In this document: piece after piece, positions 1 through 64,000 of the stretch | Position numbering within the stretch: position 1 is the stretch's first letter | Layout: each line of letters starts with the position of its first letter | Notes under the pieces: generated by a model | What the model was told of the DNA's origin: nothing | Seen by the model: the letters and a program-made list of their open reading frames with translations, nothing else | The model's database searches: none | Program-made: the position numbers and the translations under genes | NCBI GenBank assembly: GCA_030066085.1 | Contig: JASJCI010000025.1 | Location: 62,001 to 126,000 of the forward strand | Source of the DNA: Gammaproteobacteria bacterium | GTDB taxonomy: Bacteria; Pseudomonadota; Gammaproteobacteria; GCA-001735895 | DNA: 64,000 bases | Reading direction: 5' to 3'

Positions 1-106
1 TTCCGACGAACGGTCGTCATCTCCCGGGAAATGAGAACCAGTTCGCAAAAAAACCGCTATGGCCGTGGACTAGACTCAAACGACGTTTAAGGAATCGACG
101 AATGCC

Positions 107-526
107 ATGCTCGACATCATCGCCCTTGGATTGCTGCTGTTTATCGCCGCCAGCCTGACTTTCGGCGCTATCGCGATCGTCGGTATCCCCTACCGGATTG
201 CGGCCGAGCGTAACCACCCGCAGCAGGACGCGATTTACTTCGCGGGCTGGGCCAGCCTGTTCACGCTGCACGCCGCCTGGCCGCTGGTCTGGATCTGGGC
301 CGCGGCCTACCGCGAGGACCCCGTGCCGCGCTTCGCGCAGCTGAACGAGGATACGGCAATCAACGACCGCGCCGAGGCCGATGACGAAGCGGCCGATCCG
401 GCACTCGATCAGCTCGACGAGGACATTACCGATTCGGTTACGCTGTTACGCCACCGTTACGACGTGCTCGACGATCGTCTCGAGCGTATCGAAACCGCCA
501 TCATGGCGGCCTCGGACGCGGCCTGA
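107..526 (+). CDS. DUF3302-like small inner-membrane protein with C-terminal coiled coil
   Basis: ORF with N-terminal TM segment, then a GIPYRIAAERNHPQQDAIYFAGWASLFTLHAAWPLVWIWA core resembling DUF3302 (YiaW/YibI) proteins. Confidence 0.7.
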   Translation: MLDIIALGLLLFIAASLTFGAIAIVGIPYRIAAERNHPQQDAIYFAGWASLFTLHAAWPLVWIWAAAYREDPVPRFAQLNEDTAINDRAEADDEAADPALDQLDEDITDSVTLLRHRYDVLDDRLERIETAIMAASDAA

Positions 527-541
527 GGAGGGAGCAGGAAA

Positions 542-1120
542 ATGGAAATTTTCGTGGTTACGGGTTACGCGGCAATCGCCATCGCCATGTTCGCGGTGTT
601 TCGCCTGCCGCTGAATCGCTGGACGGTTCCGGTCGCCTCGCTGGGCGGTCTGTTCGTAGTTTTCACGCTGATCCAGGTACTGAACCATTACCACCCGCAC
701 TCGGCGTCGAGCGCGCAGGCCCCGGCGAGCGGGAGCGAAACCGGCGCCGAATCCGGGGCGCCGCAGCTGGTCGCCTGGTTTCGCCTGAATCAACAGGGCC
801 GGCTGCACGACGGCAGCAGCGCCGAGGTGACTTTCGACGCGATTCCGGGCGAGGTTTTCAGCGCCGAGGTGCGTTCTGTGCTGGCGTCCGCCGACCTGCC
901 GCAGGGCTTGCCGGGGGCGCCCGCGGAAACGGCGCGGGCGGCGCTGTTGCCGGTACTGCTGGCGGTAACCGACGAACGCTATGCGCTCTATCACGGGTTG
1001 CTGGCGGGTAATGCCGCGCAGGCCGCGGTTTACGGCGAAGACCTGCCGCAACTCGCGGTGGTGCGCAAGACGCTGCTGCGCATGGCGGCGTGGATGAACT
1101 ACCTTTCGCTACCCGCCTGA
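542..1120 (+). CDS. Short HlyD/YibH-YiaV-like membrane protein lacking most of the periplasmic adaptor
   Basis: RLPLNRWTVPVASLGG TM motif as in YiaV/YibH, then a beta-barrel-like AEVTFDAIPGEVFSAEV segment; only 192 aa; 15 bp after the DUF3302-like gene. Confidence 0.55.
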   Translation: MEIFVVTGYAAIAIAMFAVFRLPLNRWTVPVASLGGLFVVFTLIQVLNHYHPHSASSAQAPASGSETGAESGAPQLVAWFRLNQQGRLHDGSSAEVTFDAIPGEVFSAEVRSVLASADLPQGLPGAPAETARAALLPVLLAVTDERYALYHGLLAGNAAQAAVYGEDLPQLAVVRKTLLRMAAWMNYLSLPA

Positions 1121-2929
1121 TCGCGTGGTCTCGTCCGCGTCGGGCAGGCCGGCAAGGCTGAGCCCCTCGAGTATCTTTTCCAGCACGTCACGGTCGCGCA
1201 ACGGCCAGCGCTCGCGCAGTCCCGACACGGTGACATTCGGCGCCAGCCCGCGCAGTCGTTCCACCGAAGCGCGCGCGTCGTCCAGCTGTCCGAGGTGTGC
1301 CTGTGCCGCCGCCAGGACGCGCCAGGTCGTATCCCAGCCGTCATAAATGCGCAGCGACCGCATGGCCTGTTCGCGGGCCTGTTGATAGCGCCCGCAACAC
1401 AGGTGCGCCAGCGCGAGGCTGGCAAAAAAGAAAAACGCGTTGGGGTCGCCGGGACTGACCCGGATCGCGGCCTCGATCAGCGGGATGCCGGTCTCGGGAT
1501 CGCCGCTGACGATCAGGCAGGCGCCGCCCAGGAAACTGACGAAGGCGATGTTGGGATTGATCTCGAGAGCGCGGTTCACCGCCTGCAGTCCCTGGTCGTA
1601 GTCGCGCGCAATCATGATCAGCACGAAACCGGCCAGCACGAGTACCAGCGCATCGTCGCGATCGGCTTCGATTGCGCGGCGCGCCATGTCGATGGCCGTG
1701 GCCGTATCGTCGTCGCTGTAGGCGCCCCACGCGCGGGTCAGCCGTTCTTCGTAGGCCCAGGCCAGGTGTGCCAGCGCGAGCCCGTAGTCCGGGTCCAGCG
1801 TGACCGCCCGGTGCAGGTAATCGAGCGCCTGCCGGTTCTGCTGCGGGCGCATCGACTGTAGCAGCGGCAGCGCCCGCAGGTACAGGTCGTAGGCATCCAT
1901 GTCGTCGGTGGGCTTGTGCTGCGAGCGTTCGATTTCGGCCACCCGCAGCGATGGCTCGATCGCGCCGACGACGCTCTCGGTGATGCGGTCCTGCAGTTCG
2001 AACACATCGTCGAGGTCGCCATCGAAACGATCGGCCCACAGGTGCGTGCCACTCTCCGCGTCGATCAGCTGCCCGGTGATGCGCACGCGGTTGCCGCCCT
2101 TGCGCACGCTGCCCTCGAGCACGTAGCGTACGCCCAGCTCTTGCGCCACGTCGCGAATATCGACGTTCTGCCCCTTGTAGACGAAGCTCGAATTGCGCGC
2201 CACCACGCGCCATTGCTTGATGTGCGACAGCGCGGTAATGATGTCCTCGACCATGCCGTCGGCGAAGTACTCCTGTTCCGGATCGTTGCTCATGTTGGCG
2301 AACGGCAGCACCGCGATCGATGGCTTGTCGCCGGACCGCTGCCGATCGCGCCGGGCCGCGGGTGCTCCGTGCGCTTGCTCCGGGGCGGGCAGCGCGGCGC
2401 CGTCCTCGAGCCGCACGGCAAAAGCCCGCACGGCCTGCTCGAATCCCTTCAGCTCCCGTTCGCCGAGGCTGTCGAATTCGAACGGCAGGCGAGCGGGAAT
2501 GGTTTCGACCACGGAGCCCTGCACGACGACACCGCCGTTGCCCGCCAGCTGTTCCAGGCGCTGCGCCAGCACCACGCCGGCGCCGGTCACCGTGCCGTCC
2601 GCAATCACCACCTCGCCCATGCTGATGCCGACCCGCAGCCAGGGTCGGATATCGTCATCCAGGTCGGCATTGCGCGCGCTGTTTGCCTGCTGGAAGGCGA
2701 GCGCGGCGGCAACCGCGTCCGAGGCACGTTCGAATTCGGCCACCAGGGCGTCGCCGCGCAGCTCTCGCGTGCAGCCGCCGAAGTTCTCGATAGTGGTGGA
2801 AAACTCGCGGAACGCGTTCTGCATGCGCTGGTGAGCGACGGTTTCGTCGAGCTGCACGAGCGTGGTCGAAGCGACCACGTCCGCATGCAACAGCACCGCT
2901 AGCTTGCGCGAGAGTTTGTCCGGGGCCAC
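1109..2929 (-). CDS. Class III adenylate/guanylate cyclase domain protein with FlgO/TolB-like and TPR domains
   Basis: LHADVVASTTL and LRGDALVAEF cyclase motifs; SIAVLPFANMSNDPEQEYFADGMVEDIITALS; C-terminal TPRs. Confidence 0.88.
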   Translation of the reverse strand: MAPDKLSRKLAVLLHADVVASTTLVQLDETVAHQRMQNAFREFSTTIENFGGCTRELRGDALVAEFERASDAVAAALAFQQANSARNADLDDDIRPWLRVGISMGEVVIADGTVTGAGVVLAQRLEQLAGNGGVVVQGSVVETIPARLPFEFDSLGERELKGFEQAVRAFAVRLEDGAALPAPEQAHGAPAARRDRQRSGDKPSIAVLPFANMSNDPEQEYFADGMVEDIITALSHIKQWRVVARNSSFVYKGQNVDIRDVAQELGVRYVLEGSVRKGGNRVRITGQLIDAESGTHLWADRFDGDLDDVFELQDRITESVVGAIEPSLRVAEIERSQHKPTDDMDAYDLYLRALPLLQSMRPQQNRQALDYLHRAVTLDPDYGLALAHLAWAYEERLTRAWGAYSDDDTATAIDMARRAIEADRDDALVLVLAGFVLIMIARDYDQGLQAVNRALEINPNIAFVSFLGGACLIVSGDPETGIPLIEAAIRVSPGDPNAFFFFASLALAHLCCGRYQQAREQAMRSLRIYDGWDTTWRVLAAAQAHLGQLDDARASVERLRGLAPNVTVSGLRERWPLRDRDVLEKILEGLSLAGLPDADETTRSGG

Positions 2930-2953
2930 GTGCCTGCTATCCGCGGGTAAGCG

Positions 2954-3586
2954 TTACTCCGGCTCGCCGCCGAAGTGTTCCCAGAATTCCTTTTTCGGAT
3001 TGCTGTGCGGAAAAGGTTCGGCCGGTACCGGTACACCGAGGAATTCGCACAGCGGATCCCAACCGTCGGCAACGTGGAACACCAGCAGGCGCTCGGGCGG
3101 GATGACTTCGCGCACGCGCCGGTTGTTGGCGCGGTAAGCGGCCAGCGCCGAGTCGCGATCCCGGAAATCGCCGAAGGTACCGTGGATGATCAGCTTCTCC
3201 ATGGTGTCGAACTGATCCATGATGTGCGGCGGCAGCTCCAGGTCACGGAAGACAGCGAAGAACTTGCCGATGGTACCGTTGAAGCTGTTCCACCAGGCAT
3301 CCTCGGGACGTTCGGTATGAATGACCTTTGCCCCCGGGAAGGCGGCCGCGGTCTGTTCCCACACGCTTGCCCCGGGCCAGTCGACCTGGGAGCTATAGCC
3401 CGCGTAGGCAGCGCTCCAGTCCACCGTTGCGCCGGCGGCGAGCGCTTTCCAGTGAACCAGCTGGTGCGGGTTTTCGATGATTTCGACCATGTGGTGACAG
3501 GGGCCATAGCCGAGTATCTCCAGCGCCTGCTTGGTCGTCATGGTGCCCGTGCGGCCGAAGCCCGAACCTATAACCTCGAGTGACAT
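2954..3586 (-). CDS. Sulfotransferase family protein
   Basis: N-terminal GSGFGRTGTMTTKQALEILG PAPS-binding-like motif. Confidence 0.8.
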   Translation of the reverse strand: MSLEVIGSGFGRTGTMTTKQALEILGYGPCHHMVEIIENPHQLVHWKALAAGATVDWSAAYAGYSSQVDWPGASVWEQTAAAFPGAKVIHTERPEDAWWNSFNGTIGKFFAVFRDLELPPHIMDQFDTMEKLIIHGTFGDFRDRDSALAAYRANNRRVREVIPPERLLVFHVADGWDPLCEFLGVPVPAEPFPHSNPKKEFWEHFGGEPE

Positions 3587-3764
3587 GGACTCCCCCTCTC
3601 ACCGTGGAAGATTTATTTTGTATCGCAGTATACCGGGGATGGCCGCGGGTGCGAAAATCGAATTCTGCCGGGTGGGACCGAGGTTCGGCAATGCCCGTCC
3701 GGTGCGTGCCGGGGACGGCGGTCGAATACTGCTATACTCGATGGCACTAGCGGGGGATCGAGCG

Positions 3765-4079
3765 ATGATCATTACCAACCTGGAAACCGTGCCGGGGCGC
3801 AGGATCGCCAGGCACTTCGGCCTGGTACAGGGCAACACGATTCGCGCCAAGCACGTCGGCCGCGACATCATGGCCGGGCTGAAGAACATATTCGGCGGTG
3901 AATTGCGGGGCTATACCGAGTTACTGGCCGAGGCGCGCCAGGAAGCCACCGACCGCATGGTGGCGCAGGCCGAGGCGCTCGGCGCCAATGCGATCCTCAA
4001 CGTGCGCTTCAGTACTTCGTCGGTAACCCAGGGTGCGGCCGAGCTGTATGCCTACGGTACGGCGGTAACGCTCGAATGA
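3765..4079 (+). CDS. YbjQ/UPF0145 family protein
   Basis: MIITNLETVPGRRIARHFGLVQGNTIRAKHVGRDIMAGLKNIFGGELRGYTELLAEAR is a classic YbjQ sequence; ATG at 3765 in frame with the listed ORF. Confidence 0.9.
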   Translation: MIITNLETVPGRRIARHFGLVQGNTIRAKHVGRDIMAGLKNIFGGELRGYTELLAEARQEATDRMVAQAEALGANAILNVRFSTSSVTQGAAELYAYGTAVTLE

Positions 4080-4534
4080 GCTGGATCGAAATCGCCGTTT
4101 TCCTGGTGCTGCTGGCGCTGGGTTATTTTTTTGGTCGCTACGCGGAACGTTCGCACTATCGCTCGATCCTCTGGCGCGAGCAAGAGTCGCTGGGTTTTCC
4201 GCTGCTCACGCTGCGCACGCCACCGTCCAGCCTGGCGCGCTGCGATGCATCGCTGGTAGCGGGCAACGTGGTCGTCTCGGTCGACTATTTCAAGCGTTTC
4301 CTGGCCGCTTTGCGTGCGCTCGTCGGCGGTCGGCTGAAGAGTTACGAAAGCCTGCTCGACCGCGCGCGGCGCGAAGCCGTCCTGCGCATGAAGGAGCAGG
4401 CGATGGATCGGGGAGCGGTCGTCGTCATGGGAGTGCGGATCGAAACCGCCTCGATCAGCAAGGGCAAGGGCCAGGCAATCGGCTCGATCGAAGTGCTCGC
4501 CTACGGCACCGCGATCGTGCCGTCGCGCGGCTGA
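4076..4534 (+). CDS. Membrane-anchored YbjQ-like paralogue
   Basis: N-terminal TM, then YFKRFLAALRALVGGRLKSYESLLDRARREAVLRMKEQA; ATGA overlap with the upstream gene. Confidence 0.78.
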   Translation: MSWIEIAVFLVLLALGYFFGRYAERSHYRSILWREQESLGFPLLTLRTPPSSLARCDASLVAGNVVVSVDYFKRFLAALRALVGGRLKSYESLLDRARREAVLRMKEQAMDRGAVVVMGVRIETASISKGKGQAIGSIEVLAYGTAIVPSRG

Positions 4535-5379
4535 TGGATTACGAACCGAAGATCATTCCGGAGGGGATCAATACCTCGCGCGAACACCCGCTGCGCGAGT
4601 TCTTCCTGCTCGTCGGCGGCATCTCGCTGGTGGTCGTCCTGCTGGTTTCCGTGCTCGCGGCCAGCGCCGATTTCCTGCTCGGCTACATACCGGTGGAAAA
4701 GGAAAACCAGTGGTTCGCGCAGCGGCACGACAGCTCCGCCGGCGACACAGGGCCCGCGGCCGAGCGCGAGGTCGAGGCCTACCTGCAGCAGCTCAGCAAC
4801 CGCCTGCGCGATCCGGCGCGTCCCGGGTTTCGTTTCGATCTGAGCCTGCTGGAAAATCCGGCACCCAATGCGTTCGTGCTGCCGGGCGGGCATATCGTCG
4901 TGACCTCGGGGCTGCTGGATGCGGTCGAGAGTGAAAACGGCCTGGCCATGGTGGTTGCGCATGAAATGGCGCACCAGTATCACCGCCATCCGCTGCGCAG
5001 TCTCGGCCGCGGCGTGGTCATAGCGCTGGCCCTGGTTGCAATCAGCGGTGCCGACGGTAGCGGCCTGGCGCAGCAGTTTGTCGGCGGCACCGCGGTACTG
5101 ACGCAACTGGGTTACAGCCGCGAACAGGAGCGCGAGGCGGATGCCACCGGGCTGGAGCTGTTACTGCGACAATACGGTCACAGCGGTGGCGCGGTGGAGT
5201 TTTTTGCCGCCGTGCGCGAACTGCCGCTGGCGGATGACGAGCCGCCGGTTTTCCTCAGCACCCATCCCGGAATCGACGAGCGCATCGACATGCTGCAGGC
5301 GCACGCGCGGCACAACGACGGTCCGATCACGCCGCTGCCCGCGGTAATCGGCGAGTATCTCGCCCAGGTCGAGCAGTAG
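4534..5379 (+). CDS. M48 family metalloprotease
   Basis: AFVLPGGHIVVTSGLLDAVESENGLAMVVAHEMAHQYHRHP (HExxH); start overlaps the preceding stop (TGATG). Confidence 0.9.
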   Translation: MDYEPKIIPEGINTSREHPLREFFLLVGGISLVVVLLVSVLAASADFLLGYIPVEKENQWFAQRHDSSAGDTGPAAEREVEAYLQQLSNRLRDPARPGFRFDLSLLENPAPNAFVLPGGHIVVTSGLLDAVESENGLAMVVAHEMAHQYHRHPLRSLGRGVVIALALVAISGADGSGLAQQFVGGTAVLTQLGYSREQEREADATGLELLLRQYGHSGGAVEFFAAVRELPLADDEPPVFLSTHPGIDERIDMLQAHARHNDGPITPLPAVIGEYLAQVEQ

Positions 5380-5498
5380 GAACGCCGGGCCGCGAGGGCC
5401 GGACGCGTGCCGGGTTCATGCCTGCCCGCGCGCGCTGTGCCCGGTTTAGACGCGCCCACCGAGGCGTGGCTATCGCCCGCGCGGCAGTTCCGGGGCCC

Positions 5499-5520
5499 GA
5501 TTCGCGCGGGTACGCGAATC
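5499..5520. repeat. Perfect 8-bp-stem hairpin GATTCGCG-CGGGTA-CGCGAATC
   Basis: Read directly; no T tract follows, so not called a terminator. Confidence 0.5.
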
Positions 5521-5741
5521 TGACCCAAACGAGTGCCCGATCACACAATTAAGCCCTGATTTTGGTAAAACTTTCGAGCCTGGCCCCGACTGTAAGGCCG
5601 GAGAGTCGCTGGTTGCCGGCACCTGCCGCGCGGATTGTGCGGGATTTGACGGCGGGACTGGCGGTTACAATCGGGGCGGGCTGGTCGAGGACACAGGGCC
5701 TCGTTTTACGTATACCGATAACAGGGGTAGTAGCAACGCGT

Positions 5742-7304
5742 ATGCACGATGCAACGCACATGAAAGGGCTTTTCGACGATAGCGGCGAGCTGCGTTTCAC
5801 CGTGTACGGCGATTTCAACTGTCCTTTCAGTTACGCGCTGAACGAGCAGCTGTTCGCCCTGGGCCTGCAACAGCGCGTCGATTTCCGCATGATCCAGCAT
5901 GCACCCCGCGCCAGCAGCAGCCACATCAATCTCGAATTGATCGGCACCCTGACCGCCGAGGTCGCCGAAGTCCGCCGCCGCTCCCCGTCGACCGAAATCA
6001 ACGTCCCCACGACCCGGCCGAATTCGGCGCCGGCGGCGATATTGCTGTACGCTCTCAACCGCATCGATCCTGTCGGCGCGGCACGCCTGCGGCGGGAGAT
6101 TTATCGCGCACTGTGGGTCGACGGCAGGGATATCTCGCGCGCGGACATACTTGCCGGCCTGTTGCTCGAACTCGAGCTCGAGCTACCCACGCACGACGAT
6201 CTCGGCACTGATGACCTGATGGCCTGGCAGTCGGAATGGAGTAACAATACCGAGTTCGAGCGCAACCTGCCGGTCGTGATCAGCGAGTCCGGCGAGACCC
6301 TGATCGGGTTTCCGCTCGAGCTCGAGCTGCGCGCCTTCCTCGAGTCGGGTTCGCTGGTTGGCGAAGCATCCACCAGCGAGCCGCGGGACCTGCCGAAACG
6401 CCAGCGTATCCTGGTGCTGGACGACGATCCCGACAGCCTGCGCGTTGTCATCGAGCAAATGCACGATGCGCAGGTCGAGGTTGCCGACGACCTGATTGGC
6501 CTGATCGCGCACGCGCGCAATCTCGGCATGCCGGATCTGCTGATGGTCAACACCGGCCTGGTTGGCCAACCCGGCGGGCGCGACTGGTGGCGCAACCTCA
6601 CCAACTCCGATCCGGATCCGGCGATTCCGATCGTGCATATTCTCGATACGCGGACGCCCGAGACGGAGGCGGCGGCGATCGAGGCCGGTGCGGTCGACGT
6701 CATAGCGCGACCCTTTCATCCGAAGCTGCTGCGCTCGCGCCTGATTTCACACCTGCGCGCACGCCGCGCGCGGCAGCAGTGTAACCACGTCGCGCGCGTC
6801 GATGCGCTGACGTCGCTGTGTAACCGGCGTGAATTCGATGCCCGCCTGCGTGCCGACTGGGGGCGCTGCGCCCGCACCGGCGATCCCCTCGCGCTGATCA
6901 TGATCGACGTCGATCGTTTACGTGCGTTCAACGATTCGCATGGACACCTGAGCGGTGACCAGTGCCTGGTGAAGGTGGCGCAGCGACTCGGTTCCTGCAT
7001 GCAGCGCCCGGAAGACCTGGTCGCGCGTTTTCGCGGCGGTTCCTTCGTCGCCCTGTTGCCGGGTGTCGGTACCGAGGGTGCGCTGAAAGTCGCGCAGGAC
7101 TGCCTGCAGGCCGTTTCGGCGGCTATGATTCCGCATCCCGCCTCGCCGATTGCGCCCTACGTCACCGTGGCGCTCGGGATAGCCGCGCAGGTACCGAGCA
7201 GCGACCGGCAGGCGTCGCTGTTGATCGAGCAGGCGGAAGTGGCGCTGTTCCAGGCCAAGCGCTCACCGCGCCCGCGTTTCTGCGCCTTCGACCGCATGGG
7301 CTGA
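5742..7304 (+). CDS. Thioredoxin-fold (DsbA/FrnE-like) - REC - degenerate GGDEF fusion
   Basis: RFTVYGDFNCPFSYALNEQL N-terminus; RILVLDDDPDSLRVVIEQM receiver-like; DALTSLCNRREFDARL ... RFRGGSFVALLPG GGDEF-like. Starts at 5742 or 5760 are both in frame. Confidence 0.8.
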   Translation: MHDATHMKGLFDDSGELRFTVYGDFNCPFSYALNEQLFALGLQQRVDFRMIQHAPRASSSHINLELIGTLTAEVAEVRRRSPSTEINVPTTRPNSAPAAILLYALNRIDPVGAARLRREIYRALWVDGRDISRADILAGLLLELELELPTHDDLGTDDLMAWQSEWSNNTEFERNLPVVISESGETLIGFPLELELRAFLESGSLVGEASTSEPRDLPKRQRILVLDDDPDSLRVVIEQMHDAQVEVADDLIGLIAHARNLGMPDLLMVNTGLVGQPGGRDWWRNLTNSDPDPAIPIVHILDTRTPETEAAAIEAGAVDVIARPFHPKLLRSRLISHLRARRARQQCNHVARVDALTSLCNRREFDARLRADWGRCARTGDPLALIMIDVDRLRAFNDSHGHLSGDQCLVKVAQRLGSCMQRPEDLVARFRGGSFVALLPGVGTEGALKVAQDCLQAVSAAMIPHPASPIAPYVTVALGIAAQVPSSDRQASLLIEQAEVALFQAKRSPRPRFCAFDRMG

Positions 7305-7310
7305 GCGGCT

Positions 7311-8399
7311 TTATTTCAGCTCGTAGGCGTTGATGTCAGCACGATACTGCATCGCGGATTCCGGCTCCATGCCGTTGAACAGGCTGTTGAACATGCGCCT
7401 CAGCCGGGCATTGTTTCTGACCGGCCTGTCCTTGAAGTAACTGTGATCGTCACCGACGTGCGCCGCGCTGGTCACGTTGAGATAGCTGGCGTTGCCGGCA
7501 TTCAGTTCCTTGAGGTAATGCCCCAGCCGCGCGAGCTGTTGTTCGCCGGGCTTGCGGCGTGACCACTTGAGCGCCGAATCGTGCTTGTTGATGACGACGT
7601 AAACGCCGGCGCGTGCCTCGATGCTCTCGACCCATTCGTCGTGCTGCCTGTTGTTGGTATCGGCCGCGACCAGGCAGACATTGTCGAACACGGCACGGCG
7701 CATCATCGAACCGGAAGGTTTGGTCGCGTACTTCAGCAGGTAGTTGCCCATCGAATGACACAGCAGGTTGATGCTGACCTTGCAACGCCTGGCCTGCAGG
7801 CGAGCGTACTCGGCACGCGCGGCTTCGTGGTTGTCCGGATGTTTGCCGCAGGCTTTTTGCCACAGTTCGCCGCGCTCCAGGGTGGTAAACATCTGGTGGT
7901 ACTGCTGCAGCTTTTCGAGGAAACGGTCGAAGGCGCCGGTCGATACCCTGGCGTCGCGCTTGTCGCTGAGATAGCTGGCCGCGCCCGTAACCGGTCCCCC
8001 GCCATTGGCTGGCCACGAAAACGGAACCACCTTGACGTCGTAGAGCTTTTCGAGTTTGTCCGCGGTCGTCAGTACGTCCTCGAGATCGTTGTTGTAGCCG
8101 TGCACGAAGATCAGGATATTTTTCTGATCCTTCAGCGCCGAGGTGAAAAAATCGTAGGCGACGCCAAAACTGCGCCACTGCGCGATGTCATCGTCCGGCT
8201 GCAGCTGCAGTATCCGGCGCAGCCGGTCGCTGGTGCGCCCGGGTAACCTGTCGTCCAGCAGCTTGACGCGGTACTTGCCCGAGCGGCGGGTTATTTCGAG
8301 CAGGCGCAGTTCGTTCGGGCCTTTTTCGTTGGGCTCCTTCGAAATAATATCGAGGTCACCGCTCTTTTTATCGATTCTTCGGTTGGTTACGACGTGCAT
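7311..8399 (-). CDS. DUF900-like alpha/beta hydrolase
   Basis: NILIFVHGYNNDLEDVL and NLLCHSMGNYLLKYA motifs; start trimmed to MHVVTNRR from the over-extended 685-aa ORF. Confidence 0.83.
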   Translation of the reverse strand: MHVVTNRRIDKKSGDLDIISKEPNEKGPNELRLLEITRRSGKYRVKLLDDRLPGRTSDRLRRILQLQPDDDIAQWRSFGVAYDFFTSALKDQKNILIFVHGYNNDLEDVLTTADKLEKLYDVKVVPFSWPANGGGPVTGAASYLSDKRDARVSTGAFDRFLEKLQQYHQMFTTLERGELWQKACGKHPDNHEAARAEYARLQARRCKVSINLLCHSMGNYLLKYATKPSGSMMRRAVFDNVCLVAADTNNRQHDEWVESIEARAGVYVVINKHDSALKWSRRKPGEQQLARLGHYLKELNAGNASYLNVTSAAHVGDDHSYFKDRPVRNNARLRRMFNSLFNGMEPESAMQYRADINAYELK

Positions 8400-8653
8400 G
8401 GTGTTCTCCCTGTTGCTGACCAGACTGGCACCGGCGCATAGATCCTGTCCGGTGGTATGAAGGCCGGTGAACGCCGCTCGCGAAAATACGCCAGCGAGCG
8501 TAATCGCTGTCGATCCTGCCGGGCGCGCCGGCGCCGTCGGCCCCGGGTCGATTCTAAAGGACTGATCGGGCAAATATCCACCTGGCCGCCGCCGTGCCCG
8601 GGCATCGGTTTTGCAGATAGCCGCGGTCGAACGATTTTGTTTTGCTTTGCTCC

Positions 8654-8695
8654 GCGGAAGCGCTAGTCTTCCGCATTTCGGGGCCACCGGCCCCG
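8654..8695 (+). promoter_or_regulatory. Two tandem hairpins in the leader of the 8724 dehydrogenase gene
   Basis: GCGGAAG-CGCTAGT-CTTCCGC (8654-8674) and CGGGGCC-ACC-GGCCCCG (8679-8695). Confidence 0.4.
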
Positions 8696-8723
8696 CTTCA
8701 CGATCACGCGGGGAAAAAACGAT

Positions 8724-9698
8724 ATGAAAATCGGTTTCATCGGGCTGGGTAACGTCGGCGGCAAGCTCGCCGGTTCGATTCTGCGCAACGGCTACGACCT
8801 GACGGTTCGCGACCTGGAGCGGGCCGCGGCGCAGCGGTTTCTCGACCAGGGGGCACACTGGGGCGAGAGCCCGAAGACCATGGCCGAGCAGTGCGACCTG
8901 GTCATCACCTGTTTGCCGTCGCCGGCGGCATCGGCAGCGGTGCTCGAGGCCGACGACGGTATTCTCGCCGGTATCGGTCCCGGCAAGATCTGGGCCGAGA
9001 TGTCGACCACCGACGAGGCCGAGGTGCGCCGGCTGGGCGCACTGGTCACCGCCAGGGGTGCCGAACCGATCGATTGCCCGGTATCGGGCGGCTGTCACCG
9101 TGCGGCGACCGGCAACATCTCGATCTTCGCCGGCTGCTCGCGGGAGACTTTCGAGCGCGCGCTGCCGGTAATCAAGTCGATGGGGCGGCGCATCCTGCAC
9201 ACCGGCGAACTCGGCAGCGCGTCGATCCTCAAGGTTGTAACCAACTATCTCGCGACCGCCAACCTGGTCACGCTGTGCGAAGCGCTGGTCACGTCGAAAG
9301 CGGCCGGCATGGACCTGAACACGGCGTTCGAGGCGATCCGCATCTCGTCGGGTAACTCGTTCGTGCACGAAACCGAGAGCCAGGTCATCCTCAACGGTTC
9401 ACGCGACATCAATTTCACCATGGACCTGGTGGTCAAGGATATCTCGCTGTTCCAGGAGGTAGCCGATCGCGCCGGGGTACCGCTCGAGGTTTCACCGCTG
9501 CTGATCGATATTTTCAGGGACGGCATGTCGCGCTACGGCGCGCGCGAGTTCTCACCGAATATCGTGCGCCGCCTCGAGGAGGCGACCGGACTCGACATCC
9601 GCGCGCCAGGCTTTCCGGCGGAAATGGTCGACGACGAGCCGGAAGAACCGGGCTACGAAGTGATTCCGACCGGGCTCGATCGCGCGCCGTCGGCCTGA
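8724..9698 (+). CDS. NAD(P)-dependent oxidoreductase, 3-hydroxyisobutyrate dehydrogenase family
   Basis: MKIGFIGLGNVGGKLAGSILRNGYDLTVRD Rossmann motif; IDCPVSGGCHRAATGNISIFAG. Confidence 0.9.
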   Translation: MKIGFIGLGNVGGKLAGSILRNGYDLTVRDLERAAAQRFLDQGAHWGESPKTMAEQCDLVITCLPSPAASAAVLEADDGILAGIGPGKIWAEMSTTDEAEVRRLGALVTARGAEPIDCPVSGGCHRAATGNISIFAGCSRETFERALPVIKSMGRRILHTGELGSASILKVVTNYLATANLVTLCEALVTSKAAGMDLNTAFEAIRISSGNSFVHETESQVILNGSRDINFTMDLVVKDISLFQEVADRAGVPLEVSPLLIDIFRDGMSRYGAREFSPNIVRRLEEATGLDIRAPGFPAEMVDDEPEEPGYEVIPTGLDRAPSA

Positions 9699-9796
9699 AG
9701 CGAAGCAACCGTTCGGGCCGCGCACCGAGCCCGGGTGGTGGCTGCGCCAACCGCGGGTGGCGGTACCGGCCACGAACAGCGCGCGGGATTCGGGAT

Positions 9797-10635
9797 TCAT
9801 CGAGCGCGCAGCGCCGCGATCACCGCGGCGGTATCCGGCTGCTGGCCGCGCCACAGGTAAAAAGCCTCCGCCGCCTGTTCCACCAGCATGCCGAGCCCGT
9901 CATGTGCGTCCGCCGCGCCACGCTGCAGCGCCCAGTCGACGAAGGCGGTAGGCCCGTCGAGCCGGTACATCATGTCGTAACAGACCGAATTGATGCCGAG
10001 CACGCCGTCCGGCACCGGCGGTACTTCGCCAGCCAGCCCGGCCGCGGTGCCGTTGACGATCAGGTCGTAGCTGTCGTTGCCGAGGTCCTCGTAGGCGAAT
10101 ACCTCGATGCGTCCCAGCCTGCTGAAATCGACCGCCAGTTCCTCGGCCCTTGCGGGCGTGCGGTTGGCGATCGCGAGGACCCGGGGTTGCTGCACCAGCA
10201 GCGGCCCGATGACGCCGCGCACGGCGCCGCCGGCACCCAGGACCAGTATCCTGCGATGTCGGATCAGGACATTCAGGTTGTCGACCAGGTCGCGGGTCAG
10301 GCCGACACCGTCGGTGTTGTCGCCGCTGATTTCACCGTCTTCCCCGAACAGCAGGGTATTGACCGCACCGGCATCGCGAGCGCGCGGGCTCAGGCGGTCG
10401 CACAGCTCGAAGGCGTCGCGCTTGAAAGGCACGGTAACGTTGAGCCCGCGCAAACCCTCGCGGCGCAGCTCGTGCACGCGCTGCCCGAACTCGTCGAGGC
10501 CGATTTCGATGGCCTCGTAACTGATGTCCTGTCCGCTCTGCGCGGCGAACAGGCCGTGAATGCGGGGCGACAGGCTGTGCGCCACGGGGTTGCCGACCAC
10601 GGCATAACGATCCGTGCGCACGGCAGCGGGGGCCA

Positions 10636-10636
<1 letters not shown>
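9797..10636 (-). CDS. aroE: Shikimate dehydrogenase
   Basis: YAVVGNPVAHSLSPRIHGLFA, GLNVTVPFKRDAFE, VLGAGGAVRGV. Confidence 0.95.
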
Positions 10637-11655
<1,019 letters not shown>

Positions 11656-11675
11656 TTATGGACAGGAGTATCTTA

Positions 11676-12557
11676 TTACAAACCCTTCGCCATTGCTGGA
11701 TAACTGGCTTTGCGCGGATGACTGCGGACGTTGCGGATGAGCCAGCGGACCAGGTCGGTCCACAGCAAGCTGATCTGGCGCCGGGTCGGCATGATGCCGG
11801 CATGCGGCAGTTCCAGCGTGATCACCGGAATACCGAGGTGGATACCGGCGTAGTTACCGAGCGATCCGGGGTAGGTGCCCATCAGGTTCTTGCGCAGGTG
11901 GCCGATGCGCCTCGGCGCGTTACTGCGATTGGGCGCGTCGTAATCGACCAGCGAGTAGGGTGCGTGCACCGCGACGATCACGTCGGGCTGAAAGCTGCCG
12001 ATTTCGTTGTACAGCCAGGCGGTTTCCGGTTCGCTCAGCGGGTAGGGACCGGGATATCGCCGCGCGTTGCTGCGTGCGCTCGTGCGCCAGTAGCGCAGCG
12101 CGGCGTCGCGTGGACCCAGGGGGGTCGTGAAATTGCGGTTGAGGTCGACCGCGTTGGCGTTGGTGCGGGTGTGTTCGGGCCGTAACGCGCCGTCCGGGTT
12201 CAGCAACGGATTGACGCGCCAGTGAAACAGTCCGGAATGGTGTTTCTGCAGCGTCTGCATCCATTTGAATACCACGCTGATAGAGGAAAGTTCGTCGCCG
12301 TGCGTGCCGCCCACCAGTAACACCCGGCCCTGCGGTATGCGTGGCGCCAGCGGTGGATACTCCTTGACCAGCAGCGGGAAACCCTCCACCGAGAAGTGCC
12401 CGGTTTCGACGAGACCGAGCGAACTGCATTCCTCGAGGGCGACACTGGCGAGTTTGTCCGCGATCTGCTCGCAGGCGCCGACCACCGGATCGGCCCGCAG
12501 CGGACTGGCGGCGCACAACACGACCAGCAGCAACCCGCGGCGCAGGAAACCACTCAT
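11676..12557 (-). CDS. M14-like zinc carboxypeptidase / murein peptide amidase-type secreted protein
   Basis: LLVGGTHGDELSSISVVFKWM, NALDLNRNF-like (NAVDLNRNFTTP), IVAVHAP; signal peptide after MSGFLRRG. Confidence 0.75.
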   Translation of the reverse strand: MSGFLRRGLLLVVLCAASPLRADPVVGACEQIADKLASVALEECSSLGLVETGHFSVEGFPLLVKEYPPLAPRIPQGRVLLVGGTHGDELSSISVVFKWMQTLQKHHSGLFHWRVNPLLNPDGALRPEHTRTNANAVDLNRNFTTPLGPRDAALRYWRTSARSNARRYPGPYPLSEPETAWLYNEIGSFQPDVIVAVHAPYSLVDYDAPNRSNAPRRIGHLRKNLMGTYPGSLGNYAGIHLGIPVITLELPHAGIMPTRRQISLLWTDLVRWLIRNVRSHPRKASYPAMAKGL

Positions 12558-12734
12558 GCCCGGCAACCCCTGCGGCAGCAGTGCTGGCGCGCGGCGATAT
12601 CGCCGGGTCGTAAACCGCGGACGCCCTTGATCGGAGGGTGGGCGCAATTGGCTGGCGCCGATGGACTGGCCAGGAGCAGGCCGTGCAACAGGTTCATACT
12701 GCAATTATGAGCGCAGCAGGTTCGGAATCAAGAC

Positions 12735-12762
12735 AAAAAAAAGGGTGCCGTGGCACCCCCTT
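12735..12762 (-). terminator. Rho-independent terminator of rpmE2
   Basis: Minus strand GGGTGCC-AC-GGCACCC followed by TTTTTTTT. Confidence 0.85.
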
Positions 12763-12781
12763 TCGATATTCGGAACGGTCC

Positions 12782-13027
12782 TCAGGACTTGCCGTAACGC
12801 TGGCGGAATTTGTCTACCTGGCGCGCGGTTTGCAGGATGTGCTGCTTGCCGGTGTAAAACGGGTGCGACTGGCTCGAGATCTCGAGCTTGACCAGCGGGT
12901 ACTCGTTACCGTCCTCCCACTTGATGGTGTCGCGGGTCTGGATCGTGGAACGGGTCAGGATCGCGAAGTCGGACGAGATGTCCTGGAATACGACGTCGCG
13001 GTACTCGGGATGAATGCCTTGCTTCAT
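12782..13027 (-). CDS. rpmE2: 50S ribosomal protein L31 type B (no zinc-ribbon cysteines)
   Basis: [28 protein letters not shown]; no cysteine in the protein. Confidence 0.95.
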
Positions 13028-13194
13028 GGTGTGCCTGATATTCGGTCAGATCGGTAAGGGGCGCGCATTTTGACCGTTTAACGAGCAAAATTCAAGCCTT
13101 TTATCGGGGGCGATAAATTAAATTTACGCAATCTTGTTAAAGTCGATTGTAACCAGGTATTTATAAAACCCTGAAACGATTGCGGCGCGCGGGG

Positions 13195-13229
13195 TTATCC
13201 ACAAAATCTGTGGATAAGTGTGTGAATAA
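13195..13229. promoter_or_regulatory. Cluster of three exact DnaA boxes (TTATNCACA)
   Basis: TTATCCACA 13195-13203; TGTGGATAA 13209-13217; TGTGAATAA 13221-13229. Confidence 0.7.
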
Positions 13230-13392
13230 AACGCGCACAGCCAACGCAAACCCAACAGGCTCGTGACTTTCGGTTAAATTAGCCAAATTTTGACCACCTG
13301 CTAAATCCCTTGCAAATCAGGCATTTATAAAATCTATCGGTTTGCTGTGAAAAATCGTCGAAAAACCGCTTGACATTACCGCGGTCGATTTT

Positions 13393-14598
13393 TCAGCTGT
13401 GCATAATTTGATTGCCCGATTCGAAAATGGGCTTCGAGCGAGCCTCTTCCGCCTGCAGAAACAGCAACTGCAGGTCGTTGAGAAAGCGAAATCCGCGTTC
13501 TGTCGGTGCAATATTTTGCCCGTCGAAATCGATCAGCCCCTGGTTTTGTGCGGTTTTGAGCGGGCCCAGCAGCTCGTTGAGCGACAGGCCGGTGTTTTCG
13601 TGGAAAAGCCTGGCGGCAAAACCGTCGCGCAGCCGTAGCGCGTTGAGCATGAATTCGAAGCGGAGATCGTCGCGATCGAGTTCGCGCTCGCGCACGATCC
13701 GCTCGCGGCCCGCCTGTTCCAGGTAGCGCCGCGGCTGACGCTGGCGCTCGCGCCGCAGGACCCGGTTTTCCCCGATGAGCGTCAGTTTGCCATGCGCACC
13801 GGCGCCGATGCCGATGTAGTCACCGAAGCACCAGTAGTTCAGGTTATGGCGCGAGCCGCGGTCGGGGAGCGCCCATGCGGACACCTCGTACTGCCGGTAA
13901 CCTTGCTTCTCGAGTAGGTCGCGGCAGGCCTGCTGCTGCGCCCATCCCAGTTCGTCGTCGGGCATGCCGGCCGGCGGCGTGTTGTGAAACAGGGTATTCG
14001 GTTCCAGCGTCAGCTGGTAGTGAGAGATGTGTTCGGGCGCGAGTTCGAGGGCGCGCTCGATATCGGCCACCGCCCCTGCCACCGATTGTTGCGGCAGGCC
14101 GAACATCAGGTCGATATTGACGTTGTCGAAACCCGCCGTGCGCGCGGCTGCGAAGGCGCGCAGGGCCTCGTCGGAGCTGTGCACCCGGCCGAGCGTCGTC
14201 AGCTGCGCGTCATCGAAGCTCTGCACTCCCAGCGACAGCCGGTTGATGCCGTGTTCGCGGTAGGCGCGAAACCGGTCCGCCTCGGCGCTGCCGGGATTTG
14301 CTTCCAGCGTCACCTCGATCGCGGGCGAGAAATTGAGCAGCGAACGCAGTCCCGACAGCAGGCGGCCGATAGCGGCGCCGGAAAACAGCGACGGCGTGCC
14401 GCCGCCGATGAAAATGGTCTCGATACTGCGGCCCCAGACCAGCGGCAGCTCCTGTTCCAGGTCGTTCAGCAGCGCGTCGACGTAGCTGTCCTCGGGGATA
14501 TCGTCGGCGGCGTAGGAATTGAAGTCGCAATAGGGGCACTTGCGTGCGCACCACGGCAGGTGCACGTACAGGCCCAGCGGTGGGGGCGTTTTAAGCAT
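13393..14598 (-). CDS. hemW: Radical SAM family heme chaperone HemW
   Basis: LGLYVHLPWCARKCPYCDFNSY; start trimmed to MLKTPPP, overlapping the rdgB stop. Confidence 0.95.
   Translation of the reverse strand: MLKTPPPLGLYVHLPWCARKCPYCDFNSYAADDIPEDSYVDALLNDLEQELPLVWGRSIETIFIGGGTPSLFSGAAIGRLLSGLRSLLNFSPAIEVTLEANPGSAEADRFRAYREHGINRLSLGVQSFDDAQLTTLGRVHSSDEALRAFAAARTAGFDNVNIDLMFGLPQQSVAGAVADIERALELAPEHISHYQLTLEPNTLFHNTPPAGMPDDELGWAQQQACRDLLEKQGYRQYEVSAWALPDRGSRHNLNYWCFGDYIGIGAGAHGKLTLIGENRVLRRERQRQPRRYLEQAGRERIVRERELDRDDLRFEFMLNALRLRDGFAARLFHENTGLSLNELLGPLKTAQNQGLIDFDGQNIAPTERGFRFLNDLQLLFLQAEEARSKPIFESGNQIMHS
13398..13406 (-). promoter_or_regulatory. Fourth exact DnaA box match (TGTGCATAA = TTATGCACA)
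   Basis: Read directly; lies at the 3' end of hemW. Confidence 0.5.
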
Positions 14599-15190
14599 CG
14601 AGCCCGGCCAGCCGCTGCCGGAGCTGCGCCAGTGCCTGCCCGCGGTGGCTGATGCGGTTTTTTTCCGCCGGCTCGAGTTCGGCGCTGGTGCAACCGAGCC
14701 GGGGCAGGAAAAAGTGCGGGTCGTAGCCGAAGCCGCCGTCACCGGCAGCCTGCAGCCGGATCCGGCCTTCCCAGCTGCCTTCGCAGATCAACGGTGCCGG
14801 ATCGGCGGCATGGCGCATGTACACGATCAGCGCACGGTAGCGCGCGCCGCGCTCCGCGGGCGGCAGGTCGCGCAGTTTTTCGATGAGCAGGGCGTTGTTG
14901 TCGGCATCGCTGGCGTCCGCCCCGGCAAAGCGCGCGCTGTACACGCCCGGTGCGCCGTCGAGCGCATCCACCTCGATACCGGAATCGTCGGCCAGGGCCG
15001 GCAGGCCGCAGTGCTGCGCGGCGTGGCGCGCCTTGATGATCGCGTTTTCGACGAAGGTCGTGCCGGTTTCGGCGACCGGGGGAACGTCGAAGTCGGACTG
15101 CGGTCGCAGCCGCCAGCCGAAATCATCGAGCAGCGCGGCCAGCTCGCGCAGCTTGCCGGGGTTGCCCGAGGCGAGGACTACTTCGTGCAT
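14591..15190 (-). CDS. rdgB: XTP/dITP diphosphatase
   Basis: VVLASGNPGKLRELAALL; DDSGIEVDALDGAPGVYSARFAG. Confidence 0.95.
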   Translation of the reverse strand: MHEVVLASGNPGKLRELAALLDDFGWRLRPQSDFDVPPVAETGTTFVENAIIKARHAAQHCGLPALADDSGIEVDALDGAPGVYSARFAGADASDADNNALLIEKLRDLPPAERGARYRALIVYMRHAADPAPLICEGSWEGRIRLQAAGDGGFGYDPHFFLPRLGCTSAELEPAEKNRISHRGQALAQLRQRLAGLDA

Positions 15191-15214
15191 TTGGCGGCTA
15201 ACCTGCGCAAGTCT

Positions 15215-15922
15215 TCACGCCTCCGCCTGGCGGGTGAAGATGGCGTCGATGCCGCCGCGCGCAAGCTCGAGCATCGCGTTCAGCTCGGCGGCGGAAAAAG
15301 CGGCCGCCTCGGCGGTGCCCTGGACTTCGATAAAGCCGCCGGCATCATTCATGACGATATTCATATCCGTATCCGCGTCGGAGTCCTCGGCATAGTCGAG
15401 ATCGAGTACCGGCGTGCCCTGCCAGATCCCGACCGACACCGCGGCTACCTGGTGGATCAGCGGTGAGGCCGCGAGTGCGCCGGTGCTCACCAGCGAATCG
15501 ACCGCGTCACGCAGCGCCACCCAGGCGCCCGAGATGGACGCGGTGCGGGTGCCGCCGTCGGCCTGGATCACGTCGCAGTCGAGCGTAATCGTGCGTTCGC
15601 CGAGCTTCGCGAGATCGATGCTGGCGCGAAGCGCACGACCGATCAGGCGCTGAATCTCCAGGGTTCGTCCACCCTGCTTGCCGCCGCTGGCTTCACGCCG
15701 CATGCGGCTGTGGGTCGAACGCGGCAGCATGCCGTACTCGGCCGTCACCCAGCCGCTGCCCTTGCCGCGCAGGAAGGGCGGTACGCTCGAATCGACAGAG
15801 GCGGTACAGATCACGCGCGTGTCGCCGCACTCGATCAGTACCGAGCCGTCGGCGTGCTTGACGTAGTCACGGGTCATTCGCAGCGGCCGCAGTTCGTCGG
15901 CGGCGCGTTGGCTCGGGCGCAT
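15215..15922 (-). CDS. rph: Ribonuclease PH
   Basis: [58 protein letters not shown]. Confidence 0.97.
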
Positions 15923-16099
15923 GCTGGTCTCCTGTAAAAGAGGCGGGATTATACCCGGGCCGGTTGCACTAACCCAGCCGTTATTCGCGGCGGCGCTATC
16001 GGCACCCGCGACAGGGCCCGCTGAAACGCGGTCGCGGCTGGGGTTGAACGCGCAAATGGGCTATGATCTCGACTCTTTGAACAGACGCGAGGCCTCGCC

Positions 16100-16978
16100 G
16101 TGATTCGCAGCATGACCGCCTTTGCCCGGGTCGAGGATTCCAACGAAACCGGATCCCTGACCTGGGAATTGCGTTCGGTAAACCATCGTTATCTCGAACC
16201 CGGATTGCGCCTGCCCGAGGAATTTCGCCAGCTCGAACCCGAAATCCGCAAGCTGACCGCGCAGTACCTGACGCGCGGCAAGGTCGACATTGGCCTGCGC
16301 TACCGGCTCGATCCGGCGCAGCAGGGTGAAATCAACCTCAACGAGGCGCTGGTGCGACAGCTGCGCGAAGTCGAACAGCAGGTGCTCAACATCGTGCACG
16401 AGGGCAGCAAGCTGTCGGTCAGCGATATTCTCGGCTGGCCCGGCGTGATCAGCGACCGCGAGCGCGACATGACCTCGTTTCACGCGCTGGCGCTGAAATC
16501 GTTCGAAGCCGGCCTCGCGCAACTGGTGAGCGGGCGCGAAACCGAGGGCGCGGCACTCGACGAAATGATCCGCGATCGCTGCCGGCAGATCAGCGCCATC
16601 GTCGCCGAACTGCGCGAACATCGCCCGGCGATGATGACCGCGCTGCGCGAAAAGTGGGAAACCGCGCTCGACGAAAAACTCGAAAAGTGGCGCGATGCCG
16701 CCAGCGAGAACCGGCTCGAGCAGGAACTGGTCATGCTGGCGCAAAAGCTCGACGTGGCCGAGGAGCTCGATCGGCTCGACACCCACGTGGCGGAAGTGCT
16801 CAACGTGCTCGGGCGTAAAGAATCGGTCGGGCGTCGGCTCGACTTCCTGATGCAGGAACTCAATCGCGAAGCCAATACGCTCGGCTCCAAGTCGCAGGAT
16901 TCGGCCACCACGCAGCTCGCCGTCGATCTCAAGGTGCTGATCGAGCAGATGCGCGAGCAGGTACAGAACATCGAGTAA
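16100..16978 (+). CDS. yicC: YicC/YloC family endoribonuclease
   Basis: GTG start; MTAFARVE, SVNHRYLEPGLRLPEEFRQLE, TLGSKSQD. Confidence 0.93.
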   Translation: MIRSMTAFARVEDSNETGSLTWELRSVNHRYLEPGLRLPEEFRQLEPEIRKLTAQYLTRGKVDIGLRYRLDPAQQGEINLNEALVRQLREVEQQVLNIVHEGSKLSVSDILGWPGVISDRERDMTSFHALALKSFEAGLAQLVSGRETEGAALDEMIRDRCRQISAIVAELREHRPAMMTALREKWETALDEKLEKWRDAASENRLEQELVMLAQKLDVAEELDRLDTHVAEVLNVLGRKESVGRRLDFLMQELNREANTLGSKSQDSATTQLAVDLKVLIEQMREQVQNIE

Positions 16979-16991
16979 TCGAGGCACGGCG

Positions 16992-19205
16992 GTGCGACTG
17001 GATATTGTCAAATTCGGCGGGATCCTCATCGGCGGGCTGGTTGCGCTGGCCCTGCTGCTGTGGTGGCTGTCGCTGGCGCAAATCCTCGAGCGCGAAAATC
17101 GCCAGGCCTCGGAGGCGATGCTGCAGAGCTGGCAGGGCCAGGTGCTGCAATTGCAGCAAAAGCAGCGCCTGTGGCTGCAATCCCAGTTTTACCTGCTGGC
17201 CGCGCTGACCGAATCGCCCGACGAGCAGTTCGACTTCCAGTCGTTCGTGCTGCAGTACTACCAGCGCAATCCCGATATCTGGGCGGTCAACCTGCTGCGC
17301 TTCGACGCCGACGGCAGGACGATCGCGCGCGCCAACCGCCCGGGCTGCCTGCAGCCGACGCAAATGACGCGGCGCGACTTCGACGATTTTTTCGTACCTC
17401 GAATGCAAAGTTGCCGCATCGACGACAAGGCGCTGCTCGAAATCGCCGGCCCGCTCAAGGTCGACGGCGAGCGCGCCGTGCTGCTGGTCAGCATGGATTA
17501 CTTCACTTTCCTGCGTGAATTCTCGTCGCTGTCGCACCGCAGCCTGGAGCGCACGCAGGACACCGAGGCCGGCGTGCAGTACCGTGAATTCGGTCCGGCC
17601 GAGGAGCGCGGTATCCGCGTGACCGTGCCTGTCGGCGAGGGCGACTCGGTTTTCGGCCAGCTGCACCTGGTGGTGCCGCGCCTGACCCTGGGTGACCTGG
17701 TCGAGCGGCAGACGCTGGGCATGTTCACGGTGCTGCTCGGCGCCGGCCTGGCTGTATTCGCGCTGTTATTCGTGGGTGTCCTGCGACCGCTGCGGCGCCT
17801 GTCGCAGGCCATGCAGGACACCACCGGCAAGCCCGTGGAAAGTGTCGGCGAAGCGCTCCTCGAGCCCGGGCTCGACCTGCTCTGGCGCCAGCTCGACGAT
17901 CTGCAGCTGATGGCGAAGCGTGACCCGGTTACCGGGCTCAACAACCGCCTGATTTTCGAAGATCGCCTCGCGCAGGCGGTGCTCGAGGGCAAGCGCAGTG
18001 CGCGCAAGTATGCGCTGATCCTGATCGATCTCGGCGGTCTCGACGAAATTGCGCAGCATGCGGGGCAGTATATCGCCGACGCGCTGCTGCGCGCCGCGGC
18101 CGAGCAGTTGCGCGGGCGGCTGCGCGAAAGCGATAACCTCGCGCGCTTCGAGCGCAACCTGTTTGCATTGCTGCTCGAGATTCGCGAGCGCGATCAGCTC
18201 GATGCGCTGGTGGAAAAGATTTTCCTGTCGGTGAGTCAGCCGCTGCGCGTGCACGGGCGCGAGTTCGATCTCGCGCCGCTGCTCGGTGTCGCGGTCTATC
18301 CAGATCATGCGCAGGACGCCGACAGCATCTACCAGCACGCGAGCAATGCGCTCGTCGTCGCCGAAGCGGCGGAGTGGCCGATCCAGTATTACCGCGAAAG
18401 CGAAGCTGCCGATACGTCTGGCTTTTCGCTGATCCAGGCCTTGCGGCGCGCGATCGAGCGCGACGAGCTCAAGCTGGTGTTTCAGCCGGTGGTTGATCTG
18501 GACGAGTACCTCCCGGTGTACTTCGAGGCGCTGCTGCGCTGGAAGGACCCGGCCCGGCACGAGCTGTCGATCGAGCACACGGTGCGGCTGGCGGAACGTA
18601 ATCACCTGATCAAGCCGCTGACCAACTGGATTTTCGAAACCGCCTGCCGCTTCATCAGCCAGTCCCCGATCGAAAACCTGGTGGTCGGTATCAACCTGTC
18701 GATGATCGACCTGCACGATCGCCAGTTGCCCGCGCGGATCGAAACCTACCTCGAGCAGTATCGCGTGAAGCCGGCACAGATCGTGATCGAGATTACCGAG
18801 GGTCAGATCATGCAGGATCCCGACGAAGTCATCGACGTGCTCGCGCATCTCGGCGTGATGGGGCTGTCGCTGTCGATCGACGACTTCGGCACCGGCCAGG
18901 CATCGCTGACCTACCTCAAGGAACTGCCGGTCGAAAAACTCAAGATCGACCAGTCCTTCGTGCGCGATATCGCGACCAATGCCGATGATCAGCTGATCGT
19001 AAAGGCCACGATCGAACTCGCGCATACGCTCGATCTGAAAGTCGTGGCCGAGGGTGTCGAAACCCTGGCGGTCTGCGACCTGCTGGCGGAAATGGGTTGC
19101 GATTACGTGCAGGGTTACTACATCAGCCGGCCGCTGGAAGCCGACCATGTCGACGACTGGCTCGACGCCTCGGTGCGCCCGGACTTCGCCGGCCGCTATC
19201 GCTGA
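16992..19205 (+). CDS. Membrane GGDEF-EAL protein (degenerate GGDEF, EAL retained)
   Basis: TM segments; DPVTGLNNRLIFEDRL; FERNLFALLLEI replaces GGDEF; YFEALLRW and SIDDFGTGQASLTYLKELPVEKLKIDQSFV. Confidence 0.92.
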   Translation: MRLDIVKFGGILIGGLVALALLLWWLSLAQILERENRQASEAMLQSWQGQVLQLQQKQRLWLQSQFYLLAALTESPDEQFDFQSFVLQYYQRNPDIWAVNLLRFDADGRTIARANRPGCLQPTQMTRRDFDDFFVPRMQSCRIDDKALLEIAGPLKVDGERAVLLVSMDYFTFLREFSSLSHRSLERTQDTEAGVQYREFGPAEERGIRVTVPVGEGDSVFGQLHLVVPRLTLGDLVERQTLGMFTVLLGAGLAVFALLFVGVLRPLRRLSQAMQDTTGKPVESVGEALLEPGLDLLWRQLDDLQLMAKRDPVTGLNNRLIFEDRLAQAVLEGKRSARKYALILIDLGGLDEIAQHAGQYIADALLRAAAEQLRGRLRESDNLARFERNLFALLLEIRERDQLDALVEKIFLSVSQPLRVHGREFDLAPLLGVAVYPDHAQDADSIYQHASNALVVAEAAEWPIQYYRESEAADTSGFSLIQALRRAIERDELKLVFQPVVDLDEYLPVYFEALLRWKDPARHELSIEHTVRLAERNHLIKPLTNWIFETACRFISQSPIENLVVGINLSMIDLHDRQLPARIETYLEQYRVKPAQIVIEITEGQIMQDPDEVIDVLAHLGVMGLSLSIDDFGTGQASLTYLKELPVEKLKIDQSFVRDIATNADDQLIVKATIELAHTLDLKVVAEGVETLAVCDLLAEMGCDYVQGYYISRPLEADHVDDWLDASVRPDFAGRYR

Positions 19206-19235
19206 CCGCGGCCAGGTCCGGTCCTGCCAGTCCCG

Positions 19236-19907
19236 CTAGAGTAAACCCTGTTCCGACAGGCAGGTTACGCCGTCGCCGACGATAACGTGATCGAGCAGGC
19301 GAATGTCGACCAGGGCCAGAGCCTGCTTCAGTCTCTCGGTAATGCGGATGTCGGCCTGGCTCGGTTCGGCCACGCCCGAAGGGTGATTGTGCGCGATGAT
19401 AACCGCCGCGGCATTGTCGGCCAGCGCCTGGCGCACGACTTCGCGCGGATAGACGCTGGCGCCGTCGATGGTGCCACGAAACATTTCGCGAAACGCGATC
19501 ACGCGATTGCGATTGTCGAGCATCAGGCAGGCGAATACCTCGTAGTCGAAATCACGCAGGCGGGCGCGGAGCCAGGTCCGGGTCTGTGCCGGGCGGGTGA
19601 GGCAATCGCCGCGCAGGAGACTTTCGCCGAGCTGGCGGCGGCCGATTTCGGCGCTCGCCTGCAGCAACGCGTATTTGGCTTCGCCGATGCCCGGCATTCG
19701 ACGCAGGCTCGCGAGGTCGGCGCGCATGACGGCGCGCAGCGAGCCGAATTGATCGAGCAGGCGGCGGGCCAGGTCGACCGCGGTGGTGCCCGGCGTGCCG
19801 CTGCGCAGGAAGATGGCCAGCAGTTCGGCGTCGGACAGCGACGCGGCACCGAGCTGCAGCAGTTTTTCACGGGGACGTTCGGCCAGGGGCCAGTTGCTGA
19901 TCGACAT
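19236..19907 (-). CDS. radC: RadC family (JAB/MPN domain) protein
   Basis: [48 protein letters not shown]. Confidence 0.95.
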
Positions 19908-20188
19908 GGGTAGTCCTTTACCGGTTGACGATGGCCCTAACATAAAGCAGGCCCGCCGGCAGCGCAAGCCGGATTGCCGGTCGCCGCGGAGGCAAAAGCC
20001 GGCAGCTTTGCTAAACTCGTCATCGACGTCCGGTCCTGCCCGTTTCGGCATTCGGTATCGCAGCGGAAATCGGCTAACGGACTGGTTTTCGGCCCGTGCC
20101 GACCCGAACCGAACACGAGCAACCTCATGATCGCCAGAGCGCAGCGGCAATTTTGCATCCCGGCAGCGCGCCGGGCAGGGGGCGGTGC

Positions 20189-20605
20189 GTGAGCGGTGTG
20201 CACGACCACGATGGACGCGACACGGCGGAAAAGCTGGTCCTTTACGTCGAGGACAACGCGATCAACCTCGAGTTCATGCAGATGTTTTTCGACGAGCTCG
20301 ACGACCTGCGGCTGATCGCCGTCACCAGCGCGGAGGCGGGTATCGACCTGGCGCAACGGTTGCGGCCCGACCTGGTGCTGATGGATATAGATCTGCCCGG
20401 GCTCGACGGCATCGAGGCCACGCGACAATTGAAGCAACTGCCGCAAACCGCCGGGGTGCCGGTCATCGCGATCAGCGCCTCGGCCATGGTGCGTGATATC
20501 GATCGCGCCAGCGAGGTCGCGTTCGACGCCTACGTCACCAAGCCCTTCAGCCTCGACGAATTCACCGCGTTGATGTACTCGGTGCTCGACCGGTCCGCGG
20601 ACTGA
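20189..20605 (+). CDS. Stand-alone receiver-domain response regulator
   Basis: [43 protein letters not shown]; probable GTG start. Confidence 0.85.
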
Positions 20606-20640
20606 TGCCGTGAGTCGTAATACCGGATAGAATAATCGTT

Positions 20641-22726
<2,086 letters not shown>

Positions 22727-22939
22727 TCGGCGCGCCCGGGACGCATCCTCCCGTCACCGCTCCGGGCGTCCCTGATTACTCCCCGGAGATGGTCTCGCTG
22801 CGCGCTCGTACCTTCCGGGTTTTCGAGACCCCCGGGTCCGCGATCACGGCAATCGCATGTTCTTGCGAGGACCGTCCGGCCGAAGCAATCTGGTAGAGAG
22901 GGAAGCGGGTACGGAAAGCGCGTGCAGGGCGCGAGCCGG

Positions 22940-23596
22940 TTATTCCTGGGCCTTCAGGTGGCGATAGCGCGCGAGATCGATCTCGAACTGCTGGTCGATC
23001 TTCGCCTTCTCGGCCTCTTTCTGCTCGAGCTGACGGTTCCGGTTTTCGATCTTGCGCGTGAACTGCTCGATTTTCTGCGCCAGTCCGCCCGGCACTTCCT
23101 TGCCCTGGGAAATATAGATGTTGTTGGCGTTACGCTCGAGCATGTCCAGTTTTTCCTGGGTCGAGACGATACTCTTGTTGATCAGGCCGATGACCGAGTC
23201 GATGTCGCCGATACGTTTTTCGCGCGATAGCAGCAGTTCTTCCTCGGAACTGAAGGTCAGCAGCAGCACCTGGTCTTTCTGGTCCTGGATTGCCTTCAGC
23301 CGGGCAGCCTCGGCGGCCTCCTGCTCGGCCCTGAGCTGCGCCTCGGCCTCGGCCGCGATTTCCTCGTCGCTGCGTGCATCCTCGGTGGTGCTGACGATCA
23401 CGCCCTGGCGGTTGAGCTGCTGGTGTTTCTTCTTCGCCTGGTTGGCCGGCAGGCGATCGCTGTAGCGAATATTGCCGTCTTCGTCGACCCACTTGTAAAG
23501 CTTGGCCGCGTCGACCGTCGCTGGCAGCCCGAGAACCAGTCCCAGGCCGAGTGCCAGCGACACTGCGGTAAGCTTGACGTAATTGGTGATGCGCAC
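22940..23596 (-). CDS. DUF4124 domain-containing secreted protein with coiled coil
   Basis: AAKLYKWVDEDGNIRYSDRLPANQAKKKHQQLNRQGV; start uncertain (the listed ORF extends to 23665). Confidence 0.8.
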   Translation of the reverse strand: MRITNYVKLTAVSLALGLGLVLGLPATVDAAKLYKWVDEDGNIRYSDRLPANQAKKKHQQLNRQGVIVSTTEDARSDEEIAAEAEAQLRAEQEAAEAARLKAIQDQKDQVLLLTFSSEEELLLSREKRIGDIDSVIGLINKSIVSTQEKLDMLERNANNIYISQGKEVPGGLAQKIEQFTRKIENRNRQLEQKEAEKAKIDQQFEIDLARYRHLKAQE

Positions 23597-23686
23597 GGGC
23601 GGCAGCGTCCTCGACCTTTTTCGGTCCCTCGTTCGTACATTGCATAATAGGTCATTTATGCGCATTTTTCATTGTTTGCCGGCGTT

Positions 23687-24445
23687 TCAGGGTGCCAGCA
23701 GCGACGCGAGCGGCGTGTGAATTGCCTGCAGGTAGTGCAGGTTGCCGGGCGAGGTAACCAGTACCGCCACGCCGAGCTTGAGCGGATTCCAGTCCGACTG
23801 CAGCGCAATCTCGTAACGATTGTCCACCTGCAGGTTGCGCGGCGGACTCATGTGGCGCACGACCTGCTGGTGCGACAGCTTGCGGCCCGAGTTCTCGCCG
23901 CGTTCGACTTCGGTGACCAGGTCGTTTTCATAGACGAAGTAACGATGATGAACCTGGCCGACGGTGTTGCGTTCGCCCGGCGAATGCAGTTCCAGCAGCA
24001 GGCTGTCGTCCTGGCGTGACACCCTGAGTTCGAGCGACAGCGGCGCCTCGCGTCGGTTGGCCGCGCGAATCATGCCGATGATGTTCTGACTGCCGCGTGC
24101 CTCGCGGCCATTGACGAAGAATTCGGGCGTGTAGATGGTGCCCTGGCGGTTGTTGGCGCCGAGCAGGCGCTGGCGGTTACTGTAGTCGCGATCGGCGAAG
24201 CGATCGCGCCAGCCGAGGTAGTCCCAGTAGTCGACGTGAAAACCGAGCGCCAGTACGTCCAGGTCGTCGCTGGACACCTCGGTCAGTTTGGACATCCAGC
24301 GATCCGCCGGCGGACAGCTGCTGCAGCCCTCGGAGGTATAAAGCTCGAGCACGGCAGTCTGGTGCGTGCCGCTCTTGACCAGGATGCTGTCCGCCGCCTG
24401 CGCGCCGAAGCTTAGCAGGCAGGCCAGTAACAAGAGACGCGCCAT
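23687..24445 (-). CDS. DUF1223 thioredoxin-like secreted protein
   Basis: AVLELYTSEGCSSCPPADRWMSKL; GFHVDYWDYLGWRDRFA. Confidence 0.85.
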   Translation of the reverse strand: MARLLLLACLLSFGAQAADSILVKSGTHQTAVLELYTSEGCSSCPPADRWMSKLTEVSSDDLDVLALGFHVDYWDYLGWRDRFADRDYSNRQRLLGANNRQGTIYTPEFFVNGREARGSQNIIGMIRAANRREAPLSLELRVSRQDDSLLLELHSPGERNTVGQVHHRYFVYENDLVTEVERGENSGRKLSHQQVVRHMSPPRNLQVDNRYEIALQSDWNPLKLGVAVLVTSPGNLHYLQAIHTPLASLLAP

Positions 24446-24500
24446 GGTTATACTCCCGTTTTTCAGGACACAGCCATAGACCCGCGGGATGATGGCGAGT

Positions 24501-25139
24501 TCAGTCGACCCCGTAACGCCGCCGGTAGGCCTCGATCGCGTTACATTCGGCCTGCTGTCCGTCCGCGCGCAGAAACTCGACGATATGATCGAGGCGAACG
24601 ATCGACACGACCTGCAGGCCCTGCTGTTCGAGTTCCTGGATTGCCGAGGACTGTCCCTGGCCTCTTTCCTGCCGATCGAGCGCGATCGTGACCGCGCTGG
24701 TGGTGGCGCCGAGCGCTTCGATCAGCGTCATGACCTCGCGGATCGCGGTACCCGCGGTGATCACGTCGTCGACGATCATGACCCGGCCCTCGACGGCAGC
24801 GCCGACCGTGTTGCCACCCTCGCCGTGATCCTTGGCCTCCTTGCGGTTGAACGCATAGGGCAGGTCGCGGTCGTGATTGCGGTAAAGCGCCGCGGCGGTG
24901 ATCGCGGCCAGCGGAATGCCCTTGTAGGCCGGGCCGAACAGCAGGTCGAACTGAACGCCGCTGTGCGCGATTGCGTCGGCGTAGAATCCCGCCAGTGCGT
25001 CCAGGTCGGCGCCGCGATTGAAAGTACCGGCATTGAAGAAATAGGGACTGACGCGGCCCGACTTCAGGGTGAATTCGCCGAAACGCAGCGCGCCGCGCGC
25101 GAGGCAGTATTCGACGAAACGGGACTGGTAATCGTACAT
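24501..25139 (-). CDS. pyrE: Orotate phosphoribosyltransferase
   Basis: [31 protein letters not shown]. Confidence 0.96.
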
Positions 25140-25212
25140 CGGCGAACTTTTCTGGGTGCCTGCAACAAGTCATGTATCATATCGCCAGTTTTCCAGATTG
25201 GTAGTTTTTCCC

Positions 25213-25995
25213 ATGCGCGTGATTTCCATCAACACCAACGGGATCCGTGCGGCCGCACGCAAGGGGTTCTTCGACTGGCTGCCTCGCCAGCGTGCCGATC
25301 TTGTTTGCGTGCAGGAAACCAAGGCACAGATCGACCAGCTGGATCCGGATCTCTATTGCCCGAAAAACTATCACTGCAGTTATTTCGATGCCTTGAAGAA
25401 GGGCTACGCGGGCACGGCAATTTACAGCCGTGAAGCCCCGCTGCAGGTGATACGCGGTTTCGGCGAATCCGAGTTCGACAACGAGGGTCGTTACCTCGAG
25501 TACCGTTATCCCAGGCTGTCGGTGATATCGCTGTACGCGCCGTCCGGTTCCTCCGGCGATCATCGGCAGGAATCCAAGTGGCGCTTTCTCGATAGTTTCC
25601 TGCTGCACCTGCAGGCGCTCAGGCGCAAACGGCGGGAGTTCATCATTTGCGGCGACTGGAATATCGCGCACAAGGAGATCGACCTGAAAAACTGGCGCTC
25701 GAACCAGAAGAATTCCGGTTTCCTGCCCGAGGAGCGGGCCTGGCTGAGCGACCTGTTCGACCGGGTGGGATTCGTCGACGCCTTTCGCGTGGTCGATCAG
25801 CGCCCCGAACAGTACACCTGGTGGTCGAACCGGGGCCAGTCCTGGGACAAGAACGTGGGCTGGCGTATCGATTACCAGGTCGTCACCCCGGGTCTGCGCG
25901 ACCGCGTGCGCAAGGCGCGTATCTATCGCGAGCGCCGATTTTCGGATCACGCGCCGCTGATCATGGATTACGACCTGGAGCTGTCGGCGAGGTGA
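25213..25995 (+). CDS. xthA: Exodeoxyribonuclease III
   Basis: MRVISINTNGIRAAARKGFFDWLPRQRADLVCVQETKAQ; CGDWNIAHKEIDLKNW; FSDHAPLIMDY. Confidence 0.95.
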   Translation: MRVISINTNGIRAAARKGFFDWLPRQRADLVCVQETKAQIDQLDPDLYCPKNYHCSYFDALKKGYAGTAIYSREAPLQVIRGFGESEFDNEGRYLEYRYPRLSVISLYAPSGSSGDHRQESKWRFLDSFLLHLQALRRKRREFIICGDWNIAHKEIDLKNWRSNQKNSGFLPEERAWLSDLFDRVGFVDAFRVVDQRPEQYTWWSNRGQSWDKNVGWRIDYQVVTPGLRDRVRKARIYRERRFSDHAPLIMDYDLELSAR

Positions 25996-27542
25996 CGCCC
26001 GGCACGCCGCGCATTGCCGCCGCCGCGGAGATTTTCCAGCCGCGGGTGCTGTCGATGCTGTTCCTCGGCTTTTCCGCCGGGATCCCGCTGCTGCTGATCT
26101 TTTCGTCGCTCAGCCTGTGGCTGCGCGAGGCCGGCCTCGAGCGCAGCGCGGTTACCATGTTCAGCTGGGCAGCGCTTGGCTACGGTTTCAAGTTCGTCTG
26201 GGCACCGCTGATCGACCAGTTGCCGCTGCCGCTGCTGACGCGCAGGCTCGGTCAGCGACGATCCTGGCTGCTGGTCGCGCAGCTGGCGATCGCGGCGGCG
26301 ATCCTGGCGATGTCTTCCACCGACCCGGCGGGTGCCGACTACCGGCTCGCCTGGCTGGCGGCGGCCGCGGTGATGCTCGGTTTCTCGGCGGCCACGCAGG
26401 ACATCGTCATCGATGCCTATCGGATCGAATCGGCGCGCCCCGAACTGCAGGCGCTGATGTCGGCGACCTACGTTGCCGGCTATCGCGTGGGCATGGTTGT
26501 TTCCGGCGCCGGCTCGCTGTACCTGGCGGACTGGTTCGGCAGCAGCAGCGGCAGCTATGATTTCGGCGCCTGGCGCGATACCTACCGGCTGATGGCCTGC
26601 GTCATGGGAGTCGGCATCGTTACCACGCTGCTGGTGCGCGAACCCGAGCGTCCCGAGGGCCAGGTCAGGCTCGAGCGCAGCGCGGACTACCTGCGCTTTG
26701 TGCTCGTGTTCCTGCTCGGCGTCAGCGCACTGGTCGCCGTCTACGTCCTGTCCAGCGGTTTCGCCGCGTGGTTGAAGGCGACGAGTGCCGCATGGATCGG
26801 CAACCAGGCGCTCGCCGGGCTGCTGGTCGAGGTGCCGCGGCTTGCGCTGGCGCTCGCGGCGGCGCTGGCAAGCGCGCAGCTGCTCGTGCGTATCGGCATG
26901 GTGCCGGGCGCGATGGTCGAACGCACCTACCTGCGACCGGTGAAGGATTTTTTCCAGCGCTACGGCCTGTCGCTGGCGCTGTGGCTGTTGCTGCTGATCG
27001 GGTTTTACCGCATCTCGGATATCGTGCTCGGCGTGGTGTCCAACGTGTTTTACCAGGACATGGGTTACAGCAAGATCGAGATTGCCAACGCGTCCAAGTT
27101 TTTCGGCCTGATCATGACCATCCTCGGCGGTTTTGTCGGCGGCCTGATGGCGTTGCGCTTCGGCGTGATCAGGATCCTGCTGGTTGGCGCGGTGCTGGCG
27201 GCCGTCACCAACCTGCTGTTCATGCTGCTGGCCATGATCGGTTACGACCTGTTCTGGCTGTACCTGGTGATCTCGATCGACAACCTGTCGGCCGGGATCG
27301 CGAGCGCGGCATTCGTCGCCTTCCTGTCGAGCCTGACCAACGTGTCGTTCACCGCGATGCAGTACGCAATTTTCAGTTCGCTGTTCGCGCTGGTGCCGAA
27401 AGGACTCGGCGGCTATTCCGGCGCGATGGTCGACGCGCTGGGCTACCCGTCGTTTTTCCTCGTGACGACGCTGCTGGGCGTGCCGGTTTTACTGCTGGTA
27501 ATCGGAGTTGCGCGCCGTCTCGAGATAAAACCGGGTCAATAA
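25992..27542 (+). CDS. AmpG-like MFS transporter (muropeptide permease family)
   Basis: FLGFSAGIPLLLIFSSLSLWLREAGL; WAPLIDQLPLP; 4-nt GTGA overlap with xthA. Confidence 0.87.
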   Translation: MTPGTPRIAAAAEIFQPRVLSMLFLGFSAGIPLLLIFSSLSLWLREAGLERSAVTMFSWAALGYGFKFVWAPLIDQLPLPLLTRRLGQRRSWLLVAQLAIAAAILAMSSTDPAGADYRLAWLAAAAVMLGFSAATQDIVIDAYRIESARPELQALMSATYVAGYRVGMVVSGAGSLYLADWFGSSSGSYDFGAWRDTYRLMACVMGVGIVTTLLVREPERPEGQVRLERSADYLRFVLVFLLGVSALVAVYVLSSGFAAWLKATSAAWIGNQALAGLLVEVPRLALALAAALASAQLLVRIGMVPGAMVERTYLRPVKDFFQRYGLSLALWLLLLIGFYRISDIVLGVVSNVFYQDMGYSKIEIANASKFFGLIMTILGGFVGGLMALRFGVIRILLVGAVLAAVTNLLFMLLAMIGYDLFWLYLVISIDNLSAGIASAAFVAFLSSLTNVSFTAMQYAIFSSLFALVPKGLGGYSGAMVDALGYPSFFLVTTLLGVPVLLLVIGVARRLEIKPGQ

Positions 27543-28441
27543 ATCTCGAAGTGGCTCTCGCCGATTTTCCGGCGGTTGTCGAGCCACAGCTCGACCCGGT
27601 AGCGATCGCGTTTCCACTTGCCGGCGCTGGACCAGCCCCAGCCGTTCCAGAGTTCGGCGTATTCCCAGTCGGCCGGTACCCGGTAGTCGATGATCGGGTT
27701 GGCGTACAGCTCGCCGTTGGACAGGTAATAGCGCAGGTGGATGACGACATCCTGCTCGCGCTGCTGCCACTGCAGGTTTTCGAGGCTGACCAGGGTGTAG
27801 ACGAAACGCGTGTCCTCCTGCGCATAGCGGTTGCGCAGGCGTGAATCGCCCCAGTCTTCCGGCGGACCCTCGTTGCCTTCATCACCCGCGAAAAACGCCA
27901 TCCTGTCCAGGTTCACGCCGGCCGTTGCCGACGGCACGGGGACATTCTTGGCGGGAGTGATGCTAAATTTTTTTTGCGCGATCAGGCCCTGGTTTTGGTC
28001 CCAGATCTCGACCTTGTATGGCCCGGATTCCCAGTGGCTTTTCGTCTCCCAGCCCCACCCGGTCCAGAGATCGGCATACTCCCAGTCGGCCGGAACGCGG
28101 TGCTCGATGACCGGGTCTCCGAACAGGCTGCCGTCGGGCGCGTAATAGCGTACCTGCAGCCTGACGTCCTGCTCCCGTTGCTGCCACAGGTTGTTTTTGA
28201 GGTTGAGCATCGTGTAGATGTAGCGCACATGGTCGCGCTCGAAGCTGTCTGCCAGCTCCGGGCTGCCCCACTCGGGCGGATCCTGGTCGACCCCTCCCTC
28301 GAAAAAGCCGATCTCGGCCAGTTCCAGCGCTGCCGATTCGTCCGCCCGCGGTGTACCGGCCACGGCGAGGCAGAGCAGGGCGCACAACAGCAGCCGAGCG
28401 GGTCGGCCAGTGTCCTGCGGGAAGGCAAATCGCGGTGTCAT
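27536..28441 (-). CDS. Secreted protein with two tandem copies of an unnamed ~120-aa domain
   Basis: Signal peptide; WQQREQDV and VPADWEYA(D/E)LW(T/N)GWGW occur in both halves. Confidence 0.78.
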   Translation of the reverse strand: MTPRFAFPQDTGRPARLLLCALLCLAVAGTPRADESAALELAEIGFFEGGVDQDPPEWGSPELADSFERDHVRYIYTMLNLKNNLWQQREQDVRLQVRYYAPDGSLFGDPVIEHRVPADWEYADLWTGWGWETKSHWESGPYKVEIWDQNQGLIAQKKFSITPAKNVPVPSATAGVNLDRMAFFAGDEGNEGPPEDWGDSRLRNRYAQEDTRFVYTLVSLENLQWQQREQDVVIHLRYYLSNGELYANPIIDYRVPADWEYAELWNGWGWSSAGKWKRDRYRVELWLDNRRKIGESHFEIY

Positions 28442-28496
28442 CAAGCGGTCACAGTGTTGTATAGTGTGCTCCCGAGTATAGTTCACCCCCAGGCAT

Positions 28497-29777
28497 ATGA
28501 AACAATCACGACAGTTGTTCGAACGGGCCGGCGAGGTCATCCCCGGCGGCGTCAACTCCCCGGTGCGCGCGTTTGCCGCGGTTGGCGGCACGCCGCCATT
28601 CATCGCCTCGGCCGAGGGTGCTTACCTGACCGACGTCGACGGTAAAAGCTACATCGACTACGTCGGATCCTGGGGGCCGATGATTACCGGTCACGCGCAT
28701 CCGGAAATCATTGCCGCCGTCACCGAAACCGCGACCCGGGGATTGAGTTTCGGTGCCCCCTGCGCGCTCGAGGTCGAGCTCGCCGAGCGCATCTGCGAGA
28801 TCATGCCCAACATCGAGCTGGTGCGCATGACCAACTCCGGCACCGAGGCGGCCATGAGCGCGATTCGCCTCGCGCGCGGCGCCACCGGGCGCGACAAGAT
28901 CATCAAGTTCGAGGGTTGTTACCACGGTCATGCCGATTCGCTGCTGGTCAAGGCCGGCTCGGGTGCACTGACCCTGGGTGTGCCGAGCTCGCCCGGGGTG
29001 CCGGCATCGCTGGCCGACCACACCGTGACGCTGGAGTACAACAGCGCGCAACAGGTACGCGAGGTCATGGCGGAAATCGGTAGCGAGGTTGCCGTTATCG
29101 CGGTCGAACCCGTGGCCGGCAACATGAACTGCATCCCGCCGGCGGACGGCTTTCTGCAGACGCTGCGCGACTGTTGCGACGAACACGGGAGCCTGTTGCT
29201 GTTCGACGAGGTCATGACCGGTTTCCGGGTGGGTCTCGGCGGCGCGCAGGAACGCTACGGCATCGTGCCGGACGTGACCTGTCTCGGCAAGGTCATCGGC
29301 GGCGGCATGCCGGTCGGCGCATTCGGCGGCAAGCGTGACGTGATGCAGCATATCGCGCCGCTGGGCCCGGTTTACCAGGCCGGCACCCTGTCGGGCAACC
29401 CGGTGGCGATGGCGGCTGGCCTGAAAAACCTGGAAATCATTTCGCGTCCCGGATTTTTCGAAGACCTGGACGCGCGTACCGCGCAACTGGTCGACGGATT
29501 GCTGGCAGCGGCGGAACGCGCCGGGGTGGCGATGTGCGCCAACCGCGTCGGCGCGATGTTCGGCCTGTTTTTTACCGATCTGCCGGCGGTTACGCGTTTC
29601 AGCGAGGTCGGCGGCTGCGACATCGAGCGTTTCAAGCGTTTCTTTCACGGCATGCTCGAGCGCGGGGTAAACCTGGCGCCGTCGGCCTACGAGGCCGGCT
29701 TCGTCAGCGCCGCGCACGGCGAAGCGGAAATCGAGGCCACCATCGCCGCCGCCGAGGCGGTGTTCGCGGAACTCTGA
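28497..29777 (+). CDS. hemL: Glutamate-1-semialdehyde 2,1-aminomutase
   Basis: [47 protein letters not shown]. Confidence 0.98.
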
Positions 29778-29796
29778 CCAGCTTCGCGGAAGCCCC

Positions 29797-29902
29797 ATCG
29801 TCATCCCGCTTCGGCGGACCGCCGCGCAAGCCTGCGCGGCCCGGCGGGGATCTTGTGACGGTGGCGTTTTCCTGAGATCCCCGCTTGCGCGGGGATGACG
29901 AT
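29797..29902. repeat. REP/BIME-like composite palindrome
   Basis: Outer arms ATCGTCATCCCGC ... GCGGGGATGACGAT; inner perfect hairpin ATCCCCGC-TTGC-GCGGGGAT (29877-29896). Confidence 0.75.
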
Positions 29903-29935
29903 GAGTGCCAGTACCGGTGCGCGGAGTGTAGCGGG

Positions 29936-30496
29936 TCAGAGACCCAGCATGCCTTTTTTCAGGTCCTTGTCGGCGGGGTAGTTGCCGAGCCAGATTTCGA
30001 GCAGCGCGTCCTTGAAGTCCTCGCCGGGGATCACGCCGAGCAATTCACCGTTACGCGCGATGCGCGTCCCCCCGGGTGGCAGGTAGTCGAACAGGTAGCG
30101 ATCGCCCGCCAGCGCGCTGCTGGTGAACAAGGCGTAAAATACGTCGATGCGCTCGCGCAGTGCCTGCAGGGTCGCCGCGTCCTGGTTTTTCTCGAAGCCC
30201 TCGCGCCAGGCCTCCAGCAGCTTGTCGTTGGCAACTTCCTTGTAGACGAAGTCGAGCTGCACCCGCCAGGGTCCGGGGCGTGACAGGATCTCGGCGACGT
30301 CGTCGGAGCGAGCCGGCAGGTACAGCGAACCGACGTAAACATCCACCCAGAGTTTCTCGCGCAGGCCAAGGCCGTTGAGTAGCAGGGTCTGTCCGTCCAG
30401 CTCGACGCTGTCGTCGACGAATACGCCGGCCAGCTCGGCAGCGCCGGCGCTGGCGGTTTGCAGGAACAACAACGCGGCGAGCAGGCGGTATTTCAT
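29936..30496 (-). CDS. Chalcone isomerase-like secreted protein
   Basis: Signal peptide; LNGLGLREKLWVDVYVGSLYLPARS. Confidence 0.85.
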   Translation of the reverse strand: MKYRLLAALLFLQTASAGAAELAGVFVDDSVELDGQTLLLNGLGLREKLWVDVYVGSLYLPARSDDVAEILSRPGPWRVQLDFVYKEVANDKLLEAWREGFEKNQDAATLQALRERIDVFYALFTSSALAGDRYLFDYLPPGGTRIARNGELLGVIPGEDFKDALLEIWLGNYPADKDLKKGMLGL

Positions 30497-30570
30497 CGGC
30501 TGGTTTCCCGGGCAGCTGGATACGGGCCAGTGTAAGCCCGGCGGCGGGGAATTGAAACCCCGCGGGTCAC

Positions 30571-31167
30571 TCAGCCCTGCGACTCGGGCTTGACGTACTG
30601 GATGATGCCGAGACGGATCAGTTCGGCGTGCAGGATCGTGGCGCGGTCGCCGCACTCGGGAATCTCGAGCAGGCGCTGCTTGAGGTCGGCATCCAGCGGC
30701 AGCAGGTACACCAGGCGATAGAGGATTTCGGAGAAGGTCAGTTCGTCCGCGCTGACCTGCATCTGTTGCGCACCGATGTGATCGAGCAGGTCGCGCATGT
30801 AGTGGAACTGGTCGGGTACCTCGACCGTGCGGCTTTCCTCCAGCAGTCGAACCCGCGCGATTGCCAGGCCGTCGTGCTGCAGCTGCCGGTCCTCGATGGC
30901 GAAGCGTGCTTCGCCGCTGGCGGTAATGCCGAGCAGGCCGTCGGCGCGATGTTCCCAGTCGCTGATGCGCGCGGTCGTGCCGATCGTACAGATTTCGCTG
31001 TCGAGGCTGGTTTCCTCGCCGTCACGGATCAGGACCACGCCGAACACGCTTTCCTCGCGCATACAGGTTGCGATCATGTCGAGGTAGCGGGGCTCGAAAA
31101 TCTTGAGCGTCAGCAGGTTGCCGGGCAGCAATACGGTTTTGAGCGGAAACAGCGGGATCTCGGTCAT
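30571..31167 (-). CDS. LON peptidase substrate-binding domain protein
   Basis: IPLFPLKTVLLPGNLLTLKIFEPRYLDM; FGVVLIRDGEE. Confidence 0.92.
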   Translation of the reverse strand: MTEIPLFPLKTVLLPGNLLTLKIFEPRYLDMIATCMREESVFGVVLIRDGEETSLDSEICTIGTTARISDWEHRADGLLGITASGEARFAIEDRQLQHDGLAIARVRLLEESRTVEVPDQFHYMRDLLDHIGAQQMQVSADELTFSEILYRLVYLLPLDADLKQRLLEIPECGDRATILHAELIRLGIIQYVKPESQG

Positions 31168-31179
31168 CGCGCGAACCGC

Positions 31180-31797
31180 TCAATCGCCATGGTCGGCACC
31201 CCAGCGCGGCGACAGGTCGTTATCGACGCCGAGCTGATCGAGAATGCGCGCAACGACGAAGTCGACCAGGTCGTCGATCGTCTCGACACCCTGGTAAAAC
31301 GCCGGGTTCGGCGGCAGGATAACGACGCCCAGGCGGGCCAGGCGCAGCATGTTCTCGAGGTGGATGCCGGAAAAGGGCGCTTCCCGCGGTACCAGGATCA
31401 GCGTGCGGCGCTCCTTGATCGCGACGTCGGCGGCGCGGTGGATCAGGTTTTCGCTGGTGCCGGCGGCGATCGACGCGAGGCTGCCCATGCTGCAAGGGAC
31501 CACGACCATGGCATCGGCCACCGACGAGCCGCTCGCCGGCGGTGCGGTCCACTGGTCCTTGGAGTATACGTCGATCAGTTCCGGGTCGGCGTTGAAGTAG
31601 TCGGCCAGCTGCTGGCGCATCTTTTGCGGCGAACCGGTCAGTTTCAGCGCGGTTTCCATGCCGATGACAATTTGCCCGGGCTGCGAGGTGATGAACTGGA
31701 TATGAATCCTTTGCTGCAGGCAGACCTCGATCAGGCGCAGCGCGTAAACCGCGCCGGAGGCGCCGGTGACGGCCAGCGTCAGCGTTTCGATGCTCAT
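31180..31797 (-). CDS. ubiX: Flavin prenyltransferase UbiX
   Basis: LAVTGASGAVYALRLIE; VVPCSMGSLASIAAG; VPREAPFSGIHLENML. Confidence 0.95.
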   Translation of the reverse strand: MSIETLTLAVTGASGAVYALRLIEVCLQQRIHIQFITSQPGQIVIGMETALKLTGSPQKMRQQLADYFNADPELIDVYSKDQWTAPPASGSSVADAMVVVPCSMGSLASIAAGTSENLIHRAADVAIKERRTLILVPREAPFSGIHLENMLRLARLGVVILPPNPAFYQGVETIDDLVDFVVARILDQLGVDNDLSPRWGADHGD

Positions 31798-33104
31798 GAG
31801 TCGGTGACCGACTTTCCCGCCTCGACCAGCTTGTCGGTCGCCTGCGACAGGCGCGCGATCAGGTTCTCGAGGAATATCCGGTAGTAGCGCAGCTGGGTCT
31901 CGGTGGAAGCCTGTTCCATCAACGAGTTGCTGACACTCATCAGCGACACCTCGGTGCGCGCGACGATGGTGGCGTTGCGCGGCTGGCGCGTCAGGAACGC
32001 GATTTCACCGAAGCAGTCGCCCTGTTTCATCAGGCCCACGACCTGGTCGTGCTTGACGACCTCGACGCCGCCCTTGGCGATGATGTAGAAAGCGGTCTCC
32101 TGCTCGCCCTCGGTAACGATGACTTCGCCTTTCTGGTACTCCTTCCATTCGCTGGCGTTGACGACCTCGGTGATCTGGTCGTCGCTGAAGTCGCGGAAAA
32201 AGGCGAGGTAGCGCAGCGTCTTCCATTTTTCCTGCATGTCGATCCGCTCGCCGACACCGCGCAGGCGGCCGAAGGCATTGCTCAGGTCCTTGGCCAGCAG
32301 GTAAGCCGACTCGTAACGATCGTAAATGATTTTCTGCATGCTCTTTTCGACGATGCGCGCGATGTGTTCGGGAACCTCGGGGTTGACCTCCATGATCGGT
32401 TCCGGCTCGAGGTTGGTGATCTTGTAGATCAGCGACTCGAGACTGCCCGCCTTGTACGGCGTCCGCTTCGCGAGCAGGGCATACATGACCGCGCCGAGCG
32501 AGTAGATATCGGACTGTGCGACCAGTCGCTTTTCCTCGGTCAGCTGTTCCGGCGGCATGTACATCGGCGAACCCTGGATCTCGTTGTCGGCGCCCTCGAA
32601 GCCGACGTCGACGTGGGCGATGCTGAAGTCCATGATCTTGACCTCGCCCTCGTTGCTCAACATGATGTTGCCGGGCTTGAGGTCGCGGTGAATGATGCCC
32701 TCGCGGTGGACGTAGTCGAGACCCTTGGCGCATTGATAGATGGCGTCGACCACCTGGTTCGGCGTCAGCACGCGGTCCCCGGTGACGTAGTCCTGCAAAG
32801 TGCTGCCGTCGACGAACTCCATCACGATGTAGTTCAGGTCGTCTTCCTGGCCGGCATCGTAGACGCTGACCACCGACGGGTGATGCATGCGGCCGGCGCT
32901 GTATACCTCGGCGAAGAACAGTTCGCGCATCTTCTGCCGGGTTGCCGGATCGAGATCGGCGGCCGAGTGTGCGACCTTGATCGCGACCGTGCGCTGCACG
33001 AACGGATCGAAAGCCTCGTAGACGACACCCATGGCGCCGCGGCCGATGCGACGCTTGATTTCGTACTTGGCAATCTTGGTCGGTCTTTGCGATTTCTCGG
33101 ACAT
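31794..33104 (-). CDS. Ser/Thr protein kinase fused to a C-terminal cyclic nucleotide-binding domain
   Basis: RIGRGAMGVVYEAFDP; GIIHRDLKPGNIMLS; DFSIAHVD; C-terminal DCFGEIAFLTRQPRNATIVARTEVSLM (CAP_ED-like). Confidence 0.92.
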   Translation of the reverse strand: MSEKSQRPTKIAKYEIKRRIGRGAMGVVYEAFDPFVQRTVAIKVAHSAADLDPATRQKMRELFFAEVYSAGRMHHPSVVSVYDAGQEDDLNYIVMEFVDGSTLQDYVTGDRVLTPNQVVDAIYQCAKGLDYVHREGIIHRDLKPGNIMLSNEGEVKIMDFSIAHVDVGFEGADNEIQGSPMYMPPEQLTEEKRLVAQSDIYSLGAVMYALLAKRTPYKAGSLESLIYKITNLEPEPIMEVNPEVPEHIARIVEKSMQKIIYDRYESAYLLAKDLSNAFGRLRGVGERIDMQEKWKTLRYLAFFRDFSDDQITEVVNASEWKEYQKGEVIVTEGEQETAFYIIAKGGVEVVKHDQVVGLMKQGDCFGEIAFLTRQPRNATIVARTEVSLMSVSNSLMEQASTETQLRYYRIFLENLIARLSQATDKLVEAGKSVTDS

Positions 33105-33111
33105 AAGGGGC

Positions 33112-34455
33112 TCAGGACTGCAGCGCTTCGACGAGGCGGCGATGAATGTTGTCGAAGCCACCGTTGCTCATGATAACGACCTGGTCACCGCGCTGACAAT
33201 TTTCCACCAGGTATTCGATGATCCGCCGGGTATCGGGTTGAATACTAATGATTGTAGGCGCTGTAGCGATCATTTGGTGGATATCCCACGACAAATCGGG
33301 ATTTTCGCACAGCAGCGCCAGGTCCGCCTTCGCCAGCGCATCGCCCAGCCGGTCGGCGTGAACGCCCATGCGCATCGTGTTGGAACGAATGTCGAGCACC
33401 GCGATCAGCCGCCCCGCGGTCGACTCGCGCAGGGCCTCGAGCGTCAGCTCGATGGCGGTCGGGTGGTGCGCAAAATCGTCGACGATGCGCACACCGTCGA
33501 TTTCGGCGATGACTTCCTGCCGCCGCCGGACGCCGGCAAATTCGCCCAGCGCCTCGATCGACTGTGCCAGCGGTACCCCGGCATGGCGCGCGGCCAGTGC
33601 CGCCGCGGTAGCGTTGATGCGGTTGTATTCACCCGCCTGGCGCAGCTGCAGCGGCCAGGACGCCTGGTCCTCGGCCTGGTGCAGCACACCCTCGCCGTCG
33701 AGCAGGAAGTTGCTGTTCGCGGCGCGGGTCGAAAAGCCCACGCGTTCGCTCCAGCAGCCCATGGCCAGCACCTCGTCGAGGGCAGGGTCGTCGTCGTTGA
33801 CGATGATTTGCGCGCTTGCCGGCAGGGTGCGCACGAGGTGGTGAAACTGTGCCTGGATCGCGCCCAGGTCGGCGAAGATGTCGGCGTGGTCGAACTCGAG
33901 ATTGTTGAGCACCAGCGTGCGCGGATGGTAGTGCACGAACTTGGAACGCTTGTCGAACAGCGCCGAATCGTACTCGTCCGCCTCGATCACGAAGAAGGGG
34001 TCGCGCCCGAGACGCGCCGAGGTGGCGAAGTTATGTCCGACACCACCGATCAGGTAGCCGGGTTCGAGTCCGCTGTGTTCCAGGATCCATGCCAGCATGC
34101 TGCTGGTCGTGGTCTTGCCGTGGGTACCGGCCACGGCCAGCACCCAGCGCCGGCGCAGTACCGACTCGTACAGCCACTGCGGTCCCGAGGTGTAAAACAG
34201 GCCCTGGTCGAGAATGGCTTCGAACTGCGGGTTACCGCGCGAGATCGCGTTGCCGATCACGTACAGGTCGCAATCGCCGGGCAGCGCGGCGGCGTCGTAG
34301 CCCTCGTGCAGCTCGATGCCTGCCTCGGTCAGCTGCGTGCTCATTGGCGGATAGACCTGCGCATCCGAGCCGCGCACCTGGTAACCCAGTTCGCGCGCGA
34401 GCAGTGCGAGACCCGCCATGAAGGTGCCGCAAATACCGAGTATGTAGACGTTCAC
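33112..34455 (-). CDS. mpl: UDP-N-acetylmuramate:L-alanyl-gamma-D-glutamyl-meso-diaminopimelate ligase
   Basis: YILGICGTFMAGLALLARELGYQVRGSDA; VAGTHGKTTTSSMLAWILE. Confidence 0.96.
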   Translation of the reverse strand: MNVYILGICGTFMAGLALLARELGYQVRGSDAQVYPPMSTQLTEAGIELHEGYDAAALPGDCDLYVIGNAISRGNPQFEAILDQGLFYTSGPQWLYESVLRRRWVLAVAGTHGKTTTSSMLAWILEHSGLEPGYLIGGVGHNFATSARLGRDPFFVIEADEYDSALFDKRSKFVHYHPRTLVLNNLEFDHADIFADLGAIQAQFHHLVRTLPASAQIIVNDDDPALDEVLAMGCWSERVGFSTRAANSNFLLDGEGVLHQAEDQASWPLQLRQAGEYNRINATAAALAARHAGVPLAQSIEALGEFAGVRRRQEVIAEIDGVRIVDDFAHHPTAIELTLEALRESTAGRLIAVLDIRSNTMRMGVHADRLGDALAKADLALLCENPDLSWDIHQMIATAPTIISIQPDTRRIIEYLVENCQRGDQVVIMSNGGFDNIHRRLVEALQS

Positions 34456-34970
34456 CGGAACAATCCGACCAGGATGAAATAAAACACCAGGAAATAGTTA
34501 AACGATAGCACAGCTGACAGCTGCGTCGAGATCTCGAAGGCACGTTTGAAAATCATCGAGATCGCCGCCAGGTTCCAGATCACCAGCGCAAAAAAGGTCA
34601 GCAACGCGGCGCGGGTCGGCTCGCCCTCGCCGATGTCGAGCGCGCGCTGCCACGGGATCGAGACCAGGCTGATCACGAGATTGACGCCGACCAGCGCGCT
34701 GAAAGTTTGCAGCCAGCGCTGCGGCATGTTTTTCCACTTCAGTCCCAGCCAGCTGATCGTGCCGAGGAGGGCGAGTTCCAGCAACATCTGCAATGCGATG
34801 GTCGAGTAGCCCTGCTTGTCGACCAGCAGCAGGCCGGTGGCGGCGTAGGCGCACAGGGTCAGCAGCAGGCAGTAGGGATTCCACGGCAGGCGCGCGGGTG
34901 ACGACAGCAGCAGGCTCATCAGGCCGAATTGCCGGAGCGAGAAAAACCATTGCTGCAGGGTCGTTGACAT
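34452..34970 (-). CDS. Hypothetical multi-TM membrane protein
   Basis: Several hydrophobic helices; start MSTTLQQWF at 34970; overlaps the mpl start. Confidence 0.6.
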   Translation of the reverse strand: MSTTLQQWFFSLRQFGLMSLLLSSPARLPWNPYCLLLTLCAYAATGLLLVDKQGYSTIALQMLLELALLGTISWLGLKWKNMPQRWLQTFSALVGVNLVISLVSIPWQRALDIGEGEPTRAALLTFFALVIWNLAAISMIFKRAFEISTQLSAVLSFNYFLVFYFILVGLFR

Positions 34971-35069
34971 GGCGCCCATCATAACGCAAGCGAGGTCGCC
35001 GGAAATGTGAAAAACACTGTGGATTAAAACGCAGTTGGTTATAATCACGCCCTTTTACCCGTTATCCAA

Positions 35070-35993
35070 ATGAGCGAAGTTCCAGCAACCGACCTGGGCA
35101 GTTTCCAGGGGTTGATCCAGACGCTGCAGAACTACTGGGCCGACCTGGGTTGCGTCATCATGCAGCCGCTGGACATGGAGGTCGGCGCGGGCACTTTTCA
35201 CCCCGCAACCTTCATTCGCGCGATCGGACCGGAGCCCTGGCGTGCGGCCTACGTGCAGCCGAGTCGCCGTCCCACCGACGGTCGTTACGGCGAGAATCCG
35301 AACCGGCTGCAGCACTATTTCCAGTTCCAGGTGTTGCTCAAGCCGTCGCCAGCGGACTTCCAGGAACTCTACCTGGGTTCGCTGGAAGCGCTCGGGTTCG
35401 ACACGCTGGTGCACGATATTCGCTTCGTCGAGGACGACTGGGAATCGCCGACGCTCGGTGCCTGGGGACTGGGCTGGGAAGTCTGGCTGAACGGCATGGA
35501 GGTGACCCAGTTCACCTATTTTCAGCAGGTCGGCGGACTCGAGTGCCACCCGGTGTCGGGCGAGATCACCTACGGCATCGAACGCCTGGCCATGTACATG
35601 CAGGGCGTCGACAGCCTGTACGACCTGGTCTGGAGCCGGGGACCGCAGGGGACCGTGACCTACGGCGATATCTATCACCAGAACGAGGTCGAACAGTCGA
35701 CCTACAACTTCGAACTGGCCGACACCGAGGCGTTGTTTCACTGGTTCGACGTCTGCGAAGCGCAGTGCCGGGCGCTGATCGACCGGCAGTTACCGCTGCC
35801 TGCCTACGAGCAGGTGATGAAGGCTTCGCATACCTTCAACCTGCTCGATGCCCGCCACGCGATCTCGGTGACCGAACGGCAGCGTTTCATCCTGCGCGTC
35901 CGCACCCTGTCACGCGGGGTGGCGGAATGTTACTACGCGTCGCGTGAAGCGCTCGGATTCCCGCTGATCAAGACGGAGGCAAACGGTGGCTGA
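35070..35993 (+). CDS. glyQ: Glycine-tRNA ligase alpha subunit
   Basis: [46 protein letters not shown]. Confidence 0.98.
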
Positions 35994-38061
35994 ATCGACC
36001 CACGATTGCCTGATCGAAATCGGCACCGAGGAGCTGCCCCTGAGCGCACTGCAAAACCTGGCACGGGATTTTGCCGGCCTGGTGGAGAAGCAGCTGCGCG
36101 AACAGCAATTCGCGATTGCGACGACGCGCGTGTTTGCCACGCCCCGGCGTCTCGCGGTGCTGTTCGGCGGTCTGCCGCTCGCGCAGGCGGAACAGCAAGT
36201 GGAAAAACGCGGCCCGGCACTGGCCGCGGCGTTCGCTGCCGACGGCCAGCCCACACGTGCGGCGCAGGGTTTTGCCAGCTCCTGCGGGGTCGCGGTGGAT
36301 GAGCTCGAACGGCGCGAGACCGACAAGGGAGCCTGGTTGTACTACACCACCACCCGGGCGGGGCGGCAGCTGGTCGAACTGCTGCCGGAGATCGTGGGAG
36401 ATGCGCTGGCGCGCCTGCCGGCACCCAAGCGTATGCGCTGGGGCGATCGACGCGAGGAATTCGTGCGCCCTGTCAGGTGGCTGCTGGCGATGATCGATGA
36501 CCGGGTTGTCGACATGAACCATTTCGGTATGACCGCGGGCAGGCTGACCCGGGGACACCGTTTTCACGCACCGGGCGAAATCGAGATCGCCCGCGCCGCC
36601 GACTACGAGCAGGTACTGCTCGCCGACGGGCTGGTGATCGCGGATTTCGCCAGGCGTCGCGATACCGTGCGGACCCTGGTCGAGCAGTCGGCCGCGCGGC
36701 TCGGCGGCCAGGCACGACTCGATCCCGCGCTGCTCGACGAGGTTACCGCGCTGGTCGAATACCCGGTGGCGGTCTGCGGCGAGTTCGACGCGGGCTTTCT
36801 CGACCTCCCGGCCGAGGTGCTGGTGACGACCATGCAGGACAACCAGAAGTACTTCGCGCTGTTCGACGAAAGCGGTGCGTTGATGCCGCATTTCATCGCG
36901 ATTGCCAACATCGACAGTCGCCGGCCGGAGGTTGTCGCCAGCGGTAACGAGCGGGTGATTCGACCGCGCTTCGCCGATGCCGAGTTCTTTTTCGCGCAGG
37001 ATCGTAAACGCGGGCTGGACGAGATGCGCACCCGGCTCGATGCGGTCGTATTCCAGGAAAAGCTCGGCAGCCTCGGCGACAAGGCCAGCCGGATAGTGCG
37101 CCTGGCGAAGTATATCGCGGCGCAGACCGGTGCCGACCAGGACCTGGTGCGGCGCGCCGCGGAGCTTTGCAAGGCCGACCTGATGAGCGACATGGTCGGT
37201 GAATTCCCGAAACTGCAGGGCATCATCGGGCGTTATTATGCCGCTCGCCAGAACGAAGATCCCGCGGTGTGCGAGGCCATCGAACAGCATTACTGGCCGC
37301 GTCACCAGGGAGACGACCTGCCGCGCGGTGGCATCGCGCAGGCAATTGCGCTTGCCGACCGGCTCGACACGCTGATCGGTATATTCGGCATAGGCCAGAA
37401 ACCGGGCGGCGACAAGGACCCGTTTGCGTTGCGGCGTGCGGCACTGGGCGTGTTGCGCATCATGGTGGAGGGCGAACTCGGCCTCGACCTGTTCGATCTG
37501 TGTCGTGCGGCGGCCGATGGCTATACACGCCAGCACGACTGCACGGCAGCGGTGGACGAAGTCATCGAGTTCGTATTCGACCGCCAGCGCGCCTACTACC
37601 AGGAGCAGGGGATCGGTTTCGACGTGGTCGACTCGGTTGCCTGCAGCCGGCCGGGGGTGCTGTTCGACTGCGATCGTCGAATCCGCGCGGTGCTTGCCTT
37701 CCAGACGCACGAAGCGGCCGCTGCGCTGGCGGCGGCCAACAAGCGCATACACAACATCCTGAAAAAGCAGCCGCTGCCCGAGGGTGAAATCGATCCGGAG
37801 ATGCTGCGGGAGGAGGCCGAGAGTCGCCTGTACACCGAGCTCGAAGGTCTGCGCGCTGGCGTGGCCGAGCGTTTTGCCGCGGGCGACTACCTCGAGGGCC
37901 TGGAGGAACTCGCCCGCCTGCGCCCGGCGGTCGACGAGTTTTTCGACCAGGTCATGGTCATGGTCGACGAGCAAGAACTGCGCAATAACCGGCTTGCACT
38001 GCTCGCACATCTAATGCACAGTTTCCGCGAGGTTGCCGATTTTTCCAGGATTCAGTCCTGA
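35986..38061 (+). CDS. glyS: Glycine-tRNA ligase beta subunit
   Basis: [38 protein letters not shown]. Confidence 0.98.
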
Positions 38062-38088
38062 GGATCTGCATGAAAGGGAGGGTCGCGC

Positions 38089-38631
38089 GTGGCTAAGATG
38101 GTTATCCTGGATCGGGACGGCGTAGTCAATCACGTCGCCGAGGATGACATCACCAGCGTCGACGACTGGCACCCGATTTCCGGCAGCATCGAAGCCATCA
38201 GTCGCCTGAAGAAGGCGGGCTACCTGGTGACGATCGCTTCCAACCATTCCGGCATTGCGCGCGGCCTGTACGACGAGTCGGCGCTGCAGGCCATGCACGC
38301 AAAGCTGAACAGGCTGCTCGAGGCGCGCGGGGTTGCGCTCGACGGCATCTTTTTCTGTCCGCACGGCCCCGAGGCCAACTGCATCTGCCGCAAGCCGAAA
38401 CCCGGGCTGCTGTTCCAGATCGCGCAACAGTTTTCCATCGACCTGGCGCAGACACCGATGGTGGGCGACAACATCACCGACATCAAGGCCGCCAGGATGG
38501 CAAATGCCAGACCGGTGCTGGTGCGTACCGGCAAGGGCGAGTACGTTATGCAGAATTTTCCCGAAGCGCTGGACGTGCCCGTTTACGACGACCTCGCCCA
38601 TTTCGTTCGCGAAACGCTGCGCCGCAAGTAG
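38089..38631 (+). CDS. gmhB: D-glycero-beta-D-manno-heptose 1,7-bisphosphate 7-phosphatase
   Basis: VILDRDGVVNHVAEDDI; CPHGPEANCICRKPKPGLL; MVGDNITDIKAA. Confidence 0.94.
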   Translation: MAKMVILDRDGVVNHVAEDDITSVDDWHPISGSIEAISRLKKAGYLVTIASNHSGIARGLYDESALQAMHAKLNRLLEARGVALDGIFFCPHGPEANCICRKPKPGLLFQIAQQFSIDLAQTPMVGDNITDIKAARMANARPVLVRTGKGEYVMQNFPEALDVPVYDDLAHFVRETLRRK

Positions 38632-38639
38632 CGGTTGCG

Positions 38640-39401
38640 ATGATCCATTCCCTTTACAAGTTATGGCTCGGGCTGCGTGCCGCTGTTTTCTGGCTCCTGT
38701 TTCTGCCGATGACGGTGATGCTGGCCAGCCTCCTGCTGCTGACTTTTTTCCTGCCGATTCACTGGCGCGTCGGCCTCGTTCACCTGTGGGGAATTTACAC
38801 GTCGCTGTTGCTGCGGTTTGTATGCGGGCTGGATTACGAGGTCGAGGGCCGGGAAAACGTTCCCGAGCAGGGTTTCATCGTCATGAGCAAACACAGCTCT
38901 TCCTGGGAAACCATCATGCTGCAGCGTTTTTTCCCACCGCTGGTGTGGGTGGTCAAGCGCGAGTTGACCTGGATCCCGATTTTCGGCTGGGGGCTAAGAG
39001 TAATGGACTCGATTGCGCTCAACCGCGGAACCGGGCGCAAGGCAATCAACCAGCTGATCCGCGAGAGCAAGGTGTTGATGGACAGCGGTCGCACGCTGAT
39101 CCTGTTTCCCGAGGGTACGCGGGTCTATCCCGGCCAGCACAAACCCTTCAAGCTCGGCGGGGCGATCGTATCGCAGCGCACGGGTTACGCGATTCTGCCG
39201 ATCGCGCACAATGCCGGCGAATTCTGGCCGCGGCACAGCTGGATCAAGTGGCCGGGTCGAATTCGGGTCGTGATCGGCGAGCCGATCGAGCCCGGCGATC
39301 GCCCGCCGGAGGAAATCATCGCCGAGGTCGGCGAGTGGATTAGCCGCGAATGCGAGCGCATCAGCGATCCGGCGCAACTGCGGCGCATCGGCATTCTATA
39401 A
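38640..39401 (+). CDS. plsC: 1-acyl-sn-glycerol-3-phosphate acyltransferase
   Basis: VMSKHSSSWETIML; LILFPEGTRVYPGQ. Confidence 0.9.
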   Translation: MIHSLYKLWLGLRAAVFWLLFLPMTVMLASLLLLTFFLPIHWRVGLVHLWGIYTSLLLRFVCGLDYEVEGRENVPEQGFIVMSKHSSSWETIMLQRFFPPLVWVVKRELTWIPIFGWGLRVMDSIALNRGTGRKAINQLIRESKVLMDSGRTLILFPEGTRVYPGQHKPFKLGGAIVSQRTGYAILPIAHNAGEFWPRHSWIKWPGRIRVVIGEPIEPGDRPPEEIIAEVGEWISRECERISDPAQLRRIGIL

Positions 39402-39574
39402 TCACGGGACGATGCACGACCCTGCCGCCAACCCGTCGAACGAAACCTGGCGCCGAATGGCGCAGGTTGTGCCGCAAGTGCCCGCGGGGCTGCTCGCCGC
39501 CTGTTCGGGTGGCGCCCGGGGCGACGACTGCGGCCGGGTCGAACCGTCGCCTTCCGCCTCGAGCGCAATCGTCG

Positions 39575-40243
39575 ATGAGGTATAGAACCTCAGCGAGGTC
39601 AGCCTGCCGGCAGCTGCTGTGGATGCTGCTGGCCGTGCTGCCGGCCGCGCCGGCGATGGCGGAATGGACCGGGGTGCAGTTCGATCTTGCCGATGGCGAT
39701 AGCGACTGGCGCTTCGATAACGAGACGCGTAATGCGCAAATCGATTCGGTTGCATTGCGCATCGAGGAGCGAACCGCCTCCGGTCTCAGCGTCGGCGTGC
39801 ACTTCGGCTACCTGAGCGTAAGGGTCGCGGCAGATACCGCCGCCGAAACGGAGCGCTACGATGTGCAGAATCTCGGTATATACCTGCGCCAACCGTTTCA
39901 AATCAGTGAGTCGGTGATGCTGCAGAGCGGGATCGAATTTCGATACAACTCGGGAGACGATGACACCGGCGATGAAGTGGTCGATATCGACTGGAGCGAG
40001 ATCCGCGTCGAGGCTGGACTCGGGGTGCGCTTCGGCGCGGTACGCCTGATGCCCTACGCGAGCTGGGTCGATGTCGATGGCGATATCGGCAGCGATGCGG
40101 GAACCCTGGTCTTCGAGCGCGACGAAAAGTTGTCGCAGGGTATGCGCGCCGATTACTACGTGGAGCCAACCGGGTTCATTCGCCTGCAGGTCGAAAACGG
40201 TGGCAGCGACAGCGTGCTGCTGTCGTTCGTGCGGCGGCTCTAG
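39575..40243 (+). CDS. Secreted, outer-membrane beta-barrel-like hypothetical protein
   Basis: Signal peptide (LLWMLLAVLPAAPAMA) and alternating amphipathic strands. Confidence 0.6.
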   Translation: MRYRTSARSACRQLLWMLLAVLPAAPAMAEWTGVQFDLADGDSDWRFDNETRNAQIDSVALRIEERTASGLSVGVHFGYLSVRVAADTAAETERYDVQNLGIYLRQPFQISESVMLQSGIEFRYNSGDDDTGDEVVDIDWSEIRVEAGLGVRFGAVRLMPYASWVDVDGDIGSDAGTLVFERDEKLSQGMRADYYVEPTGFIRLQVENGGSDSVLLSFVRRL

Positions 40244-40962
40244 TTAGCCTGGCCGCCGTTGAGGTAACGGCGCTTGCGCTCGGTATAAGTCTCGACCAGT
40301 GCGTCGATGCGTTGCTGATCGTATTCGCGCAGGCCGGACAGGACCATTTTTTTCTGTCCCTTGCCCACGGTTTTGCCGTTGCTGGTCAGGTCGTAGTTGA
40401 GCGCGACATCGCCGCGTTTGCCATACAGCCGAAACAGGCTCTCGGAGAGCTCGAGTTCGACCGACTGCAGGTCCAGCGTGTCGAGCGAGATTCGCATGTG
40501 ATCGTAGATGACCAGCGGGCGCTCGGTATTGATCATGACGTTGTGCTCGCGCATCAGCGGTACCAGCACGTGGGGAAAGGTGTGCCCGGAAAACTCGACG
40601 TAGCTGCGCGTCAGCGATTCGATCAGGGCGGGTTCGCAGCTGCGATCGCCGTTGGTCGAGACGTCCAGGTACTTCTTGTCGTGCTCGTCGTAGATCGAGA
40701 TCTCGCGCGCTTCGATCTCGGGCAGGATCAGGGTGACGTCGTCACCGACCATGCCGGAAAACGAAAATCCCATGGTCTGGCGCAGGCCGTAGTGGTTGAT
40801 GATCACGCAGAACAGCAGGTCGCCGGGCACGCAAAAGCGCTTGGAGTCGACGTCGTGAATCGTGTTGAAATCACCGGCAACCGACTTGGCAAAATCGCTT
40901 GCCTGCTGGCGTGAAAACGAGATCCTGGAACCTTCCAGGTTATAGTAATTTTCCAGTTTCAT
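40240..40962 (-). CDS. DUF3581 family protein
   Basis: YNLEGSRISFSRQQASDFAKSVAGDFNTIHDVDSKRFCVPGDLLF. Confidence 0.82.
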   Translation of the reverse strand: MKLENYYNLEGSRISFSRQQASDFAKSVAGDFNTIHDVDSKRFCVPGDLLFCVIINHYGLRQTMGFSFSGMVGDDVTLILPEIEAREISIYDEHDKKYLDVSTNGDRSCEPALIESLTRSYVEFSGHTFPHVLVPLMREHNVMINTERPLVIYDHMRISLDTLDLQSVELELSESLFRLYGKRGDVALNYDLTSNGKTVGKGQKKMVLSGLREYDQQRIDALVETYTERKRRYLNGGQAN

Positions 40963-41062
40963 TATTATCGTCCGGCCTGCCCGGATGGTATCTTACCGCA
41001 TTTTTCCCCGGTGGAGGAATTGACCCCCATGCATCGATCCAGCCGCAGTTCGGGTACCTGAC

Positions 41063-42949
41063 ATGCTGCAATTTGCCAGCCTTGCGCTGCGGCGCGCCGG
41101 TACCCTGCTGTTCGACGACGTCAGTTTTACCCTGCACGCGGGCCAGAAACTCGGCCTCACCGGCGCCAACGGTTGCGGCAAGTCGTCGCTGTTCGCGTTG
41201 ATCCAGGGTGAACTCGCGGCGGATGCCGGCGAGTTCGTCCTGCCGCGCGACTGGGTGATCGCGGCGGTGGCGCAGGAAACGCCGCTGGGCGCGGATCCCG
41301 CGCTCGAATATGTCATCGATGGCGATCGTGAACTGCGCGCGGTGCAGGCTCGCCTGCGAGACGCCGAGCAGGTGCAGGATGCAGCCGAGATCGCTGCCTG
41401 CCATGAACGGCTGCAGGAAATCGACGGCTACCAGGCGGAGGCGCGGGCGGCGCGCCTGCTCGACGGTCTCGGCTTCGAGCCGGGCGAAATTCGGCGGCCG
41501 CTGCGCGAGTTTTCCGGCGGCTGGATCATGCGCCTCAAGCTGGCGCGCGCGTTGATGTGCCGCTCCGACCTGCTGTTGCTCGACGAACCGACCAATCACC
41601 TCGACCTCGACGCCGTGATCTGGCTCGAGGGCTGGTTGCAGCGCTATTCCGGCACGCTGATGCTGATCTCGCACGATCGGGATTTCCTCGATGCCGTGGT
41701 CGAGCGGATCGCGCATGTCGAGCAGGGCGGTATACAACTGTACAGCGGTAATTACTCGGCCTTCGAGCGCCAGCGTGCGGAGCGGCTCGCGCAGCAGCAG
41801 GCGGCCTATGACAAGCAGCAGCAGAGCATTGCCCACATGCAGCGCTACATCGATCGTTTTCGCGCCAAGGCGACCAAGGCGCGCCAGGCCCAGAGTCGAA
41901 TCAAGGCGCTCGAGCGCCTGCAGCGGATCGCGCCCGCACACGTCGACTCGCCGTTCAGTTTCGAATTTCGCGACAGTGCCGATCTGCCGGCCTGGCTGGT
42001 CAAGCTCGACGGCGTCGCAACCGGTTACGGCCCGGGAGATGTGCTCGCTGGCGTCGACCTGACCCTGATGCCGGGAGAGCGCATCGGTTTGCTGGGCCTC
42101 AACGGCGCCGGTAAATCGACCTGTATCAAGCTGCTGGCGGACGAGCTCGAGCCGAGCGCGGGCAGGCTCGAGCGCGCGCGGGCGTTGCGTATCGGGTACT
42201 TCGCGCAACACCAGGTCGAGCAGCTCGACGGCGATGCCAGCCCGCTGCTGTCCCTGCAGCGGCTGGCGCCGGAGTTATCCGAGCGCGAACTGCGCGCTTA
42301 CCTCGGCGGCTTCAATTTTCGCGGCGACAAGGTGCTCGAAGCCACGCGAGTGTTCTCCGGGGGGGAGAAGGCGCGGCTGGTGCTGGCGTTGCTGATCTGG
42401 CTACGCCCCAACCTGCTGTTGCTCGACGAACCGACCAACCACCTGGACCTGGAGATGCGGCTGGCGCTGGACCGGGCGCTGCAGGGTTACGAGGGCTGCG
42501 TCATCCTGGTATCGCACGACCGGCACCTGCTTAACAGTGTCTGCGACGATTTTTACCTGGTCGACGGCGGGCGGGTAAACCCGTTTCGCGAGGGTCTCAC
42601 GGGATACCCCGGTTGGCTCGCGCGGCGCAAGCGAGATGGCGCAACGGCCCCGGCCGCCCCGACCGCACCGGTCGACGCGACCGCGTTGCGTCGTGAACTC
42701 AAGGCGCGCAGGGCGGAGCTCAACCGGGTCGAACGCGAGTTGACGCGTCTCGGCGATCGCCGGGACGCGCTCGATGCCGAACTCGGTGACGCGGCGCTGT
42801 ACAGTGACGCGCAGCGTGACCGGTTGCGCGAGCTGACGGCGCAGCGCGCCGAGACCGAGCGCGACCTGCAGGATTGCGAAGCGCGCTGGCTCGAGCTCGG
42901 CGAAGCCATCGAGGGGCTCGAACGGGGAGTGGTTACCCCGGCGCGCTAG
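41063..42949 (+). CDS. ABC-F family ATP-binding protein (YheS/Uup type)
   Basis: Two ABC cassettes: TGANGCGKSSLF and GLNGAGKSTCIK; LLLDEPTNHLDLDAVIWLE; C-terminal coiled coil. Confidence 0.94.
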   Translation: MLQFASLALRRAGTLLFDDVSFTLHAGQKLGLTGANGCGKSSLFALIQGELAADAGEFVLPRDWVIAAVAQETPLGADPALEYVIDGDRELRAVQARLRDAEQVQDAAEIAACHERLQEIDGYQAEARAARLLDGLGFEPGEIRRPLREFSGGWIMRLKLARALMCRSDLLLLDEPTNHLDLDAVIWLEGWLQRYSGTLMLISHDRDFLDAVVERIAHVEQGGIQLYSGNYSAFERQRAERLAQQQAAYDKQQQSIAHMQRYIDRFRAKATKARQAQSRIKALERLQRIAPAHVDSPFSFEFRDSADLPAWLVKLDGVATGYGPGDVLAGVDLTLMPGERIGLLGLNGAGKSTCIKLLADELEPSAGRLERARALRIGYFAQHQVEQLDGDASPLLSLQRLAPELSERELRAYLGGFNFRGDKVLEATRVFSGGEKARLVLALLIWLRPNLLLLDEPTNHLDLEMRLALDRALQGYEGCVILVSHDRHLLNSVCDDFYLVDGGRVNPFREGLTGYPGWLARRKRDGATAPAAPTAPVDATALRRELKARRAELNRVERELTRLGDRRDALDAELGDAALYSDAQRDRLRELTAQRAETERDLQDCEARWLELGEAIEGLERGVVTPAR

Positions 42950-44385
42950 CCGCCCTTGCAGCCGGAAACGATCTTGCCGAGCTTGCCCAGGGCCTCGACA
43001 TTGGCGTCGTTCCAGGGAAAGCCGCAATTGATGCGCAAAAAGTTGCGATAACGGCGGGTCGCGGAAAACAGGATGCCGGGGGTGATCGCGATGTTGTGTT
43101 CCAGTGCCCGGTTGAAAATATCGATGCTGTCGCAGTCGCTCGGCATCTCGACCCACAGTACGCTGCCGCCGGGCGGATTCGATACGCGGGTGCCCTCGGG
43201 GAAACTCCTGGCGATCAGGTAGCGGCCCTTTTCGACCTGCTCGCGCATCGCGATGCGCAGCCTTACCAGGTGACGGTCGTACTGGCCGCTGCTCAGGAAC
43301 TCGGCTATGGCGAGCTGGCTGATCGACGAAGTTGCGGACGACCAGGCCTGCTTGTACTGCAGGAATTTGTTGTGATAGCGACCCGCCACGACCCAGCCGA
43401 CGCGGTGCCCCGGCGCCAGGGTCTTGGAAAACGACGAACAGCTCAACACGATATCGTTCAGATCGTAGGACTTGGCCGGCCGCGGCGGTCGTTCACTGAA
43501 ATAAACGCTGCCGTAGACATCGTCCTCGATCAGCGGAATGTCGCGTTCCGCCAGCAGGTTGACCAACGCGCGTTTCTTGTCCTCGGGCATCTGCGAACCC
43601 AGCGGGTTGCTGGTGTTGGGGGACGCCAGCACCGCCTTGATATCCATGGTGTCGAAAGCCTCCTCCAGCGCTTCGAGGTCGAGCCCGGTTACCGGGTCGG
43701 TTTCTATTTCGACCGCCAGCATTCCCATCTGCTCGATCATGCGCAACACCGCGAAATAGGTCGGTGACTCCACCGCGATGATGTCGCCGCGCCTGGCAAC
43801 CGTGCGCAGGCTGATCGACAGCGCCTCGGTGGCGCCGGAGGTGATGATGATATCCTTCGCGTTAACCCGGGTATTGGTCAGCGCGTAGCGCTCCGCGATC
43901 TGTTTACGCAGCTTGGAGTCTCCGGGCGGGAACAGGTAGTCCATGCTCTTTTGCGGGTGACGGCTGATGATGCTGCGCGTGGCGCGCGTCAGCGACTTGA
44001 CCGGCATGAAATCCATCGACGGGTTGGAGGTGCCGAAAGGTGCGAGGCGCGGATTGTTGGCGTTGCGAAAGACTTCCTCGAACAGGCCGCCGAAGCGCAC
44101 GCGTCGGGGCTGGCCGGGTTTGGCGGAAGAGCTGGAAATGTCCGAAATCTGCTCGACCCGCGCATTGACGTAAAAACCGGACTGCGGTCGCGCGGTCAGC
44201 ACCCCCTGGTCCTCGAGGTTGACGTAAGACTGGCTCACGGTCGCGATACTGACGCCGAGTTGCTTGCTGAGCTTGCGCAGCGACGGCGCCTTGTCGCCGG
44301 GTCGGAGATCGCCCTTTTCGATGAGGTGATTGATGTAGCGTGAGACCTGGTCGTACTTATAAGTCTGCTGTTGGCTAACTGTCAT
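42946..44385 (-). CDS. MocR-type (GntR HTH + aminotransferase fold) regulator
   Basis: N-terminal KYDQVSRYINHLIEKGDLRPGDKAPSLRKLSKQLGVSIATVSQSYVNLEDQG; aminotransferase core with LSCSSFSKTLAPGHRVGWVV. Confidence 0.92.
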   Translation of the reverse strand: MTVSQQQTYKYDQVSRYINHLIEKGDLRPGDKAPSLRKLSKQLGVSIATVSQSYVNLEDQGVLTARPQSGFYVNARVEQISDISSSSAKPGQPRRVRFGGLFEEVFRNANNPRLAPFGTSNPSMDFMPVKSLTRATRSIISRHPQKSMDYLFPPGDSKLRKQIAERYALTNTRVNAKDIIITSGATEALSISLRTVARRGDIIAVESPTYFAVLRMIEQMGMLAVEIETDPVTGLDLEALEEAFDTMDIKAVLASPNTSNPLGSQMPEDKKRALVNLLAERDIPLIEDDVYGSVYFSERPPRPAKSYDLNDIVLSCSSFSKTLAPGHRVGWVVAGRYHNKFLQYKQAWSSATSSISQLAIAEFLSSGQYDRHLVRLRIAMREQVEKGRYLIARSFPEGTRVSNPPGGSVLWVEMPSDCDSIDIFNRALEHNIAITPGILFSATRRYRNFLRINCGFPWNDANVEALGKLGKIVSGCKGG

Positions 44386-44397
44386 GGTGCGGAGTGA

Positions 44398-44446
44398 ACT
44401 GTACAGTGCGGATTGTTAGAAAATTGTAACTGTTATTGTAACAGTT
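44398..44446. promoter_or_regulatory. Candidate MocR operators: ACTGTACAGT and AACTGTT-ATTGT-AACAGTT
   Basis: Perfect palindromes at 44398-44407 and 44428-44446 upstream of the MocR start. Confidence 0.5.
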
Positions 44447-44459
44447 CCCCCCATATTAT

Positions 44460-44588
44460 TGCACCATCGCCAAAGCGATCGCCGGCCACGCTGGTAATCA
44501 AGGCGACAAGTTGAAACCCCTTCCTCCTCCTCCTCAGGTTTTGACTTAACAGTTAGCCCGCTCGATAACACCGAGCGGGCTTTTTTTT
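44460..44588 (+). ncRNA. Candidate sRNA with C-rich anti-Shine-Dalgarno-like loop and intrinsic terminator
   Basis: AAGTTGAAACC (44508-44518) pairs fully, with two GU pairs, with GGTTTTGACTT (44537-44547), presenting CCTTCCTCCTCCTCCTCA. Terminator follows. 5' end uncertain; possible -10 TATTAT 44454-44459. Confidence 0.5.
44555..44588 (+). terminator. Strong rho-independent terminator
   Basis: GCCCGCTCG-ATAACAC-CGAGCGGGC followed by an 8-T run. Confidence 0.88.
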
Positions 44589-44677
44589 GCGCGTCATGCG
44601 CGGACGAGGTGGATGTCGCGCGTTTGCGCGCCCCGACTGGCGGGGCGACAAAACGCGAGGCCTGGTCTTCGCGGATC

Positions 44678-44754
44678 TGGCGCGCTCGGCGGGATTCGAA
44701 CCCACGACCTTTGGCTTCGGAGGCCAACACTCTATCCAACTGAGCTACGAGCGC
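44678..44754 (-). tRNA. tRNA-Arg (anticodon CCG), CCA encoded
   Basis: Minus strand GCGCTCGTAGCTCAGTTGGATAGAGTGTTGGCCTCCGAAGCCAAAGGTCGTGGGTTCGAATCCCGCCGAGCGCGCCA; acceptor, anticodon and TpsiC stems all pair. Confidence 0.97.
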
Positions 44755-44899
44755 GGAATTCGGTCGCTGGCGACCGCGGCGTGATTGTAAACCATCCGTT
44801 CGTGCTTTAGGTCGCCACGGCAACATTTTTTTGCGAATTGGCGGTATTTCGAGGATAATGCGCAGCGATTTTAGCCCCCTGTTTTCCTGGAGATCCGCA

Positions 44900-45382
44900 G
44901 TGAGTTCCGCGCACGAAGACGATACGCAAGCGAACCTGATGTCGCCGCAAAACGCCACCGTCCTGGTGGGCCTGCTGTTACTGGCGGTCATTGTCGGGGA
45001 AGTGTTGCTGGCGCCGGCCGACGAGGCGGCGATGCCGGTCGAGCCGACCGCGGAAGAAATCGCCATGCGTATCGAACCGGTGGTCTCGCTGGCCGATATG
45101 CGCAGCGTTGCCAGCATGGCCTCGGTATCTGCCGGCAGCGCCAACCAGACGCCCGACCAGATGTACCAGAGTGCCTGTCTCGCCTGCCACACCACCGGTG
45201 CCGCCGGTGCACCGAAGATCGGTGATGCCGGCGACTGGACCGAACGTCTCGGCAAGGGCCTCGACGCGCTGGTCGCCTCCGCGATCAACGGTATCGGTGC
45301 AATGCCGGCACGCGGTGGATCCCAGCTCGACGACGGCCAGATCCGCGCCGTGGTCGAATACATTCTCGATAATTCCAAGTGA
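44900..45382 (+). CDS. Membrane-anchored c-type cytochrome (cytochrome c5-like)
   Basis: YQSACLACHTTGAAGAPKIGDAGDW; GAMPARGG; GTG start at 44900 or ATG upstream at 44858. Confidence 0.9.
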   Translation: MSSAHEDDTQANLMSPQNATVLVGLLLLAVIVGEVLLAPADEAAMPVEPTAEEIAMRIEPVVSLADMRSVASMASVSAGSANQTPDQMYQSACLACHTTGAAGAPKIGDAGDWTERLGKGLDALVASAINGIGAMPARGGSQLDDGQIRAVVEYILDNSK

Positions 45383-45404
45383 CCATCGGCTAAAGCCGAT
45401 GGTC
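45381..45404. repeat. Perfect 10-bp-stem hairpin GACCATCGGC-TAAA-GCCGATGGTC
   Basis: Overlaps the cytochrome stop codon; no T tract. Confidence 0.7.
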
Positions 45405-45422
45405 ATCCCGGAAGTTGCGCAA

Positions 45423-45560
45423 GCAACTACCCGGGATCTCACGATAATCCACCGGTTGTACTCCACGGCACGCGCAGCAACTACCCGGGATCTCACGATA
45501 AACCGCCGGTTGCTCTCCACCGCGCATGCAGCGACTGGCCGGGACCGCCCGGCATCTACT
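45423..45560. repeat. ~2.5 copies of a 54-bp tandem repeat
   Basis: GCAACTACCCGGGATCTCACGATAA at 45423 and 45477; decayed third copy GCGACTGGCCGGGACCG at 45531; exact 54-nt spacing. Confidence 0.8.
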
Positions 45561-45684
45561 CGGTCTCCGCCCCGCGACAGGCGCAGCGCCTGCGCGGGTT
45601 GCCTCTCTCCATTGCTAAGCCGAGACCCGCGCGGTCCGATCGGATCGCGGCGTTGCACGCGTACTGCGGGTCGATAACCGATCT

Positions 45685-47190
45685 CTACCTGCGCCAGTCC
45701 GGCAGCTGTCGATAGAGCAGGGCTTCGGCAAGATGCGCCTGCGCAATCCGGTCCGCCGCTGCCAGGTCGGCAATACTGCGCGCCAGCCGCAGCAGCTTGT
45801 GCTGACCGCGTGCGCTCAGGCGCAGCTTGTCGGCGGCGGTCTGCAACAGCTGTTCGCAGTCGCGGTCCAGGCGGCAGTGTATTGCCAGAAGGCCCGCGTC
45901 CAGATGCGCATTGAGGCATTGCTGGCGCGCGAGCTGCCGGCCGCGGGCAGCCGTTACCCGCGCGCGCACCGCCGCGCTGCTGGCGTCCTCGTCAACGCGA
46001 CCGCGCATGAGCGCGGCGCGATCGGGCCGCGCCAGTTCGAGCTGCAGGTCGATGCGATCCAGGATCGGCGCGGACAACTTGTTGCGGTAACGATTCAGCT
46101 GTTCCGGCGAGCAGTCGCAGGCGCGAATGCTCTCACAGCCGCCGGGGCAGGGGTTCATCGCCGCGATCAGCTGGAAGCGCGCCGGGAATACCGCCTGCCG
46201 CCGCGCGCGTGAAATCTGGATCTGGCCCGTTTCCAGCGGTTCGCGCAGCACTTCGATGGCGCGCCGATCGAACTCGGTCAGTTCGTCGAGGAACAACGTG
46301 CCATTATGCGCCAGGGATATTTCACCGGGGCGCGGGTTGCCACCGCCGCCCGCGAGTGCAATCGCGGATACCGTGTGATGCGGCGCGCGCAACGGGCGCT
46401 GGTGCCAGTTGTGCTGGTCCACCGGCAGGCCGCAGGCCGAACGAATGCTCGCGCACTGCATGGCTTCGTGTTCGTCCAGCTCCGGCTGCAGCGAGCAAAA
46501 GCGTTGCGCCAGCATACTCTTGCCGCAGCCGGGTGGGCCCATCATCAGCAGGTGATGGCCACCGCTGGCGGCAATTTCGAGCGCGCGCTTGGCCTGCTGC
46601 TGGCCCAGCACTTCCGCCAGGTCCGGTTCGCGTTGCGCGCGCCGCCCGCGCCGGGCTGTCTCCGTGCGAGGCAGTGGGTGGCCGCCGTTCAGCGCGGCGC
46701 AAATCTGCGCCAGCGATTCGGCATGTTGGATCGGGAAGTCGCTGACCAGGCCTGCTTCCGCGCGGTTCTGCGAGGGTATCAGCGCGCCCCTGCGATGCGC
46801 TTTGCCGGCAACCAGTGCCGGTAGCAGGCTGGCAACCCCGGCACAGTCGCCGCTGAGCGCGAGTTCGCCATAACAGTCGAGCCCCTCGAGCGCGCTTGGG
46901 TCGATCTGCGCCGAAGCGGCCAGGATGCCGAGCGCGATGGGCAGATCGTAACGCCCACCCTCCTTGGGCAGGTCGGCCGGCGCAAGGTTGACGGTTATAC
47001 GCCGGGGTGGAAATTCGAAACCGGTATTCTGGATCGCCGATCTTACCCGGTCGCGCGCCTCGCGCACCGCCGTCTCGGGCAGCCCGACGATCGCAAACAC
47101 GGGTAAACCGTTACTGATGTGAACTTCGACGCGGACTTCGGGCGCCTCGATGCCGAGACGGGCGCGCGTGTTGACCTGGGCGAATGACAT
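45685..47190 (-). CDS. YifB/ComM family Mg-chelatase-like AAA ATPase
   Basis: VNLAPADLPKEGGRYDLPIALGIL; HHLLMMGPPGCGKSMLAQR; start MSFAQVNTRA. Confidence 0.95.
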   Translation of the reverse strand: MSFAQVNTRARLGIEAPEVRVEVHISNGLPVFAIVGLPETAVREARDRVRSAIQNTGFEFPPRRITVNLAPADLPKEGGRYDLPIALGILAASAQIDPSALEGLDCYGELALSGDCAGVASLLPALVAGKAHRRGALIPSQNRAEAGLVSDFPIQHAESLAQICAALNGGHPLPRTETARRGRRAQREPDLAEVLGQQQAKRALEIAASGGHHLLMMGPPGCGKSMLAQRFCSLQPELDEHEAMQCASIRSACGLPVDQHNWHQRPLRAPHHTVSAIALAGGGGNPRPGEISLAHNGTLFLDELTEFDRRAIEVLREPLETGQIQISRARRQAVFPARFQLIAAMNPCPGGCESIRACDCSPEQLNRYRNKLSAPILDRIDLQLELARPDRAALMRGRVDEDASSAAVRARVTAARGRQLARQQCLNAHLDAGLLAIHCRLDRDCEQLLQTAADKLRLSARGQHKLLRLARSIADLAAADRIAQAHLAEALLYRQLPDWRR

Positions 47191-47341
47191 GACAGATTCC
47201 TTTCCGTGGACAAATTTCGAGGCGACCTTCCTGGTCACGCTGGCAGTCTAACATGTCCCTGTCCGCTCCGGGAGACGCCGCTTCGGTGCCGTGACTCGAA
47301 ACCGTCTCACCCGAATGCGTCGGCGGACTACCCCCGAAGGA

Positions 47342-47372
47342 ATATTAGTATATTAGGGTTCGATAATATAAT
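47342..47372 (+). promoter_or_regulatory. Promoter-like element with direct ATATTAG repeat upstream of TATAAT
   Basis: ATATTAG at 47342-47348 and 47350-47356; TATAAT at 47367-47372. Confidence 0.4.
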
Positions 47373-47409
47373 GGTTCGCGATTTCCAGAATAACGAAGAG
47401 GGCAGAACC

Positions 47410-48093
47410 ATGAACAAGATAAAAGCGATTGCCGCAGTTGTCGCAGTATCGCTGGCGCTCGGCCTGAGTCTTTCCACGCGGGCCGCGGAAGAGCAGCAGG
47501 TCGATCCGGCGGAGCATAAATTCGAACTCGCCAAGCAGTACTACGGTGACTGCAGCGGTGCCGATGACGCCAGGTTCGAGGCGATCCGGCCGCAGCTGAA
47601 GGCGTTTACCGACATGGAGGTCATGGCCGAGTACATGGCCGATCCGAACAAATTCATGCAGCTGATGGCGGTGGTAAACGATCCGCACACCATTCACGTC
47701 ATGACCAAGTGCGCGAGCGAACCGGTCATGTGGGACACCTGGATGCGCGGCATGACGGATTTCAACAAGATGAGTCGGGCGATGACGCACTTCATGAACC
47801 CGAACATGTACTTTGCGTGGATGATGGCGCCGATGAACCCGGCAACCTACCAGCCGATGATGCAGATGGCCGACCCGGCCTACTACACGCGCTGGATGAC
47901 GGCGATGTCGAACCCGGTGTTCTATCAGCCGATGACTTCGATGATGGACCCGAACTGGTACACGCCGCGGATCAACTGGATGACGAATCCGCAGTCGATG
48001 CAGCCAATGTTCAACATGATGAACATGGGCCATTACTACGGTCCCGCGACCGCTGGCGCCACGGCGCCGCAGCAGCCGGCCGAACAACAGTAA
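47410..48093 (+). CDS. Secreted Met/aromatic-rich protein with ten ~13-residue tandem repeats
   Basis: Signal peptide MNKIKAIAAVVAVSLALGLSLSTRA; repeated [D/N]P-x-x-[Y/F/W]-x-x-x-M-x-x-M units encoded at 47641-48024. Confidence 0.85.
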   Translation: MNKIKAIAAVVAVSLALGLSLSTRAAEEQQVDPAEHKFELAKQYYGDCSGADDARFEAIRPQLKAFTDMEVMAEYMADPNKFMQLMAVVNDPHTIHVMTKCASEPVMWDTWMRGMTDFNKMSRAMTHFMNPNMYFAWMMAPMNPATYQPMMQMADPAYYTRWMTAMSNPVFYQPMTSMMDPNWYTPRINWMTNPQSMQPMFNMMNMGHYYGPATAGATAPQQPAEQQ

Positions 48094-48167
48094 TCAATTC
48101 GTAGCGCGCAGCCATCGCCGGCAAGCTTGCTTGTCGGTGATGCTGCGATCTTTGCTGGAGAGACAAC

Positions 48168-48374
48168 ATGAAACCCAACATGGGAAACGCGGATCGCATC
48201 ATCCGAGCGCTCGTCGGACTGGCCGCCATCGGCGCCTGGGCGCTGGGACTGTTAGATGGAACGCTCGCGATCGTGAGCCTGGTCGTCGGAATCGTGCTGC
48301 TGGCGACTGCGGCGCTGCGCTGGTGCCCGCCCTACACCCTGCTGGGGATCAATACCGGCGCCTCGCGGGAATAG
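48168..48374 (+). CDS. DUF2892 domain-containing membrane protein
   Basis: MGNADRIIRALVGLAAIGAWALGLLDG ... RWCPPYTLLGINT. Confidence 0.88.
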   Translation: MKPNMGNADRIIRALVGLAAIGAWALGLLDGTLAIVSLVVGIVLLATAALRWCPPYTLLGINTGASRE

Positions 48375-48611
48375 TCGCGGGCGGCGATTGCCGCCGCCGT
48401 CCACGCAGCACGGCGGGATCTTGCCAGCAAAAGCCTGCGGCACTCGCGCCAGGCGCTGGCGCCGGCAACCGCAGTGCAGCGGTCGAGGCCGGCGCATTCA
48501 CAGGTGTTTGCTATTTCTGCCGCAGCCGCGGGTCGCTCTTGCGTCCCCGGTCAGTCAATCGCGTAGCGACGCGGATCGATGTTGGTCCGTGGTGCGCCCG
48601 CACCATCGTCC

Positions 48612-48857
48612 TCAATCCAGGCGTTTTTCCAGTTCGGCTATCTGGGCCTCGACCTGTTCGAGTTTTTCGCGCGTGCGCTGAAGCACGCGTGCCTGCAGGT
48701 CGAATTCCTCGCGACTGACCATCTCGAACTGGGCCAGTTGCTGCTGTAACAGCGTTTTTACGCGCGCGTCGAAGTCCTTCTTGGCGGCCTGCAGGCCAGG
48801 GGGCAGGAGCTCGCCGATCTTTTCCGACAGCTGGTTCAGGGTTTGCGGGTCAAGCAT
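48612..48857 (-). CDS. ubiK: Accessory factor UbiK family protein (BMFP)
   Basis: LNQLSEKIGELLPPGLQAAKKDFDARVKTLLQQQLAQFEMVSREEFDLQ. Confidence 0.9.
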   Translation of the reverse strand: MLDPQTLNQLSEKIGELLPPGLQAAKKDFDARVKTLLQQQLAQFEMVSREEFDLQARVLQRTREKLEQVEAQIAELEKRLD

Positions 48858-48913
48858 GTTTGCCTCAATTTAGTGCAATAATCGCGTTTTATGCGCCAAG
48901 TTAGTGCGTTTAG

Positions 48914-49339
<426 letters not shown>

Positions 49340-49348
49340 GAGGACACA

Positions 49349-50596
49349 ATGGAAGACCAGATTTTTCAACTGTCATACGCGCTCGATACGTTTTACTTCC
49401 TCGTTTGCGGCGCGCTGGTCATGTGGATGGCCGCGGGCTTCGCAATGCTCGAGGCCGGTCTCGTCAGGTCGAAGAACACGACCGAGATCCTGACCAAGAA
49501 CGTCGCCCTGTTCGCGGTCGCCTGCACCATGTACATGGTTTGCGGCTACTCCATCATGTACGGTGGCGGCGACTTCTCGCTGTTCCTCGACGGTATCGTC
49601 GGTGACGGCGTCACCGGTGCCGAAGAGCCCGCAACCTATGCACCTTCCGCCGATTTCTACTTCCAGGTCGTGTTCGTCGCGACCGCGATGTCGATCGTGT
49701 CCGGTGCGGTTGCCGAGCGGATGAAGCTGTGGTCGTTCATCATCTTCGCCGTGTTCATGACCGGCTTCATTTACCCGATGGAAGGCGCCTGGACCTGGGG
49801 CGGCGAAGCGGTATTCGGCATGTACACCCTCGGTGACCTCGGCTTCTCCGACTTTGCCGGCTCCGGTATCGTGCACATGGCCGGTGCGGCCGCCGCGCTC
49901 TCCGGCGTGATCCTGCTCGGCGCGCGCAAGGGCAAGTACGGCAAGGACGGCCAGGTACTGGCCATTCCCGGCGCCAACCTGCCGCTGGCGACGCTCGGCA
50001 CCTTTATCCTGTGGCTCGGCTGGTTCGGCTTCAACGGCGGCTCGGTGCTCGCCACCGCCACGGTCGAGAGCGCCAACGCGGTTGCCGTGGTATTCATGAA
50101 TACCAACGCCGCGGCTGCCGGCGGATCGATCGCCGCGCTGGTGCTGGCTCGCATCATGTTCGGCAAGGCCGACCTGACTATGGCGCTCAATGGCGCGCTG
50201 GCCGGCCTGGTCGCGATCACGGCTGAACCGTCGACGCCGACACCGCTGCTGGCGACCATTTTCGGCGCGCTCGGCGGTATCCTGGTGGTATTCAGTATCG
50301 TCACGCTGGACAAGCTCAAGATCGACGATCCGGTCGGCGCCATCTCGGTGCACGGCACGGTTGGTCTGCTGGGCCTGCTGCTGGTGCCGATCACCAACGA
50401 CGGTGCCAGCTTCACTGGCCAGATTATCGGCGCTATCACCATCTTCGCCTGGGTATTCATCGCCAGCGGCGTGGTCTGGTTCGCGATCAAGTCGATCATG
50501 GGCCTGCGCGTCAGCGAAGAAGAGGAATACGACGGTGTGGACCTGGCCGAGTGCGGCATGGAAGCTTACCCGGAGTTCACCAACGCCACGACCTGA
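49349..50596 (+). CDS. amt: Ammonium transporter
   Basis: DTFYFLVCGALVMWMAAGFAMLEAGLVRSKN; 11-TM Amt pattern; directly follows the P-II gene. Confidence 0.97.
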   Translation: MEDQIFQLSYALDTFYFLVCGALVMWMAAGFAMLEAGLVRSKNTTEILTKNVALFAVACTMYMVCGYSIMYGGGDFSLFLDGIVGDGVTGAEEPATYAPSADFYFQVVFVATAMSIVSGAVAERMKLWSFIIFAVFMTGFIYPMEGAWTWGGEAVFGMYTLGDLGFSDFAGSGIVHMAGAAAALSGVILLGARKGKYGKDGQVLAIPGANLPLATLGTFILWLGWFGFNGGSVLATATVESANAVAVVFMNTNAAAAGGSIAALVLARIMFGKADLTMALNGALAGLVAITAEPSTPTPLLATIFGALGGILVVFSIVTLDKLKIDDPVGAISVHGTVGLLGLLLVPITNDGASFTGQIIGAITIFAWVFIASGVVWFAIKSIMGLRVSEEEEYDGVDLAECGMEAYPEFTNATT

Positions 50597-50622
50597 TCCA
50601 GAGACTCAGCGTCACCTCCAGT

Positions 50623-50651
50623 GGGGCCGGCAGGATGCCGGCCCCTTTTTT
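50623..50651 (+). terminator. Rho-independent terminator of glnB-amt
   Basis: GGGGCCGGC-AGGAT-GCCGGCCCC followed by TTTTTT. Confidence 0.9.
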
Positions 50652-50698
50652 ATTTGTTAACATGATTGCCGCAAGCAAGGAAATAACGAGAAGCCGTC

Positions 50699-50968
50699 AT
50701 GTTGTGCCATATCTACCGCAGCAATCGCAAGATCGATACCTATCTCTACCTCGTCGACAAGGATGACTTTTCCGCGGTGCCAGGCGCCTTGCTGAAGGTT
50801 TTCGGCGAGCCCGAATTCAGCTTCAGCTTCGACCTCACCGCCGAGCGTGAACTGGCCAAGGAGGACGCGGTGGAAGTGCTCGACAATCTCGCCCGGCAGG
50901 GTTATCACCTGCAGGTCCAGGACGACGAAACCGTCGAGGAAATGCTGACCCGCAGGACCCTGAACTGA
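50699..50968 (+). CDS. YcgL domain-containing protein
   Basis: CHIYRSNRKIDTYLYLVDKDDFSAVPGALLKVFG. Confidence 0.9.
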   Translation: MLCHIYRSNRKIDTYLYLVDKDDFSAVPGALLKVFGEPEFSFSFDLTAERELAKEDAVEVLDNLARQGYHLQVQDDETVEEMLTRRTLN

Positions 50969-51012
50969 ACCACCCCGTCTGCGCGCAGGCGCGCGCCCGA
51001 TAACTGCCAGCC

Positions 51013-51660
51013 ATGTACCGACTCTACGGCGGCAAACCGACCCGTTCGCTGATGGTCGAGATGGTCATGGCGGAAGGCGGCCTCGACTATGAAGAGTGTT
51101 TCGTCGATATCGGCAGTGGCGAGGAAAAGTCGGCTGAATTTCTCGCAATCAACCCGGCCGGCTGGGTACCCGCGCTGATCACGCCCGAGGGCGAGGTACT
51201 CTACGAAACGCCGGCGATCAATCTCTACCTGGCGGAACGACACGGGCTGACGCAACTGGTGCCGGTGCCCGGCGATCCGCTACGCGCGCGTTTTTTATGT
51301 GCCCATGCCTACCTCACCGGCGAACTGGAGCATGCGCTGAAGCGTTACTGGTACCCCGAGACTTTCGGCGCGGGCGACACCGATGCCGACGCAATCCGCA
51401 CGACCGCGCGCCGACAGGTAGCAGAACGCCTCGCGGTGATCGACGGCCGCTTGCGGGCCCGGGGTCCGTATCATCTCGGCGAGCGCTACAGCCTGGCCGA
51501 CCTGACCCTGGCCTACTGGGTCACGAGCGTCGAGGAAATCGAACCGGAACGCCGGTTTCCGGCGCTTGCGCGCTGCTGCGAGGCCGTTTACGCAAGACCG
51601 TGCCTGGCGCCCCTGTTCGCGCGCCTGCGGGAGTGGAACCGGGAGTTTCGCGAGGGCTAG
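51013..51660 (+). CDS. Glutathione S-transferase family protein
   Basis: LYGGKPTRSLMVEMVMAEGGLDYE; NPAGWVPALITPEGEVLYETPAINLYLAE. Confidence 0.88.
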   Translation: MYRLYGGKPTRSLMVEMVMAEGGLDYEECFVDIGSGEEKSAEFLAINPAGWVPALITPEGEVLYETPAINLYLAERHGLTQLVPVPGDPLRARFLCAHAYLTGELEHALKRYWYPETFGAGDTDADAIRTTARRQVAERLAVIDGRLRARGPYHLGERYSLADLTLAYWVTSVEEIEPERRFPALARCCEAVYARPCLAPLFARLREWNREFREG

Positions 51661-51739
51661 CCCGGCGGTGTCGTCAGCGGCCCTGCGGCACGGGCGGGCG
51701 CTTCCGGTCGCCGGACCGGCAGCTTGATGCCGGTACGAG

Positions 51740-53050
51740 TCAAAGCCGATCGCGCAGCGCGTACCAGCTCATGCCGAGTACCAGGCCCGGCCAGCGCAGC
51801 AGGTCGCCACCGGGAAAGCTGCGGGTCGGGATAGTGCCGAACAGGTCGAAGCTTTCGGCCTCGCCCGCCATCGCGTCGGCGATCAGCTTGCCCGCCAGCG
51901 TACCCATCGCGACCCCCATGCCCGAGTAACCCTGGGCAAAATAGGTCTTGCCGCGTCCGAGACGGCCGAAATGCGGCATGCGGTTGAGGGTAACCGCGAG
52001 CGTACCGCCCCAGGCATAATCGATACGTTTGTCTGCCAGCTGCGGGTAAACCTCGAGCATCGGTTTGCGCACGAACTCCGCGATATCGCGCGGGAAATTG
52101 GCGCTGTAGTTTTCGCCGCCGCCGAACAGCAGTCGCTTGTCCGCCGACAGCCGGTAGTAATTGACCACGAAGCGGGAGTCGGAGATTGCAAGATCGCGTG
52201 GATTGATTAGCGCCAGCTCGTTCTCGTTGAGCGGTTCGGTCGCGATGACGAAGTTGTTGATCGGCATGATCTTGCCGGACAGCCGTCGTTCCAGCTTGCC
52301 GAGATAACCGTTGCAGGCAAGCACGACGTAATCGGCCTCGACCGTGCCGCGCGCGGTGCGCACGCGCGTGGGGCTGCCCTCGTCATAACCCTCGACCGGC
52401 GTATCGCGATACAGGCGCGCGCCGGCTGCCTGCGCGGCGGCGGCCAGGCCGAGCGCATAGTTGAGCGGGTGCAGGTGTCCCGCGCCCATGTCGAGGGTAC
52501 CGCCGAAGTAACCCTCGCTGCCGACCAGCTCGGCCATCGGGCCGCGCTCGAGGTATTCGATCTGCTGGTAGTCGTAATGTTCGCGCAGGAAGTCGACGTA
52601 GGCGCGGGAATCGTCATCGTAAGCCTGCTTGTGATTCGGATGCGCGATACCCGGTTTCAGGTCGCAGTCGATACCGTGAGTGCCAATCAGCTCGCGGGCG
52701 AGGGCCTTGGCCGCCTCTGCCAGCTCCCAGAAATGACGCGCGGCATCGGCGCCGACCATCGCCAGCAGTTCGGCCTGGTCCTTGCGCTGGCCGCTGCACA
52801 GCTGCCCGCCGTTGCGGCCCGAGGCACCCCAGCCCGGCTGGCGTGCTTCCAGCAGGACGACGTCGTAACCGCGCTGCGCCAGGTGCAGCGCGCTGGACAG
52901 GCCGGTATAACCGCCGCCGATAACGCAGACGTCGGCGCGCTCGCCGCCGTCCAGCGGCGTCAGCTCCAGCTGGCGGTTGGCGCTGGCGCGGTAGTAGGAG
53001 TCCGGGTAGTCAGCGGTATCGCTACGGTCCTGCACCAGCTTTATCGGCAT
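51740..53050 (-). CDS. puuB: FAD-dependent oxidoreductase, gamma-glutamylputrescine oxidase-like
   Basis: ADVCVIGGGYTGLSSALHLAQRGYDVVLLEA; adjacent to puuA-like and spuC-like genes. Confidence 0.85.
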   Translation of the reverse strand: MPIKLVQDRSDTADYPDSYYRASANRQLELTPLDGGERADVCVIGGGYTGLSSALHLAQRGYDVVLLEARQPGWGASGRNGGQLCSGQRKDQAELLAMVGADAARHFWELAEAAKALARELIGTHGIDCDLKPGIAHPNHKQAYDDDSRAYVDFLREHYDYQQIEYLERGPMAELVGSEGYFGGTLDMGAGHLHPLNYALGLAAAAQAAGARLYRDTPVEGYDEGSPTRVRTARGTVEADYVVLACNGYLGKLERRLSGKIMPINNFVIATEPLNENELALINPRDLAISDSRFVVNYYRLSADKRLLFGGGENYSANFPRDIAEFVRKPMLEVYPQLADKRIDYAWGGTLAVTLNRMPHFGRLGRGKTYFAQGYSGMGVAMGTLAGKLIADAMAGEAESFDLFGTIPTRSFPGGDLLRWPGLVLGMSWYALRDRL

Positions 53051-53064
53051 GTTTCCGGCGGCAG

Positions 53065-54447
53065 TCAGGTCAGCGCGTCGTGCGCGAGGTCGAGGCACTT
53101 CCAGGCCAGTTCACCGAACTCGTCGATCTGTTCCCTGGTTACGATCAGCGGCGGCGATACCACCATGGCGTCGCCCACCGCGCGCATGACGAGATTGTTC
53201 TCGATGCAGAAGTCGCGGCAGCGATCGCCAGCCTTGACGTCCTTGTGAAAACGAACGTAGTTGTGCTTGTCCTTGACCAGCTCCAGCGCGCCGAACATGC
53301 CGACACCGCGTGCTTCGCCCACCAGCGGATGCTCGCCGAGCTCGCGCAGTTTTTGCTGGAAGTAGGGGGCGGTCGACTCGCGCACCGTGTCGACGATGTT
53401 GGTGCGTTGCATCAGCTTGAGATTGGCAATGGCAACCGCGGCACACACGGGATGGCCGGAATAGGTGTAACCGTGCGCCAGGTCGCCGCCGGCGGCGATG
53501 GTTTCCATCACGCGGTCCGCAACCATGACACCACCGATCGGCAGGTAGCCGGAGGAAAGGCCCTTGGCGATCGGCATCAGGTCGGGTTTCAGGTCGTAAT
53601 AGTTGGTGCCGAACCACTCGCCGGTGCGACCGAAGCCGCAGATGACCTCGTCGGCTACCAGTAGGATACCGTAGTGGTCGCAAATACGCTTGACCTCGGG
53701 CCAGTAGGTATCCGGCGGCACGATCACGCCACCGGCGCCCTGGATCGGTTCGGCGATGAACGCCGCGACCCGGTCGACACCGAGTTGTTCGATCTTGTTG
53801 GCAATGGCCTGCGCGGCCTCGCGGCCGAACTCGTCACGATCGATATCGCGGCCGAGTTCGCAGCGTTTGGCGAACCAGTTGGGCTCGTCGACGTGCACCA
53901 CGTCCGGAATGATGCCCCCCTGCTTGTGCATGTAATCCATGCCGCCGAGGCTCGAAGCCGCAATCGTGCTGCCGTGGTAGGCGTTCTTGCGGCTGATGAC
54001 GACACGCTTGTCCGGCTTGCCCATCAGGTCCCAGTAACGCCAGACGAGCCGCAGCACGGTGTCGTTGGCTTCCGAACCGGAACTGCAGAAGAAGGTGCGG
54101 TGAAAGTTTTCCGGGCTGATCTCGGCGAGCATGGCCGACAGTTCCGCGGCCGGCGGGGTCGACGTTTTGAAGAACGCATTGTAGTAGGGCAGCTGCTGAA
54201 TCTGCGTGTGCGCCGCCTCGATCAGGTCGGGCTGGCCATAGCCCATGTTGACGCACCACAGGCCGGCCATCATGTCGAGAATGCGGTTGCCGTCGGAATC
54301 GGTGAGGTATACGCCGTCGGCCGATTCGATGATCCGCGCGGGTTTTTGCTTCAGTTCCGCCGGGTTGGTGAATGGATGCACGTGATGCGCATCGAGGGAT
54401 TGCCATTTCTCGGTTTTGCTCATGTCGGCTGCGGTTGCCTGGCTCAT
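53065..54447 (-). CDS. spuC: Class III aminotransferase, putrescine-pyruvate aminotransferase-like
   Basis: DAHHVHPFTNPAELKQKPARIIESADGVYLTDSDGNRILD; LLVADEVICGFGRTGEWFG. Confidence 0.86.
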   Translation of the reverse strand: MSQATAADMSKTEKWQSLDAHHVHPFTNPAELKQKPARIIESADGVYLTDSDGNRILDMMAGLWCVNMGYGQPDLIEAAHTQIQQLPYYNAFFKTSTPPAAELSAMLAEISPENFHRTFFCSSGSEANDTVLRLVWRYWDLMGKPDKRVVISRKNAYHGSTIAASSLGGMDYMHKQGGIIPDVVHVDEPNWFAKRCELGRDIDRDEFGREAAQAIANKIEQLGVDRVAAFIAEPIQGAGGVIVPPDTYWPEVKRICDHYGILLVADEVICGFGRTGEWFGTNYYDLKPDLMPIAKGLSSGYLPIGGVMVADRVMETIAAGGDLAHGYTYSGHPVCAAVAIANLKLMQRTNIVDTVRESTAPYFQQKLRELGEHPLVGEARGVGMFGALELVKDKHNYVRFHKDVKAGDRCRDFCIENNLVMRAVGDAMVVSPPLIVTREQIDEFGELAWKCLDLAHDALT

Positions 54448-54459
54448 GACCTTGTCTCC

Positions 54460-55788
54460 TTATACTTTCAGCAGCAGGTGTTCCCGTTCCCACGGGCTGA
54501 TCACGTTCAGAAAATCGTCGAATTCGACCTCCTTGACCGCGACGTAGACGTCGATGAAGCGATCGCCGAGGATTTCGCGCAGATCGTCGCACTCGGCCAG
54601 CCGCTGCAGCGAATCGTACCAGTGGCGCGACAGCTGCATCGGTTCGTCGTAGGCGCTGCCGGTCATCGGTTCATCGGGCTTGAGGCCCTTTTTCATGCCG
54701 ACGTAACCGCAGGCCAGCGACGTGGCAATCGCGAGGTAGGGATTGACGTCGGCCGAGGCGAGCCGGTTTTCGACGCGCATCGAGTTCGGATGGTTGTCGG
54801 GGATACGAAAACCGGTGGTGCGGTTGTCGAAACCCCAGTGAAAATTGATCGGCGCCGACATCTCGCGCACGATGCGCCGATACGAATTGACGTAGGGCAG
54901 CATCAGCGCCATGGCCTGCGGCATCAGCTGCTGCAGGCCGGCGATGTGACTCAGCAGCAGCTCGTTGGGTTCGCCCTCGGGGGTCGACAGCAGGTTCTTG
55001 CCGGAGTCCAGGTCTTCCACGCTCTGGTGGATGTGCATCGCGCTGCCGGGCTGCGCCTGCATCGGCTTGGCCATAAACGTCGCGTACAGATCGTGCCGCA
55101 GCGCCGCTTCGCGCACGGTGCGCTTGAACAGGAAGGCCTGGTCGGCGAGTTCGAGCGGATCGCCGTGCAGCAGGTTGATTTCCATCTGTCCGGTGCCTTC
55201 CTCGTGGATCAGGGTGTCGATCTCGAGCCCCTGGCCCTCGCAGAAGTCGTACATGTCATCGAACATCGGGTCGAAGTCGTTGACCGCGTCGATGTTGAAC
55301 GACTGGCCGGCGCGTTCGGCGCGACCGGTGCGCCCCACCGGCGGCAACAGCGGATTCTTCGGGTCGAGGTTAGGTTGCAGCAGGTAAAACTCGAGTTCGG
55401 GCGCGACCACCGGTTTCCAGCCGGCGTCGCGATAAGCCTCGAGCACGCGCCGCAGGACCTGCCGCGGTGAGTTTTCGATCGGCTTGCCGTCCATGTCGTA
55501 GCAGTCGTGGATGACCTGGGCCGAGGGTTCACGCGCCCACGGCAGCAGGCGGATCGTGTAGGGATCCGGTTCGAGCACCATGTCGACGTCGAGCGGATTG
55601 ATTTCATCCCAGATGTCGTCGGGATAATCGCCGGTGACCGACTGCAAGAAGATGCCCTGCGGCATGCGCAGCACGCCCGCGCCGACGAACTTGGAGGCCG
55701 GCATGATCTTGCCGCGCGCGGAGCCGGCGAGGTCGGGCACGATGCACTCGACCTCGGTGATCTGGTGTTGTTCGATCCAGTCTTTCAT
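54460..55788 (-). CDS. puuA: Glutamine synthetase family, gamma-glutamylputrescine synthetase-like
   Basis: VAPELEFYLLQP; GSAMHIHQSV; genomic context. Confidence 0.88.
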   Translation of the reverse strand: MKDWIEQHQITEVECIVPDLAGSARGKIMPASKFVGAGVLRMPQGIFLQSVTGDYPDDIWDEINPLDVDMVLEPDPYTIRLLPWAREPSAQVIHDCYDMDGKPIENSPRQVLRRVLEAYRDAGWKPVVAPELEFYLLQPNLDPKNPLLPPVGRTGRAERAGQSFNIDAVNDFDPMFDDMYDFCEGQGLEIDTLIHEEGTGQMEINLLHGDPLELADQAFLFKRTVREAALRHDLYATFMAKPMQAQPGSAMHIHQSVEDLDSGKNLLSTPEGEPNELLLSHIAGLQQLMPQAMALMLPYVNSYRRIVREMSAPINFHWGFDNRTTGFRIPDNHPNSMRVENRLASADVNPYLAIATSLACGYVGMKKGLKPDEPMTGSAYDEPMQLSRHWYDSLQRLAECDDLREILGDRFIDVYVAVKEVEFDDFLNVISPWEREHLLLKV

Positions 55789-55825
55789 GCCCTGCCTTTA
55801 TCATGCCCCGGCGTACAATCAGGCA

Positions 55826-55854
55826 ATTGTGATCACAAAATTTGGCAAAGTCAA
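55826..55854 (-). promoter_or_regulatory. puuA-direction promoter with palindromic operator TTGTGATCACAA over the -10
   Basis: Minus strand TTGACT (55849-55854), 17 nt, CACAAT (55826-55831); palindrome 55827-55838. Confidence 0.55.
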
Positions 55855-55965
55855 TTGTCCTTTACCGGCCGTGAACGGTACCCGGCCGGACGATCATTGA
55901 CAGTCGATCGCTCCCGGGTTTAGCCTGTCACCAATCACGACGATCGGGGTTTACAGGGGTTGGTT

Positions 55966-56886
55966 ATGACAGATAGCTTCAGCTTGCGTTGTCGGCAGGA
56001 CGGCGGCGCTACGCCGGTGCTGACCGACTGGGGCGTCGACAGCGAATACGGTGTGCTGCGCGACGTACTGCTCGGTCCCGCGAACAATTACCGCTGGCGT
56101 GAAACCAGCTCGGTGTCGAAAAAAAGTATCCGGCGTAATTACGAATTCGACGCGGCGGTGGCGCAGCGGCAGCACGCCGAAATGGTTTCGGCTTACCAGT
56201 CGGCCGATGTGCAGGTGCACCTGCACCAGGCCGACCCGGCATTACCCTACCAGGTTTTTGCCCGCGATTCGTCGGTGATGACGCCCTACGGTGCGATCAT
56301 CACCAGCATGGCCAACTGGTGGCGTCGCGGTGAAAACTTTCGCGCGATCGAAACCTACCAGCGGCTCGGTATACCGATCTACGACTACGTCACCGCCGGT
56401 ACTTTCGAGGGTGGCGACTTCAACGTCATCGAACCGGGCTGTGTACTGATCGGCTGGGAAGGAGACGAGGGCCGCAGCCAGGAGCAGTCGGCGCTGCAAC
56501 TGAAAAACTGGTTCGAAGCCGAGGGCTGGGAAGTCAAGCTCGCCGACATCGATCCGTTCTACGTGCATATCGACCTGATGGTGGTCATGCTCGCCCCCAA
56601 GCTGGCCGCGGTCTGCCTCGAATCCACCGATGATGAAATCATCAGCTGGCTGAAATCGAAAAATATCGAAATCATCTCGGTGCCGTTCAAGGATACCCTC
56701 GACCTCGGCTGCAACGTGGTTGCGCTCGGCAACGACCGGGTGCTGTTGCCCGAGAAGAGTCACGTGTTGAAGGACAAGGTGCGCGCGCACGGGCTGGAGG
56801 TGTTCGACCCCGACGTATCGATGATCACGCCCGGCGGTGGCGGCGTGCACTGCATGTGCCAGGCACTGCGCCGGGATCCCGGATGA
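55966..56886 (+). CDS. Amidinotransferase/dimethylarginine dimethylaminohydrolase-like protein
   Basis: VLRDVLLGPANNYRWRE; FARDSSVMTPYGAII; FEGGDFNVI; GGGVHCMCQ (terminal Cys). Confidence 0.85.
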   Translation: MTDSFSLRCRQDGGATPVLTDWGVDSEYGVLRDVLLGPANNYRWRETSSVSKKSIRRNYEFDAAVAQRQHAEMVSAYQSADVQVHLHQADPALPYQVFARDSSVMTPYGAIITSMANWWRRGENFRAIETYQRLGIPIYDYVTAGTFEGGDFNVIEPGCVLIGWEGDEGRSQEQSALQLKNWFEAEGWEVKLADIDPFYVHIDLMVVMLAPKLAAVCLESTDDEIISWLKSKNIEIISVPFKDTLDLGCNVVALGNDRVLLPEKSHVLKDKVRAHGLEVFDPDVSMITPGGGGVHCMCQALRRDPG

Positions 56887-56921
56887 CGCGATCCCGGGTA
56901 AGCCTGTCAGCCTGCAAACGG

Positions 56922-57249
56922 TTCTCGCAAAGGCGCAAGGAGCGCCAGGGTTTGTATGCGGGTGCAAGACCGTTGACGTCGAGTCGTATTCAGATCTGTG
57001 CCAGGGGGTTCACGCGGGGATCGCGGAGGGGCGGGGAACGCAGGGAATTTCGGGTAGTGGTTCAGGCCGGGGGCTGGAAGCAGCTCTCGGCAACCGACCA
57101 GCCCCGGCACTCGACTACGATACGCCTCCGCAGTCTCTGCGCTCTCCGCGTGAAACCCTTTGCAGTGACCTGACCCCTTCGAGATAGCAATCCCTGGCAA
57201 CGCAACGAGCGTTGTTTGCGTCCCTGGCGGCTTTGTGTCCTGGCGAGAA
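56922..57249. repeat. Large nested imperfect inverted repeat
   Basis: Outer arms 56922-56953/57218-57249; middle arms ~57007-57045/57124-57156; inner GTAGTGGTTCAGGCCGGGGGCTGG versus CCAGCCCCGGCACTCGACTAC. Confidence 0.65.
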
Positions 57250-57267
57250 GCTGTCCGCGAAAATGGT

Positions 57268-58140
57268 CTAGTAGGCGCTGGGATGGGTGCCGTCCAGTGA
57301 CAGGATTTCGCGGTAGGTCTCCGGCCGGCGGTCGCGAAACAGGTTCCAGTACAGCCGGTGGTGATTGGCCGCCGCCAGGTCGACATCGCGCACCAGCACC
57401 GTTTCGTTTTGCTGGTCGCATTCGCCGAGCATTTCGCCGGTGTGGTCGCAGATGAAGCCGGCGCCGTAAAAACGAATGCTGCCGTTTTTGCCTTCCTCGG
57501 TGCCGATGCGGTTCGATGCGACGACCGGGACGATGTTGGCGGCGGCATGTCCGCGCATGGTGTTTTGCCAGTGTTTCAGGGCGATGCTGTCGTCGCTGTT
57601 CAGGTCGGAGCCGATCGCGCTCGGGTAAAGGATCAGTTCGGCGCCCTTGAGCGCGAGAATTCGCGCCGCTTCCGGAAACCATTGATCCCAGCAGATCAGT
57701 GCGCCGATCCTGCCGTGTTTCGTCTGCCAGACCGGGTATCCCGTGTCGCCGGGATTGAAGTAGTATTTCTCCGAGTAGCCCGGCGCGTCCGGGATGTGGG
57801 TCTTGCGGTACTTGCCGAGGATGCAGCCGTCGGCATCGACCATGACCAGCGTGTTGAACAGCGCGTTGTTGGCGCGCTCGAACACGCTGACCGGTAATAC
57901 CACGTCGAGCTCGCGCGCCAGCGCGGCCAGTCGCTGCACGGTCTCGTTATCCTCGACGGGAGTCGCCAGGTCGTAATAATCGCTGGATTCATCGATGCAG
58001 AAATAGGGCGTTTCGAACAGTTCCTGGATCAGGATGATCCGGGCGCCCTGTTGCGCCGCATCGCGGATCAGTTTCTCGGCGTTGGCGACGTTGGCAGCCT
58101 TGTCCCAGCTGCATTTCATCTGTGTGGTTGCGATCTTCAT
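57268..58140 (-). CDS. aguB: N-carbamoylputrescine amidase
   Basis: TQMKCSWDKAANVANAEKLIRDAAQQGARIILIQELFETPYFC; ICWDQWFPEAAR. Confidence 0.95.
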   Translation of the reverse strand: MKIATTQMKCSWDKAANVANAEKLIRDAAQQGARIILIQELFETPYFCIDESSDYYDLATPVEDNETVQRLAALARELDVVLPVSVFERANNALFNTLVMVDADGCILGKYRKTHIPDAPGYSEKYYFNPGDTGYPVWQTKHGRIGALICWDQWFPEAARILALKGAELILYPSAIGSDLNSDDSIALKHWQNTMRGHAAANIVPVVASNRIGTEEGKNGSIRFYGAGFICDHTGEMLGECDQQNETVLVRDVDLAAANHHRLYWNLFRDRRPETYREILSLDGTHPSAY

Positions 58141-58180
58141 GATTTCCTCCGCTACGGATCAATCGTAAGTCTGGTCCTTT

Positions 58181-59239
58181 TTACCCGGCCGCCGGAACCT
58201 GTTGCGTAACGCAACCGATGCCGCCGCCGCCGACAGCCTGCCAGTAGCTCGGGACCGGCACGATCGTCCGCCCCGGGTAAGCCTGCTCGAGGATGCGGTA
58301 GCCGATTTGATCCAGCTTCGGATCGACCTCGGGCGCAATGATTGCATCGTTGAGCACGTAGGCATTGGTGTAGGGAATGACCAGCGGATTTGCGTCCGGC
58401 GACTCGGCGTAGGGCAGCACGTCCATTTCGATGATCTCGAGCTTGCGGCCGCGCGCGTCGCGTGCCCGCGACAGGCGCTGCAGGTTGTCGGCCAGCAGAT
58501 CGTAATTCGGATTGCTCTTGTCCCGGGTAGTCTGCACCAGCACCACGCCCGGCGCGACGAATTCGACCTCGTTGTCGACGTGACCGTCGGTCTCCGTGTC
58601 CTCGACCAGGCCCAGCTCCAGCCAGATTACCCGTTCGATCCCGAGCCATGCCTGCAGGCTCTGTTCGACATCCTCGCGGGTATAGCCTGCGTAACGGTTC
58701 GGGTTGAGCATGACCTGCTCGGTCGTGATCACCGTCGCGTCGCCGTCGAAAGATACACCGCCGCCCTCGCAGATGAAGTCGGTGTGAAAGCTTCTGAGCC
58801 CGAGCCGCTCGATGACCCGAGCGGGCATCCGGCGCGTCTTTTCGAACACGGTGCGGCCACCCCAGCCGTTGAAATCGAAATGCACGCCGGCAACTTCGTT
58901 GTCCCCGTTGCGCACGAATATCGGGCCGTTGTCGCGAATCCAGCAGCAGTCGACCGGAATCTCGTAAAACTCGATGTTCGCTACATCGCCAAGCGCCGAT
59001 TTTGCGCTGTCCAGGTCGCGCGGATCGACAACCAGTTTCACCGGCTCGAACCGGGCTATTGCCGTCGCCAGCGCGACGATCTCCTCGCGAAAGCCGTCGA
59101 CGTCGGTACCGACAGCTTCCTCGATCGGCGGGTAAGTGACCAGGGTGCAGTCGTGCCGCTCGAAGCGGGCCGGAACGCTATATCCCTGGGCATGGGGCGT
59201 TGCTACGGGGTCGGCTTGCCGCTGTGTCTGTTCCATCAC
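58181..59239 (-). CDS. aguA: Agmatine deiminase
   Basis: DCCWIRDNGPIFV; FICEGGGVSFDGDATVITTEQVMLNPNR; GGGIGCVTQQVP. Confidence 0.95.
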   Translation of the reverse strand: MMEQTQRQADPVATPHAQGYSVPARFERHDCTLVTYPPIEEAVGTDVDGFREEIVALATAIARFEPVKLVVDPRDLDSAKSALGDVANIEFYEIPVDCCWIRDNGPIFVRNGDNEVAGVHFDFNGWGGRTVFEKTRRMPARVIERLGLRSFHTDFICEGGGVSFDGDATVITTEQVMLNPNRYAGYTREDVEQSLQAWLGIERVIWLELGLVEDTETDGHVDNEVEFVAPGVVLVQTTRDKSNPNYDLLADNLQRLSRARDARGRKLEIIEMDVLPYAESPDANPLVIPYTNAYVLNDAIIAPEVDPKLDQIGYRILEQAYPGRTIVPVPSYWQAVGGGGIGCVTQQVPAAG

Positions 59240-59274
59240 GGGTCTCCAGGCATGGTTTTCGGTGAAAGACCCAT

Positions 59275-59339
59275 AATCTAGCCGAGCAAAAACTTATAGT
59301 CAATAAAAAATTTAACTAAGAATAATTTTTTGCTATGAT
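59275..59339. promoter_or_regulatory. Divergent aguA/tetR promoters with AT-rich inverted repeat
   Basis: Plus strand TTTAAC (59311)-17 nt-TATGAT (59334); minus strand TTGACT (59298-59303)-17 nt-TAGATT (59275-59280); ATAGTCAATAAAAAATT versus AATAATTTTTTGCTAT. Confidence 0.6.
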
Positions 59340-59371
59340 CGTCGTATTATTCTTGTTACAGGGGCAAGCCC

Positions 59372-60058
59372 TTGAACACCACTGCAATGTTTTCGCACTC
59401 GATTACGGGACAGGGCCCGGACGCAAAGGCAGCCGGCGAGCCCGGGTTACGCGAGCGGCAAAAGCTGGCGCGCAGCGAACGGATCCTGGCCGCGGCAGGT
59501 GAGCTGTTCAACAGCCAGGGATTCGAGCACGCGACCATGGCGGCAATCGCGAGAGGTGCGGAAGTCTCGACACCGACCGTGTTCAATTATTTCAAGACCA
59601 AGGACGAGTTGCTGCTGGCGCTGGTGCTGCAGGTGCATTACCGGACCCGCAAGCGGGTGAGCGCTTTTTCGCCGGCGGCATCTGCCGATCCGGTCGAATC
59701 CATCTGCGAATTTCTCGAGATGTATACCCGGCAGTCGCTCGAATCGATCAGCCGGCAAACCTGGCGGCATGTCGAGTCGACGCGAATCCGGATGCCCGGT
59801 TCGAATTTCGTCAAGCGCTACGACGCCTTGTCCGACGAGATGCTGGTCGATTTCCGGGATTTCGTAGCAGGCCTGCCGGATGCTGTGCCGGGCTTAAATG
59901 TCGCTGGCCTGGAAACCGTGGCGGGCGTTGTTTTCAATCACTGGAGCGCGCTGTTTATCGAGTTGATCCGTGACGACACGGCAACGATCGACGAGCACGT
60001 CGATCGCTTGCAGGAAGATCTGCAGGTGGTCCTGACCGCGGTATTGCCGACCGCCTGA
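59372..60058 (+). CDS. TetR/AcrR family regulator, AguR-like by context
   Basis: RILAAAGELFNSQGFEHATMAAIARGAEVSTPTVFNYFKTKDELLLAL; divergent from aguA-aguB. Confidence 0.9.
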   Translation: MNTTAMFSHSITGQGPDAKAAGEPGLRERQKLARSERILAAAGELFNSQGFEHATMAAIARGAEVSTPTVFNYFKTKDELLLALVLQVHYRTRKRVSAFSPAASADPVESICEFLEMYTRQSLESISRQTWRHVESTRIRMPGSNFVKRYDALSDEMLVDFRDFVAGLPDAVPGLNVAGLETVAGVVFNHWSALFIELIRDDTATIDEHVDRLQEDLQVVLTAVLPTA

Positions 60059-60105
60059 GGTGTTCCCGGAGCGGGAGCCCGGTCGGTCAGTTCTTTTCCG
60101 CTAAA

Positions 60106-60128
60106 ACGGGGTACGTCCCCCTTTTTTT
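60106..60128 (+). terminator. Probable terminator of the tetR gene
   Basis: CGGGGTACGTCCCC followed by CTTTTTTT. Confidence 0.6.
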
Positions 60129-60134
60129 GGTGCG

Positions 60135-60974
60135 TCAGTTTTTCTCGGCGGACATCTGCATGTCGAGTGCGCGCTGCTTTTGCTGGCGCAGCATGATGTA
60201 ACCGGCAACGATCACGCCGATCGCTACCACCAGGATGATGATCGTCGCCAGCGCGTTGATGTCGGGCCGCAATCCGAGCCGGATACGCGAGTAAATCAGG
60301 ATCGGCAACGTGGTCGAACCCGGGCCGGTAACGAAGCTGGCGATGATCAGGTCGTCCAGCGACAGCGTAAACGCCAGCAGCCAGCCGGCGAGCATGCCGG
60401 GCGCGAGCAGCGGCAGCGTGATATCGGTCAATACGCGGAACGGCTTGGCGCCGAGATCCTGCGCGGCTTCCTCGAGGTCCTGCGCCATGCCGGCGAGGCG
60501 CGACTGGATGATGACCGCCACGTAGGCCATCGAGAAGGTGATGTGCGCGATCGTGATCGTGGTGAAGCCGCGTTCGTTCGGCCAGCCGATCGTCTCCTGC
60601 AGCCAGATGAACAGCAGCAGCAGCGACAGGCCGGTGATGACCTCGGGCATGACCAGCGGCGCGGAGATCATGCCGGAAAACAGCGTGCGTCCGCGGAAGC
60701 GGCCGAAACGCACCAGCGCCAGCCCGGCGAGAGTGCCGAGGATGGTCGCGAAACATGCATTGACGGAGGCAATCTTCAGGCTCAGCGTCAGCGCATCCCA
60801 GACCTCGGGGCTGCGAAACAGTTCGCCGTACCACTTGGTCGAGAAACCACCCCAGATCTGCACGATCCGGGAACTGTTGAAGGAATACAGGATCAGCAGC
60901 AGCATCGGCACGTACAGGAAGGCCATGCCGAAGGCCAGCACCGAGATCAGGAAGATCGAACGCTTGCCGTTCAT
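60135..60974 (-). CDS. potI: Putrescine/spermidine ABC transporter permease
   Basis: FNSSRIVQIWGGFSTKWYGELF; EEAAQDLGAKPFRVLTDITLPLLAPG. Confidence 0.93.
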   Translation of the reverse strand: MNGKRSIFLISVLAFGMAFLYVPMLLLILYSFNSSRIVQIWGGFSTKWYGELFRSPEVWDALTLSLKIASVNACFATILGTLAGLALVRFGRFRGRTLFSGMISAPLVMPEVITGLSLLLLFIWLQETIGWPNERGFTTITIAHITFSMAYVAVIIQSRLAGMAQDLEEAAQDLGAKPFRVLTDITLPLLAPGMLAGWLLAFTLSLDDLIIASFVTGPGSTTLPILIYSRIRLGLRPDINALATIIILVVAIGVIVAGYIMLRQQKQRALDMQMSAEKN

Positions 60975-61927
60975 TTGAGCCCGTCCTCCTTCGCCTGCAC
61001 GTGTTGATACAGCATCATCGGCAGCACCAGCACCAGCAGCAGCGCGATTGCCACCGCCGATGCAACCGGCCAGTCGATGTTGGCGTTGAACTCGTTGTAC
61101 AGCACGCGCCCGATCATGAGCACGTTACCGCCGCCGAGCAGGTCGGGTATCACGTATTCGCCGGTTGCCGGAATGAACACCAGCAGCGAGCCGGCGAGGA
61201 TTCCGGGCGCGGTCATCGGCAGGGTCACCGTGGCAAAGGTCGTCATCGGCTTGGCGCCGAGATCGGCCGCGGCCTCGAGCAGCGTCCAGTCGAGTTTTTC
61301 CATGTTGGCGTACAGCGGCAGGATCATGAACGGCACGTAGGTGTAGACGATGCCGATGTAGACCGCGGTATGCGTATAGAGCAATCGCAGCGGCTCGAAA
61401 CCGAGCCAGCGGATGAAGTCGTTGACCAGGCCCTGGTCGGCGAGTATCCCCATCCAGGCATAGACGCGCAGCAGGAACGAGGTCCAGAACGGCAGGATGA
61501 TCAACATCAGCAGGATGTGCTTGGTAGTGTGGCTCGAGCGCACGATGGCATAGGCGATCGGGTAGCCGACCAGCAGGCACAGCAGGGTCGAGATCGACGA
61601 TATTTTCAGCGAACTGAGGTAGGTGTTGACGTACAGATCGTCTTCCCACAGGTAGGCGAAATTGTCGATCACGAGGCGCACGTGCATGATGCCTTCGTCG
61701 ACCCATTCGATCATCGGCGTGTACGGCGGGCTCGCAATCGTGGTCTCGGCCAGGCTGATCTTGAGCACGAAGTAAAACGGCGCCAGGAAGAACAGTAACA
61801 GCCACGCGAAAGGCACGAACAGCACCAGCTTGCGCCAGTTGTTTTGCAGGAAATGGGTCGCCCAGTAGAGCGCTTTTTCCCGCAAGCCGGCTTCCGCTGG
61901 CAGGACTGCGTCGGGTGGCGTACTCAT
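60971..61927 (-). CDS. potH: Putrescine/spermidine ABC transporter permease
   Basis: LLEAAADLGAKPMTTFATVTLPMTAPGILAG; order potF-G-H-I. Confidence 0.93.
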   Translation of the reverse strand: MSTPPDAVLPAEAGLREKALYWATHFLQNNWRKLVLFVPFAWLLLFFLAPFYFVLKISLAETTIASPPYTPMIEWVDEGIMHVRLVIDNFAYLWEDDLYVNTYLSSLKISSISTLLCLLVGYPIAYAIVRSSHTTKHILLMLIILPFWTSFLLRVYAWMGILADQGLVNDFIRWLGFEPLRLLYTHTAVYIGIVYTYVPFMILPLYANMEKLDWTLLEAAADLGAKPMTTFATVTLPMTAPGILAGSLLVFIPATGEYVIPDLLGGGNVLMIGRVLYNEFNANIDWPVASAVAIALLLVLVLPMMLYQHVQAKEDGLK

Positions 61928-63075
61928 TTGGTCAGCACCACGGAACTGGAGGCGTCCCAGCTGAGATACACTTCCTGGTCCCAGTCGATCGGCGGCACCG
62001 CTTCCTTCGGCCGCAACATGTTGGGCGAGGTGATTTCGACCAGGTGGTCGCCGTCGACCTGCACGCGGTAGGTCGAGCTGCCGCCGAGGTAACCGATATC
62101 GTGCACCATGCCCTTGATCATGTTGGTGCGGCTATCGGCATTGTCGGGGCTGTCCTTGGAAATGCGCACCTTCTCCGGGCGCAGCGCGACCCAGACCTTG
62201 GTGCCCTCGGGGATCGACATGCCGTGGTCGATGTAAAACTCGCAGTCCGGGTGTTTGCTTTCGACGATGACGTGGTCGTCGCCGTTTTCGATGATGCGGC
62301 CCTCGAACATGTTGGCGTTGCCGATGAAATTGGCGACCACGCGCGAGGTCGGGAACTCGTAAATCTCGGTCGGCGTACCGATCTGCATGAAACGCCCGGC
62401 ATCCATGATCGCGATGCGGGTCGACAGCGTCATCGCTTCTTCCTGGTCGTGGGTAACGACGACGAAGGTGACCCCCAGCTGCTCCTGGATATTCATCAGC
62501 TCGTACTGGGTCTGGTCGCGCAGGCGCTTGTCGAGCGCCCCCAGCGGCTCGTCGAGCAGCAGCACCTTGGGTTGTTTGACCAGCGAACGCGCCAGTGCGA
62601 CCCGCTGCTGCTGTCCACCCGACAGCTGGTGCGGTTTGCGCCTGGCGAACTGGGTCAGTTCGACCATCGCCAGCATGTCGCTGACGCGCTGTTCGATTTC
62701 GTCCCCGGGCACGCGGTCACGCTTGAGGCCGTAGGCGACGTTTTTTTCCACCGTCATGTGCGGAAACAGCGCGTACGACTGGAACATCATGTTGACCGGC
62801 CGCTCGTACGGCGGCACATCGTTCATGTTTTGCCCGTCGATCAGGATCGTGCCCGATGATGGCGTCTCGAAGCCGGCCAGCATGCGCAGCAGGGTCGACT
62901 TGCCGCAGCCGGAGCCGCCCAGCAGGCAAAACAGTTCGCCCTTGTATATTTCCAGGTCGACGCTGTCGACCGCGGTGAAATCGCCGAAGTGTTTACTGAC
63001 GCTCTGGACCTTGATGAACGGTTCCGCCTCGGGATCCATCCAGGGTCTTTCGGAATAGTCAGGTGACTGCGTCAT
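61924..63075 (-). CDS. potG: Putrescine/spermidine ABC transporter ATP-binding protein
   Basis: LLGGSGCGKSTLLRMLAGFE; LSGGQQQRVALARSLV; LLDEPLGALDKRLR. Confidence 0.95.
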   Translation of the reverse strand: MTQSPDYSERPWMDPEAEPFIKVQSVSKHFGDFTAVDSVDLEIYKGELFCLLGGSGCGKSTLLRMLAGFETPSSGTILIDGQNMNDVPPYERPVNMMFQSYALFPHMTVEKNVAYGLKRDRVPGDEIEQRVSDMLAMVELTQFARRKPHQLSGGQQQRVALARSLVKQPKVLLLDEPLGALDKRLRDQTQYELMNIQEQLGVTFVVVTHDQEEAMTLSTRIAIMDAGRFMQIGTPTEIYEFPTSRVVANFIGNANMFEGRIIENGDDHVIVESKHPDCEFYIDHGMSIPEGTKVWVALRPEKVRISKDSPDNADSRTNMIKGMVHDIGYLGGSSTYRVQVDGDHLVEITSPNMLRPKEAVPPIDWDQEVYLSWDASSSVVLTK

Positions 63076-63096
63076 GTGGCCCCCCTCTGCCCTGAC

Positions 63097-63125
63097 AAAA
63101 AAGCCGGGGCGCTGGGCCCCGGCTT
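63097..63125 (-). terminator. Intrinsic terminator/attenuator between potF and potG
   Basis: Minus strand GCCGGGG-CCCAGCG-CCCCGGC followed by TTTTTT, inside the pot operon. Confidence 0.82.
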
Positions 63126-63137
63126 TCGTTTTTTGTT

Positions 63138-64000
63138 CTAGTTACCGGCCTTGAAGTTGGTCCAGGTCCGGGTCCGCAGGCGTTCCAGCTTGGGCTTCAC
63201 CGGCGTCATCGTGTACATGGTCGATATGTCCGCCGGGGTCGGGAAAGCCGCCGGGCTGGTAATTACCGCCTCGTCCACCATGCCCTGGTCCACGGCGGTC
63301 TTGTTCGCGGTTGCGTACCAGGTGAAGTTACTGTCGGCCGCGCCGACTTCCGGGCGCATCATGTAGTCGAGGAACAGGTGCGCGTTCTCGATGTTCTTGG
63401 CGTCTTTCGGGATGACCCAGCCATCGATCCACAGCTGCGGCTTGGCCGGCAAAAAGAAATCGAGCTTGACCCCGGTGTCGGCATCCTCGGCGCCCGACAT
63501 CGCCAGCAGTCCGTCCGGGCCCCAGGTCACGGCGACGCAGAACTCCTTCTGCGGCATCCGCTGGTAGGCGTAGTTGTCGAAAGTCTTGATGTAGGGACGC
63601 ACCTTGAGCAGCATTTCCTCGACCTTCGCGTAGTCGGCCCGGTTGGTCGAGTCCGGCTTCAGCCCCATGTGGCCGAGCGCCATCGGGATAATGTCCAGCG
63701 GTGAATCGAGGAAGGCCACGCCACACTTGGCCAGCTCTTTCATGTGCTTGGGATCGAAAATCATGTCAACCGAACCGATCGGCGCATCGGGATAGGTTTC
63801 GAGCACCAGTTCCTTGTTGTAGGTTACGCCATGGCTCCCCCACATGTACGGTACGATGTAGTTGTGTCCCGGATCCCAGTTCTGGCCCAGTTGCGCCATA
63901 ACGTCGGGGCTCATGTGCTTCATGTTGGGCAGCTTGGTGCGGTCGATTTTCTGCAGGATGTTGCCCTGGAGCAGGCGCGCAACCATTTGCGACGAATGCG
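63138..64000 (-). CDS. potF: Polyamine ABC transporter substrate-binding protein (5' end beyond window)
   Basis: YNKELVLETYPDAPIGSVDMIFDPKHMKEL; PKDAKNIENAHLFLDYMMRPEV; open at the window edge. Confidence 0.92.
   Translation of the reverse strand, partial: HSSQMVARLLQGNILQKIDRTKLPNMKHMSPDVMAQLGQNWDPGHNYIVPYMWGSHGVTYNKELVLETYPDAPIGSVDMIFDPKHMKELAKCGVAFLDSPLDIIPMALGHMGLKPDSTNRADYAKVEEMLLKVRPYIKTFDNYAYQRMPQKEFCVAVTWGPDGLLAMSGAEDADTGVKLDFFLPAKPQLWIDGWVIPKDAKNIENAHLFLDYMMRPEVGAADSNFTWYATANKTAVDQGMVDEAVITSPAAFPTPADISTMYTMTPVKPKLERLRTRTWTNFKAGN

Follow-up and report, generated by a model that had tools for sequence, protein, structure and literature searches.

What does an intrinsic terminator end when no gene leads into it? 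In the gammaproteobacterial DNA analysed here (a stretch of 64,000 nucleotides, referred to as the window) such a terminator lies on the plus strand, between the start of a MocR-family gene and a tRNA-Arg gene. An earlier note had proposed that it ends a stand-alone small RNA, controlled by the divergent MocR protein and carrying a C-rich loop complementary to Shine-Dalgarno (SD) sequences. Comparison with related genomes leads us to consider it probable that the locus encodes a MocR-controlled anti-SD RNA which is a remnant of the 3'UTR of a DUF1127 mRNA and is co-regulated with DUF1127 in trans.

Structure and conservation of the RNA

The terminator is present as described, and no plus-strand coding sequence feeds into the predicted RNA, the nearest one upstream being an ABC-F gene that ends at 42949. 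The putative transcript (Table 1) folds into three hairpins, a 5' hairpin, a stem with the C-rich loop and the intrinsic terminator, and the fold has a z-score of -5.1, with none of 200 dinucleotide shuffles equally stable. The claimed 11-bp stem with two GU pairs was found again: AAGUUGAAACC (44508-44518) pairs with GGUUUUGACUU (44537-44547) and encloses the loop CCUUCCUCCUCCUCCUCA, which is complementary to GGAGG ribosome-binding sites. A small ATCGC-CAAA-GCGAT hairpin, also noticed earlier, occurs in the sequence but is not the conserved feature; conserved instead is a longer 5' hairpin, in which the sequence varies while pairing is mostly kept, with some compensatory changes.

Table 1. Features of the mocR-RNA locus (window coordinates)
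Feature	Position	Strand	Remarks
MocR-family regulator, divergent from the RNA	42946..44385	-	479 aa; GntR wHTH and aminotransferase-like domain, SFSKT lysine motif
Bipartite MocR-type operator, 50 bp	44397..44446	+	direct box AACTGT + N22 + TGTAACTGTTATTGTAACAGTT (second direct and inverted box)
Inverted repeat AACTGTTA-TTG-TAACAGTT in operator	44428..44446	+	at the -35 position of the RNA promoter
-10 element TATTAT	44454..44459	+	7 bp past the operator
Predicted sRNA	44466..44588	+	~123 nt; start inferred from the -10 element, end from the terminator
5' hairpin of the RNA	44467..44506	+	fold conserved, sequence variable
11-bp stem with C-rich loop CCUUCCUCCUCCUCCUCA	44508..44547; loop 44519-44536	+	from folding and alignment
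Intrinsic terminator GCCCGCUCG-AUAACAC-CGAGCGGGC + U-tract	44555..44588	+	paired part 44555-44581, then U7-8
tRNA-Arg(CCG)	44678-44754	-	

A DNA search of relatives, which are MAGs with short contigs, detected the RNA locus in almost every genome of the window's genus, which is marine. A covariance model of the C-loop hairpin and terminator (R1), built from 23 sequences that all came from the window's genus (g1), matched 29 of the 31 genus genomes with 69-97 bits; in the two genomes lacking the RNA (G026, G008) a contig end cuts mocR itself. At 28 of the 29 RNA loci MocR was divergently adjacent, and the tRNA/cytochrome side varied. In the 23-sequence alignment the C-loop and its stem are near-invariant while MocR identity drops to 71%, and relatives that had kept the terminator and lost the loop or stem, the pattern named earlier as speaking against the RNA, were not seen. 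Seven of the 11 stem pairs are invariant and none shows a compensatory change, thus the stem is supported by conservation and consistent folding (of 28 homologs that were folded, 27 form it and leave the loop unpaired), not by covariation. The terminator does covary, with compensatory changes in 6 of 9 counted pairs (36 cells vs 10.9 in shuffles).

A search of a class sample, in which few candidates were scored per genome and distant homologs may be missed, gave no strong homologs outside the genus; those of the weak matches that were inspected were ordinary terminators without a C-loop. Scanned with a sequence pattern, the GTDB collection gave 26 gammaproteobacterial genome records, the Olavius algarvensis Gamma 3 symbiont among them, and 4 unrelated matches against about 3 expected by chance (our own estimate). 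No Rfam family reached its threshold in the window. Of the weak matches there, two were the best: the ar14 model (RF02344) scored 27.6 bits in the window and at most 36.4 bits in 16 relatives (gathering threshold 58.8), and suhB/mmgR (RF00519) 26.4 bits in the window and 32.3 bits in the best relative (gathering threshold 41). With all matches sub-threshold in the window and relatives, membership of an Rfam family was rejected.

Some repeats were noted in the surroundings. Downstream of the RNA terminator many relatives (L013, L015, L021, L023, L011, L016) have long inverted-repeat elements of the GAGCTACTGCGCTTGCATAG... type, MITE- or REP-like; at one of them Rfam gives a miRNA match that is below threshold and spurious. 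In the window a 54-nt unit is present past the cytochrome c gene in two tandem copies (45422-45529, 85% identical), adjoined by a sub-threshold psRNA14-like hairpin at 45378.

The MocR protein and its predicted operator

Both Pfam domains of the regulator scored above their cut-offs (GntR, PF00392, 56 bits; Aminotran_1_2, PF00155, 101 bits) and GabR structures match it over both; the combination of a fold-type-I aminotransferase domain with a GntR wHTH identifies the protein as MocR-like. A 1:1 ortholog was found in all 41 family genomes. Assignment to PdxR was rejected (NCBIfam PdxR 260.8 bits, under the equivalog cut-off of 320). PdxR and GabR are similar in domain architecture and operator layout, but they act on vitamin B6 or GABA genes, whereas the predicted targets here are an sRNA and DUF1127. 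The mocR leader seems to be very short and no Shine-Dalgarno sequence precedes the ATG (44360-44400); the start may be leaderless or elsewhere.

Two direct boxes and one inverted box form the commonest MocR operator layout (PMC5320631), and direct boxes with an inverted box near the mocR promoter are also what was found here. Two perfect palindromes had been reported between the divergent transcripts. The second one held, with 8-bp arms AACTGTTA and TAACAGTT, a 3-nt spacer and conservation among relatives. The first, ACTGTACAGT, had to be abandoned as a palindrome because relatives read the non-palindromic AACTGTATTGTA; it corresponds to a direct box of the operator.

Taken by itself, the palindromic part is found at mocR/RNA and at hardly any other place. 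When three mismatches at most were tolerated, the complete 50-bp pattern turned up in 39 of 41 family genomes, and the reversed-pattern control gave no hit. Each of the 18 sites not linked to mocR precedes a same-strand DUF1127 gene, at a distance of 133-199 bp from the DUF1127 domain. Taking into account that the pattern had been built from few inspected sites (four DUF1127 loci and the RNA locus), most of these 18 are independent. One of them is in the window's own genome (G000:C16:136358-136407). The RNA, earlier considered the sole divergent partner of the MocR system, thus shares its operator with DUF1127 in trans. A wide MocR regulon was rejected, the operator being confined to mocR/RNA and DUF1127 in the 41 family genomes. 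The operator-bearing DUF1127 gene of the window's genome (L233, G000:C16:136074-136407) adjoins an ABC-transporter-like gene, and the sequence downstream of it recurs in G016, G007 and G009.

The -10 element of the RNA promoter is a good one, but no -35 consensus was detected, and the best -35 score equals that of random sequence (2.93 vs 2.97). The lack of this element together with the inverted box at its position favours MocR as an activator, and activation of the RNA is the most likely sign of control as judged from the promoter layout. Overlap of the first operator box with the mocR promoter region suggests that MocR may repress its own gene.

Probable origin of the RNA from a DUF1127 mRNA

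Sister genera g2 and g3 have this operator as well, in front of a DUF1127 gene that diverges from the mocR ortholog (60-62% identity). The encoded proteins have ~67-70 aa and scored over the PF06568 cut-off in all three cases tested. The order is operator, DUF1127, C-rich-loop hairpin, terminator, the hairpin being in the 3'UTR. In 6 of 10 sister 3'UTRs a hairpin with 5 or more stem base pairs had CCCUC or CCUCC in its loop, vs 0.2 expected from shuffles; the count is to be taken as indicative, the motif having been picked after viewing these 3'UTRs. Five sister genomes (G038, G035, G039, G032, G034) gave a hit with the g1-only model R1 at this hairpin region, in divergent orientation to mocR, and in G038 and G035 the hit started exactly at the hairpin. 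The loop end CCUCAG is found in most members of both groups; apart from promoter, loop and position, the RNA and the sister 3'UTRs have low sequence identity.

More remote MocR orthologs, in eight genomes (G127, G250, G306, G196, G091, G333, G124, G054), also face DUF1127, and in E. coli yjiR (MocR) diverges from yjiS (DUF1127). A C-rich loop 3'UTR was not evident in the distant MocR-DUF1127 pairs. Homologs of about 39-44% identity were treated as paralogs; DUF1127 is mostly not adjacent to them, except in G124, G054 and at E. coli yjiR. We presume that a MocR gene facing DUF1127 is the ancestral arrangement. The MocR tree groups the stand-alone-RNA genomes as a monophyletic clade (100/100), which has g3 as its sister and lies within lineages where DUF1127 is adjacent. 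On this tree the stand-alone RNA is a single derived state, and tree and gene order together give the replacement and its direction, from DUF1127 to RNA. These results and the arrangement in the sister genera suggest that the DUF1127 coding sequence next to mocR was most likely lost once, while the promoter and the RNA of the 3'UTR were kept. The protein is most likely supplied by another DUF1127 copy with this operator, which G038 and G039 already possess. In several g1 members the mRNA of the unlinked DUF1127 gene has a C-rich stretch ahead of the terminator; the unlinked gene of the window's own genome has no C-rich 3'UTR. Neither DUF1127 in trans nor the probable origin of the RNA from a 3'UTR had been seen in the earlier reading.

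The Olavius algarvensis Gamma 3 symbiont (G029) has a frameshifted mocR and an RNA that is parted from its promoter (loci L188, C1:416500-420500, and L187, C1:83000-87000). The broken ends have matching insertion-sequence ends CACTGCTGTCCGGAAT and a common 10-bp CGGTGCGGCA, as for a target duplication. An IS-like insertion may have separated promoter and RNA, the alternative being a scaffold error. Joint loss of mocR and of the link between RNA and promoter, as read from this assembly, fits one functional unit.

C-rich loops beyond the family and possible targets

Beyond the family, CCUCCU or UCCUCC was found up to 100 nt past the stop codon in 6 of 26 DUF1127 genes, compared with 3 of 273 control windows; shuffles gave 1.8 expected, and 4 of 500 were as high. 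Three of the six cases look real. G242 (L310, C13:37159-37236) has a 12-bp stem with the loop ACUCCUCCUCCUC after the DUF1127 stop, and UCCUCCUCC runs lie just past the DUF1127 stop in G133:C23 (L323) and G253:C182 (L322). Post-stop CCUCCUCC runs or a C-loop hairpin were thus seen at DUF1127 genes of other gammaproteobacterial families, and such runs extend the DUF1127/anti-SD link beyond alphaproteobacteria.

GGAGG-type start regions are common. Among the genomes compared, GAGGAGGAGG occurred before ATG only sporadically, and no start site with GGAGGAGG recurred in more than two genomes, so a single conserved target was not found with either pattern. The C-loop is complementary to SD motifs, and no conserved start site with extended complementarity was detected, which suggests that the RNA acts broadly by short pairing or that its targets are invisible to a pattern test.

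Discussion

The MocR protein, presumably a PLP-type sensor, would bind the 50-bp operator, repress mocR and most likely activate the divergent promoter, from which the stand-alone RNA would be transcribed. Its exposed CCUCCUCCUCCUC loop would pair with GGAGG-type ribosome-binding sites and lower translation of the mRNAs. The ancestral transcript at this place was probably a DUF1127 mRNA, whose coding sequence disappeared in the genus and left promoter, C-loop hairpin and terminator in place. With DUF1127 protein still made in the same cells, from a second locus that this MocR operator precedes, RNA and protein would remain one regulon and might act jointly. Conservation, synteny, the operator, the invariant loop and the covarying terminator uphold the MocR-linked, stand-alone anti-SD RNA of the earlier proposal; its transcription, the binding of MocR and the pairing with ribosome-binding sites are predictions.

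It is very improbable that there is no functional RNA and that terminator and hairpin are conserved only as DNA or as a side effect of the mocR promoter region, given a 36-nt hairpin that stays near-invariant over the whole range of MocR divergence, the compensatory changes in the terminator, the unpaired loop and a promoter of its own. The MocR-controlled RNA could also be real and yet not derive from the DUF1127 3'UTR, DUF1127 having moved and an independent C-loop RNA having arisen or been inserted. Such an origin would agree with the differences in stem sequence and 5' domain between the RNA and the sister-genus 3'UTRs. We find it quite unlikely, because promoter, position and order (C-loop hairpin, then terminator) are the same in both groups, the CCUCAG loop end is mostly common to them, R1 recognises the sister hairpins, and for one loop type to have arisen twice at one site is less likely than descent.

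Another reading concerns the role of the RNA: the C-loop might bind a protein or serve RNA processing, for example as substrate or titrator of the DUF1127 protein or Hfq, and the RNA would then regulate that protein and not mRNAs. CcaF1 matures the CcsR RNAs and alters their level (PMC10253847), one operator is common to the RNA and DUF1127, and a conserved mRNA target was not found, all of which would suit such a role. Against it stand the loop, an exact SD complement conserved as such like the known anti-SD sRNAs, and the contested RNA binding of DUF1127 (PMC11707872); we regard this reading as unlikely. The preferred interpretation remains an anti-SD RNA left behind by a DUF1127 mRNA.

In Rhodobacter the DUF1127 protein CcaF1 is co-transcribed with the CcsR sRNAs, and this alphaproteobacterial DUF1127-CcsR association represents the CIN1 locus (PMC10253847). 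RNA association of Salmonella YjiS, a DUF1127 protein, was not seen (PMC11707872). The CcaF1-CcsR1-4, 'cuckoo' RNA and ar14 systems also have anti-SD CCUCCUCC loops tied to DUF1127 and a C-loop hairpin followed by a terminator, and the RNA studied here likewise has the CCUCCUCC anti-SD motif in a hairpin loop. ar14/CcsR are alphaproteobacterial with an RpoH-type promoter and maturation by RNase E, whereas the present RNA is gammaproteobacterial with a MocR operator; CcsR lies directly 3' of DUF1127 and is co-transcribed with it, whereas the g1 RNA stands alone with DUF1127 unlinked, adjacency being confined to the sister genera. In our best reading of these comparisons the RNA is outside the ar14 family although it would work like Rhodobacter CcaF1-CcsR. 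In E. coli and Salmonella MocR (yjiR) diverges from DUF1127 (yjiS), whereas here the RNA replaces the coding sequence; no C-rich loop was seen after E. coli yjiS and the operator motif was not evident in E. coli. Xanthomonas sX13, similar by description, is a short sRNA whose C-rich loops act on G-rich translation start regions, and we know of no link between it and MocR or DUF1127. Opinions differ on the function of the widespread DUF1127 proteins, with RNA binding described in Rhodobacter and a role as membrane or sensor-kinase partner elsewhere. A literature search for stand-alone 3'UTR-derived sRNAs found nothing.

More tentatively, the locus may represent the birth of an sRNA by loss of a coding sequence, after which a PLP-sensing MocR has kept the RNA and DUF1127 as a split module tuning GGAGG-led mRNAs. 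An anti-SD RNA and DUF1127 that are physically apart, yet under one dedicated operator genus-wide, argue for a working partnership, and since the loci are separated, each can be deleted and tested alone. The largely uncharacterised yjiR-type MocR regulators would become tied to post-transcriptional control, a connection absent from the MocR regulon paper that was searched. In the genus and its sister genera one could also follow clearly how part of a 3'UTR turned into an sRNA gene of its own.

What the first reader, a model, noticed from the sequence alone, without database searches (positions are those of the whole stretch)
47410..48093. Methionine/aromatic-rich secreted protein made of ten 12-13-residue repeats
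After the signal peptide and a short N-terminal domain, the protein reads as consecutive units: DPNKFMQLMAVVN / DPHTIHVMTKCAS / EPVMWDTWMRGMT / DFNKMSRAMTHFM / NPNMYFAWMMAPM / NPATYQPMMQMA / DPAYYTRWMTAMS / NPVFYQPMTSMM / DPNWYTPRINWMT / NPQSMQPMFNMMN. The consensus is [D/N]P-x-x-[Y/F/W]-x-x-x-M-x-x-M-x. The period is regular (128 aa, 10 units) and Met density is very high, suggesting a short-period solenoid or metal (Cu/Ag)-binding or oxidant-scavenging surface. I do not recognise a named family.
Basis: partly seen in the sequence, partly recalled or inferred. Interest (0 to 1): 0.8.

Follow-up and report, generated by a model that had tools for sequence, protein, structure and literature searches.

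The report
Helical-repeat protein of sulfur-oxidising bacteria
This is a real, conserved, exported protein built from ten short proline-capped helices; it occurs together with two other methionine-rich repeat proteins (some encoded beside sulfur-oxidation genes), so it probably helps sulfur-eating bacteria hold elemental sulfur outside the cytoplasm rather than binding metal.

Summary
In detail: 47410-48093 (+) encodes a 227-aa exported protein with ten 12-13-residue D/N-P units, and the repeat exceeds chance (25-aa lag, z 5.8). Twenty-two relatives (45-82% identity in the best segment) show a real family, here F1; it matches no Pfam, NCBIfam or PDB entry. AlphaFold places one short helix on each unit (pLDDT about 80 in most), with no known fold.

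The metal or oxidant idea is weak: of 26 repeat methionines only 2 are invariant; the rest swap to other hydrophobics, while Trp and Pro are kept.

F1 co-occurs with F2 (nonapeptide MNPxxYxxW repeats) and F3 (hyper-Met, CxxCH motif). F1 and F2 occupy the same six of 271 genera sampled; F3 is in five of them. The three cluster in some genomes, and F2/F3 loci lie beside soxXY, soxYZ, soxB, dsrE2, YeeE/YedE transporters and DUF302 proteins. All nine carriers in the sample are Sox and/or reverse-Dsr sulfur oxidisers; 8 of 9 lack soxC.

Best reading: a new sulfur-globule-protein-like coat or scaffold for periplasmic zero-valent sulfur (confidence 0.5). The sulfur link is strong; the exact role is inferred.

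The parts
47410..48093 (+). F1 gene: 227-aa exported helical-repeat protein (whole coding sequence with stop)
   Evidence: ORF and translation; 22 relatives; alignment with 35 invariant columns; third-position bias
47410..47484 (+). Sec-type signal peptide, about residues 1-25 (cleavage near TRA/AEE)
   Evidence: Read from the sequence: K-rich start, hydrophobic core, small residues before the cut; same layout in relatives. No signal-peptide predictor was available
47506..47640 (+). N-terminal cap, residues 33-77, three predicted helices; holds invariant Cys48, whose likely partner is invariant Cys101
   Evidence: AlphaFold helices 33-46, 53-67, 69-77; invariant columns. The disulfide is inferred
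47641..47796 (+). Units 1-4 (residues 78-129): DPNKF..., DPHTI..., EPVMW..., DFNKM..., the looser half of the repeat
   Evidence: Helices 79-89, 92-102, 105-116, 118-128; D78P79, D91P92, E104P105, W108, W111, D117 invariant
47797..47871 (+). 25-residue pair A (residues 130-154): NPNMYFAWMMAPM + NPATYQPMMQMA
   Evidence: Lag-25 periodicity; helices 131-138, 144-153
47872..47946 (+). 25-residue pair B (residues 155-179): DPAYYTRWMTAMS + NPVFYQPMTSMM
   Evidence: Lag-25 periodicity; helices 156-167, 169-177
47947..48024 (+). 26-residue pair C (residues 180-205): DPNWYTPRINWMT + NPQSMQPMFNMMN
   Evidence: Lag-25 periodicity; helices 181-192, 194-203; W183, R187, W190 invariant
48025..48090 (+). 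C-terminal tail, residues 206-227, probably disordered, variable between relatives
   Evidence: pLDDT below 50 for 210-227; not conserved
48168..48374 (+). Downstream 68-aa membrane protein, YgaP-like TM domain (DUF2892); linked to F1 in the nearest relatives only, part in the system uncertain
   Evidence: Pfam PF11127 E 2.9e-22; downstream homologue in L002, L003, L005-L009, L011, L021

Best explanation
F1 is a periplasmic structural protein of a multi-protein module that handles zero-valent sulfur made by an incomplete Sox system before it is taken up and oxidised by reverse Dsr: a sulfur-globule-protein-like coat or scaffold. Proposed mechanism: after Sec export the protein folds as ten short helices, each N-capped by [D/N]-Pro; aromatic residues in nearly every unit and interchangeable Met/Leu/Ala side chains make a hydrophobic, polarisable surface that packs on elemental or polymeric sulfur and against sister repeat proteins F2 (MNPxxYxxW nonapeptides) and F3 (hyper-Met with a CxxCH motif), so that the sulfur stays dispersed and reachable. 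Shown here: export-type N-terminus, repeat, family, co-occurrence with F2 and F3, restriction in the sample to Sox/reverse-Dsr sulfur oxidisers, sulfur-gene neighbours of F2/F3. Inferred: location on sulfur, contact with F2/F3, the coat function, haem attachment to F3.
For: F1 and F2 are in exactly the same six of 271 genera (chance about 2e-12 if genera were independent); F3 in five of them plus a partial F3-like ORF in the sixth. In 21 genomes picked by F1 alone 17 have F2, 12 F3, 18 dsrA. Three dsrA-carrying close kin lack all three. Physical clusters: F1-F2-F2-F3 in G014, F3-F1-F2 in G211, F1-F2 in G087, L018, L020. F2/F3 loci adjoin SoxYZ, SoxXY, SoxB, DsrE2, YeeE/YedE and DUF302 genes. 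All nine carriers have dsrA and/or soxB, and 8 of 9 lack soxC. Known sulfur globule proteins are exported, domain-less, repetitive and proline-spaced (PMC10386293, PMC7356093), as F1 and F2 are.
Against: No localisation, expression or binding data. Sgp sequences were not at hand, so homology was not tested. The window copy itself sits between comM and DUF2892/ubiK/glnK/amtB, not in a sulfur cluster. Many dsrA-carrying genomes (over 100 of 369) lack the set, so it is not general to sulfur oxidisers, and absence of soxC is also common in dsrA carriers without it. Whether these uncultured carriers form globules is unknown.
Confidence: 0.5

Rival explanations
1. F1 is a periplasmic chaperone-like helical hand, working like the Met-rich STI1/DP domains of Sti1, Sgt2 and ubiquilin: short D/N-P-capped amphipathic helices form a flexible groove that holds a hydrophobic client, for example F2, F3 or a Sox or membrane protein in transit.
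For: Relative L017 touches STI1-HOP_DP (E 2.2e-4, residues 73-104), L029 weakly. STI1/Sgt2 domains are Met-rich, proline-broken amphipathic helices with a hydrophobic groove (PMC8010706). Met columns keep hydrophobicity, not Met.
Against: Best score 21.5 bits is under the gathering score 29.1 and the window protein has no hit. No Foldseek match to any solved STI1 domain. No TPR or Hsp70 partner nearby. Ten units, not five. Restriction to sulfur oxidisers needs an extra reason.
Confidence: 0.15
2. F1 is an accessory of the Sox or electron-transfer machinery: it docks Sox proteins or the CxxCH protein F3 near the membrane and has no contact with bulk sulfur.
For: F2/F3 neighbours are sox genes, DUF302, DsrE2 and a YeeE/YedE transporter; F3 has a CxxCH motif.
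Against: Many Sox/Dsr genomes do without the set. Three highly repetitive, hydrophobic proteins are unusual for a docking role; known bulk-sulfur proteins look more like them (PMC10386293).
Confidence: 0.15
3. F1 binds Cu(I)/Ag(I) through methionines, or is a methionine sink for oxidants such as HOCl.
For: About 17% Met in residues 33-205 with MxxM motifs; F3 is 24-27% Met.
Against: 2 of 26 repeat Met columns invariant, exchanges keep hydrophobicity and not the thioether, Met down to 7-9% in divergent F1 members and 3-8% in four F2 copies of one genome. No copper-system genes recognised in the neighbourhoods read.
Confidence: 0.07
4. F1 is an envelope or surface structural protein (for example adhesive or S-layer-like) whose link to sulfur oxidisers reflects shared habitat and ancestry only.
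For: Repetitive aromatic/Pro-rich exported proteins are often structural; most carriers are marine MAGs; the co-occurrence statistics assume independent genera.
Against: The sample's six carrier genera lie in six different families, close kin lack the whole set, and F2/F3 sit inside sulfur gene clusters.
Confidence: 0.08

Closest known systems
Sulfur globule proteins: SgpA-D of Allochromatium vinosum and the Beggiatoa leptomitoformis envelope protein ALG67575.1 (PMC10386293, PMC7356093)
   Same: Exported to the periplasm, no recognisable domain, repetitive with regularly spaced prolines, in bacteria with Sox and Dsr genes; several such proteins per genome
   Different: F1 has helical 25-residue [D/N]P pairs; SgpD is described with P-X2-P patterns and four RADAR repeats; F1 is larger than SgpA-C (11-13 kDa). 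Sequence homology untested; location and induction unknown for F1
STI1/DP domains (Sti1/Hop, Sgt2/SGTA, ubiquilin; Pfam PF17830)
   Same: Met-rich, short amphipathic helices broken by D/N-Pro, hydrophobic side chains exchangeable; one relative scores E 2.2e-4
   Different: Below the family's gathering score, no hit for the window protein, no fold match, periplasmic, ten units instead of five, no TPR partner
Alpha-helical solenoid repeats (TPR, PPR, Pumilio)
   Same: Tandem short helices in pairs
   Different: 25 rather than 34-36 residues per pair; Foldseek hits to designed PPR proteins are insignificant (best E 0.84, TM-score 0.14)
Met-rich periplasmic metal-binding proteins
   Same: Exported, high Met content, MxxM motifs
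   Different: Met not conserved as ligand, no copper genes recognised nearby

Membership tests
Sulfur globule proteins (Sgp) | Sec-type export signal | tested here: met
   Read from the sequence and conserved in layout among relatives; no predictor was run
Sulfur globule proteins (Sgp) | Repetitive, domain-less sequence with regularly spaced prolines | tested here: met
   Lag-13/25 periodicity, Pro at nearly every unit, no Pfam/NCBIfam domain
Sulfur globule proteins (Sgp) | Carried by bacteria whose genes predict stored zero-valent sulfur (Sox without SoxC, reverse Dsr) | tested here: met
   dsrA in 7 of 8 and soxB in 7 of 8 F1 genomes; soxC absent in 8 of 9 F1/F2 carriers. Not specific: shared by many non-carriers
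Sulfur globule proteins (Sgp) | Sequence homology to SgpA, B, C or D | not tested
Sulfur globule proteins (Sgp) | Located on the sulfur globule | not testable with these tools
   Needs microscopy or globule proteomics
Sulfur globule proteins (Sgp) | Induced by sulfide or thiosulfate | not testable with these tools
   No expression data
STI1/DP domain (PF17830) | Score above the Pfam gathering cut-off | tested here: not met
   No hit in the window protein; best relative 21.5 bits against 29.1
STI1/DP domain (PF17830) | Fold match to solved STI1 domains | tested here: not met
   Foldseek against PDB: no match with E below 0.8, none an STI1 domain; the model is only of medium confidence
STI1/DP domain (PF17830) | Hydrophobic groove made of D/N-P-capped amphipathic helices | tested here: inconclusive
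   Ten D/N-P-capped helices predicted; no coordinates to test for a groove
Met-rich copper/silver-binding proteins | Conserved Met ligands | tested here: not met
   2 of 26 repeat Met columns invariant; Met down to 7-9% in divergent members
Met-rich copper/silver-binding proteins | Measured Cu(I)/Ag(I) affinity | not testable with these tools
   Needs purified protein
TPR/PPR-type solenoid | Profile or fold match to a known solenoid family | tested here: not met
   No Pfam hit; Foldseek best E 0.84

The most novel reading that the evidence does not exclude
F1, F2 and F3 together with DUF302, DsrE2 and YeeE/YedE proteins form an undescribed periplasmic sulfur scaffold: a methionine/aromatic protein material with a c-type haem protein that both stores zero-valent sulfur and connects it to electron transfer and import, present as a linked set in unrelated sulfur oxidisers.
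Probability: 0.2. Interest if true: 0.9.

Novelty: new variant of a known kind. Interest (0 to 1): 0.7.

Why it matters
How sulfur oxidisers hold and mobilise stored sulfur is poorly known: the described globule proteins come mainly from purple sulfur bacteria and Beggiatoa, and this class of protein generally has no marked conserved domain (PMC7356093). Here uncultured, mostly marine sulfur oxidisers, among them the Olavius algarvensis Gamma 3 symbiont, carry three linked families of repeat proteins with clear signatures, so the question can be tested in existing proteomes and by simple localisation. If right, this gives sequence markers for sulfur handling in lineages that had none, and three repeat designs that I found in no library, among them a 9-residue MNPxxYxxW unit and a hyper-methionine protein with a CxxCH motif.

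Tried and rejected
Pfam, NCBIfam and PDB sequence searches with the window protein: nothing; with the family: nothing in PDB, only sub-threshold STI1-HOP_DP and noise in Pfam and NCBIfam. Foldseek of the model against PDB and viral models: no significant match. AlphaFold of F2 was poor (pLDDT 45 with five sequences). Plasmid search: no match. No promoter or terminator pattern around the gene. Literature searches found no described methionine-rich repeat family of sulfur oxidisers; only openly licensed papers are held. Considered and rejected: a gene on the antisense ORF 47353-48087 (-); chance low complexity (22 relatives, third-position bias). Profile comparison of F1 with F2 (probability 92 over 20 columns) shows a shared NPxxY unit, too short to claim common descent.

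Full report
WHAT IS THERE. The gene at 47410-48093 (+) encodes 227 residues: a Sec-type signal peptide (about residues 1-25), a short three-helix cap (33-77), ten 12-13-residue units (78-205) and a probably disordered tail. Autocorrelation of the repeat region against 2000 shuffles gives z=3.4 (lag 12), 4.0 (lag 13) and 5.8 (lag 25), so the clearest period is a 25-residue pair, [D/N]PxxYxxWMxAM followed by NPxxYQPMxxM. The period is kept across the 21 aligned members (mean z 5.25 at lag 13 and 5.34 at lag 25, minimum 2.7).

A REAL FAMILY (F1). A scan of 85,462 species genomes found 22 relatives at 45-82% identity in the best segment, nearly all gammaproteobacterial MAGs, plus the Olavius algarvensis Gamma 3 endosymbiont and one MAG labelled Rhodobacteraceae. 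The alignment has 35 invariant columns, among them Cys48, Cys101, the D/E-P steps of units 1-3, W108, W111, W137, W162, W183, W190, Y172, P174 and R187. Differences fall mostly on third codon positions. There is no match in Pfam, NCBIfam or PDB by sequence.

STRUCTURE. AlphaFold2 with 21 sequences puts one helix on each of the ten units, each starting right after the D/N. Mean pLDDT is 67, about 80 over roughly residues 71-180; pTM 0.52. Foldseek against PDB and viral models finds nothing significant. So the repeat is most likely helical with [D/N]-Pro caps; whether it is an open solenoid or a compact bundle is not settled. One relative (L017) touches the STI1-HOP_DP profile at E 2.2e-4, under the gathering score. 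STI1 domains too are proline-broken, Met-rich helical hands for hydrophobic segments (PMC8010706). I treat this as a likeness in working principle, not membership.

METHIONINE IS NOT THE CONSERVED PART. Of 26 Met columns in the repeat, two are invariant (98, 107). On average Met is kept in 74% of sequences but hydrophobicity in 96%, while Trp is kept in 100%, Pro in 96% and aromatics as a class in 91%. In the two most divergent members Met drops to 7-9% of residues 33-205. This speaks against Met as metal ligand or sacrificial oxidant and for a hydrophobic, aromatic surface.

LINKED FAMILIES. Reading the neighbours of F1 turned up two further exported repeat families. F2 consists of tandem nonapeptides MNPxxYxx[WFM] (z up to 11 at lag 9); it lies beside F1 in L018, L020, G087, G211 and G014. 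The window's own genome has two F2 copies, at C49:31516-32127 (-) and C38:40251-40823 (+). F3 is 24-27% Met in the two sequences used as its model, with an N-terminal CxxCH...ARYQKD block, MMNPMMGM-type repeats and a C-terminal MMDPKQYE...W..MM block; CxxCH suggests but does not prove a c-type haem. F3 of the own genome was matched by its N-terminal part at C49:86938-87180 and read through to its stop at C49:87837.

CO-OCCURRENCE. In an even sample of 369 class genomes F1 is in 8 genomes, 6 of 271 genera; F2 in 7 genomes, exactly the same six genera; F3 in 6 genomes, five of these genera, with a partial F3-like ORF in the sixth (L060:1-261). Identical genus sets by chance: about 2e-12, assuming independent genera, which is optimistic. 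Three close kin of the window's genome (G265 and G361 of its genus, G154 of its family) lack all three families although they carry dsrA, so the set seems to be gained or lost together. In 21 genomes picked by F1 alone, 17 have F2, 12 have F3 and 18 have dsrA. At least two of these MAGs (L015 = G093, L022 = G326) also sit in the class sample, so the replication is not wholly independent.

SULFUR CONTEXT. All eight F1 genomes have dsrA and/or soxB above the curated cut-off, each gene in 7 of 8. dsrA itself is in 115 of 369 genomes; seven or more of eight by chance has p=0.0015. soxC is missing in 8 of the 9 genomes that carry F1 or F2. F2/F3 neighbourhoods are sulfur loci: G014 has YeeE/YedE, F1, F2, F2, F3, DUF302, a small ORF, SoxZ, SoxY; G214 has F2, DUF302, F3, YeeE/YedE, SoxB and, further on, a thioredoxin; G044 and G185 have DsrE2, DUF302, F3, YeeE/YedE; in the window's genome SoxY-SoxX are followed by a DUF302 protein and F3, and F2, soxB, dsrA and F3 share one 99-kb contig. 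Profile-checked were the DUF302 proteins of G000, G014, G214 and G044, DsrE2 of G044 and YeeE/YedE of G014, G214 and G044; the G185 genes are read from their likeness to those of G044. YeeE-like SoxT1A imports sulfur for oxidation in Hyphomicrobium denitrificans (PMC11582611); DUF302, DsrE and YeeE genes are known from other sox clusters (PMC5248467, PMC11034169), with no repeat proteins mentioned in the passages I read.

HOW IT MOST LIKELY WORKS. By established knowledge of the pathway, cells with SoxXYZAB but without SoxCD leave zero-valent sulfur in the periplasm, and reverse Dsr oxidises it later. Known coat proteins of such sulfur (SgpA-D; the Beggiatoa 15-kDa protein) are exported, domain-less, repetitive and proline-spaced (PMC10386293, PMC7356093). 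F1 and F2 share these traits and F3 adds a CxxCH motif. I therefore propose that F1 is part of a periplasmic coat or scaffold for sulfur. Shown: export-type sequence, repeat, family, genetic linkage, genotype of carriers. Inferred: sulfur contact, location and partnership. My confidence in a role in periplasmic sulfur handling of any kind is about 0.75; in the coat or scaffold reading 0.5.

LIMITS. The window copy is not in a sulfur cluster: comM lies upstream, a DUF2892 gene, a ubiK-like gene, glnK and amtB downstream. Most carriers are MAGs of uneven completeness. Sgp sequences could not be compared. Gene names in the clusters beyond the profile-checked ones are my reading of ORF translations. 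The class-level tallies use one evenly drawn sample of 369 genomes; a row absent there is not proof of absence elsewhere.

Noticed in passing
L033:1486-2097 (-) and L034:1486-2061 (+) (own genome, C49 and C38); also in L018, L020, L050, L051, L054-L060: F2: exported proteins of near-perfect nonapeptide repeats MNPxxYxx[WFM], no Pfam or NCBIfam family, in exactly the genera that carry F1.
   Followed up: yes
L074:7417-8337 (+) (own genome C49), L050:13490-14485 (-), L058:11061-11855 (+), L075:8816-9487 (+), L076:7648-8319 (-): F3: hyper-methionine exported protein with a CxxCH motif at its N-terminus and MMNPMMGM-type repeats, in sulfur gene clusters.
   Followed up: yes
L075:7686-8783 (+), L076:8342-9598 (-), L074:6339-7349 (+), L050:14564-15598 (-), L058:9938-11026 (+): DUF302 protein beside F3; in L075 and L076 it carries a long N-terminal MMNPMMGM repeat, in the others a short Met-rich stretch.
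   Followed up: partly
L023 (MAG labelled Rhodobacteraceae): An alphaproteobacterial MAG carries F1, an F2 match (E 6e-31) and dsrA: horizontal transfer or a binning error.
   Followed up: no
L026:2900-3421 (-), same as L050 near 11.4-11.9 kb: Met/Pro-rich exported protein with an LTXXQ/Spy-like domain (Pfam LTXXQ E 2.4e-8) between F1 and F2 in G014.
   Followed up: partly
window 48168-48374 (+): 68-aa YgaP-like membrane protein (DUF2892) downstream of F1, kept in nine further loci of the nearest relatives.
   Followed up: partly
window 44831-45382 (+): Small cytochrome c (Cytochrome_CBB3 profile E 5.2e-17) with an N-terminal hydrophobic stretch.
   Followed up: partly
window 44678-44754 (-): tRNA-Arg (anticodon ccg), the only tRNA gene found in the window.
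   Followed up: no
L008 F1 gene (1147-1812 +): This relative lacks six residues (DMEVMA, window residues 68-73) just before the repeat, a small deletion in an otherwise conserved block.
   Followed up: no
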